Assembly: GCA_028873845.1 (NCBI GenBank)
Contig: JAPPNO010000114.1
Location: 1 to 39,364 of the forward strand
Direction: 5' to 3'
DNA from: Gemmatimonadota bacterium
GTDB lineage: Bacteria > Gemmatimonadota > Gemmatimonadetes > Longimicrobiales > Gaopeijiaceae
Length of the DNA: 39,364 bases
This document shows, piece after piece, positions 1-39,364 of this stretch. Every line of letters starts with the position of its first letter. Position 1 is the stretch's first letter. The notes under the pieces were generated by a model. It had not been told where the DNA came from. It was given only the letters and a program-made list of their open reading frames with translations, and searched no databases. Position numbers and translations under genes: made by a program.

Positions 1-50
1 CCCCCTTCGTCGCGCCTTGCCAGCCCGGCGCCTCACCGCTCTCGGTGCTC
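1..50 (-). repeat. Dispersed repeat, copy 1 (cut by window edge)
   Basis: The first 50 bases are the reverse complement of 27048-27097 with only three mismatches (47/50). The copy at 27 kb continues into a perfect 7-bp hairpin that would lie outside the window here. The sequence is non-coding at both sites, which indicates a dispersed intergenic element and not a gene duplication. Family unknown. Confidence 0.75.
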
Positions 51-85
51 GCGGGGCTTTTCCACGGACTTCTAGGAACGGGTCT

Positions 86-106
86 CCGCAGCCGCCGGGG
101 CTGCGG
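86..106. other. Perfect 8-bp GC hairpin
   Basis: CCGCAGCC (86-93) pairs perfectly with GGCTGCGG (99-106) around a 5-nt loop. No T-tract follows on either strand. It could be a terminator for a gene left of the window or part of the neighbouring repeat. The rest of 51-233 holds no gene. Confidence 0.4.
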
Positions 107-133
107 CCCACAACTGGCCTGGACTCCCCTTCA

Positions 134-162
134 TTACCTGTTTTGTGTAGGATTGCTATGAT
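134..162 (+). promoter_or_regulatory. Putative extended -10 promoter for the 234-533 gene
   Basis: TG at 154-155 followed by TATGAT at 157-162 fits an extended -10 element (TGnTATAAT, one mismatch). A weak -35-like TTACCT lies 17 nt upstream at 134-139. The spot is locally AT-rich within a GC-rich background and sits about 70 nt before the start codon. Confidence 0.4.
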
Positions 163-233
163 ACTTGGACACTGGTAAACGGTTGTGTCTTCCAGTATCC
201 TAGGCAGGACTCAAAGTGCAGGTGGAGGAGACG

Positions 234-533
234 ATGGCGGACCGGGAAGGAGATTCAGTACTTCGGGCGAAGTACCGGGACTACTGCTCCGCGCGGGTGG
301 CCGATGCCCTATTGTCCCTGTCCCCGGAGGAGGTCTTCGCTTTGGCGGAGGCGGAGGCGCGGGCGTCCAACCGATTGGCGCCGAACTCCCACAATGAGGC
401 CATCCGTCTGGCTACGGGCAGGATCCGCGATCGTCTGGACCTGCCCGACTACAGCTCCTGGGCCGAGGAGTACGTCAAGGACCCCTCGAGATTCGATCCC
501 TACCTGATGGGTCTCTGGAGGTCGGAAGAGTGA
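234..533 (+). CDS. Hypothetical protein, 99 aa
   Basis: I do not recognise a family. The ATG at 234 is chosen because GGAGGAG (224-230) is placed correctly before it; a GTG at 216 in the same frame lacks such a site. The product is acidic, soluble and apparently helical, rich in Ala, Glu and Arg, with no signal peptide, membrane segment or Cys. A helical stretch (LSPEEVFALAEAEARASN) is followed by an N-x-x-N-E-A-I-R-L-A segment and an aromatic C-terminal part (YSSWAEEYVKDP, YLMGLW). An extended -10 promoter lies upstream and the gene converges on infA with a hairpin between them. It is probably a monocistronic cytoplasmic protein of unknown role. Confidence 0.65.
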   Translation: MADREGDSVLRAKYRDYCSARVADALLSLSPEEVFALAEAEARASNRLAPNSHNEAIRLATGRIRDRLDLPDYSSWAEEYVKDPSRFDPYLMGLWRSEE

Positions 534-547
534 CCGCGCCGACACCT

Positions 548-561
548 CCGCGGCCCCGCGG
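548..561. terminator. Short GC hairpin between convergent genes
   Basis: CCGCG (548-552) and CGCGG (557-561) pair around GCCC, exactly in the 31-nt gap between two convergent stop codons (533 and 565). The position suggests a bidirectional terminator, but the stem is short and there is no T-tract. Confidence 0.35.
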
Positions 562-564
562 TCC

Positions 565-780
565 TCACTTGTAGCGGTACGTCACCCGGCCCCGGGTCAG
601 GTCGTACGGTGACATTTCGACCTTGACACGGTCTCCCGCGAGCACCCGGATGTAGAACTTGCGCATCTTGCCCGACAGGTAGGCCAGGATCTCATGACCG
701 TTCTCGAGCTTCACCCGGAAGTTCGCGTTGGGCAGCACCTCGGTCACGGTGCCTTCCATCTCGATTGCGTCGTTGGCCAA
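565..780 (-). CDS. infA: Translation initiation factor IF-1
   Basis: IF-1 binds the 30S A site during initiation. The 71-residue product is full length for the family (about 72 aa) and has the S1-type OB fold: [20 protein letters not shown], then [19 protein letters not shown], then [23 protein letters not shown]. The start is a TTG at 778-780, read in reverse, which gives the canonical N-terminus (ANDAIEMEG); a GAGG run lies 4-8 nt upstream. No ATG gives an intact N-terminus. It lies 35 nt downstream of ssb on the same strand, so the two are probably co-transcribed. That is an uncommon place for infA, which usually sits in the ribosomal protein/secY cluster. Confidence 0.93.
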
Positions 781-815
781 GAGCCTCGGTCCTCGCTGTG
801 CTGTCCCGCGCTCCG

Positions 816-1253
816 TCAGAAGGGCAGGTCGTCGTCCGGTTCGGTAATCGGTGGGGTGGGCGCGGGTTGGCGGTAGCCTCCGCCCCCATCCGGGGCTGGC
901 TGGTCGCCGCGGCCGCCTCCCGTCGATCCAAGCATGATCATCTCGTTCACGATGATGTCGGTCCAGTACCGCGTGCCGCCGCGGTCGTCCTGAGTCTGGG
1001 AGTACTCGATCCGTCCCTCGACGTAGAGGCGGTCCCCCTTCTTGACCCACTGCTCCACCACGTCGACCAGTCGGCCGAAGAAGGTGAGGCGGTGCCACTG
1101 GGTACGCTCCTGCTGCTGTCCCGACCGGTCAGCAAACGACCGGCTGGTGGCCAGCGAGAGTTTGCCGACGCGGTTGCCGGAGGCGGTGCTGCGCACATCG
1201 GGGTCGCTGCCGGCGTTGCCGATCAGGGTCACCTTGTTGAGAGATCGTGCCAT
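816..1253 (-). CDS. ssb: Single-stranded DNA-binding protein
   Basis: SSB coats single-stranded DNA and recruits repair and replication proteins. The 145-aa product begins [20 protein letters not shown], has an OB fold over about residues 1-105 ([34 protein letters not shown] split across strands), a Gly/Pro-rich linker with GGGRG and GGGGY, and the acidic tip DDDLPF that docks partner proteins. Length and layout are normal for a bacterial homotetrameric SSB. The ATG at 1253 is the natural start. infA follows 35 nt downstream. The AddA/AddB-like enzymes and RecF in this window are plausible functional partners, known from general recombination biology and not from this sequence. Confidence 0.96.
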
Positions 1254-1545
1254 GAGTTCTTCGGAAAGGATGGTTGTCGCGGACCCCCGGAGAAGACTGT
1301 GGAAGGTAATCCGGTCCCGCCGTCGCCGCTACGCCCCGGACGGATTGGGGACCGATTGCGTCCCGTTTCGGCCGGTCCCGGTCCCATCCGGACATCCGAG
1401 GGTCCACCGACACGGCCCGCCGGGAGCCGCGGCGAGGTCACTGCTCGTGCAGACCGATCCGGGGATCGCTAGCTTCCCCGCGCCGATTGCGAGACCGCCC
1501 TTGCGGGGCATCCAGAAACCATCACGAAAGACGCGTATCCGGAAC
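1254..1545. promoter_or_regulatory. Divergent intergenic region between ssb and enoyl-CoA hydratase
   Basis: These 292 nt separate the divergent ssb and enoyl-CoA hydratase starts, so both promoters should lie here. I could not pick a convincing -10/-35 pair; the sequence is uniformly GC-rich. No tRNA-like fold or supported ORF was seen. Confidence 0.3.
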
Positions 1546-2331
1546 ATGACCGAGAACAGGTACGTCAGGACCGAGACCTCCGGCGGGGTTGCCACGGTGA
1601 CCATCGACCGGCAGGCGAAGCTGAACGCGCTCAACCCGGAGGTGATCGCCGGGATCGACGATGCCTTTGCCGCGCTGCGGGACGATGCGGACCTCCGCGC
1701 GGTCATCCTGACGGGCGCGGGGGACAAGGCGTTCGTCGCCGGGGCGGACATCGGGGTGCTCGCCGAGATGGGCACGCTGAGCGGAGCCCGGGTGAGCCGC
1801 GCGGGACAGGAAGTGCTGCGGCGCATCGAGCGCTTTCCGAGGCCGGTGATCGCGGCGGTGGGGGGCTACGCGCTCGGCGGTGGCTGCGAACTCGCGCTCG
1901 CCTGCCACCTTCGCATCGCCAGCGAGCGCGCCAGGTTCGGTCTCCCCGAGGTCGGGCTCGGGATCATACCGGGGTACGGGGGAACGGTGCGCCTCGCGCG
2001 GCTGGTGGGACTGGGGCGCGCGGCCGAGCTGATCCTGACCGGGGAGATGATCGACGGGAAGCGCGCGGCCGAGATCGGGCTCGCCAATGCGGTCGTCCCG
2101 CACGAGGAACTCCTGGACCGCGCGAGGAAAGTTGCCGGACGAATCGCGCGGAACGCGCCCGTGGCGGTCGAGATGGCGCTGGCATCGCTCTACGGGGCGG
2201 AGGAGAACACCATGGAACATGCGCTGGCCTTCGAGGCCACGCTCTTCGGGCTGCTGGCCTCCACGGACGACATGAAGGAGGGGATGGCGGCCTTCCTGGA
2301 GAAGCGGAGGGCGGTCTTCAGGGGATCCTGA
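1546..2331 (+). CDS. Enoyl-CoA hydratase/isomerase family protein
   Basis: A 261-aa crotonase-fold enzyme expected to hydrate trans-2-enoyl-CoA in fatty-acid or amino-acid catabolism. The oxyanion-hole segment AFVAGADIGVL lies around residues 62-72 and GYALGGGCELAL around 107-118. Both catalytic glutamates of classical hydratases are present: E115 (GGGCE) and E135 (FGLPE), followed by IPGYGGTVRL. This supports true hydratase activity over isomerase-only or dehalogenase branches. The ATG at 1546 gives the usual N-terminus; longer in-frame starts upstream would add non-homologous sequence. The SD is weak (CCGGA). The gene stands alone, with hairpins downstream. Substrate specificity cannot be read from the sequence. 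Confidence 0.9.
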   Translation: MTENRYVRTETSGGVATVTIDRQAKLNALNPEVIAGIDDAFAALRDDADLRAVILTGAGDKAFVAGADIGVLAEMGTLSGARVSRAGQEVLRRIERFPRPVIAAVGGYALGGGCELALACHLRIASERARFGLPEVGLGIIPGYGGTVRLARLVGLGRAAELILTGEMIDGKRAAEIGLANAVVPHEELLDRARKVAGRIARNAPVAVEMALASLYGAEENTMEHALAFEATLFGLLASTDDMKEGMAAFLEKRRAVFRGS

Positions 2332-2389
2332 AGGGCCGGTCCGCGGGACCCCGAAACGGTGGCCCCCAGCGCCTTGGGAGGGCGGCCCT
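2332..2389 (+). terminator. Stem-loop downstream of the hydratase gene
   Basis: AGGGCCG (2332-2338) can pair with CGGCCCT (2383-2389), starting at the hydratase stop codon. An alternative inner hairpin is GGTCC (2338-2342)/GGACC (2346-2350) with a 3-nt loop. No T-tract follows. It may be a terminator; weakly supported. Confidence 0.3.
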
Positions 2390-2401
2390 GACGGCGCGAA
2401 A

Positions 2402-2420
2402 CCTGTTACATTTACATATG
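2402..2420 (+). promoter_or_regulatory. AT-rich pocket before recF
   Basis: A short AT-rich stretch (TGTTACATTTACATATG within it) stands out from the GC-rich surroundings and lies 36-54 nt before the recF GTG. -10-like hexamers TACATT (2407-2412) and TACATA (2413-2418) are present, without a good -35. Possible promoter of the recF operon. Confidence 0.25.
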
Positions 2421-2455
2421 TCTGGAAACTCCCATTCGCGGTCTCGTCCCGCTTC

Positions 2456-3597
2456 GTGGTCTTGAGGGAACTGGAACTTCGCCACTTCCGCAACCTGGGG
2501 GTCCAGGAGCTGAGTTTTCCTCCGGAAGGGGTGGCGGTCATCGGCGACAACGCCCAGGGGAAGACGAACCTGCTGGAGGCGATCTACTACCTGGAGAGCT
2601 TCCGTTCCTTCCGGGGCGCGGGCGACGGCGAGCTGACGGCGTTTTCGGAGGAGGTCTTCTACCTGAAGGGGTCCGTGGACGGAGACGCGCCCACAACGGT
2701 GTCCGCGGGCTTCGACCGCAGGCGGAGGAAGAAGAAGGTGTCGGTGAACGGCAGCGATGCGCTCCGATTGTCGAGCGCGCTGGGCAGGCTGGGCGCGGTC
2801 GTCTTCTCTCCGTCGGATGTGGAGCTGGTCAGCGGCGGGCCTCGCCTGCGACGCAGATTTCTGGACATCCTGCTGTCACTCAACCGGAACGGATACGTGG
2901 AGGCTCTGGCGGGCTACAGAAAGGCCCTCGCCCAACGGAACGCGGCGCTCAAGGCGAACGCGGCGGCGGCGGCGGTCCGGGCCTGGGACGAAGGGCTGGT
3001 GGGACACGGCGCGCGCGTTACGCGCATGCGGCACCAGTGGGCCACGACCTGGTCGGCTCCGTTTGCGTCGTACTGCGCCTCGATTTCCGGGTGTGACAGG
3101 GTCGCTATGACGTACCGGCCGGACCTGGGGCACGGCGGGAATGGGGCACGCGCCGGCGAAGAGGCGTTCGGGGCCGACGAGGATCAGGTGCGCGAGCGGT
3201 TCCGGTCCCGTCTCGCGGAGAGCCGGGAGACGGACGTGCGCCGGGGCGTCACCACCACGGGACCCCACCGCGACGAACTCCTCCTGACCATCACGTCCCG
3301 GGGCAGGTCTCTTCCGGCCCGTACCTATGGATCCGGGGGACAGCGCCGGACCGCCGCGCTGGCTCTGCGCCTTGCCGAAGCCGCCACGATACGGCAGGAG
3401 CGTGGAACGGAGCCGATCCTGCTCCTTGACGACGCCTTCGCCGAACTGGACGAGGGCCGTTCGCGGCAGGTGATGGAGCTGCTCGGCAGCGAGGGAACGG
3501 GCCAGGTGGTCCTCACCGCGCCCAAGGAGTCGGATGCGCGGCTGAGGGGACCTTCCCTGGAGCGTTGGCGCATTCGACGGGGAGTGATCGAGGCGTG

Positions 3598-3598
<1 letters not shown>
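2456..3598 (+). CDS. recF: DNA replication/repair protein RecF
   Basis: RecF is an SMC-like ATPase that with RecO/RecR loads RecA at single-strand gaps. The 380-aa product has Walker A GDNAQGKT at 30-37, an ABC-type signature GSGGQRRTAALALRLAE starting at residue 292, and Walker B ILLLDDAFAELDEGR from 321. The N-terminus (LRELELRHFRNL) matches the family, so the GTG at 2456 is preferred; a TTG at 2462 would also fit. No good SD precedes it. The stop overlaps the next start by one base (TGATG), placing recF, the DUF721 gene and gyrB in one operon. dnaA and dnaN, often adjacent to recF, are absent upstream. Confidence 0.95.
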
Positions 3599-5923
<2,325 letters not shown>

Positions 5924-6051
5924 CGAGGGCTGCAACGCGAGCGAGCCAACTGCGCTATTCTTAGTCGGTAAGTGCCCGAAAATGCGCGGCGTGGAAGCCA
6001 CGTCGCCAGGACTACGCAATCGCGTGAACTTCCAGGACCGGGAAGGAACCG

Positions 6052-9051
6052 ATGCAGTTCAGCCGAATCGCTATTGGTGCGGCCTCCGTGGCCGCCATCT
6101 TGGGGCTGGCGGGCTTCACCGCGGTTCCGGCGGCGGCCCAGACCGGGGGGTCGGTGCAGGGATTGGTGGTGGACGGCGCGTCTCGGCGTCCCCTGGCGGA
6201 CGCCCAGGTGCACATCGTGGGCACGGGGCTCGGCTTGCCGACCAACTCGGCGGGCCGGTTCGTGCTGCTGAACGTGCCGGCCGGGGAACAGGTCGTGCGG
6301 GTCAGCCTGATCGGGTACGGCGAGGTGGACACAGACGTGACCGTAACGGCGGAAGGAGCGGTCTCGCTCGAGATCGAGATGACCGCGACGGCCATCTCGC
6401 TGAACGAAATCGTCGTCACGGGTGTGGGGGCCGAAACGCAACGGCGAGCCCTCGGCACCACCGTCGAGGTCCTCACGGCCGAGGACTTCGAACTGGCTCC
6501 CGTGCAGTCCATCGACCAGGTGCTGCAGGGCCGCGTGTCGGGGGCCACCGTGAGCGCCACGTCGGCGCAGCCAGGGACGGGTTCGCTGATCAACTTCCGA
6601 GGAGTGTCGTCGGTCTTCGGCGCGCAGACCCCGGTCATCTACATCGACGGTGTGCGGGTGGACAACGACCAGTCCACCGCCGCGGGCACGGGCGGCGAGC
6701 AGTCCTCGGCGCTGTCGGACCTGCTCACCACCGACATCGAGCGGATCGAGATCACCCGGGGAGGCGCCGCCTCGACTCTCTTCGGTGCGGATGCGGCAAC
6801 CGGTGTCATCCAGATCTTCACCAGGAAGGGGTCGCCGGGGGCGCCCCGGGTCACGGCCCGCATGGAGCAGGGCCTGGAGTATCCGGAACTCAAGTACATC
6901 TTCGACACCCGCGTGATCTTCCCGGAACGGGTCGAGTCGGGCGAGGTGACCGGGACCTTCATGGAGGACCGGTATTTCAAGCGGGGCACGAGCCAGAACT
7001 ACTATCTGGGCGTGACCGGCGGCACGTCGGACGTGACCTACAGCGTCAGCGGCCGGCTGGAGGACAGGACAGGCACCCAGCCCAGGGACGGCAGCACCAA
7101 CTACAACCTGCGCGGCGGACTCCAGGCGTCGATCACCGACGGCTTCACGATCGAATTCTCGGGCAGCTACGTTCGCCACAACTTCCAGCGTCTTTTCAAC
7201 GGCGCGGCCATTCCGGACCCGCTGACGACCTTCGAGGTCGGTGACGCGCTCGCATTCTCGGGTGCGTCGACTCTTGCCGAGGCGCTCGACATCTTCCTTC
7301 TTCCCGAGATCGGCGAATCGGTCAACCGCTTCATCCTCTCCGGCGGCCTTCGGTGGAACATCAGCGACAACCTGTCCACCAAGCTCACCGTGGGCGCGGA
7401 CAATCGCTCGAACCAGCAGCGCGTTTTCCAGCCGATCGGGTTTACGCCCGGCGAGCCGACCGGTCAGCTCAACCGCCGCGACCGATCCTTCACTTCGGTC
7501 TCGCTGGACGCCGGGACCACCTACGGCTGGCGGAACGCCGCGGGTTCCATCGGCTCGTCTCTGACCGTGGGCGTCCAGGGATTTCGCGAGGAAGAGAGCA
7601 TCATCAACGCCAACGGGCGCGGTTTCGCGCTTCCTGGAACCACCGACTTCGATGCGGCCGCAGTCATCACCGCCTTCGAGGGGAACGTGGAGGTCTTCAA
7701 CGGCGGCCTTTACGTGGACGAGCAGCTGAGTCTCCGGGACAAGCTGTACCTGGGTGCCGGGTTCCGGATCGACGCGGGCTCGAGCTTCGGCGACGAAATC
7801 GACACGGAGTTCTATCCCAAGGCCACAGCGTCATACGTCCTGACCGACGACAAGTCCATCCGGTTCGTCGACGAGCTCAAGCTGCGGGCCGCCTTCGGCC
7901 AGACGGGCAAGTTCCCCGGGGCGTTCCTCAAGGACAGGACCTTCTCGGCGACCCCGTTCAGAAACGAGTCGGCGCCCCGGTTCGCGAATCCGGGCAACGC
8001 CGAACTCCGGCCCGAGAAGACTTCGACGATCGAAGCCGGCTTCGACGCTGCGCTGTGGTCCAATCGCGCCGGCCTCGGCGTCACCGTCTACGATGCGCGC
8101 ACGACCGACGCCCTCTTCCAGGTGCCACGCCAGCCGGTTACCGGCCTGGGTGCGCAGCAGGAGAATGTGGGCGAGATCCGGAATTTCGGAGTCGAGGCAA
8201 CCCTGGATGTGCAGGTGTTGAACACCCGGCGCCTCGCCTGGTCCGTGGGCGGCCACTTCCAGTTCAATCACAACCGAGTGACCGATATGGGTGGTGTGCC
8301 CGCTTTCCCGGTGGGCGGCCTCCGACCGCAACAATGGGTGACGGGGTGTTGGAAGGTAGAGGTGGAGGGCGACCTGGATACTTGCATCGGCGGTCCCGTG
8401 GGAGCGTGGTTCGTGACCATGCCGGCGGATACCAACGGTGACAGCCTGCCCGACGCCACGATAAGCCAGTTCAGCGGCAAGGGTGCGGTGCCCACCAGAA
8501 GCGGGGGGTTGAACACCACATTGTCGGTTGGCAACAACTTGACCGTCAGCGCGCTGGCGGATTGGGCCGGTGGCCACCAGGTGTTCGACTGGGGATCGGT
8601 ATGGGCGACCTTCAACGGGATTCTGCGGAGGCAGAAGATTCGCTGCGGGATCTACTGGATCAACCCGGTAACCGACACCAGACCGGCGGAGGAGCGGGAC
8701 GAGCCGTGCGCCTACGCATTCCCGCTGCAGTACAATCCCGACGGAACCGTCCGAGGCCCATACAGCGAGTCGGCAGCCAGGAACGCCTTCCTCTACGACG
8801 GCGACTACTTCAAGCTGCGCGAAGTCTCGGTGCGGTACGTCCTTCCCGAGAGCTTCGCCATGCGCGTCGGCGCCAGCCGCGCCACCCTGTATCTGAGCGG
8901 CCGCAACCTGTGGATCTGGTCGCGAAACCGTCTCATCGACGGTGAACTCAACGGGGTGAGTTTCGGCGGTGGTTTGCAACTGGGAAGCGAAAGCAGCGTA
9001 ACCCTGCCCCCGAACCGGATGTACCGATTCGGGGTCGAGGTCGTGTTCTAG
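6052..9051 (+). CDS. SusC/RagA-like TonB-dependent receptor
   Basis: A 999-aa outer-membrane active transporter. Residues 1-30 are a Sec signal peptide ending PAAAQ. A carboxypeptidase-regulatory-like Ig domain follows (GSVQGLVVDGASRRPLADA to about residue 117), then the SusC-type linker LNEIVVTG and a plug with QVLQGRVSGATV, INFRGVSS and PVIYIDGVRVDN. The rest is a beta-barrel ending in RFGVEVVF with a terminal Phe, the usual outer-membrane insertion signal. GGGAAGGAA precedes the ATG. A SusD-like gene follows 10 nt downstream, so the two probably form a lid-and-channel importer. Substrate unknown: no polysaccharide-degrading enzyme is nearby. Confidence 0.93.
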   Translation: MQFSRIAIGAASVAAILGLAGFTAVPAAAQTGGSVQGLVVDGASRRPLADAQVHIVGTGLGLPTNSAGRFVLLNVPAGEQVVRVSLIGYGEVDTDVTVTAEGAVSLEIEMTATAISLNEIVVTGVGAETQRRALGTTVEVLTAEDFELAPVQSIDQVLQGRVSGATVSATSAQPGTGSLINFRGVSSVFGAQTPVIYIDGVRVDNDQSTAAGTGGEQSSALSDLLTTDIERIEITRGGAASTLFGADAATGVIQIFTRKGSPGAPRVTARMEQGLEYPELKYIFDTRVIFPERVESGEVTGTFMEDRYFKRGTSQNYYLGVTGGTSDVTYSVSGRLEDRTGTQPRDGSTNYNLRGGLQASITDGFTIEFSGSYVRHNFQRLFNGAAIPDPLTTFEVGDALAFSGASTLAEALDIFLLPEIGESVNRFILSGGLRWNISDNLSTKLTVGADNRSNQQRVFQPIGFTPGEPTGQLNRRDRSFTSVSLDAGTTYGWRNAAGSIGSSLTVGVQGFREEESIINANGRGFALPGTTDFDAAAVITAFEGNVEVFNGGLYVDEQLSLRDKLYLGAGFRIDAGSSFGDEIDTEFYPKATASYVLTDDKSIRFVDELKLRAAFGQTGKFPGAFLKDRTFSATPFRNESAPRFANPGNAELRPEKTSTIEAGFDAALWSNRAGLGVTVYDARTTDALFQVPRQPVTGLGAQQENVGEIRNFGVEATLDVQVLNTRRLAWSVGGHFQFNHNRVTDMGGVPAFPVGGLRPQQWVTGCWKVEVEGDLDTCIGGPVGAWFVTMPADTNGDSLPDATISQFSGKGAVPTRSGGLNTTLSVGNNLTVSALADWAGGHQVFDWGSVWATFNGILRRQKIRCGIYWINPVTDTRPAEERDEPCAYAFPLQYNPDGTVRGPYSESAARNAFLYDGDYFKLREVSVRYVLPESFAMRVGASRATLYLSGRNLWIWSRNRLIDGELNGVSFGGGLQLGSESSVTLPPNRMYRFGVEVVF

Positions 9052-9061
9052 GAATCCGTGG

Positions 9062-10525
9062 ATGATCATAAACAAGAGACCGGGCGGGAGCGTGACGGCG
9101 CTGGGCCTGCTGGCCGTACTTGCGGCCGCCGCCTGCGACGCCATCAACCCCACGCGCGTGAACAATCCCACGACGACCGACGACGATCTCGCCGAGGCCA
9201 AGAACCCCACCGAAGCCCTCATGCCGGGGCTGCGCGCGCAGTTCGCCCGAATGATCAACGCCTACGTGGTCGCAACCTCCGTCATCAGCGACGACTACTC
9301 GATCCACGGCACCGGCATCGTGGTGGACATGGACGAACCGCACCTGGTGACCCCGGATCTGGTCAATTCGACGGGGACGAGCGCGAGCGGGGCCTACTGG
9401 AACGTGCAGGAGCTGCGCGCCCTGGGCGACTTCGTGATCGACGTGATCATTCCCAACGACCCGAACCCCGATCCTTCCCACGTCGCCGAGGCCCACTACT
9501 ACCGCGGGATGGCCTACCTGACGCTGGGAGAGATCTTCTCCCACGCGCCGCACGAGGAGGACGGCCAGGCGCAGCCGGCCTCGGCCGCGCTCGACAAGGC
9601 CGTGACCGACCTGCAATCCGCGACGGCCTTCGGACCGCAGGCGCAGGCGGCACTGGCTCGCGCACACCGTCTGCTGGGCGACGCGGCCGCGGCCACGGCG
9701 GCAGCCAACAGCGCGCTCGGCAGCACCCCGGACCTCCTCTTCGCTCCGGAATACGACGGCGCGTTCCTCGCCAACACCTCCGTGTTCTTCCTGGTGCTGC
9801 GGGCGCTCCAGGAAATGCAGCCGCTCCCCCGGCTCGACTTCCTGGATCCCAAGTACACCGAGCGGGGGTCGCCCATCGCGATCGCGAAGGCCGAGGAGAT
9901 GCACCTGATCCTTGCGGAGGCGGCGCTGGCCGCCGGGAATCTGGAAGCGGCCCGGACGGGGCTGGTCAACGCCATCAACCTGGCCGGGACGCGCGGCACG
10001 GTCAGCTTCGACGACATCGACGAGCGCCGCAACGCGGACCTGAGCCTCCGGCCGCGGAGTTCGCAGATCATGATCCGTGCCGATTCCGACAGTCCGTATC
10101 GCGCGGGCCTGGTGAAGGACCGTCCGGCCGATGGACTGGAGGTTCCCAGCGTCTCGGCCACATCGCTGGACGCCGACAGCGTGGCCGGGCTGGAAAGCGC
10201 CGACGAGCTCTGGCACGCGCTCTGGCTCGCCCGCCAGGAGATCATGCTGCTGGAGGGACGGCGCCTGGCCGACCTGGGAATCAAGCTGCCCATGATGCGC
10301 CGGGAGATCGACCAGAATACCAACATCGACGACGGGAGCCCGGGGACGGTGGCGATCGTGCCCGCGTACATCCCGCAGACGCCCCGGTACGCCATGGACA
10401 TCTACTCTCCGGTCGAGATCTACGACGGAACGGGACCGGATGCGCAGTTGCTCGTGACCGAGGTGACGATGTTCGTGGACATGAACCGGGTGCTGGTCCG
10501 GAACAACGCGTCGCCGTTCCGGTAG
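9062..10525 (+). CDS. SusD/RagB-like outer-membrane lipoprotein
   Basis: A 487-aa surface lipoprotein expected to act as substrate-binding lid of the SusC-like channel encoded 10 nt upstream. The signal has lipobox LAAAAC with C25 as lipidation site, followed by DAINPTRVNNPT, a short Asn/Pro/Thr-rich tether. TPR-like helices typical of SusD follow (AEAHYYRGMAYLTLGEIF; AQAALARAHRLLGDAAAA; AEEMHLILAEAALAAGN), then ELWHALWLARQEIMLLEGRR near the C-terminus, a recognisable RagB/SusD feature (R-x-x-E-x-x-x-E-G-x-R). It lacks long aromatic-rich insertions. The ATG at 9062 has no strong SD, so coupling to the upstream gene is likely. Confidence 0.88.
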   Translation: MIINKRPGGSVTALGLLAVLAAAACDAINPTRVNNPTTTDDDLAEAKNPTEALMPGLRAQFARMINAYVVATSVISDDYSIHGTGIVVDMDEPHLVTPDLVNSTGTSASGAYWNVQELRALGDFVIDVIIPNDPNPDPSHVAEAHYYRGMAYLTLGEIFSHAPHEEDGQAQPASAALDKAVTDLQSATAFGPQAQAALARAHRLLGDAAAATAAANSALGSTPDLLFAPEYDGAFLANTSVFFLVLRALQEMQPLPRLDFLDPKYTERGSPIAIAKAEEMHLILAEAALAAGNLEAARTGLVNAINLAGTRGTVSFDDIDERRNADLSLRPRSSQIMIRADSDSPYRAGLVKDRPADGLEVPSVSATSLDADSVAGLESADELWHALWLARQEIMLLEGRRLADLGIKLPMMRREIDQNTNIDDGSPGTVAIVPAYIPQTPRYAMDIYSPVEIYDGTGPDAQLLVTEVTMFVDMNRVLVRNNASPFR

Positions 10526-10532
10526 GCCGGAC

Positions 10533-11708
10533 ATGGAGGCCGATCGACTGGATCCGGAGACGAAGCGCCGGCTGCTCGCGCGGCCGGTCGAGCACATCGA
10601 CGTGACCGCATTCGACGGGCGGGCCGTGGTGGATTCCTACCGCAACTCGGCCTTCCAGGCGCGCAACCTGGCCGAGGCCGCCGACATCTTCGCCGAGATG
10701 GTCGAGGAGCCCGGCGGCGCGGTGATGCTGACGCTGGCGGGGTCGCTGGTGTCGGCGGGGCTCAAGGAGGCGCTGCTGGCGCTGGTGGAGTGCGACATGG
10801 TCGACGTGATCGTGGCGACGGGGGCGATCGTGGTCGACCAGGACTTCTTCGAGGCGCTGGGGTTTCGCCACTACATGGCCCCGGGATCGCCCGAGGCGCC
10901 GGTGGTGGGGGATGAGGAGCTGAATCGCCTCGAGATCGACCGAATCTACGACACGTACGTGGACGAGGCGGAGCTGAGGGTGTGCGACGAGACGGTGGCC
11001 GGAGTGCTGGACGGGATGGTTGGGGGTGGGGACGGGGGGTGGGGAGGTGGTGGTGGGGTGGGGGCGGAGAGGGCGTGGTCGAGCCGCGAGGTGGTGCGCG
11101 AGATGGGCGCGTATCTGGAGCGCCATCACGGCGACGCGCGGTCGATCGTGCTCGAGGCGTACCGTCGCGAGGTGCCGGTGTTCGTGCCGGCACTGAGCGA
11201 TTCCTCGGCGGGATTCGGTGTGGTGTCGCACCGGGTCAGGGCGCTGGCGAAGGGGCTGCCGCATGTGGCCTTCGATTCGGGGAAGGACTTCCACGAGCTG
11301 GCGATGATCAAGCTGGCGGCGGCCGAGACGGGGCTGCTGATGGTGGGTGGGGGGGTGCCGAAGAACTTCGCGCAGGACGCGGTGGTGGCGGCGCGGATGC
11401 TGGCGGAGGGGGAGGACGAGTCGGACGGGCACGTCCCCATGCACAAGTACGCCGTCCAGCTCACGGTGGCGGACGTACGCGACGGTGGCCTCTCGGGCTC
11501 GACCCTGCGGGAGGCCGCGAGCTGGGGCAAGGTGGCGACGGCGCGCGAACGCATGGTGTACGGAGAGGCCACCCTGACCCTGCCGCTGCTGGTCAGCGAC
11601 GCCTACCACCGGGGGATCTGGCGCGGGCGGGCAGCCCGGCGGCTCGGGGCGCTCTTCGCGGCGGAATCGGCGCACGAGTGCATGACCACCCGGACCAACC
11701 CCGCGTGA
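10533..11708 (+). CDS. Deoxyhypusine synthase-like (homospermidine synthase-like) protein
   Basis: A 391-aa member of the NAD-dependent deoxyhypusine synthase superfamily, which transfers the aminobutyl group of spermidine. Seen: TLAGSLVSAGLKEAL (67-81), DVIVATGAI (91-99), VPVFVPALSDSSAGFG (214-229), and SGSTLREAASWGKV with K333 matching the catalytic Lys of eukaryotic DHS (SWGK). Bacteria lack eIF5A, and bacterial homologues are associated with polyamine synthesis such as homospermidine, so protein modification is unlikely; the true substrate is unknown. A Gly-rich insert (residues about 164-177) sits in a variable loop. It starts 8 nt after the SusD-like gene and overlaps the AddB-like start (GTGA). 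Confidence 0.8.
   Translation: MEADRLDPETKRRLLARPVEHIDVTAFDGRAVVDSYRNSAFQARNLAEAADIFAEMVEEPGGAVMLTLAGSLVSAGLKEALLALVECDMVDVIVATGAIVVDQDFFEALGFRHYMAPGSPEAPVVGDEELNRLEIDRIYDTYVDEAELRVCDETVAGVLDGMVGGGDGGWGGGGGVGAERAWSSREVVREMGAYLERHHGDARSIVLEAYRREVPVFVPALSDSSAGFGVVSHRVRALAKGLPHVAFDSGKDFHELAMIKLAAAETGLLMVGGGVPKNFAQDAVVAARMLAEGEDESDGHVPMHKYAVQLTVADVRDGGLSGSTLREAASWGKVATARERMVYGEATLTLPLLVSDAYHRGIWRGRAARRLGALFAAESAHECMTTRTNPA
11013..11072 (+). repeat. G-rich tract encoding a Gly loop
   Basis: Within the DHS-like gene, 11022-11066 is almost pure G on the plus strand, with many runs of four to six G broken by single T, A or C. It is read in frame as GGGDGGWGGGGGVG. It has G-quadruplex potential on the coding strand and looks like local slippage expansion in a tolerant loop. 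Confidence 0.7.
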
Positions 11709-14700
11709 GCCAGCTCTACCTCGACTTCGACGGCGACCGGACCGCCCCCACCCCACCCCCCACCCCCGACCCCGGCGCCCCCTCCATCCTCGTCCAGGAA
11801 CTCGAACGCATCGCCCGGGACGGCGGCCGTGCCCGCAAGATCCTCGTCGCCCGCACGCGCGGCGAGGGCAAGGAGCTGCTCCGGCAGACAGTGGTGCGCG
11901 GCACCTCCTGGGTCGGCTTCGAGGTCAACACCCTGCGACCCCTCGCAACGGAAATCGTTGCGCGCTCGGACGCCTTCAGCGGCCGCACCGTGATCGATGC
12001 CTTCGACGAACACGCGCTGGTGGAGCGGGCCATCGACGACGCGCTTCGCTCCGGCCGCGGCTTCCGCTTCCCCGGCCTGGCCGAGAAGATCGGATTCCGC
12101 GACGCCGTGCGTCATTCGGTGGCCGCGCTGCGGCTGGGAGGCGTCCGGGCCGGCTCGCTCTCCGGCAGCTCCGCCCGCCCGTCCTCCGGCAGACAGGCGC
12201 TCGTCACCGCCGTCCTGGGCCGCTATGAGGACCTCCTCGACGCCGACAACCTCGCCGACAACGCCCACGTCCTCGCGACCGCCATCGAGGTCCTGCGGGA
12301 CGACACCGCCCCCCCGCCGCTGCGCGCCCCCACCTTCCTCCTCCCCGGCCTCCCCGACCGCGGTCTCGCGGGACGTTTCGCACGCGCGCTCCAGCGCCGC
12401 GGCGCCACCCTCCTCAGGACCGACCCCGTCGAGGGTCTCCCCGTCCCGCAGGGAATCCTCTGGGATGTCGCCCCGCCCGTCGCCCCGGGGAGCTTCCTGC
12501 ACGCAATCGAACGCCATGAGGGCCCGTGCCCGCGCATCGAACTCTTCGCGGCCGGGTCCATCTGCGACGAACTCCGCGGCGTCCTGCGCCGCGTGGCCGA
12601 CCTCGGCGCCCACTGGGACGAGGTGGAGATCATCGCCACCGATCCCGCGGCCTACGGTTCCGCGCTCCACGCCCTGGCGGACCCGCTCGAAATCCCCGTC
12701 ACCTTCGCCGTGGGCCTCCCCGTCGAGCGCACGCGTCCCGGCCGCGTGGCGGCCGCCTACTTCCAGTGGATCGAGAACGAATTCCAGGAGTCGCGCCTGC
12801 GCGCCCTCGTCGAGGCGGGCGACGTGACACCGCCCCGTCCACGGCACCGCATCCCCGGTCCCCGTCTGGCCCGGTCGCTGCGGCGGCTGCGCATCGGGTG
12901 GGGCCGGGAGCGCCACACCGCCCGGATCGAGGGGGCGCTCAGGAACGTGGAGAAGATGAGACCCCGCCGGTTCCAGACCGAAGACCGGCTCGAGCGCCGC
13001 AAGGAGCGCGCCCGCGAGACCCTCCTCGCGCTGCGCGCCCTGATCGCCCCCGTCCTGGCCGCCACGCCCGACGTCACCGGCACCGCATCCCCCGCGCAGG
13101 TCGCCACCGGTGTCAAGAGCCTGCTCGCCCGGACCACCCCGGGCACCGACACCGACGACACCGCCCGGGACCGCCTCGTCCGCCAGCTCGACCGCATCGA
13201 GGCCACCCTCGACCGCCCCACCGACTACCCCTCCGCCGCCGCCATCGTCAAGTCCTTCCTCCAGATCCGCATCCCCGCCCCGCGCGCCGAGGGCCTGGCC
13301 CCCTGGAGTTCGGCGGCCGGCCACCTCTACCTGACCGACCTCGCCCACGGCGGCGCCACGGGACGCCCCTACACCTTCATCGTAGGCATGGACTCGGCGC
13401 GCTTCCCCGGCTCCACCCAGGAGGATCCGCTCCTACTCGACCGCGAGCGCTGGAGCCTCGGCCGCGGCGAACTCCCCCTCGCGCGGGACCGCACCGCCGA
13501 GACGCGCTTCAACTTCGCCCAGCTCGTGGCGCGCCTGCGCGGCACTCTTTTCCTCAGCTACTGCCGCTGGGACCCCGGCGAGTCCCGGGAACTCTCTCCG
13601 GCCCCCGAGCTCCTTCAGGCACTGCGGCTCCGGCAGGGAGACCGCTCCCTCAACTTCGAGCACCTCGAACGCCACCTGGGCCCGAGCGAATCCCGCCTGC
13701 CGCGCCACGAGCCGCGCACCGACCTCGACGAGGGGGACGTCTGGCTCCGGGCACTGGCCACCTCGGACGGCAGGCTGCGGGACGGGCTGGAAGCCGTGGG
13801 CCGCGAATACCCCCGGCTGGGCCTCGGCCTGGCTGCGGCGAAGGCGCTCCGCCGCGACGAAGCCACGGTCCACACCGGCTTCCTCGGCACCCCCTCGCCC
13901 CCGCTCTCCTACCAGGACCTCTTCGCCCACGCCTTCTCGGCGAGCCGTCTCTCCGACCTGGGCGCCTGCCCGAGACGCTTCCTCCTCAAGCACGTCCTGA
14001 AGGCGTACCCCCCCGACGACCCCGAGTTCGACCCGCACCGCTGGCTGAACCCCCTCGAACGCGGCAGCCTGCTACACAAGGTCTACGAAGAGACGCTCCG
14101 GCTGGCGCGCGAGCGCGGCATCGACCCCGAAACCGACGAATTCCTCGCCCTGGCCCTGTCCGTGGTCGACCGCGAGGGCGCCGAGATGCTCTGGCGGGTC
14201 CCCACGCCCAGCCGCGCGCTCCAGGAGTGGGAGATGGCTGCGCTGCGCGACGACGCCCGCTCCTTCGTCGAAATGATCCGGGGCGACCCGCCGCCATGGA
14301 TCGAGCTGGAGATGCCCTTCGGGATGGGCGACGATCCGACCACGATCGACGCGGCGGGGCGGCCCGTGGGGGTGCGCGGTTTCATCGACCGGCTGGACGA
14401 CCACGGGACCGAACTGCGCGTCGTCGACTACAAGACCGGGACGGACTTCGCGTTCGGAAGCAGGTCGGGCGTCTACGACGGCGGCCGGCGCCTGCAGCAC
14501 GTCATCTACACGCTGGCGGCGAGCGCGCTGACGGGCCGGCCGGCCACGCGAATGGAGTATCACTTCCCCACCCGGCGCGGCGAGAACCGGGTGCGCGCCT
14601 TCGAGACGGCCGGTCTGGCGCACGGCGGCGCCCTGGTCGCGGTCCTCCTCGACAGCATGACGGCCGGAAGGTTTCCCGCAACCGACACCCCCGACAAGGA

Positions 14701-14869
14701 CTGCCGCTTCTGCGACTTCACCGAGGTCTGCGGCGTCCGCACCGACAAGTGGGGCCGGAACGCGTCGTGCCGTCACGCCGAATGGACCGCCCGCAACCTT
14801 GGCGTGCTCCCCGAACTCGATTCGCTCAAGCGTGTGCGCAACTGGGAAGACGAGGAGCCGGTGTTTTGA
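11705..14869 (+). CDS. addB: AddB-like PD-(D/E)XK nuclease with Fe-S cluster motif
   Basis: A 1054-aa partner of the AddA-like protein in double-strand-break end processing. The C-terminal RecB-type nuclease has IDR (D895) and VVDYKTG (D908, K910). Four Cys, C755 (GACPRR) and C1000/C1003/C1009 (CRFCDFTEVC), fit the AddB/Cas4 [4Fe-4S] pattern. The N-terminus KILVARTRGEGKELL (45-59) occupies the Walker A position but only G55-K56 remain of GxxxxGK(S/T), so ATP binding is probably lost. The middle has helicase-like segments with LYLTDLAHGGATG and FIVGMDSARFPGSTQEDPLL. The GTG at 11705 overlaps the previous stop; the 3' end overlaps addA. RexB or a more distant AddB-family protein is the alternative name. 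Confidence 0.85.
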   Translation: MSQLYLDFDGDRTAPTPPPTPDPGAPSILVQELERIARDGGRARKILVARTRGEGKELLRQTVVRGTSWVGFEVNTLRPLATEIVARSDAFSGRTVIDAFDEHALVERAIDDALRSGRGFRFPGLAEKIGFRDAVRHSVAALRLGGVRAGSLSGSSARPSSGRQALVTAVLGRYEDLLDADNLADNAHVLATAIEVLRDDTAPPPLRAPTFLLPGLPDRGLAGRFARALQRRGATLLRTDPVEGLPVPQGILWDVAPPVAPGSFLHAIERHEGPCPRIELFAAGSICDELRGVLRRVADLGAHWDEVEIIATDPAAYGSALHALADPLEIPVTFAVGLPVERTRPGRVAAAYFQWIENEFQESRLRALVEAGDVTPPRPRHRIPGPRLARSLRRLRIGWGRERHTARIEGALRNVEKMRPRRFQTEDRLERRKERARETLLALRALIAPVLAATPDVTGTASPAQVATGVKSLLARTTPGTDTDDTARDRLVRQLDRIEATLDRPTDYPSAAAIVKSFLQIRIPAPRAEGLAPWSSAAGHLYLTDLAHGGATGRPYTFIVGMDSARFPGSTQEDPLLLDRERWSLGRGELPLARDRTAETRFNFAQLVARLRGTLFLSYCRWDPGESRELSPAPELLQALRLRQGDRSLNFEHLERHLGPSESRLPRHEPRTDLDEGDVWLRALATSDGRLRDGLEAVGREYPRLGLGLAAAKALRRDEATVHTGFLGTPSPPLSYQDLFAHAFSASRLSDLGACPRRFLLKHVLKAYPPDDPEFDPHRWLNPLERGSLLHKVYEETLRLARERGIDPETDEFLALALSVVDREGAEMLWRVPTPSRALQEWEMAALRDDARSFVEMIRGDPPPWIELEMPFGMGDDPTTIDAAGRPVGVRGFIDRLDDHGTELRVVDYKTGTDFAFGSRSGVYDGGRRLQHVIYTLAASALTGRPATRMEYHFPTRRGENRVRAFETAGLAHGGALVAVLLDSMTAGRFPATDTPDKDCRFCDFTEVCGVRTDKWGRNASCRHAEWTARNLGVLPELDSLKRVRNWEDEEPVF

Positions 14870-17800
14870 AAAGGGCACGGGAACTTTCGCCACCAGCACC
14901 GCCCCCGCCGCCCCGGCGCGAACCCCCGGACCAGGCCGCGCGCCACCGTATCGTGGAGGACCTCGAGCGCAACCTGCTCGTCGAGGCGGGGGCCGGATCG
15001 GGCAAGACCACCTCCCTGGTCGACCGCATGGTCGCGCTTGTGCGGAGCCGCGCCTGCACCGTCGACCGGATCGCGGCGGTCACCTTCACCCGCAAGGCGG
15101 CCGCGGAGTTGCGCCAGAAGTTCCAGGTGAGACTCGAGGAAGTCGCTGCGCCCCTCGCGCCCGATGACCCCGGCCACGAGGTCCTGCAGCAGGCCATCCG
15201 CGACATCGATCTCGCCTTCCTCGGGACCATCCACGCGTTTTGCGCCAGGCTGCTGCGGGAGCGGCCGCTGGAGGCCGGGCTCGATCCGGGATTCCACGAG
15301 GTGCAGGAGTCGGAGGCGGAGCGCATGGAGCGCCGCTTCTGGGTCGAGTTCCTCGAACGCTTGGCCACCGACGGCGATCCCCGGCTGGGAGAGCTGGAAC
15401 AGCTGGGCATCCAGCCCGACCGGCTCGAGGACGCCTTCCGCATGCTGGTCGAGAACCCGGATGTGGACTTCGGCTTCGAGCCGGTGGATCCCCCGGATCC
15501 GGAGGAGTTGAAGGCTGTGCGCGGCCGCTTCGAGGAGTTGCTGGACCGGGCCGAACGGCTCATGCGCGGCCGCAGGCCGGCGGACGGGTGGGACTCCTTC
15601 GGCCGCCGGGTCCGCACGCTCCTCTACTGGCGTCGCTCACTGGACTGGTCGGACCAGTCGGCATTCTTCGACGCGCTGGCCAGGGTCCACCTCAAGAAGG
15701 GCGGGCTGATTCAGAAGCGGTGGGCCGACTCCGCCCGGGGAAAGGCCGCGGCCAAGCATCTGTTCGCGAACTTCGTCGCGTTCGCCAGGGCGGATGGTGC
15801 AGCGGACAGGGTGTTGCGCGAGTGGTGGGCCTACCGGTATCCCGTCGCCATCGGGGTGGCCCGGGACGCCGCCGCCGCCTTCGCCCGGCAGCGCAAGGAC
15901 CGGGGCGAGACCAACTTCCAGGACCTGCTGGTCCACACGGCCGCGCTGCTCCGCGACGACCCGCCGGCACGCCGCGACCTGGGCAGGCGCTACCAGCGAG
16001 TCCTCGTCGACGAGTTCCAGGATACCGATCCCCTCCAGGCCGAAGTCCTGCTGCTCCTCGCCAGCGACCCGGAGACCGGCAACGACTGGCGCACGGTGAC
16101 GCCGCGCCCCGGCGCGCTGTTCGTGGTCGGCGACCCGAAGCAGAGCATCTACCGATTCCGGCGCGCGGACATCGCGCTGTACGAGGTGGTCAGGAAGCGC
16201 TTCGAGTACTTCGGCGACGTCCTGCTCCTCGAGGCGAACTTTCGCTCTCTGCCCGCCATCGAGACGCTGGTGAAGGGTGTGTTCGACCACGAGGACCGGT
16301 TCGGGAGCGAGGATACCGACCGCCAGGCGAAGTTCGCACCGCTCCTGACGCAGCGCGGCGAGGGACCGGGGGTGCTCGCGGCCTACACGGTCGCAGGCGG
16401 CAGGCAGGACGAGGTGGCCGGGGACGAGGCCGCGCGCATCGCGACCGAGATCGCCCGCCGGGTCGAGGCCGGGGAGCGCGAACCCGCCGACTTCATGATC
16501 CTGACGCGCACCCGCAAGTACCTTCCCGTCTACGCGCACGCCCTCGAGGACCGCAACCTGCCCGTTGAGGTGTCCGGCGCGGGGGTGGGCTTCGAGGAAG
16601 AGCTGGCGGCGCTCCTGCTGCTCTTCCGCTGCCTGGAGGATCCCGCGCACCAGACGCGCGTGCTCGGGGTGCTGGCGGGTCCGCTCTTCGGGATCACGCT
16701 GGACCGGCTGGTGGCGTACCGGGATGGAGGCGGCCGCTTCGCGGTCAACGCTCCCGCCGAGGGCGACGACGAGGTGGCCGAAGCGATCAACCTCCTGCAC
16801 GGGTGGTGGAAGCGGGCGCGGCGCGATCCCGCGGACGTGACGGCCGAGCGCCTGGTGGGTGAGATCGGCCTTTTCCCGCTGGCGGCCGCGGGGAAGCTGG
16901 GGGGACTCCGCGCCGGGGCGCTCGCGTATCTCCTCGACGCGGTGCGCGCCCGTGCCATGGAGGGCGACTCCTCGATCGCGGGGGCGGTGGACGCGGTCAC
17001 CACCGCGCTGGAGTGGGAGGACGCGGAAGCGCCGCTGGTGCCGGGACGCGGCAATGGCGTCCAGGTGATGAACCTCCACCGCGCGAAGGGGCTGGAGGCG
17101 AAGGTGGTCTTCCTGGCGGCGCCCTTCGGGGAGAGCCGCCGGCCGCCCCGGATGCGGGTGGCCCGCGACGAGGACGGGTTGGCGCAGGGAACGATTCCGC
17201 TGACGGTCACGCGCGGTTTCACGACCGAGATCATCGCGCAGCCGGGGAGCTGGGAGGAGGACAAGGCGGTGGAGAGTGAATTCGAGGAGGCCGAGAAGGT
17301 GCGGCTGCTGTACGTGGCGGCCACGCGGGCCCGGGACGAGTTGTGGATCGGGCGGGGGGCGGGGTTGGGGAAGCGGAACAAGTCGCCGTGGGCGGTGCTG
17401 GAAGGGTGGGTGACGGGCGCGGCTGCGGAGGATGGGGGCGGCATGGCCGGGGTGGTGGAGCTGCCGCGCGAGGATCCCCCCGCGCCGGATGTGCTGGATG
17501 CCGGGACGGACATGTCGGTTGCGATTGCGGAGATGGCGGCCGCGGCCGAGCGTACGCGCGAGCCGACCTACCGTTTGGATACGGTTACGGGGCGGGTGAA
17601 GGGTGCGGGGGGGGTGGTGCCGGTGCGGCCCGACCCGCCGATCCGGGTGGAGGATTTCACCCAACCCCTCCTCGACCCGGCCAGCGGCGGCTTCGAGTGG
17701 GGCAGCGTCGTCCACGCGGTCCTCGCGGCCGCGGGTGAGGGCATGCGCGGCGAACCCCTCGCGCAGCTCGCCCGCGACCTCCTGATCGAGCTCGAGCGCC

Positions 17801-18183
17801 CCGTCGACAGCACGGGCGCGCCCACCGAGCTGCAAGCCCTTCTCGCGCTTGTCGATGCGGTGCGCGGCTCGGCCGTCTGGCGCCGCGCCATGGAGAGCGG
17901 GGAGCGCTACACGGAGGTCCCCTTCGCGGTGAACCTGGGGGGGAACGAGGGGGCGCCGGAGGTGCTGGAGGGCGTCATCGACCTGGTCTTCCGCGAGGAC
18001 GGCCACTGGGTCCTCGCGGACTACAAGACGGACAGCGGCGAGGACCCCGAGTTCGAGGAGCGGGTGGGGCGGTACCGTGCCCAGGTGGACCTGTATGGTG
18101 ACTGCTGGGAAAGGTTGACGGGTGAGGTGGTGGGGGAGCGGGTGCTGGTGTTCACGGCGCAGGGGAGGGTGGAAGGGTGGTGA
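14866..18183 (+). CDS. addA: AddA-like UvrD-family helicase-nuclease
   Basis: A 1105-aa SF1 helicase-nuclease expected to unwind and trim DNA ends with the AddB-like protein. Seen: Walker A GAGSGKT (42-48), motif Ia VTFTRKAAAEL (72-82), GTIHAFCARLLRERP, motif II DEFQDTDPLQ (from D382), motif III VVGDPKQSIYRFRRAD, motif IV EANFRSLPAIE, motif V NLHRAKGLEAKVVF, motif VI LYVAATRARDEL with R821/R823. The C-terminal nuclease has H950 (GSVVHAVL), D1039 (GVIDLVF) and D1052/K1054 (ADYKTD), all key residues intact. The TTG at 14866 overlaps the addB stop as TTGA and has GAGGAG (14852-14857) upstream; no ATG or GTG is available there. N-terminal residues 9-21 are Pro-rich. Confidence 0.93.
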   Translation: MKRARELSPPAPPPPPRREPPDQAARHRIVEDLERNLLVEAGAGSGKTTSLVDRMVALVRSRACTVDRIAAVTFTRKAAAELRQKFQVRLEEVAAPLAPDDPGHEVLQQAIRDIDLAFLGTIHAFCARLLRERPLEAGLDPGFHEVQESEAERMERRFWVEFLERLATDGDPRLGELEQLGIQPDRLEDAFRMLVENPDVDFGFEPVDPPDPEELKAVRGRFEELLDRAERLMRGRRPADGWDSFGRRVRTLLYWRRSLDWSDQSAFFDALARVHLKKGGLIQKRWADSARGKAAAKHLFANFVAFARADGAADRVLREWWAYRYPVAIGVARDAAAAFARQRKDRGETNFQDLLVHTAALLRDDPPARRDLGRRYQRVLVDEFQDTDPLQAEVLLLLASDPETGNDWRTVTPRPGALFVVGDPKQSIYRFRRADIALYEVVRKRFEYFGDVLLLEANFRSLPAIETLVKGVFDHEDRFGSEDTDRQAKFAPLLTQRGEGPGVLAAYTVAGGRQDEVAGDEAARIATEIARRVEAGEREPADFMILTRTRKYLPVYAHALEDRNLPVEVSGAGVGFEEELAALLLLFRCLEDPAHQTRVLGVLAGPLFGITLDRLVAYRDGGGRFAVNAPAEGDDEVAEAINLLHGWWKRARRDPADVTAERLVGEIGLFPLAAAGKLGGLRAGALAYLLDAVRARAMEGDSSIAGAVDAVTTALEWEDAEAPLVPGRGNGVQVMNLHRAKGLEAKVVFLAAPFGESRRPPRMRVARDEDGLAQGTIPLTVTRGFTTEIIAQPGSWEEDKAVESEFEEAEKVRLLYVAATRARDELWIGRGAGLGKRNKSPWAVLEGWVTGAAAEDGGGMAGVVELPREDPPAPDVLDAGTDMSVAIAEMAAAAERTREPTYRLDTVTGRVKGAGGVVPVRPDPPIRVEDFTQPLLDPASGGFEWGSVVHAVLAAAGEGMRGEPLAQLARDLLIELERPVDSTGAPTELQALLALVDAVRGSAVWRRAMESGERYTEVPFAVNLGGNEGAPEVLEGVIDLVFREDGHWVLADYKTDSGEDPEFEERVGRYRAQVDLYGDCWERLTGEVVGERVLVFTAQGRVEGW

Positions 18184-18373
18184 GGGCTCACCGCTCTTGA
18201 AGGATCTGAGGGCGTGGGGGGAGTGAACTCAATTCAACGCAGAGGATGCTCCGTGAATTTGCCAGGCGTGACAAATCGGGGGTCTCGTGGGCTCTTAGGA
18301 GTAGATGATCGTGTTCCCGGCGTTGCACGTCCGTCACCGCCAAGCGGGGCACACCAGTGAGGAGGTAGTAAGC

Positions 18374-18865
18374 ATGTCCCACGCGACAACCAGTAACCGC
18401 TTCAGCCTCAAGGTGATCGTGGCCTTCGCCCTCGTCATTTCGGCTGTCTGTTTCGCGAATCCGCTTTCCGCGCAGCCGCCCCCGGGCTCCACTGTCTGCT
18501 TCGAATGTGTGGATGGATGCGAGTCCGGCGACGGGGGGTGGGCGTGTGACTGGGCAGGGCCGGGGAGGCTGGGTGGTATCGAATGTCGGATGAATGGGGG
18601 ACCCCTCCCTGGATCCAAAGTTTGCTACTGCTATATCATGGGCGGGATCTGTGAAGGTGCCTCGGACGGGGAGGATTCGCTCCTGGCCGCACGGGAGGCT
18701 CTGGACGCGGTCGCACGGGGCAACCTGCTTCCCGCCGATGGACTTTTCTACGTTGCGACGAGAGGGGACGACTTGATGGTGCGAAGAAAGTGTGGGGGGG
18801 AGGCCATCGGTCGAATTGTGGTGGCCGAAGACGGTAGCCGATCAGTCGTTCCCGCCGTCGCATGA
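18374..18865 (+). CDS. Secreted Cys-rich protein of unknown function
   Basis: A 163-aa exported protein. The ATG at 18374 is preferred because a strong AGGAGGT lies just upstream. Residues 1-34 form a Sec signal peptide (VIVAFALVISAVCFANPLSAQ, split here as core and AQ cleavage end). The mature part has eight Cys in 52 residues (42, 45, 49, 58, 71, 84, 86, 93) spaced C-x2-C-x3-C-x8-C-x12-C-x12-C-x-C-x6-C, with many Gly and Trp, then an Ala-rich helix (LLAAREALDAVARGN), FYVATRGDDLMVRRKCGG with C140, and a short C-tail. An even set of eight suggests disulfides or metal binding. Twelve nt downstream begins a propeller-like exported protein, so the two are probably co-expressed. I recognise no family. 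Confidence 0.7.
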   Translation: MSHATTSNRFSLKVIVAFALVISAVCFANPLSAQPPPGSTVCFECVDGCESGDGGWACDWAGPGRLGGIECRMNGGPLPGSKVCYCYIMGGICEGASDGEDSLLAAREALDAVARGNLLPADGLFYVATRGDDLMVRRKCGGEAIGRIVVAEDGSRSVVPAVA

Positions 18866-18877
18866 CCCGGCCCGACC

Positions 18878-20116
18878 ATGACACCGCGAACCAGCCATGG
18901 GCTCGTCACCGCTGTCATGGCGCTGGCCTGTGAGACCGCACCAGCCGTAATCAACGAACCCGCCGGGACCTGGATCACCGAATCCGCCTTCGAGATCGGA
19001 GACGAGCTGGAGGGGGACGCACTTTTCACAAGAGTGGATCACGTACAGGTTTCGACCGATGGCCAGCGAGTCTTCGTCCTGGAAGGCGGCATCGAGCGCC
19101 TGACCGTCTGGACCCCGGGGGGTTCACTCGTCCAGGACGTGGGAGGGCCCGGTGACGGACCGGGTGAATTGATGGGTGCCAGGGAGATCGGACTGGTCCA
19201 GGACGGCTACTACGTTCGCGACTCCCGGCGCTTCACCTTCTTCACTCACAGCGGTGCGGTGGCCAGGACTGTCTCCTACCCTCCTCCCTCGGTGAGCTTC
19301 CACGGCTTCAGGATCGAACCTCGTCTACTGGTTGATGAGGGTCGCTTTCTCGGCGTTCCGGTAGTCCCGGCGCACGTCATGGCGGGTTGGCTGGGCGACG
19401 ATCCGATTCATGAACTGCCGGTGTTGGGTGTGTCGCGGGAACGTGACCGGTGGGGCGTGGATACGCTCCTTTTCCTGGATCTGAGAAACCGGGACCTGCA
19501 CGTTGGACCAGGTGACGCGTCGTTTGCCTGGGGTGTCCACTCACGCCAACCCTATCACGACGCCGACGAAAGGGATTTCGATCCAGGAACCGGCACCGTT
19601 GTGGTCCTGAAGAAGAATCGTGAACCGGGAAGCATCCGGCTCATGGAGCTGTCATCCGATGGCGACACGGTTTGGCAGCAGGATCTCTCGCGGCCGGTGG
19701 TCCCGTTCTCGCCGGAGGTTCTCGATGACCTCGTGGAGTGGCTGGTACAGGGATTGGTTGCGCAGACCCGGGGATCGGGATCGCCGCTCTCCCGTGGAGA
19801 CGCCCGCAAGGCGGTCGATGAGGCGCTCTACGTGCCTGATTTCTACCCGGCCGGGAATGTAGTGCGAGCCATGGTTTCCGGCGATGTGTGGTTCGAGACT
19901 TATGAGCAGTCGGGCGTGGACACGCTCGAGACCTGGTTTGCCCTGCGGAGGGGCGGGAACGAGTCCGGCCTGCGAAGAATACTGCTGCCCCTGGATTTTT
20001 CCCCCCATGCCGCGACCCATACGCACGTCTGGGGAATACGGCGCGACACCTTGGGAATCAACTTTGTGGTCGGGCGGCGTCTGGTGCGCCACGTACCAGA
20101 CAGAGCAGGCAATTGA
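18878..20116 (+). CDS. Propeller-like exported lipoprotein (paralogue A)
   Basis: A 412-aa protein whose N-terminus resembles a lipoprotein signal (VTAVMALAC, C18). It looks like a six-bladed beta-propeller: repeated strand motifs such as DHVQVSTDGQRVFVLEGG, RLTVWTPGGSLVQDVGGPG, GYYVRDSRRFTFFTHSGAV and a closing blade VSGDVWFETYEQSGVDTLETW. Such proteins with a GPGxGPGE-like turn are common in Bacteroidota and Gemmatimonadota and are mostly uncharacterised. It shares residues with the next gene throughout, including the C-terminal THTHVWGIRRDTLG and VVGRRLV. It begins 12 nt after the Cys-rich gene and overlaps the next start (TTGA). No catalytic motif seen. Fold assignment is by motif impression only. 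Confidence 0.65.
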   Translation: MTPRTSHGLVTAVMALACETAPAVINEPAGTWITESAFEIGDELEGDALFTRVDHVQVSTDGQRVFVLEGGIERLTVWTPGGSLVQDVGGPGDGPGELMGAREIGLVQDGYYVRDSRRFTFFTHSGAVARTVSYPPPSVSFHGFRIEPRLLVDEGRFLGVPVVPAHVMAGWLGDDPIHELPVLGVSRERDRWGVDTLLFLDLRNRDLHVGPGDASFAWGVHSRQPYHDADERDFDPGTGTVVVLKKNREPGSIRLMELSSDGDTVWQQDLSRPVVPFSPEVLDDLVEWLVQGLVAQTRGSGSPLSRGDARKAVDEALYVPDFYPAGNVVRAMVSGDVWFETYEQSGVDTLETWFALRRGGNESGLRRILLPLDFSPHAATHTHVWGIRRDTLGINFVVGRRLVRHVPDRAGN

Positions 20117-21378
20117 CCAGGCCAGGGGTCACCGCGCCGCGATCGCCTGGCCCGCCGCTCATATTCGCGGCGATCGGACTGGTCTTCGTGGCCGCTGCCC
20201 CGGTCAAGGCGGCCAATAGCCAGGAGTGGACCACGGCACCAGAGTATGAGATCGGCGGCGAACCCGCCGCCGGGGCGACACTTCGGCACCTGGGTCAGGT
20301 GCGCGTGAGCCGAGACGGCTCCCGGGTTTACGTGATCGAACGCCACAGATACGTGAGCGCAGTCGGCCGAGGTCCTCGGGTGACGGTCTGGTCGCCTGAC
20401 GGTTCGTTGCTCGTGGAGATCGGCCCGGAAGACGAGATCCGCCATTTAGGAGTCTCGCTGGGGATCCGACCCGCACCGACAGGCTTCTCGACCCGGCATG
20501 CCTCCCTGTTTGCGCATTTTTCACACGACGGACTACTGCTGGAGACCGTGGAGCACCCGCAACCGGACGTGGACGGAGTCAGCGTACTCGCGGTACTCGA
20601 TGACGGGACGTTCATCGGGTTGACCCGGGTCCCCCGGCCAAGTGTGAGGCTTGGCTGGGCGCGTGCCGAACCCGACACGGATGACCACCTGCTTCACGTC
20701 CTGCAAACGGAAGACGGTTGGAAGTGGGACACTATCGCCGATCTGGACAGGCGGAACCTTGTGATGGGTGTACGGGCCATTGGTGAATCCAGTCCGATTC
20801 CCACGGACCACTTTGCCGGGCAGCCGTTTTCCGACACCGACCTCTTCTACCTGGATCCGGATTCCGGCCTCGTCGGGATCGTGACCCGCAACAAAGCTCC
20901 CGGTGAGGTGGACCTCAACGAAATATCCATCCGTGGCGATACGACTTGGCAGCGGCACCTTGAACTGCCCTCCGTCCCAATCCCGGCCGAGGTACTTCAC
21001 GAGGCGGTTGAGGGTGTGGTGGAAAGCGTCCTCTCGGACCCGGCGGCGCCGGGGGACGCGTTGGCCAGGCTGCCGTTGGACACGCTGCGGCGCATGGTCC
21101 GGGATGCGCTTCACCGGCCCTCGCACCAGCCGCCCGTGACGCGCGCAATCGCAACCGTTTCCGGTGAGGTCTGGCTGCGGTCGGCAGAACACTCCGACAC
21201 GATGGTCGCCTGGTACTCCCTGCCGCGTGGAAACGTCACCGATCCGCCGAGGCGGATCCGGTTACCTGTTTGGTTTCGCCTTTCGGACGTGACGGACACC
21301 CACGTCTGGGGTATCCGCACGCATGAGGATGGAGCGGCCCAGGTTCTGGGACGCAGGCTGATCCCGACGGCGCGGTAG
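20113..21378 (+). CDS. Propeller-like exported protein (paralogue B)
   Basis: A 421-aa tandem paralogue of the preceding protein. The TTG at 20113 overlaps the upstream stop as TTGA and gives a signal-like N-terminus (LIFAAIGLVFVAAAPVKA) with no lipobox Cys, so this copy is probably soluble or processed while copy A is lipidated. Shared features with copy A: APEYEIGGEPAAGATLRHLG, QVRVSRDGSRVYVIE, RVTVWSPDGSLLVEIG, WQRHLELPSVPIPAEVLHEA, VSGEVWLRSAEHSDT and the ending TDTHVWGIRTHE..LGRRLIP. The paralogues are diverged (perhaps a third identical by eye), so the duplication is old. Function unknown; physical interaction with copy A or the Cys-rich protein is conjecture. Confidence 0.65.
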   Translation: MTRPGVTAPRSPGPPLIFAAIGLVFVAAAPVKAANSQEWTTAPEYEIGGEPAAGATLRHLGQVRVSRDGSRVYVIERHRYVSAVGRGPRVTVWSPDGSLLVEIGPEDEIRHLGVSLGIRPAPTGFSTRHASLFAHFSHDGLLLETVEHPQPDVDGVSVLAVLDDGTFIGLTRVPRPSVRLGWARAEPDTDDHLLHVLQTEDGWKWDTIADLDRRNLVMGVRAIGESSPIPTDHFAGQPFSDTDLFYLDPDSGLVGIVTRNKAPGEVDLNEISIRGDTTWQRHLELPSVPIPAEVLHEAVEGVVESVLSDPAAPGDALARLPLDTLRRMVRDALHRPSHQPPVTRAIATVSGEVWLRSAEHSDTMVAWYSLPRGNVTDPPRRIRLPVWFRLSDVTDTHVWGIRTHEDGAAQVLGRRLIPTAR

Positions 21379-21405
21379 GAAATGGGTGCTGGGGGGTGCC
21401 GTTCT

Positions 21406-21536
21406 CGGTGTCCACGGCAGCCAGGTCAGCAGTTGGCACCGAAAACCGCAACGGAGGTGTTGACCCTCCGAAAACGGTGCCGAATCGCCCGATTTCGCCC
21501 TCGTCGGACACCGGAAAGCCACTTTGTCGCAAAGTG
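21406..21536 (+). ncRNA. Candidate structured RNA / nested stem region
   Basis: Three nested complementary pairs plus one hairpin lie in this intergenic stretch: CGGTGTCC (21406-21413) with GGACACCG (21506-21513); GGCACCG (21436-21442) with CGGTGCC (21475-21481); CGGAGG (21452-21457) with CCTCCG (21465-21470); and CACTTTG (21520-21526) with CAAAGTG (21530-21536) around TCG. All are perfect. It follows the propeller pair and ends 84 nt before the ECF sigma gene, so it could be a 5' leader, a terminator complex or a small RNA. No known class recognised. Confidence 0.4.
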
Positions 21537-21620
21537 ACCCCCCATATCAGGCCGTCCCTGCATTTAAGAGGGTGAAGGCCGCGGAATAGCGGTCGAACGA
21601 GCATTGGATGGGAGGTTCCG

Positions 21621-22202
21621 ATGGTGTCGAAGGACGAGAGATGGGATCTGATGGCGAAGTGGTTGGCGGCCCACCGGCGAGCGATGCTCAAGGAGGCCAG
21701 GAGCCATGTGACTTGCTCGATGGCCGCCGAAGACATCGTCCAGGATGCGACAATTGTGGCCCTGAGGCGCTGCAGAAGCCTGAAACGTGGGGCGGCGGTG
21801 CGACCGTGGCTGCTGCGAATCACGGCGAGTGTGGCAAGGAAATCCATCGCGAAGCGCGCGCGACGCAGAGCACTTCGAGCGAAGCACATTGCTGCTGCGG
21901 TCGCACCTGTCGATCCGCTCCCGCCATCATCGGAGCCGGATCGGCCAATCGACCTGATCCTGGACGCCCTGGAATCCCTTCCGGAACTCCAGCGACGAAC
22001 CGTCCGCTGCCTGCTGGATGGCTTGTCCTACCGGGAGACGGCCGCCAGAATGGACAAGACACCGGGGGCCGTGAGGATGCTCCGCCAGCGGGCTGTGGAC
22101 AATCTTCGGCGGTTGCTGCGTCCCCCCCCCCGCAAGCGCAACACCGGCACCCGACCCCCTGGAGTCCAACAGCCAGCCTTCCGACCGCAGGAGACGACAT
22201 GA
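21621..22202 (+). CDS. ECF-type RNA polymerase sigma factor
   Basis: A 193-aa sigma-70-family factor with only regions 2 and 4. Region 2 covers about residues 20-75 (CSMAAEDIVQDATIVALRRC, then AVRPWLLRITASVARKSIAKR) and region 4 about 110-165 (ALESLPELQRRTVRCLLDGL, then LSYRETAARMDKTPGAVRML). GGAGGT at 21611-21616 precedes the ATG. The C-terminal tail after R167 is basic and Pro-rich and contains a C10 homopolymer. The stop overlaps the start of a secreted protein gene (ATGA); no anti-sigma gene is adjacent, which is unusual for ECF factors. Target promoters are unknown; the cotranscribed secreted protein and nearby exported proteins are candidates. Confidence 0.88.
   Translation: MVSKDERWDLMAKWLAAHRRAMLKEARSHVTCSMAAEDIVQDATIVALRRCRSLKRGAAVRPWLLRITASVARKSIAKRARRRALRAKHIAAAVAPVDPLPPSSEPDRPIDLILDALESLPELQRRTVRCLLDGLSYRETAARMDKTPGAVRMLRQRAVDNLRRLLRPPPRKRNTGTRPPGVQQPAFRPQETT
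22122..22131 (+). repeat. C10 homopolymer tract in sigma-factor gene
   Basis: Ten consecutive C encode P168-P170 and the first base of R171. Gain of one C, or a -1 slip, would join the sigma frame to the frame of the downstream secreted protein, which is open from here to 22870. Loss of one base would give a different tail. Confidence 0.85.
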
Positions 22203-22870
22203 TTGACGCGATGCACAGGCGTACGGGTACGGCCGCCCTCGCCCTCCTCCTCGCCACCACCCTCACCCCCACCCCCGCCACCGCGCAGGACTGCCCCGAC
22301 GGCGATTTCCCCGATGGCTGGGAGGTCCGTTTCGACCGTGAGGGCATGAGCATGGACGACCTCTGCCTGGTCACCATGCCACCCGGCGTGCACATCACGA
22401 CCGGCCCCAGGATGATCGCCTACCACCCCGATTCGGTCGCGGCCGGCGACTTCCGGATCGAGTCCGAGACCTACCTCTTCGATCCCGGGGGGCGCCGCGA
22501 GGCCTTCGGGTTCTTCATCGGGGGCAGCGACCTTCAGGGTCCCGGCCAGAGCTACACCTACTTCCTCCTGCGCGAAGGCGGCGAGTTCCTCGTCAAGACC
22601 CGCGCGGGCACGGCCACGCCGGTGGTCCGGGACTGGACGGCCCACCCGGCCATCGCGTCGTACGCCACCAGGCCGGAGGAGAGCGCCACGGCCAAAAACG
22701 TTCTCGCGCTCGAGGCCGACGGCGACGAGCTGCGTTTCTTCGTCAACGGCGAACAGGTTTGGTCCGGTCCGCGCGGCGACCTCGCAACCGACGGCATCTT
22801 CGGCCTACGGGTCAACCACAGACTCGACCTGCACGTCACCACGATCATGTCGGGGGCACTACCGGACTAG
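22199..22870 (+). CDS. Secreted protein, LamG/glycan-binding-like, coupled to ECF sigma gene
   Basis: A 223-aa exported protein. The ATG at 22199 overlaps the sigma-factor stop as ATGA and has AGGAG upstream. Residues 1-30 form a signal peptide (TAALALLLATTLTPTPATAQ). The mature part looks like an all-beta sandwich of the concanavalin-A/LamG or 3-keto-disaccharide-hydrolase-like kind: FRIESETYLFDPGGRREAFG, FFIGGSDLQGPGQSYTYFLL, a RDWTAHPAI segment, ELRFFVNGEQVWSGP, and GIFGLRVNHRLDLHV. The strand order and the NGEQVW turn are typical of that fold, but I see no clear catalytic residues. Two Cys (DCPDG, DDLCLV) could form one disulfide. Translational coupling suggests it is a direct output or partner of the sigma factor. 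Confidence 0.68.
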   Translation: MIDAMHRRTGTAALALLLATTLTPTPATAQDCPDGDFPDGWEVRFDREGMSMDDLCLVTMPPGVHITTGPRMIAYHPDSVAAGDFRIESETYLFDPGGRREAFGFFIGGSDLQGPGQSYTYFLLREGGEFLVKTRAGTATPVVRDWTAHPAIASYATRPEESATAKNVLALEADGDELRFFVNGEQVWSGPRGDLATDGIFGLRVNHRLDLHVTTIMSGALPD

Positions 22871-22893
22871 TCAGACCAGTTGGATTGACCGGC

Positions 22894-23064
22894 ATGAATC
22901 CCGTCTATTCCACCTACGAGGCCAAGGCCGGGTTCTCCGAAGTCCTGCGGCTGGTCCGCGAGGGTACGGGGTTCGTCACTCTGGACCGTCAACAGGCCGA
23001 AGTCGCTTCGGCTTTGGGGTTCCGGAACGGCGGCGCTTTCCCCCCTCAGAAATCCAGCCAGTAG
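22894..23064 (+). pseudogene. Truncated Phd/YefM-like antitoxin remnant
   Basis: A 56-codon frame starting MNPVYSTYEAKAGFSEVLRL matches the DNA-binding N-terminus of Phd/YefM antitoxins, whose usual form is V-S-x-x-E-A-K-x-x-F-S-x-L-L-x-x-V. After VREGTGFVTLDRQQAEVAS the expected RGRPVAEL segment is degenerate and the C-terminal toxin-binding arm is missing. The frame ends inside the convergent DUF5916 gene with a 19-nt overlap. No toxin gene (Doc, RelE or PIN type) is adjacent. It is probably a decayed orphan antitoxin; a functional short repressor cannot be excluded. Confidence 0.5.
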
Positions 23065-25715
23065 CTCGCCTTCACCAGCAGCACATTGTGCATCGGGTCG
23101 TTCCACAGGTCGCGCACGTCGTCGATCCCGTCCAGACCGGGCTCGCTGGCGCGGCCGAACCGGTCCTGCGTCCACACGACGAACAGGGTCGAACCCGGCA
23201 GGTACTCCCAGCGCAGCACCACGTTGCTGCGGAACGAGCGCACGCGGAAATCCGGATTCGGGAACCGGATCGCGCGGCTTGGCCCCGGTCCGTCGGCGTC
23301 CACGCTGTAGAAGTCCGCGCCCTCCTCGATGGTGGACCCGTTCTCGCCGTATCGCAGGAAGTCGAAGGTCCCGGGGGTCCTGAGGGCGCTGAACCCCTCG
23401 TAGTCGCCGCTTGAAATGAACGGCTGCGCGTAGACCTGCAGCGTGATCAGGGGTGTGATCGCCAGGTCCATGCGGATGGTCGCGGAAAGCGTGGTCCGTT
23501 CGAGTTCGGCGAAGAGGTAGCGCCGGCTCCACGTCCGGCCCGCGAGGGGGTCGGGAACCTGCCCGACGTAGAAGACCGATGTCCAGCTCCGGCCGATGCG
23601 CGGCCCGATGCTCCAGCTGAGCGACCCGTCGCCGCGCCCGCGGATGCTCGGCGAGAGCGCAACCCCGTACGCTCCCTCCTCGTTCCCCGAGTAGTTGATG
23701 TTGAGATTGCCCGAGATGCTGTTTCGCCCGTCCCCGCTCAGGTTCAGGTTGGCGTTCCAGTTCGCGGGACTGAGCATCGAGGGGCCGCCGCGGGTCGAGC
23801 GCGTGTCCAGGCTGCGGAGGCGGAAGTTGCCCCGGAGGCGGAACGAGCGGAAGCCGTTGGTCTGCCCGTTCGCGTCCAGGTAGAGGCCCCGGTCGACGAC
23901 CTGGTTGCCGAAGTTGCGGCTCTCGCTCCCGTAGAGGTTGACGCTGGCGCCGCGGAAGATCCGGCCCGGCACCGTCCAGCGCTTGCCCCCTCCCCCGGAC
24001 ACCGCGACGAAGTCCCCGATGGTCTGGAATCCCGCGTCGTTCATCTCGAACCCGGGCGATACCGCGCTGCCCTCGAAGCCGTAGGTCCATTCGCCCGCGA
24101 TCCTGCGAAAGGCGAGCTGTCCCGCGAATCCCGTCATCGAGGTGCTTTCGGGGTCGAGCGACACGTAGTTCTGGTCGGGGCGCTGGTAGTAGCGGACGGG
24201 TGACAGCTGGGCGCGGAGCATCGAGAGCGCGTCTCCCCGCACATAGGATCCCGCAGCCCAGCCCGAGAACGAATAGGTGCGGTTGTCGAAGCGGTGCAGG
24301 AAGTCCACGCCAGCCGCGAAGGCACGGTCGCGCAGCCCGTTGAAGGCCTCGTCGTCCAGGTTGCGCACCACGCCGGTCGCGATCGCCCCGATCAGGGTGT
24401 TGCCCTCCCGCATGTCCTTTCGGATCCGGAGCGCGGTGATGTTGGAGAGGGGATCGACGGGCGCCTCGCCGACGGGCATGTCGGCCCCGTCGGTATACCG
24501 GGCCATCTCGCGCTGGGTGGTGGCGTTCATGAAGGCGACGATCAGGTCGGACTCGGTGCGCCCCGTGATCTTGGCCGCGCCCAGGATCGTGGATGCCCGC
24601 GGCTGGTCCACGTACGTCCCCTTGCCGTAGGCCGACAGCACCGGCCGCTGCCCCACGCGCCGCGAATAGAAGAAGTCGAGTCCCCGCATCCCGCCGAACC
24701 CGAAGAGCCCCGACCCTTCGACGAAGAACGGACGCCGCTCCTCGAAGCGGGTCTCGAAGGCCGAGAGGTTGACCACCGCGGGGTCCGCCTCCACCTGGCC
24801 GAAGTCGGGGTTGAAGGTCGCGTCCAGCGTGAGGCCGTTGGTCAGCCCGTACTTGAGGTCGACGCCTGCGTTGCCGGTGGTGAGCGACCCGTCGTCGAAG
24901 GGGCTGGCGGGGTCCGCGCGCTGGTCGTAGGAGGTGTTGGAGACGGCGTACGGCAGGATCTCGAGGCGTCCGGGCCGGCGAATCCCCTCGAGGCCCAGCA
25001 GGTGGCCGAACTGGGAGGTCCAGCCGGGTTCGGTCGGGGGCCGCCAGCTCCAGGTGACGCCCTCGCCCAGATGGAAGATGTCGCGCCTGAAGTTGATCCC
25101 CCACACCTGGCTCTCGGCCTCGCGGAAGCGGAGCTGGGAGAAGGGGATCCGCATTTCGGCGACCCACCCCAGCGAATCCACGCGGGTCGAGGCGGTCCAG
25201 ACGGGATCCCAGCCGGAGTCGATTCCCTGAAAGCCGTCGTTGGGGGCGACGAGGTCGTTGCGCCCGCCCGCGGGCGTGACGCCGAAGACGAAGGTCGTGC
25301 GGTGGTCGTGGTAGGAATCGATCTGCACCTGGAACTGGTCGTTGGCCTGCATGAAGGAGTCGCGCCGGCCGCGCAGCTGCGAGATCGTGGCCGGGTCGTC
25401 GGCGTACATGCGGGCACCGACGTAGAGCGCGTCGTCGGTGTAGGCGACCCGCACTTCGGTGCGCTCCCCCGCGGGATTGCCGTCGCCGGGCCGGTCGCGG
25501 CGGAATCCGGTGATGGGTATTGCGATCTGCCAGACGGCGTCGTCCAGGCGGCCGTCGAGGTTGGGGGCGATGTCGGCCCGGACCGCGGTGACGGTGGGGG
25601 GCGTGTAGCCGCCCCGGTGCGTGAGGGTGGAGTCGGGGGGGGAGGAGAGCTGGGCCGCGGACGGTGCTGCGGCCGCCGCGAGGAAAGCGGTGAGAAGGGC
25701 GGCGGTACGGGTCAT
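23046..25715 (-). CDS. DUF5916 outer-membrane protein with CBM9-like N-terminal domain
   Basis: An 889-aa exported protein. The ATG at 25715 gives a clean signal peptide (MTRTAALLTAFLAAAAAPSA, cleavage after AQ); a longer in-frame start would add an implausible tail. Residues about 35-220 form a CBM9-like sandwich (PNLDGRLDDAVWQIA, VRVAYTDDALYVGARMY, WVAEMRIPFSQLRF). The remainder is DUF5916, a predicted beta-barrel, with ATFNPDFGQVEADPAVVNLS, FEERRPFFVEGSGLF, many alternating aromatic strands, and a C-terminal SYWLDF with a terminal Phe. DUF5916 proteins are common in Gemmatimonadota and Bacteroidota and have no settled function. It is monocistronic on the minus strand and convergent with the antitoxin remnant. 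Confidence 0.85.
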   Translation of the reverse strand: MTRTAALLTAFLAAAAAPSAAQLSSPPDSTLTHRGGYTPPTVTAVRADIAPNLDGRLDDAVWQIAIPITGFRRDRPGDGNPAGERTEVRVAYTDDALYVGARMYADDPATISQLRGRRDSFMQANDQFQVQIDSYHDHRTTFVFGVTPAGGRNDLVAPNDGFQGIDSGWDPVWTASTRVDSLGWVAEMRIPFSQLRFREAESQVWGINFRRDIFHLGEGVTWSWRPPTEPGWTSQFGHLLGLEGIRRPGRLEILPYAVSNTSYDQRADPASPFDDGSLTTGNAGVDLKYGLTNGLTLDATFNPDFGQVEADPAVVNLSAFETRFEERRPFFVEGSGLFGFGGMRGLDFFYSRRVGQRPVLSAYGKGTYVDQPRASTILGAAKITGRTESDLIVAFMNATTQREMARYTDGADMPVGEAPVDPLSNITALRIRKDMREGNTLIGAIATGVVRNLDDEAFNGLRDRAFAAGVDFLHRFDNRTYSFSGWAAGSYVRGDALSMLRAQLSPVRYYQRPDQNYVSLDPESTSMTGFAGQLAFRRIAGEWTYGFEGSAVSPGFEMNDAGFQTIGDFVAVSGGGGKRWTVPGRIFRGASVNLYGSESRNFGNQVVDRGLYLDANGQTNGFRSFRLRGNFRLRSLDTRSTRGGPSMLSPANWNANLNLSGDGRNSISGNLNINYSGNEEGAYGVALSPSIRGRGDGSLSWSIGPRIGRSWTSVFYVGQVPDPLAGRTWSRRYLFAELERTTLSATIRMDLAITPLITLQVYAQPFISSGDYEGFSALRTPGTFDFLRYGENGSTIEEGADFYSVDADGPGPSRAIRFPNPDFRVRSFRSNVVLRWEYLPGSTLFVVWTQDRFGRASEPGLDGIDDVRDLWNDPMHNVLLVKASYWLDF

Positions 25716-25846
25716 GGCGGTCCTGGCTTGTCGAGTGGAAAGAAGGGCCACACACAAGGTCCCCTTGGGGAGTGCTTTTGTTGACATCCGTACGCGGCTA
25801 CGGGGTCGTCCCATGGCTCCCGTTTTCGCCGGCCCGTTCCCCCAGT

Positions 25847-25877
25847 CTCCGGCGCCGCAACGCTCCCGGTGCCGGAG
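25847..25877 (-). terminator. Strong hairpin downstream of CoA-transferase gene
   Basis: CTCCGGCGCC (25847-25856) pairs with GGTGCCGGAG (25868-25877) in a 10-bp stem with one G-U and an 11-nt loop, 16 nt past the stop of the minus-strand CoA-transferase gene. There is no T-tract, so it may be a pause or 3' stability element and not a classical intrinsic terminator. The rest of 25716-25892 holds no gene. Confidence 0.5.
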
Positions 25878-25892
25878 GGATTCGGCCGCGGA

Positions 25893-27011
25893 CTACACCC
25901 CATACTCCCGAAACACCTCATCGTTGTGCTCCCCCAGCTTCGGAGCCCGCCGCCGCCCCTCCGGCATCCCCAGCGGCGTCCGCACCTGCAGCGTCCCCGG
26001 CGCGTCCTCGTCCGGGATCTCGAAGAAGACCCCGCGTTCGCGGTGCAGCGCGTGCTCCGACACCTCGTCCAGCTCCAGGACGGGCTCGCAGCAGCAGTCG
26101 TGCCCGGCCAGAACACTCGCCCACTCGTCCCGCGTTCTCGTTGCGATGATCCGGGTCAGCTGGCCGCGAAGGTCGGCGTCTCCCTCCGCCCCCGGCCCCA
26201 CCTCCAGCCCGGCCGCCTCGGCCAGCCGATTCAGGAATTGCGGCTCGAGCGCCCCGACGCTCAGGTACCGGCCGTCGCTCGTCCGGTAGACGCCGTAGCG
26301 CGCCGCCCCGCCGTTCAGCAGCCCCGTCCCTCGTGTGGGCGGCGATGGCCCGGCGCGGACGATCCCGAACTCGCCGGCCAGCATGGCGAGCGCGCCCTCG
26401 GTCATCGAGATGTCGAGGTGCGTGCCCCGGCCGGAGCGGTCTCGTTCGATGAGGGCGGCGAGGATTGCGATCGCGCCCCACATGGCGCCCCCTCCCAGGT
26501 CGGCGATCTGCACGCCCGACAGCGCCGGGGGGCCGGCCGGATCCTGGCCGCTCATCCCCAGCACCCCGGCCAGCGCCAGGTAGTTGATGTCGTGGCCTGC
26601 GCGGTCGCGGTACGGACCTGTCTGCCCGTACCCCGAAATGGAGCACAGGACGATGCGTTCGTTGCGCTCGCTCAGGGCGGCCCAGCCCACCCCCAGCCGG
26701 TCCACCACCCCGGGGCGGAAGCTCTCGACCACCACGTCGGCGCGCTCCGCCATGCGCAGGAACCGCTCGCGTTCCCGGCCGTCCTTCAGGTCCATCGTGA
26801 CCGACCGCTTGTTGCGGTTGACCGACAGATAGCGGCCGGACGGCCCGTCGCCGCGGGGCGGGAAGTCGCGCATGTAGTCGCCCCGGCGCGGTTCCTCCAC
26901 CTTGACCACGTCGGCGCCGAGATCGGCGAGGATCATGGTGAGGAAGGGACCGGGGAGAAGGCGGGACAGGTCGAGGACCTTGACGCCCTGGAGGGCACGG
27001 GCGAGGGACAT
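25893..27011 (-). CDS. CaiB/BaiF (family III) CoA-transferase, alpha-methylacyl-CoA racemase-like
   Basis: A 372-aa member of the family III CoA-transferase/racemase group. The N-terminal Rossmann-like part has [20 protein letters not shown] and [23 protein letters not shown] and [17 protein letters not shown] follow. [15 protein letters not shown] with H140, and IADLGGG with D171, match the H...D pair of alpha-methylacyl-CoA racemases, which makes racemase the better guess over formyl-CoA or carnitine CoA-transferase. The ATG at 27011 has AGGAG upstream. A dispersed repeat lies only 36 nt upstream, inside the likely leader. Role in branched-chain or bile-acid-like acyl-CoA degradation is inferred; the enoyl-CoA hydratase at 1.5 kb is not linked. 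Confidence 0.83.
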
Positions 27012-27047
27012 GGGGATCACTCCTGCAGTCCGTGGATGAAGCCGCCC

Positions 27048-27113
27048 GAGCACCGAGAGCCGTGAGGCGCCGGGCCGGCAAGGCGCGACGAAAGGGGAAT
27101 AGCAGGGCTATTC
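27048..27113 (+). repeat. Dispersed repeat, copy 2, with terminal hairpin
   Basis: Bases 27048-27097 match the reverse complement of 1-50 at 47/50 positions. They run directly into a perfect hairpin, GAATAGC (27097-27103) and GCTATTC (27107-27113) around AGG. The element lies in the leader of the CoA-transferase gene and is not coding. The matching length seen is limited by the window edge at copy 1. Confidence 0.75.
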
Positions 27114-27178
27114 ACCCGCGGAGCAACGCAGAGCGCAGCCACAAAGCGGTAGAATGCATGGTAAACATGACATAATGT

Positions 27179-27197
27179 ACACTATGGTTGACAGTGT
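27179..27197. promoter_or_regulatory. Dyad in AT-rich patch upstream of CoA-transferase gene
   Basis: ACACT (27179-27183) and AGTGT (27193-27197) are inverted 9 nt apart, inside an AT-rich stretch (27148-27200) that contrasts with the surroundings. Overlapping ACAT/ATGT pairs occur at 27165-27178. This is the only plausible promoter/operator zone for the minus-strand CoA-transferase gene, but I cannot define -10/-35 boxes. Confidence 0.25.
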
Positions 27198-27199
27198 GA

Positions 27200-27973
27200 T
27201 CAGGTTGGCGCAGCGGTCCGGCGCGGATGCATCGCGGGTCGAATGCCGGGGGGATTTTGTCCACGGGCTGCCAGATCGCAGAAGACGAAGCCGTCCCGTT
27301 CGACAATCTCGCCGCGCGCGACGGGCACGGGACGTGAAAAGATGGGGCCGGCGCTGACGAAGGTGTGGAATTCGCCGTTCTCGCCACAGGGGTCGGCGCC
27401 CGGGGGCAGGTCCGCCAGAAAGGCCTCGTCGAAATCGCGCCCCACGAACGACGCGTCCAGCATCGACAGGCTCACGCACACCGTCACCGCCTCGAACCCG
27501 CCGCGAATGAACGAGCGCGCCAGGCGATCGGTCGGCTGTCCCCAGATGGGGAACACGGCCTCGAGCCCGCGCTCCGCCAGCTGCCGCTCACGGTATTCGC
27601 GCAGATCCTCGAGGAAGATGTCCCCGAAGGCGACCCGGCGGATGCCCGCGGCGTACTGGCGGTCGAACTCCCGCCCCATCGCGCGCTCGTACACCTCGTT
27701 CGAGGACCGTGGCGGCACCACCACCTCGGCCAGCCCGATGCCGAGGGCCGCGGCCTGGTCGCGCAGCAGCGACCGCCGCACTCCGTGCATGCTCACGCGG
27801 TCGTAGGCGTCGGTCACGGTGGTGATGAACGTCTCGACGCGGTACGTCCCTTCCCGCTGGAGCTCCTGCAGCGCGAGGCAGCTGTCCTTGCCGCCGCTGA
27901 AGCACATTGCGATCGGTTCCGGCACGACGGGTTGCCCTCCGGGGGTGGTGGGACGCTGCGGCGCGACCCTCAC
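27200..27973 (-). CDS. Dph6/DUF71-like PP-loop ATP pyrophosphatase
   Basis: A 257-aa adenylating enzyme of the DUF71/COG2102 family. The PP-loop CFSGGKDSCLAL lies at residues 24-35. VRRSLLRDQAAALGIGLAEV, VAFGDIFLEDLREYRE, the PIWG segment, and GENGEFHTFV are family signatures. Archaeal and eukaryotic members amidate diphthine (Dph6), but bacteria lack diphthamide. A published comparative-genomic study links a bacterial subgroup to B12 salvage; no cobalamin gene is visible here, so the function is open. The GTG at 27973 is the longest start; a Val codon near residue 16-17 or M23 could be the real one. It lies 51 nt downstream of the CDF gene on the same strand. Confidence 0.8.
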   Translation of the reverse strand: MRVAPQRPTTPGGQPVVPEPIAMCFSGGKDSCLALQELQREGTYRVETFITTVTDAYDRVSMHGVRRSLLRDQAAALGIGLAEVVVPPRSSNEVYERAMGREFDRQYAAGIRRVAFGDIFLEDLREYRERQLAERGLEAVFPIWGQPTDRLARSFIRGGFEAVTVCVSLSMLDASFVGRDFDEAFLADLPPGADPCGENGEFHTFVSAGPIFSRPVPVARGEIVERDGFVFCDLAARGQNPPGIRPAMHPRRTAAPT

Positions 27974-28024
27974 GAGGCGCGCGTGCGCGTGCCGCGGAGC
28001 GTCCCCGAGCGGCGGCTCTTCCCG

Positions 28025-29017
28025 CTACAACGGCGTACGCGCGGTGGCGAGCAGGTGATCGACGTGATGCGCTTCCTGGCAGCGGCGCGCGGTGGTCTCC
28101 ACCTGCACCGTAATGTGCTGGATGTCGAACTCGTCGTACGCGATATCCCGTACCCGGTCCAGCAGGGCTTCGTGGCTCCCGTCGGCCGCGTACGCGGGCT
28201 CCACCAGCAGGTGCGCGGTCAGGGCGACGTACCCCGGCGCCAGGGTCCAGCAGTGGACGTCGTGGATGACGGTCACCCCTTCGAGATCCTCGAGCTTGTG
28301 GCAGAGCGCGTAGAGGTCGATGTGCTCCGGCGTGCCCTCGAGCAGCACATCCACCACCCGGGACAGCAGGCGCCAGGTGCTCGTCAGGATCAGAACGCCG
28401 ATCAGCATGCTCGTGACCGGGTCGGCCACCTGCCAGCCGAACGCCCACACCAGCACGGCCGCGACGACGACGGCCACCGACCCCAGCAGGTCGGTGATCA
28501 TGTGCTGGAAAGAGCCTTCGAGCGTTGCGTTCTTCTGAGCCGCGCCGTGGATCGTCCACACGGCCGCGATGTTCACCACCAGTCCGACCGAGGCCACGAT
28601 CAGGAGGATCCGGCCATCGACTTCCGGCGTCGCCGACAGGCGGCGGTATGCCTCGATGAGCACCCACACGGAAATGCCCCAGAGTACCAACGCGTTGATC
28701 AGCGCCGCGATGACCTCGGTGCGGTGGTAGCCGTAGGTGTGCTCGGCCGTGGACCGGCCCGACAGGCGCATGGTGACCAGCGCGAGCACCAGGAACACGC
28801 CGTCGGTGAGCATGTGCCCGGCGTGGGCGAGCAGGGCCAGGCTGCCGGCCATAAAGCCGGCGACGACCTCGGCGATCGTGTATCCGCCGATGAGCACCAG
28901 AGCTGCTACGATGCCCTGCCTGCCCGCCGCGGAGGGATCGGAGGCGCCGGCGGAGTGATGGGAATGGTCGTGGCCCGGGTTGCCCCCGGGTGCGGAGCCA
29001 TTGTCGGTGGGGGTCAT
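28025..29017 (-). CDS. CDF-family divalent metal exporter (CzcD/ZitB-like)
   Basis: A 330-aa cation diffusion facilitator that exports Zn2+, Co2+ or Cd2+ from cytoplasm by proton antiport. The ATG at 29017 gives a His-rich N-tail (GHDHSHHS, 15-22). About six membrane segments follow. The transport site has HAGHMLTD (H68, D72) and HMITD (H172, D176), the two HxxxD pairs expected for Zn-type transporters. The C-terminal cytoplasmic domain has VTVIHDVHCWTLAPGYVALT, a metal-sensing ferredoxin-like fold, and ends with a His-containing tail. It is divergent from a heavy-metal RND operon, so joint metal control is likely though no regulator gene is present. Confidence 0.93.
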   Translation of the reverse strand: MTPTDNGSAPGGNPGHDHSHHSAGASDPSAAGRQGIVAALVLIGGYTIAEVVAGFMAGSLALLAHAGHMLTDGVFLVLALVTMRLSGRSTAEHTYGYHRTEVIAALINALVLWGISVWVLIEAYRRLSATPEVDGRILLIVASVGLVVNIAAVWTIHGAAQKNATLEGSFQHMITDLLGSVAVVVAAVLVWAFGWQVADPVTSMLIGVLILTSTWRLLSRVVDVLLEGTPEHIDLYALCHKLEDLEGVTVIHDVHCWTLAPGYVALTAHLLVEPAYAADGSHEALLDRVRDIAYDEFDIQHITVQVETTARRCQEAHHVDHLLATARTPL

Positions 29018-29225
29018 GGTTACCCGTCGATTCGGTGTGGATTCATGAAGATGCTGATACACTAGGATATGGAGCGGCTGCTTGGCAATGACATGCGGAT
29101 GCGGGGCTTTTGGATCCGGCCGGGACGGAGCGCGCCGCACCCCGGGCCCGATGCGACCCTCCCTGTCCATTCGGGGCGCGAGGCTGTAGGGTAAGCGTCA
29201 GAGACCACTTAGCCACGGAGAATCC
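29018..29225. promoter_or_regulatory. Divergent control region between CDF and RND operon
   Basis: These 208 nt hold the start regions of both metal-export units. An imperfect dyad GGGTAAG (29189-29195)/CTTAGCC (29208-29214) overlaps the leader of the outer-membrane channel gene. It could be an operator, but I recognise no MerR, ArsR or Fur consensus and no clear -10/-35. Confidence 0.3.
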
Positions 29226-30482
29226 ATGCGACAATCGAGAGCGCCGTCGTCGCTGGCTCTGGTCCTGTGCGGCGTGTTTTTCGCGCCTTCGACCGCGGCC
29301 GGGCAGGAAACGGTGCGCCGGGTCTCGCTGGCCGAGGCGCTGGAGGCGTTCGCCGGCAACAGCCTCGCGCTGAAGATCGCAAGGTCGGAGGCCGCCGGAC
29401 TGACGGGAATGGCGCGGCAGTCACGCGCCTACTTCAATCCGGAGTTATCGTTTGAACGGGACGACCTGAGTCACAACGACGAAAAGGCCTGGGAAGAGAC
29501 CTTCAAGTTTCACCAGCAGGTGGAGTGGCCCGGCCGGACCACCGCCCGGGCACGCGCCGCCACGCACACGATCCGTGCCGGAGCCGCCCGCCTGCGCGCC
29601 GACTCGATCGAGCTGGCCTTCGAGGTGCGGGAGGCGTATGTGCGGGCCTGGTTCGCGGAGGAGGCGGAGTCGATCGTGCGGCGCACCGCCTCGGTGATTC
29701 AATCGGTGGTGGAGGATGCGGAGGTCCGCCTCGAGGCGGGTGACATTTCGGCCTTTGAAGCACGGCGGCTGCGGCTTGCGCGGGTCGAGGCCGAACAGGA
29801 GCTGGCGGAAGCCATGCTGCGCACCCGCGCGGCGAGGAGGAATCTCGCCGTGCTCATCGAGCCGGAAACCGGAGTGCGGGAGATCGGTCCGTCGGAGGGG
29901 ATGAACGGGGTCCCGCCCATGATCACTTCCGAGGCCGCGATCGCCGCCCTCGATGGCCGTCCGGACGTGGAGGCGGCGGCGAGCGAGCTGGACGCGGCGC
30001 GGGCCGGTGTGGACGTGGCCCGGACCTATTGGGTGCCTTCCCCGAGTCTCGGGTTCGGTTACCGGCACCACGATGATGGCTTTGGGGGCGCCAGCATCGG
30101 GCTCGATGTCCCGCTGCCGCTCTTCGACCGGGGCACCGGGACCAGGGAGGAAGCGGCCGCCAGCAGCTCCGCAGCCGCGTACCGCCTGGAGCTTCGGAGG
30201 AAGCTGGCGCTGAACGACGTGCTGGCCGCCTCGGACCGTTACGCGTCGAACCGGGCACGCCTGGAGGCCGCGGCGCAAGGTCTGCGCGACGATGGAGAGG
30301 CGTTGCTCGCGTCTGCGACCGCGGCCTACGCCGAACACGAGATGACCCTGCTGGAGCTCCTGGACGCGGCGGGCGCGTTTCAGGGAGCCCGGTTGAGCGC
30401 GCTGTCCCTGGCGGCCGAAGCCTGGGTTTCGTACTACGACCTGCTTCGCGCCACGGGCAGTGCTCCGGAGAATGAACGATGA
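29226..30482 (+). CDS. TolC/CzcC-like outer-membrane efflux channel
   Basis: A 418-aa outer-membrane factor for tripartite metal efflux. Residues 1-27 are a signal peptide ending STAAGQ; the Cys at 15 is not in a lipobox. The two OEP repeats are visible: SLAEALEAFAGNSLALKIAR with FNPELSFERDDLSH and a long helix (ADSIELAFEVREAYVRAWFA), then AIAALDGRPDVEAAASELDA, VPSPSLGFGYRH and DVPLPLFDRGTGTREEA (the PLFDRG turn is typical of the family), and a second long helix pair. Length matches CzcC (about 420 aa). A GGAG lies just before the ATG. The stop overlaps the adaptor gene start (ATGA). Confidence 0.9.
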   Translation: MRQSRAPSSLALVLCGVFFAPSTAAGQETVRRVSLAEALEAFAGNSLALKIARSEAAGLTGMARQSRAYFNPELSFERDDLSHNDEKAWEETFKFHQQVEWPGRTTARARAATHTIRAGAARLRADSIELAFEVREAYVRAWFAEEAESIVRRTASVIQSVVEDAEVRLEAGDISAFEARRLRLARVEAEQELAEAMLRTRAARRNLAVLIEPETGVREIGPSEGMNGVPPMITSEAAIAALDGRPDVEAAASELDAARAGVDVARTYWVPSPSLGFGYRHHDDGFGGASIGLDVPLPLFDRGTGTREEAAASSSAAAYRLELRRKLALNDVLAASDRYASNRARLEAAAQGLRDDGEALLASATAAYAEHEMTLLELLDAAGAFQGARLSALSLAAEAWVSYYDLLRATGSAPENER

Positions 30483-32179
30483 AAATGAGAGCAGTCATGC
30501 CGTTGCTGGTGGGTGTGGCAGGGGTCGTGTCGTGGGGATGTGGGGGCACGCCGGACAGCGGAGAGGCCGTGGCGCCCCATGACCCCCACGGCGGGGGAGG
30601 GTCGTTCACCAGGATATCCGGCGACATCGAGCTCTTCGTCCACTACCCCCACCAGATCGCGGGTCTCGAGAGCGAGGAGCCCTGGGAGATATACGTCACC
30701 CGGGTGGATGGTTGGCAACCGGTGGCGGACGCCGGTGTCACGCTGATCGTATACGGGCCTCCCGGAGGCCGGCAGGAGATCGAAGCCGTGCCGGAGACTC
30801 CGGGCCTGTACATGGTGGTGCCCACCATGGCTGCGGAGGGGCACTGGCATGCCGAGGTCGCGCTGTCGCTGGAGGGACGCGATCGGGTGATCGGAGCGGG
30901 GGAGTTCGAAGTCTTCGCGAGTGAAGAAGACGTCCACGTTCACGCGGGGCACGGCCACGCGGGAGACGAGGCCGACGCGCACGCGGGACACGACCATGCG
31001 CATGACGGGTCGGGAGCCCACGCGGGACACGACCACTCGGGGGACCAGGCCGACACGCACGCGGGGCACGTCCACGAGGACGACATCACGGATGGCGAGC
31101 CCGATCCCCACGCGGGGCACGGCCACGCGGAGGACGAGCTGTTCTCGGGTCTGATCACGCTGCCCAAGCAGGAGCAGTGGTCCTTCCCGTTCGCGGTCGC
31201 GGCGGCAGGGGAGCGCGAGATTCCGGCATCGATCCCCGCCCCGGGCGAACTGGTGGCCCCTCCGGGCGGTCTCGTACACGTTTCATCGCCCGTGGCGGGG
31301 CGCATCGCCGTGGATGGCCCCCCGATCGGTCCGGGCGACCGGGTTCGCGCCGGGCAGACGCTGGCGCTGATCGCGCCCACCAGCCTGGACAACTCGTACG
31401 TGCGCACGCGGGCGGATGTCGTGGAGGCCCAACTCGAGGCCGACCGGGCGGAACGGCTCTTCACCGCGGGAGCCATCCCGCAGCGGAGGGTGCTCGAGGC
31501 GCGGCGCAATCTCGATGTGGCCGTGGCGGCCTTCGAGGCGATCGGCGGCACATTGGACAGCGTCGGCGAGGACGAACCCGACCCCGACCTGTATTACCTC
31601 CGCAGTCCGATCGACGGCGTCGTCACGATGCGGGACGTGCCGCTGGGCGCCCAGGTCGAGGGCGGTGAACACGCCTTCACGATCGTGAACGCATCCACCC
31701 TGTGGTTCGTGGCGCGAGTTCCCGCCCGCTACGCCTCGGAGACGCACCGGATCCGGGGCGCGTGGTTCACCGTCGAAGGCGGCGCGACCGCCTACACGTC
31801 GAGCAGGGTCCTCTCGATCGGCACCATGATCGATCCGTCGAGCCGCACGCTCGCGGTTCGTTTCGGGGTCCCGAACTACAGCGGCGCCCTGAAGGTGGGA
31901 ATGCTTGCGGAAGCACACATCCTTCTCGACGATCCGGTGCCCGGAGTCGCGGTTCCGGCCTCGGCGATCCAGGACGAGAACAACCTCCCCGTGATCTACG
32001 TCATGCTCTCGGGGGACACCTTCGAGCGGCGGGTCGTCACGACCGGGCCTTCGGACGGGTCCTGGACCATCGTTTCGTCCGGAATCGCCTCCGGGGAGCA
32101 CGTGGTCACCGTGGGCGCGTACCAGGTCAACCTCGCCGCGCTCGGAGTCGTCGCGCCGGCCCACGACCACGCCCACTGA
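30479..32179 (+). CDS. RND periplasmic adaptor (CzcB-like) with His-rich insert
   Basis: A 566-aa membrane-fusion lipoprotein joining pump and channel. Lipobox VSWGC gives C21. Residues about 45-147 look like a YtkA/FixH-type Ig domain (HQIAGLESEEPWEIYVTRVD, then EGHWHAEVALSLEGRD). Residues 153-217 are a degenerate His/Asp/Gly repeat (HAGHGHAG, HAGHDHAH, HAGHDHSG, HAGHVHED, HAGHGHAE), likely a metal-buffering segment. The classical adaptor follows: VHVSSPVAGRIAVDG with GDRVRAGQTLALI (lipoyl half-motifs), a helical hairpin (ADRAERLFTAGAIPQRRVLE), YYLRSPIDGVVTMRDVPLG, and beta-barrel and membrane-proximal parts (VGMLAEAHILLD, VPASAIQDENN). It ends HDHAH. It is about 150-200 aa longer than ordinary CzcB. 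Confidence 0.88.
   Translation: MKMRAVMPLLVGVAGVVSWGCGGTPDSGEAVAPHDPHGGGGSFTRISGDIELFVHYPHQIAGLESEEPWEIYVTRVDGWQPVADAGVTLIVYGPPGGRQEIEAVPETPGLYMVVPTMAAEGHWHAEVALSLEGRDRVIGAGEFEVFASEEDVHVHAGHGHAGDEADAHAGHDHAHDGSGAHAGHDHSGDQADTHAGHVHEDDITDGEPDPHAGHGHAEDELFSGLITLPKQEQWSFPFAVAAAGEREIPASIPAPGELVAPPGGLVHVSSPVAGRIAVDGPPIGPGDRVRAGQTLALIAPTSLDNSYVRTRADVVEAQLEADRAERLFTAGAIPQRRVLEARRNLDVAVAAFEAIGGTLDSVGEDEPDPDLYYLRSPIDGVVTMRDVPLGAQVEGGEHAFTIVNASTLWFVARVPARYASETHRIRGAWFTVEGGATAYTSSRVLSIGTMIDPSSRTLAVRFGVPNYSGALKVGMLAEAHILLDDPVPGVAVPASAIQDENNLPVIYVMLSGDTFERRVVTTGPSDGSWTIVSSGIASGEHVVTVGAYQVNLAALGVVAPAHDHAH
30935..31129 (+). repeat. Degenerate tandem repeat encoding His-rich segment
   Basis: Five imperfect copies of a roughly 39-51-nt unit centred on CACGCGGG(G/A)CACG encode residues 153-217 of the adaptor. 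Unit lengths vary, and third-position changes show the copies are not recent. It is coding and in frame. Confidence 0.75.
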
Positions 32180-32185
32180 TCGCCT

Positions 32186-35100
32186 GTGGACAATATCCCC
32201 CCGGCACCCGAGCGGCGCGGCTTCCTCGACCTCGTCGTGGGCACCTCCCTGGCGAACCCCTTCCTCGCGCTCATCTTCGCCATGGGGCTCTTCGTGGGCG
32301 GAAGCTGGGTGGCCGCCACCTTCCCGGTCGACGTCTTTCCCGACCTGACCGCGCCCACGGTCACGGTGGTGACCGACGCCCACGGGCTCGCGCCGGAGGA
32401 CGTGGAGACGTCGATCACCTTCCCGATCGAGACCGCACTGAACGGCGCGCTCGGAGTTCGCCGGGTGCGCTCGAAGTCCGCGCAGGGAATCAGCGTCGTC
32501 TGGGCCGATTTCGAATGGGGAACCGACATCTACCTCGCGAGACAGATCGTGGGTGCGCGGCTCCAGGCCCAGGCGCTCGACCTGCCGGAGGGGGTGAGTC
32601 CGCCGGTTCTCGCCCCGATCAGCTCCATCATGGGCGAGATCATGCTGGTAGGGGTTGTCGCTCCCGAGCCGCAGCTCATGGAGGCGCGCACCACGGCCGA
32701 CTGGATCGTACGGCGCAGGCTGCTGGCGGTGCCGGGTGTGTCGCAGGTGGTGTCGCAGGGCGGCGAAGTGCGCGAGTACCAGGTGCTGGTCGATCCGCAG
32801 CGGCTCCTGGCCTACCAGGTGGGACTGGAAGACGTGCTCGCCGCGATCGAGGGGTCGAGCGAGAACGTCGCGGGAGGCCTCTACTGGTCGAGTGGGCGCG
32901 AGATCCTGGTTCGGGGGATCGTGAGGCCGTCGAGCGTGGAAGACATCGGAGTGACCGTGTTGGCCACGCGGGAAGGGGTTCCGGTCCTGATCGACGACGT
33001 GGCCGACGTCCGCATCGGCCCCAAGATCACCTACGGGTCCGGATCCGTGAACGGGGAGCCGGCGGTCATCCTGTCGGTCCAGAAACAGGCGGGCGCCAAC
33101 ACGCTGGAGCTCACCGAACGGGTCGAAGCCGAGCTGGACCTGATCGAAGCCGAGCTTCCCGAGGGAATCACCTTCGAGCGCGACATCTTCCGGCAGGCAG
33201 ACTTCATTTCGCTCGCCGTCGAGAACGTCATCATCGCGCTCCGCGACGGCGCCTTCTTCGTGATCGCCATCCTGCTGCTCTTCCTGTGGAACGTGCGCAC
33301 GACACTGATCTCCGTGGTGGCCATACCCCTGTCCCTGGCGCTGGCGGTCATCACGATGCGGGCCCTGGGCGGCACGGTGAACACCATGACGCTGGGCGGG
33401 ATGGCCATCGCGATCGGAGCGCTGGTCGACGACGCGATCATCTTCGTCGAGAACGTGCACCGGCGACTCCGCGACAACCTCCGCCGACCACCCGCCGACC
33501 GCCTCAAGACGCTGCCCCTGATTCGCGGCGCCGCGAGCGAGATCAGGGATCCCATCCTGAACGCGACGCTGATCATCACCATCGTCTTCGTCCCCCTGTT
33601 CTTCCTGACCGGGGTCGAGGGCCGCATGCTCAAGCCGCTGGGGTACGCCTATATCATCAGTATCCTGTCGTCGCTCGTCGTCGCGGTAACGGTTACACCT
33701 GCGCTCTCCTACCTGCTGCTGCCGGGCGACCGCTCGATCAGGCGGCGACGCGAGCCCTGGCTGGTCCGGGGACTCGAGTTCGTCTACCAACGGGTGCTGA
33801 CCCGCGCGCTGCAGCGTTCGGGGAGAGTCTTGGTCGGGGCGGCGCTGCTGCTCGCGGGCACCCTGGCCGTGGTGCCCGTCCTGGGACGGGAGTTCCTGCC
33901 GGAGTTCCAGGAGGGGTCGCTGACGATCGCGATCATCAGCGTGCCGGGCACGTCGCTGGCGGAATCCGGCGAGATCGGCAATCGCGTGGAGCGGCGGTTG
34001 CTGGGGGTGCCGGGGGTGATCTCGACCGCACGGCGCACGGGCCGCGCCGCGCTGGACGAGGAAGCGCAGGGCGTCAACGTGTCGCATGTCGAAGCGCGGC
34101 TTGACCTGTCCGGCCGCGAGCTCGCGGAAGTGATGGCCGAGGTGCGCGCGGAGCTTGCGGGGATCGCGGGCACCAGCATCACGGTGGGGCAGCCGATCGG
34201 GCACCGCATCGACCACATGCTGTCCGGCACGCGGGCGGCGATCGCGATCAGCGTGTTCGGACCCGATCTTCGCGAACTGCGCGAGATCGCCGGACAGATC
34301 GAGGCCATCGCACACGAGGTCGACGGCCTGGTTGACGTATCGATGGAGCAGCAGGCCGAGGTGCCCCAGCTGCAGGTGCGCGCCAACCGCCGGGCCATGG
34401 CACGCCACGGGGTCAGCCCCGGGGCGCTGGCCGGTGCCGTCCACATCGCCATGCAGGGCGAAGTCGTGTCCATGGTGCGCGAGGGCGAGCGGACCTTCGA
34501 CCTGGTCGTGCGCTACGCGGACCGTTACCGGAGCGATCCCGACGCCATCGGGGGAGCGCTGGTGGCGACCCCCGCCGGCCCGATCGTGCCGCTTTCGCAG
34601 CTCGGCTCGATCGTGCAGGCCCGCGGGCCGAACATGATCACGCGGGAGAACGTGTCGCGGAAGATCGTCGTGAGCGCCAACGTGGCCGGGCGGGACGTGA
34701 TCGGCGCCGTGACCGAGCTGCAGGGACACATCGCCGACGACCTGGACCTGCCGCCCGAGTACCACCTGCAGTACGGGGGACAGTTCGAGAGCGGGCAGAG
34801 CGCGACGCGGCGCATCACCGTCCTTTCGCTCTTCTCGATCGGCGCGATCTTCCTGATCATGTTCCGGGCGTTCGGCAACTTCAGCACGGCCGCCTTCCTC
34901 ATGGTGAACCTGCCGCTGGCCCTGACCGGGGGAGTGATTGCCGTGCTCCTGATCGGCGGCACGGTGAACGTCGCGACGCTCGTCGGCTTCATCACGCTCT
35001 TCGGGATCGCGGTGAGGAACGGCATGCTCCTTGTGAGCCGGTACCAGGACCTTTGTGCGGGAGGAATGTCGCTGCCTGACGCCATCAGACGCGGCTCCGT

Positions 35101-35329
35101 GGAGCGCCTGAGCCCGATCCTGATGACGGCGCTCACGGCGGGACTGGCCCTGATCCCCCTGGCGATGGGGATCGGCGAGCCGGGCAAGGAGATTCAGGCG
35201 CCGCTCGCCGTGGTGGTGCTGGGCGGACTGCTGACCTCGACGCTGCTCAACATGGTGGTCGTGCCGGCGCTGTTCATGCGCTGGGGCAACATCCCGGTGG
35301 GGGAACCGGCCGAGGCCAGCCGGTCCTGA
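32186..35329 (+). CDS. Heavy-metal efflux RND pump (CzcA/CusA family)
   Basis: A 1047-aa inner-membrane proton-driven pump. It starts with a GTG at 32186, 6 nt after the adaptor stop, with no clear SD. TM1 is near residues 20-45, followed by the porter segment FPVDVFPDLTAPTVTVVT. TM4 has GALVDDAIIFVENVHRRL with D415/D416 and E422, the heavy-metal RND signature region (DxA...EN). Two large periplasmic loops and about 12 membrane segments are present. The second half has EFLPEFQEGSLTIAI, VGQPIGHRIDHMLSGTRAAI, and ITLFGIAVRNGMLLVSRY. The IDHMLSG and PIGHRIDH motifs are typical of CzcA/CusA and not of drug RND pumps. Metal specificity cannot be fixed; the His-rich adaptor and Zn-type CDF neighbour favour Zn/Co/Cd. 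Confidence 0.93.
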   Translation: MDNIPPAPERRGFLDLVVGTSLANPFLALIFAMGLFVGGSWVAATFPVDVFPDLTAPTVTVVTDAHGLAPEDVETSITFPIETALNGALGVRRVRSKSAQGISVVWADFEWGTDIYLARQIVGARLQAQALDLPEGVSPPVLAPISSIMGEIMLVGVVAPEPQLMEARTTADWIVRRRLLAVPGVSQVVSQGGEVREYQVLVDPQRLLAYQVGLEDVLAAIEGSSENVAGGLYWSSGREILVRGIVRPSSVEDIGVTVLATREGVPVLIDDVADVRIGPKITYGSGSVNGEPAVILSVQKQAGANTLELTERVEAELDLIEAELPEGITFERDIFRQADFISLAVENVIIALRDGAFFVIAILLLFLWNVRTTLISVVAIPLSLALAVITMRALGGTVNTMTLGGMAIAIGALVDDAIIFVENVHRRLRDNLRRPPADRLKTLPLIRGAASEIRDPILNATLIITIVFVPLFFLTGVEGRMLKPLGYAYIISILSSLVVAVTVTPALSYLLLPGDRSIRRRREPWLVRGLEFVYQRVLTRALQRSGRVLVGAALLLAGTLAVVPVLGREFLPEFQEGSLTIAIISVPGTSLAESGEIGNRVERRLLGVPGVISTARRTGRAALDEEAQGVNVSHVEARLDLSGRELAEVMAEVRAELAGIAGTSITVGQPIGHRIDHMLSGTRAAIAISVFGPDLRELREIAGQIEAIAHEVDGLVDVSMEQQAEVPQLQVRANRRAMARHGVSPGALAGAVHIAMQGEVVSMVREGERTFDLVVRYADRYRSDPDAIGGALVATPAGPIVPLSQLGSIVQARGPNMITRENVSRKIVVSANVAGRDVIGAVTELQGHIADDLDLPPEYHLQYGGQFESGQSATRRITVLSLFSIGAIFLIMFRAFGNFSTAAFLMVNLPLALTGGVIAVLLIGGTVNVATLVGFITLFGIAVRNGMLLVSRYQDLCAGGMSLPDAIRRGSVERLSPILMTALTAGLALIPLAMGIGEPGKEIQAPLAVVVLGGLLTSTLLNMVVVPALFMRWGNIPVGEPAEASRS

Positions 35330-35334
35330 GGATC

Positions 35335-35343
35335 GGGGGGGGG
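35335..35343 (+). repeat. G9 tract touching an ATG start
   Basis: Nine G directly precede the ATG at 35344 and form the only SD-like sequence of that gene. Length variation here would alter ribosome-binding spacing. A second run, G8 at 36200-36207, lies in the signal-peptide codons of the next gene. Confidence 0.8.
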
Positions 35344-36168
35344 ATGACGAACACGAGTGACGCGAACCGGGTTGGATGCACCGCCACGACCCGGCCCGTT
35401 CTCGCCGCGCTCGCCGCCGGGATCATCCTGGCCGCCTGTTCCGAAGCGCCCCCACGCGCCCCCGTGGCCTTCACGATCGACGAAGCCCGCGTCGACTTCA
35501 CCCGGGTCGGCGACAGCATCGCACCCGCGCCCGACATCGAGGCCATGATCGCTCCATACCGGGAGCAGCTCGAGGAACAGCTCGCCGTCGTGCTCGGCCA
35601 CGCCGGGGGCCCCTTCTCCAAGGCCGACCCGGAGGGCACGCTCGACAACCTGGTGGCCGAGGCGCTCCTCCACGCCGCCCGCGGCCATTCGGACGACACG
35701 GTGCACGCCTCCCTCGTCAACGAGGGCGGCCTTCGCGTCCCGCTCGCGGCCGGGCCGATTCTCATGCGCCACGCGTACGAGCTCCTGCCCTTCGAGAACT
35801 TCGTCGTCGTTCTGTCGCTGTCCGGTGTTCAGATGGAGCAACTTGCCGACGAGATTGCGGCCACGACCGGGGAGCCGATCGCCGGGTGGACCATGGAGCT
35901 GGACGGCGACGATGCGGTCGGGGTCCTGGTGGGTGGCGAACCGGTCGACCCGAACGGCACGTACCGGCTGGCGACCGTGGACTACCTGGTCAACGGCGGG
36001 GGGGACTGGAGCGTGCTGTGGGAGGTGGAGGCCGGGGCGCGCGAGGATCTCGACATCCTGATCCGGACGGCCTTCGTGGAATACCTGGGGGAGATGGGTA
36101 CGGTGACCCCGGTCCTGGACGGCCGCATTCGCAACGCCGCCGGCGCGGAAAGCGGGAACGAACGGTGA
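35344..36168 (+). CDS. 5'-nucleotidase C-terminal (substrate-binding) domain lipoprotein
   Basis: A 274-aa protein carrying only the C-terminal 5_nucleotid_C domain of bifunctional 5'-nucleotidases, which binds the nucleoside part of the substrate. Lipobox IILAAC gives C32. Seen: ADPEGTLDNLVAEALLHAAR, VHASLVNEGGLRVPLAAGPI, HAYELLPFENFVVVLSLSGV and YRLATVDYLVNGGGDWSVL, which include the NxGG-R...G-I and LPF-N elements of the family. The metallophosphatase domain is encoded by the next gene, overlapping by 4 nt (GTGA), in the reverse order of the usual single-chain enzyme. It lies 14 nt after the RND pump stop and may share its transcript. Confidence 0.82.
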   Translation: MTNTSDANRVGCTATTRPVLAALAAGIILAACSEAPPRAPVAFTIDEARVDFTRVGDSIAPAPDIEAMIAPYREQLEEQLAVVLGHAGGPFSKADPEGTLDNLVAEALLHAARGHSDDTVHASLVNEGGLRVPLAAGPILMRHAYELLPFENFVVVLSLSGVQMEQLADEIAATTGEPIAGWTMELDGDDAVGVLVGGEPVDPNGTYRLATVDYLVNGGGDWSVLWEVEAGAREDLDILIRTAFVEYLGEMGTVTPVLDGRIRNAAGAESGNER

Positions 36169-37166
36169 AACGGCGCGACTTCATGCGGCTGCTGGGCCTG
36201 GGGGGGGCGGCGGGGCTGGCCGGGGTCGAACGGTTGTGGGCGGGGACCGCGCTTCGTGCCCGCGTCACCGGAGAGGACCTCTCCTACGGCCCCCTCCTCC
36301 CCGAAGACGGCGTCAACCTGGTCGTGCTGCACACCAACGACACGCACTCGCGGATGGACCCCTTCCCCATGGACGGCGGGCGCTTCGAGGGACTGGGAGG
36401 CGCGGCCCGGCGGGCCACCCTGATCCGGCGCGTGCGCGAGGCCAACGAACACGTCCTGCTCCTCGATTCGGGGGACATCTTTCAGGGGACGCCGTACTTC
36501 AACTTCTTCGGCGGGGAGCTCGAATTCCGGGCGATGACCGCGATGGGCTACGACGTGGCCACACTGGGCAACCACGACTTCGACAACGGCGTGGACGGGC
36601 TGGTGGCCATGCTGCCCGAGGCGGGCTTCGAGTTCGTGTCGGCCAACTACGACGTGAGCGGCTCGGCGCTGGCGGGGCACGTCGAGCCCTGGACGATTCG
36701 CGAGTTCGGCGGCGTGAAGGTGGGGATCTTCGGCCTGGGCATCGCGTTCGAGAAGCTGGTGCTCGCCAGCCTGCACGAGGGCGTCGTCTACACCGATCCG
36801 GTTGCGGCCGCGCGCACCGCGTGCCGTGAGCTGTGCGACCAGGGTTGCGCGCTCGTCATCTGCCTGTCGCACCTGGGGTACCGCTACGGCGATCCGGCCC
36901 GTCCCAGCGACCTGACCCTGGCCGCCGAAGTCCCCGGGATCGACCTGATTCTGGGCGGCCACACCCACACCTTCCTCGACGAACCCGATGTCCTCGAACA
37001 GGGGCGGGACGGCTTCACCCTGGTCAACCAGGCAGGGTGGGGAGGAATGCGGTTGGGGCGGATCGACATCGGCTTCGATTCGGCCGGACAAACGGCCTCA
37101 TCGGCGGCCGCCGGCTACGATGTCGACGACCGCCTGGACGGGAAAAAAGCAGACCTATACGCGTAA
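36165..37166 (+). CDS. 5'-nucleotidase-type metallophosphatase, Tat-exported
   Basis: A 333-aa calcineurin-like phosphatase domain of the UshA/5'-nucleotidase family, without its own C-terminal binding domain. The GTG at 36165 overlaps the upstream stop. Residues 1-25 carry a twin-arginine signal (KRRDFMRLLGLGGAAGLAG), so export folded with metals loaded is likely. Metal ligands: D59/H61 (HTNDTH), D104 (DSGDIF), N136/H137 (GNHD), then CLSHLGYRYG and LGGHTHTFLDEP with histidines of the second half. Short charged ending (LDGKKADLYA). A normal UshA chain is about 550 aa; here the two domains total about 607 aa in two genes. Substrate range (AMP, UDP-sugars, cyclic nucleotides) is not readable. 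Confidence 0.87.
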   Translation: MKRRDFMRLLGLGGAAGLAGVERLWAGTALRARVTGEDLSYGPLLPEDGVNLVVLHTNDTHSRMDPFPMDGGRFEGLGGAARRATLIRRVREANEHVLLLDSGDIFQGTPYFNFFGGELEFRAMTAMGYDVATLGNHDFDNGVDGLVAMLPEAGFEFVSANYDVSGSALAGHVEPWTIREFGGVKVGIFGLGIAFEKLVLASLHEGVVYTDPVAAARTACRELCDQGCALVICLSHLGYRYGDPARPSDLTLAAEVPGIDLILGGHTHTFLDEPDVLEQGRDGFTLVNQAGWGGMRLGRIDIGFDSAGQTASSAAAGYDVDDRLDGKKADLYA

Positions 37167-37284
37167 CCGCCCCCGGAGCCTGGTTGCGGATCCGTGGTCC
37201 GCTACCGCCCGGGGCTTGCGCACCCGCGGGCGATCCGGGCTCCGAGAGCGGTCAGTCTCGAAGTTCTCGGGAGCTCTCCAAAAT

Positions 37285-37301
37285 ACCAGGAGCCCCCTGG
37301 T
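37285..37301. terminator. Hairpin between convergent stops
   Basis: ACCAGG (37285-37290) and CCTGGT (37296-37301) pair perfectly around AGCCC, 12 nt before the stop of the minus-strand membrane-protein gene and 118 nt after the nucleotidase stop. A bidirectional terminator role is plausible from position; there is no T-tract. The rest of 37167-37313 holds no gene. Confidence 0.35.
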
Positions 37302-37313
37302 GGTCATGATTGC

Positions 37314-37709
37314 CTAGTCGCCCGATCCTCCGCCGGCCATGGCGACGGCCGCACCTGCGATGCCCACGACGAGGGCGCTGCCGATGGCCGCACCGACGAG
37401 TTCGCCGGCGCCGCCTTCGAGCGATTCCCACCCTTCCACGCTGTGGGCCAGGCTGAGCAACACCCCGTAGATTGCTCCGGCCTGCGCTCCATCCATCGCG
37501 TCGCCCACGCCTCTCCATCCCAGCACCACTGCAAGCACAAGGCCGTGGAACAAGGCTCCAAGGATGCCGTAGAGGGAGAAATCGTTGTGCTCGTGGTGCC
37601 CGTGGGGGTGGTGCCCGCCGATGAAGGGCACCATGTCGACAACGTAGTCGACCACCAGCAGGGCGATCCCGGCGACGACGGTGGCTGTCACGAGTTTCTT
37701 GATGTCCAC
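37314..37709 (-). CDS. Small integral membrane protein with His-rich loop
   Basis: A 131-aa protein, family not recognised. The GTG at 37709 is chosen because AGGAG lies 7 nt upstream; starts further upstream lack this. About four membrane segments: residues 6-30, 44-65, 75-90 and 103-124. The first loop holds HHPHGHHEH (33-41), a likely metal-binding site. It has several small-residue helix motifs (GAAIGSALVVGIAGAAVAMA) and no Cys. It is preceded on its strand by a sodium:solute symporter, 205 nt away with a hairpin between, so a shared operon is doubtful. A metal-related role is suggested only by the His cluster. Confidence 0.65.
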   Translation of the reverse strand: MDIKKLVTATVVAGIALLVVDYVVDMVPFIGGHHPHGHHEHNDFSLYGILGALFHGLVLAVVLGWRGVGDAMDGAQAGAIYGVLLSLAHSVEGWESLEGGAGELVGAAIGSALVVGIAGAAVAMAGGGSGD

Positions 37710-37776
37710 GGTGGTTCTCCTTTTTGGAGTGGACGGGGTACTGGTGAACGGGGGCAACGTGAGACACGGATTGTCG

Positions 37777-37800
37777 GCACGCAAGGGTGCGTGCAGTTTT
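37777..37800 (+). terminator. Hairpin followed by short T-run (plus strand)
   Basis: GCACGCA (37777-37783) and TGCGTGC (37788-37794) form a perfect 7-bp stem around AGGG, followed by AGTTTT. It is the most terminator-like structure in the window, but it lies on the plus strand upstream of a minus-strand start, with no plus-strand gene close before it. On the minus strand it would be in the leader of the small membrane-protein gene. Confidence 0.35.
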
Positions 37801-37914
37801 GTATACGAAATGTTGCGGATATCGCCCGTTTTCCGCCCGTTTTGATGGCCGCAACGCCTCCGTAATCGCTTGGTGGCCCGACCATTTGGCGACCCGCGGC
37901 CGTTTGCGGACCGG

Positions 37915-39364
37915 TCAGCGCCCGTACACGAACCGCTCCACCTCGCCGTGGATCCGCTCCACCGTGGCCGCGGAGGGCGGCCGCGTGAACCGCGACACGA
38001 TGATCGTCACGGCGAAGTTCACAGCCAGCGACCACACCGCCTCGTGGACGCCCAGCGGCTGCGGGAACTGGATCCGGGTCAGGAAGAGCGTGACCAGTCC
38101 GGCGGAGATCCCGGCCACGACGCCAGCCGCCGTGTGGAGCCGCCGCCCCGGGTAGCAGGCGCCCAGCACGGCGGGCATCAGCTGGAGCGCTCCCGCGCCG
38201 GAGAGCGTGACCAGGGCGACCAGGTAGTCGGGGGTGCGGACGGTCAGGTAGAATCCCACTCCCAGCAGCGCGACCACCACGCAGCGGCCGAACGCCAGGT
38301 AGTGGCCCTGGCTGCGCCCCTTCGCGACGTAGCGCTGGTACACGTCCCGCGTGAGCACGGTCATGTTGGAGTGCAGGATCGAGTCCAGGGTGGACATGGC
38401 AGCGGCGGTCGCGCCGGCCAGGATCAGGCCGGTCAGCCAGGGCGGCGCGTACTGGAAGAGCAGCTCCGGGAAGACGCGGTCGGGTGACGCGAGGTCGGGC
38501 AGGATGAGCGCCCCGCCGAGCCCCACGAACGCCGCCGGGATGAAGAGCGTCATAAGGTAGATCGGGGTGGTGGCGCCGAGGATCTTCAGGGTGCGGTCGG
38601 AGGCGGCCGTGAAATAGCGGATCATCATGTGGGGCTGGAAGATGATCCCGAAGGAGAGCGCGATCGTCATCCCCACCCAGATGCCCGGGGTGAAGAAGCC
38701 CTCCGGGCCGGGCAGGCTCAGCAGGTCGGGCCGCTCCGCCATGAGCCGCCTCCACAGCTCGACCGGTCCGCCGAAGAGCTTGTACGTCAGCACCAGGCTG
38801 CCCGCCCACACGGCGACGTACATCCAGATCCCCTGGATGACATCGGTCCAGTAGACCGCGCGCAGTCCCCCCACCATCAGATAGGCCGCAGCCACCACGA
38901 GCAGGATCAGCGCCGCCAGCTCGAAGGAGATCCGGTCGCCGGTCGCCACCGAGAGGATGTACCCCAGCCCCTGCGCCTGCACCTGGATGTAGATCAGCGT
39001 GAAGATCACCGACACCAGCGCCACGATGATCCGCACCGTCTCGCTCTCGAAGAAGTCCGCGATCAGGTCCGCGGGCGTGATGTAGCCGAACTTCTTGCCG
39101 AGCGCCCAGATCCGCGTGCCCAGCGTGAACGTGATGGCCCCCACCAGCACCGTCCAGGTCCCGGCCATCCAGAACCCGATCCCGTGCGTGAAGAAGTACC
39201 CCCCCGAGCCCAGGAAGGCGAAGGCGGAGTGGAATGTGGCCACCACCGTCAGGTAGAGGACGATGATCCCGGCCTGCCGTCCGTAGAGGAAGAAGTCCTC
39301 CATGCTGGACGTGCCCTTCCGGTTGGCCAGGATCCCGATCACGATGGTCGCGATCAGGTAGATG
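37915..39364 (-). CDS. Sodium:solute symporter (SSS family), 5' end beyond window
   Basis: An inner-membrane Na+-coupled symporter. At least 480 residues are encoded and the reading frame stays open to the right edge (IYLIATIVIGILANRKG), so the true start lies outside; an internal GTG at 39342 falls within membrane segment 1 and is not a likely start. Family signs: EDFFLYGRQAG, FTHGIGFWMAGTW, YITPADLIADFFES, LMVGGLRAVYWTDVIQGIWM (the SSS G-G-x-x-A-V-x-x-T-D-x-x-Q signature), and GATAAAMSTLDSILH (S-T-D site near TM8-9). About 12-13 segments. The substrate (proline, pantothenate, other) is not determinable. Gene ends FVYGR at 37915. Confidence 0.92.
   Translation of the reverse strand, partial: IYLIATIVIGILANRKGTSSMEDFFLYGRQAGIIVLYLTVVATFHSAFAFLGSGGYFFTHGIGFWMAGTWTVLVGAITFTLGTRIWALGKKFGYITPADLIADFFESETVRIIVALVSVIFTLIYIQVQAQGLGYILSVATGDRISFELAALILLVVAAAYLMVGGLRAVYWTDVIQGIWMYVAVWAGSLVLTYKLFGGPVELWRRLMAERPDLLSLPGPEGFFTPGIWVGMTIALSFGIIFQPHMMIRYFTAASDRTLKILGATTPIYLMTLFIPAAFVGLGGALILPDLASPDRVFPELLFQYAPPWLTGLILAGATAAAMSTLDSILHSNMTVLTRDVYQRYVAKGRSQGHYLAFGRCVVVALLGVGFYLTVRTPDYLVALVTLSGAGALQLMPAVLGACYPGRRLHTAAGVVAGISAGLVTLFLTRIQFPQPLGVHEAVWSLAVNFAVTIIVSRFTRPPSAATVERIHGEVERFVYGR

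Follow-up and report, generated by a model that had tools for sequence, protein, structure and literature searches.

The locus analysed here raises the question of why a small, cysteine-rich exported protein is encoded directly ahead of two exported propeller-like proteins, and of what the three might do together. The window, that is the whole stretch of DNA analysed (39,364 nucleotides), encodes on the forward strand, in this order, the cysteine-rich protein CysR (18374-18865), propeller A (18878-20116) and propeller B (20113-21378). CysR is an open reading frame of 163 amino acids plus stop, with paralogues and orthologues; its ATG at 18374 lies 8 nt past a Shine-Dalgarno motif read in the sequence (AGGAGG, 18360-18365, forward strand) and its TGA is at 18863-18865. 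An alternative in-frame start, ATG at 18305 (186 aa), has no Shine-Dalgarno motif and brings no gain in signal peptide. Propeller A starts 12 nt downstream of CysR (ATG at 18878), and its TGA (20114-20116) overlaps the TTG start of propeller B (20113) by 4 nt. Individually, CysR, propeller A and propeller B have no significant match in Pfam or NCBIfam. The first-pass annotation had described the Shine-Dalgarno motif, the 12-nt spacing, the 4-nt overlap and a set of eight cysteines within 52 residues of CysR, and all of these details were recovered.

Like the rest of its family, CysR is composed of a signal peptide, a Cys domain opening with CxxC and a C-terminal domain. Indeed (i) the signal peptide (residues 1-34; 18374-18475) ends in LSAQ and is recognised from the sequence, from a helix at residues 9-26 of the AF2 model and from alignment A4, (ii) the N-terminal Cys domain (residues 42-93, exactly 52 residues; 18497-18652) contains eight cysteines, the family having 6, 8 or 10, and is modelled with low confidence, and (iii) the C-terminal domain (18662-18862) is modelled as a helix (residues 99-114) plus four strands at a pLDDT of about 90 and contains a single conserved cysteine, residue 140 (codon 18791-18793). 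All 20 complete CysR proteins tabulated for the genus have an even number of cysteines in the N-terminal domain (6, 8 or 10; eight in the window) and exactly one in the C-terminal domain; a copy on contig C86, outside this 20-member table, has 7+1. Class-wide, the N-terminal number is even in 55 of 61 proteins and the C-terminal domain has exactly one cysteine in 50 of 61, the exceptions being mostly truncated proteins, or two proteins mis-split by the gap rule. This pattern would fit an N-terminal domain closed by disulfides plus one free thiol. One CysR subtype (L272, L278, L281, L282, L289, L292 and L293) has conserved cysteines and histidines (CGWC ... CxRCGGTSxCH ... GxCHIxCG) and may bind metal rather than form disulfides alone. 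Sequence searches of Pfam, NCBIfam and the PDB returned no relative of CysR, the structure search gave no Foldseek match below E 0.1 (best VIA Z 4.1), and no toxin fold or family was matched. The C-terminal domain was also considered as a homologue of a propeller blade, as its shape resembled a meander of four strands and Kelch blades were among its weak structural matches; this idea was rejected, profile-profile comparison having given nothing.

For propeller A, a six-bladed fold of the NHL type is predicted with high confidence: the AF2 model, built on an alignment of 42 sequences, reached a pLDDT of 91.4 and a pTM of 0.88, and the nearest structures belong to six-bladed propellers of the NHL type (Brat, Z 14.8) and to BF0058, an exported propeller of Bacteroides fragilis (4raa, Z 14.2). 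Propeller B is 37% identical to propeller A and is assigned the propeller fold by homology only; the first-pass annotation, which had proposed propellers for both, is thus borne out for A by the AF2 model and the NHL matches, and for B only as a homologue of A. The Pfam family PF17170 (DUF5128) is matched by 29 of the 42 propellers of the A subfamily (best E 2.9e-8), and by neither propeller A nor propeller B. TolB_like (PF15869) gave 10.4 bits (E 0.41) for propeller A against a cut-off of 29.2, and was matched by three of 42 relatives (best E 0.018). With 72 matches to propeller A at E 0.01 in the window genome, the pair sits in a very large propeller expansion. Pseudogene-like propeller paralogues are also present in this genome, namely L046:1168-1473 on contig C16, with an internal deletion, L044:4752-5716 on C137, with a frameshift and a deletion, and L041:4900-6435 on C81, with an in-frame TAG. 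As several cassette genes are located at contig ends (C14, C23, C84, C86, C89, C100), assembly error is possible.

The signal peptide of propeller A ends in a lipobox-like MALAC (Cys18, codon 18929-18931), and most A propellers carry a lipobox and are predicted lipoproteins. Propeller B has a hydrophobic type-I signal peptide (residues 1-33) with an AxA-type site (APVKA/AN) and no lipobox. The combination of one lipoprotein-like and one soluble propeller, pointed out in the first-pass annotation, recurs by sequence in several genomes: the soluble B propellers of seven loci, the window included, form one clade (support 100/98) together with the B part of a fused protein of G017. In this last genome, A and B are joined in one open frame (L098:1138-3282, contig C6) and the B signal peptide is lost, the strongest indication that the two may work together. 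The tandem propellers of L079 and L099 arose from separate duplications, their second propeller being a predicted lipoprotein, and single-propeller cassettes are common. Apart from the lipobox, no cysteine is conserved in the propellers (alignment A3). A PADLOC scan of 42 propellers gave no match, which speaks against a link of the propellers to known anti-phage defence systems.

The genus was searched for CysR initially with a profile of five paralogues; with profile A4, CysR was found in 14 of 23 congeneric genomes, in one to six copies each. The congeneric records are MAGs from Gemmatimonadota, among them two chromosomes of Longimicrobiales, and some isolate names (RHO1 and COS4, for example) hint at a sponge origin like that of the samples of PMC8163846. 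For every one of the 28 CysR copies with a continuing contig (27 loci plus the window), a propeller lies directly next on the same strand; a 29th copy (C86) stands at a contig end and is outside this count. Propellers make up only about 2% of the window genome, and yet one follows CysR wherever this could be checked, far more often than chance would allow. In other genera and families, seven weaker matches were detected via the signal peptide and Cys part, and all are directly 5' of a propeller. With the wider profile A6, which took in some of these seven, 36 of the 365 class genomes (11 genera) were found to have divergent CysR relatives, and a second scan of 394 genomes of the phylum gave no match outside the class. 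Among 44 relatives examined class-wide, 36 precede a propeller, 34 recognised by HMM and two (at L273 and L104) by a GEGPEEF/GEGPGEF motif; several of the rest lie at the ends of contigs or of the fetched sequences, and L274, L288 and L296 may be genuine exceptions. Recurrence with propellers, which the first-pass annotation had set as a test of its proposal, is therefore what these genomes display, CysR being essentially never seen without one.

The reverse coupling is absent: some twenty close propellers have no CysR gene, so propeller A must have other roles. Among the distant propellers of the window genome, one more was found with a Cys-rich neighbour, then two more on contig C121. Decayed or truncated CysR genes stand before intact propellers in L100, in L102 and in a frameshifted copy of L084. 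As several cassette genes are located at contig ends (C14, C23, C84, C86, C89, C100), assembly error is possible. A single-sequence search with propeller A found nothing in congeneric contigs; the profile of alignment A5 did find relatives. A viral origin was considered and rejected, viral contigs having given no relative. The coupling of CysR to propellers is very probably real, old and specific, and the cassette, as judged from protein sequences and gene order, is one copy of a class-wide Gemmatimonadota gene module in which the fast-evolving CysR directly precedes one or two exported six-bladed propellers.

In the window, the cassette occupies an insertion site (18184-22198, forward strand) between the gene of a UvrD/PD-(D/E)XK helicase-nuclease and that of a conserved exported protein. 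At the junction following the UvrD/PD-(D/E)XK gene, about 12 congeneric genomes have no cassette and reach the next conserved gene within a few hundred bases, three (G014, G017, G024) carry a propeller alone, and G033 carries other genes and a related ECF gene. Being occupied in the window and empty in most relatives, the site points to the cassette as a presence/absence element at a fixed position; no integrase was seen. Besides the three cassette genes, the insert of the window encodes an ECF-type sigma factor (21621-22202, forward strand; Pfam Sigma70_r2 and r4_2), with a homologue, 77% identical, at the same site in G033. The 3' part of this gene contains a run of ten C (22122-22131), where slippage would alter the C-terminus, and the gene overlaps that of the next exported protein by ATGA (22199-22202). 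Elsewhere in the window genome (contig C94), a sigma-factor-like gene (L038:6547-7218), which judged by eye from its translation is unlike that of the window, lies 5' of another CysR cassette.

The two domains of CysR evolve at different rates in three ortholog pairs, with dN/dS of 0.39-0.59 for the Cys domain versus 0.15-0.22 for the C-terminal domain. In the G012/G017 pair both values are low (0.19 and 0.12, respectively) and that of the Cys domain is not clearly the higher; a further pair was badly split into domains by the script. The propellers have dN/dS of 0.25-0.49, and values above 1 were never obtained. Distances between CysR proteins and between their propellers are correlated, with r slightly higher for the C-terminal domain (0.69) than for the Cys domain (0.65), and with r of 0.50 versus 0.38 when only distant pairs are considered; the cassettes therefore travel as units.

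Furthermore, a run of 8-15 G is present within 170 nt 5' of CysR in 9 of 63 copies, versus 1 of 68 control propellers without CysR (Fisher p 0.007, kinship being ignored and the control propellers all coming from the window genome). Eight of the nine tracts are located between TTGNNN and TANNNT, boxes assigned by consensus only, with a spacer of 16-20 nt; the ninth copy lies at the damaged end of contig C89. In a G031 relative, the tract is broken by an A and the TTGACA is perfect. The single chromosome of G033 has 53 runs of at least nine G on both strands, at least three of them just 5' of CysR genes. One tract of this genome (L272:1096-1110, near position 1840100 of contig C1) consists of fifteen G, immediately preceded by TTGACAGAAC and followed by ATAGACT; it lies about 80 nt 5' of the start of a divergent CysR (1191), where it marks a strong candidate phase-variable promoter. 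The CysR of the window has just GGGGG at a comparable place, so the poly-G property is absent from this copy; no recognisable sigma-70 promoter was found upstream of it, and a search for a sigma-54-like promoter 5' of CysR gave no consistent site. Tract lengths were compared between assemblies of different species, and poly-G phase variation is possible in some CysR relatives, that of the window excluded.

The reading that we prefer, a tentative one that falls somewhat short of probable, is that CysR could act as a ligand at the cell surface, diversifying and held in place by a propeller with a lipid anchor. In brief, CysR would be oxidised in the periplasm, where three to five disulfides would close its N-terminal domain, and its conserved C-terminal domain would dock on the lipid-anchored propeller A, and on B where present. 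The propeller would then hold or present CysR at the cell envelope and leave exposed a Cys domain that diversifies, and some copies, not that of the window, would be switched on and off by poly-G slippage between the -35-like and -10-like boxes. Such a system would most likely serve variable surface recognition, in adhesion or in the evasion of phage, predator or host.

An unlikely alternative is that the cassette encodes an effector and its immunity protein, CysR being a secreted, disulfide-rich antibacterial protein from which the lipoprotein propeller protects the producer, with orphan propellers as orphan immunity genes. Such pairs would account for the strict asymmetry of the coupling, for intact propellers behind decayed CysR genes and for the presence or absence of the cassette at its insertion site. 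However, CysR matches no toxin fold or family and is conserved at its C-terminal end and variable at its N-terminal end, the reverse of most polymorphic toxins; the cassette contains no secretion or lysis gene, and the propellers, without any PADLOC match, belong to a family that is very large in one genome (72 matches) and mostly lacks CysR.

Improbable, too, is a dedicated maturation or export system in which the propellers would fold, oxidise or cleave CysR or carry it across the envelope. The tight operon layout with its obligate partner, the occurrence of one predicted lipidated and one soluble propeller, sometimes fused, and the many cysteines of CysR with one odd one could all be read in this way, but the propellers have no conserved cysteine beyond the lipobox and belong to no recognised catalytic family, propeller B is dispensable given that single-propeller cassettes are common, and no substrate would exist for those close propellers that lack CysR. 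It is very improbable that the genes are operon neighbours without a functional tie, carried together by chance duplication. Large propeller families with tandem duplication do occur throughout these genomes, but in several families of the class the genes have stayed adjacent even though CysR itself can hardly be recognised any more, and the CysR C-terminal domain is under purifying selection and diverges in correlation with the propellers.

If CysR and its propeller are indeed a surface ligand and its holder, with phase variation of some copies, they would reveal the means of surface variation in uncultured Gemmatimonadota, several of which seem to be associated with sponges. A broader proposal, which we regard as doubtful, is that the cassettes represent a previously unrecognised surface recognition system throughout the class, sponge-symbiont-like lineages included, in which a disulfide-rich ligand with a conserved docking domain sits on a lipid-anchored propeller. 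Insertion sites would serve for the exchange of copies, and poly-G slippage would make some of them phase-variable; the system would be a counterpart of the NVEALA-propeller pairs of Bacteroidota. The CysR family, which has no Pfam or NCBIfam model and no solved relative, singles out one particular subset within a huge propeller expansion and offers a first functional handle on that subset. Were the preferred reading true, the layout of a small Cys protein with a propeller would become testable by a simple two-protein binding assay.

Several known systems resemble parts of this cassette. The Neisseria porA gene is a phase-variable surface gene with a homopolymer tract in its promoter spacer, and the G tracts of 8-15 in the TTGNNN/TANNNT spacer of eight CysR relatives are similarly placed, a feature that the window cassette lacks. 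In Bacteroidota, NVEALA (PF14055) proteins are small exported Cys proteins encoded adjoining exported six-bladed TolB_like (PF15869) propellers, and the function of these pairs is unsettled. The cassette is like them in having a small exported Cys-containing protein beside an exported six-bladed propeller, and differs from them in that CysR is a larger protein whose C-terminal domain is conserved, and propeller A is below the TolB_like cut-off. NVEALA had no match in the window genome, although a Bacteroides control matched, and CysR has no Pfam match; the likeness in layout but not in sequence drawn by the first-pass annotation agrees with these profile searches, in which neither CysR nor propeller A is a family member. 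The literature search returned no mention of NVEALA, and nothing on the CysR-propeller layout for DUF5128/PF17170 or for Gemmatimonadota propellers. With the PF17170 (DUF5128) and NHL propellers, the cassette shares the fold of the propeller A model and the PF17170 matches of most of its subfamily; unlike them, propellers A and B of the window give no match to PF17170, and theirs is the subfamily that is preceded by CysR.
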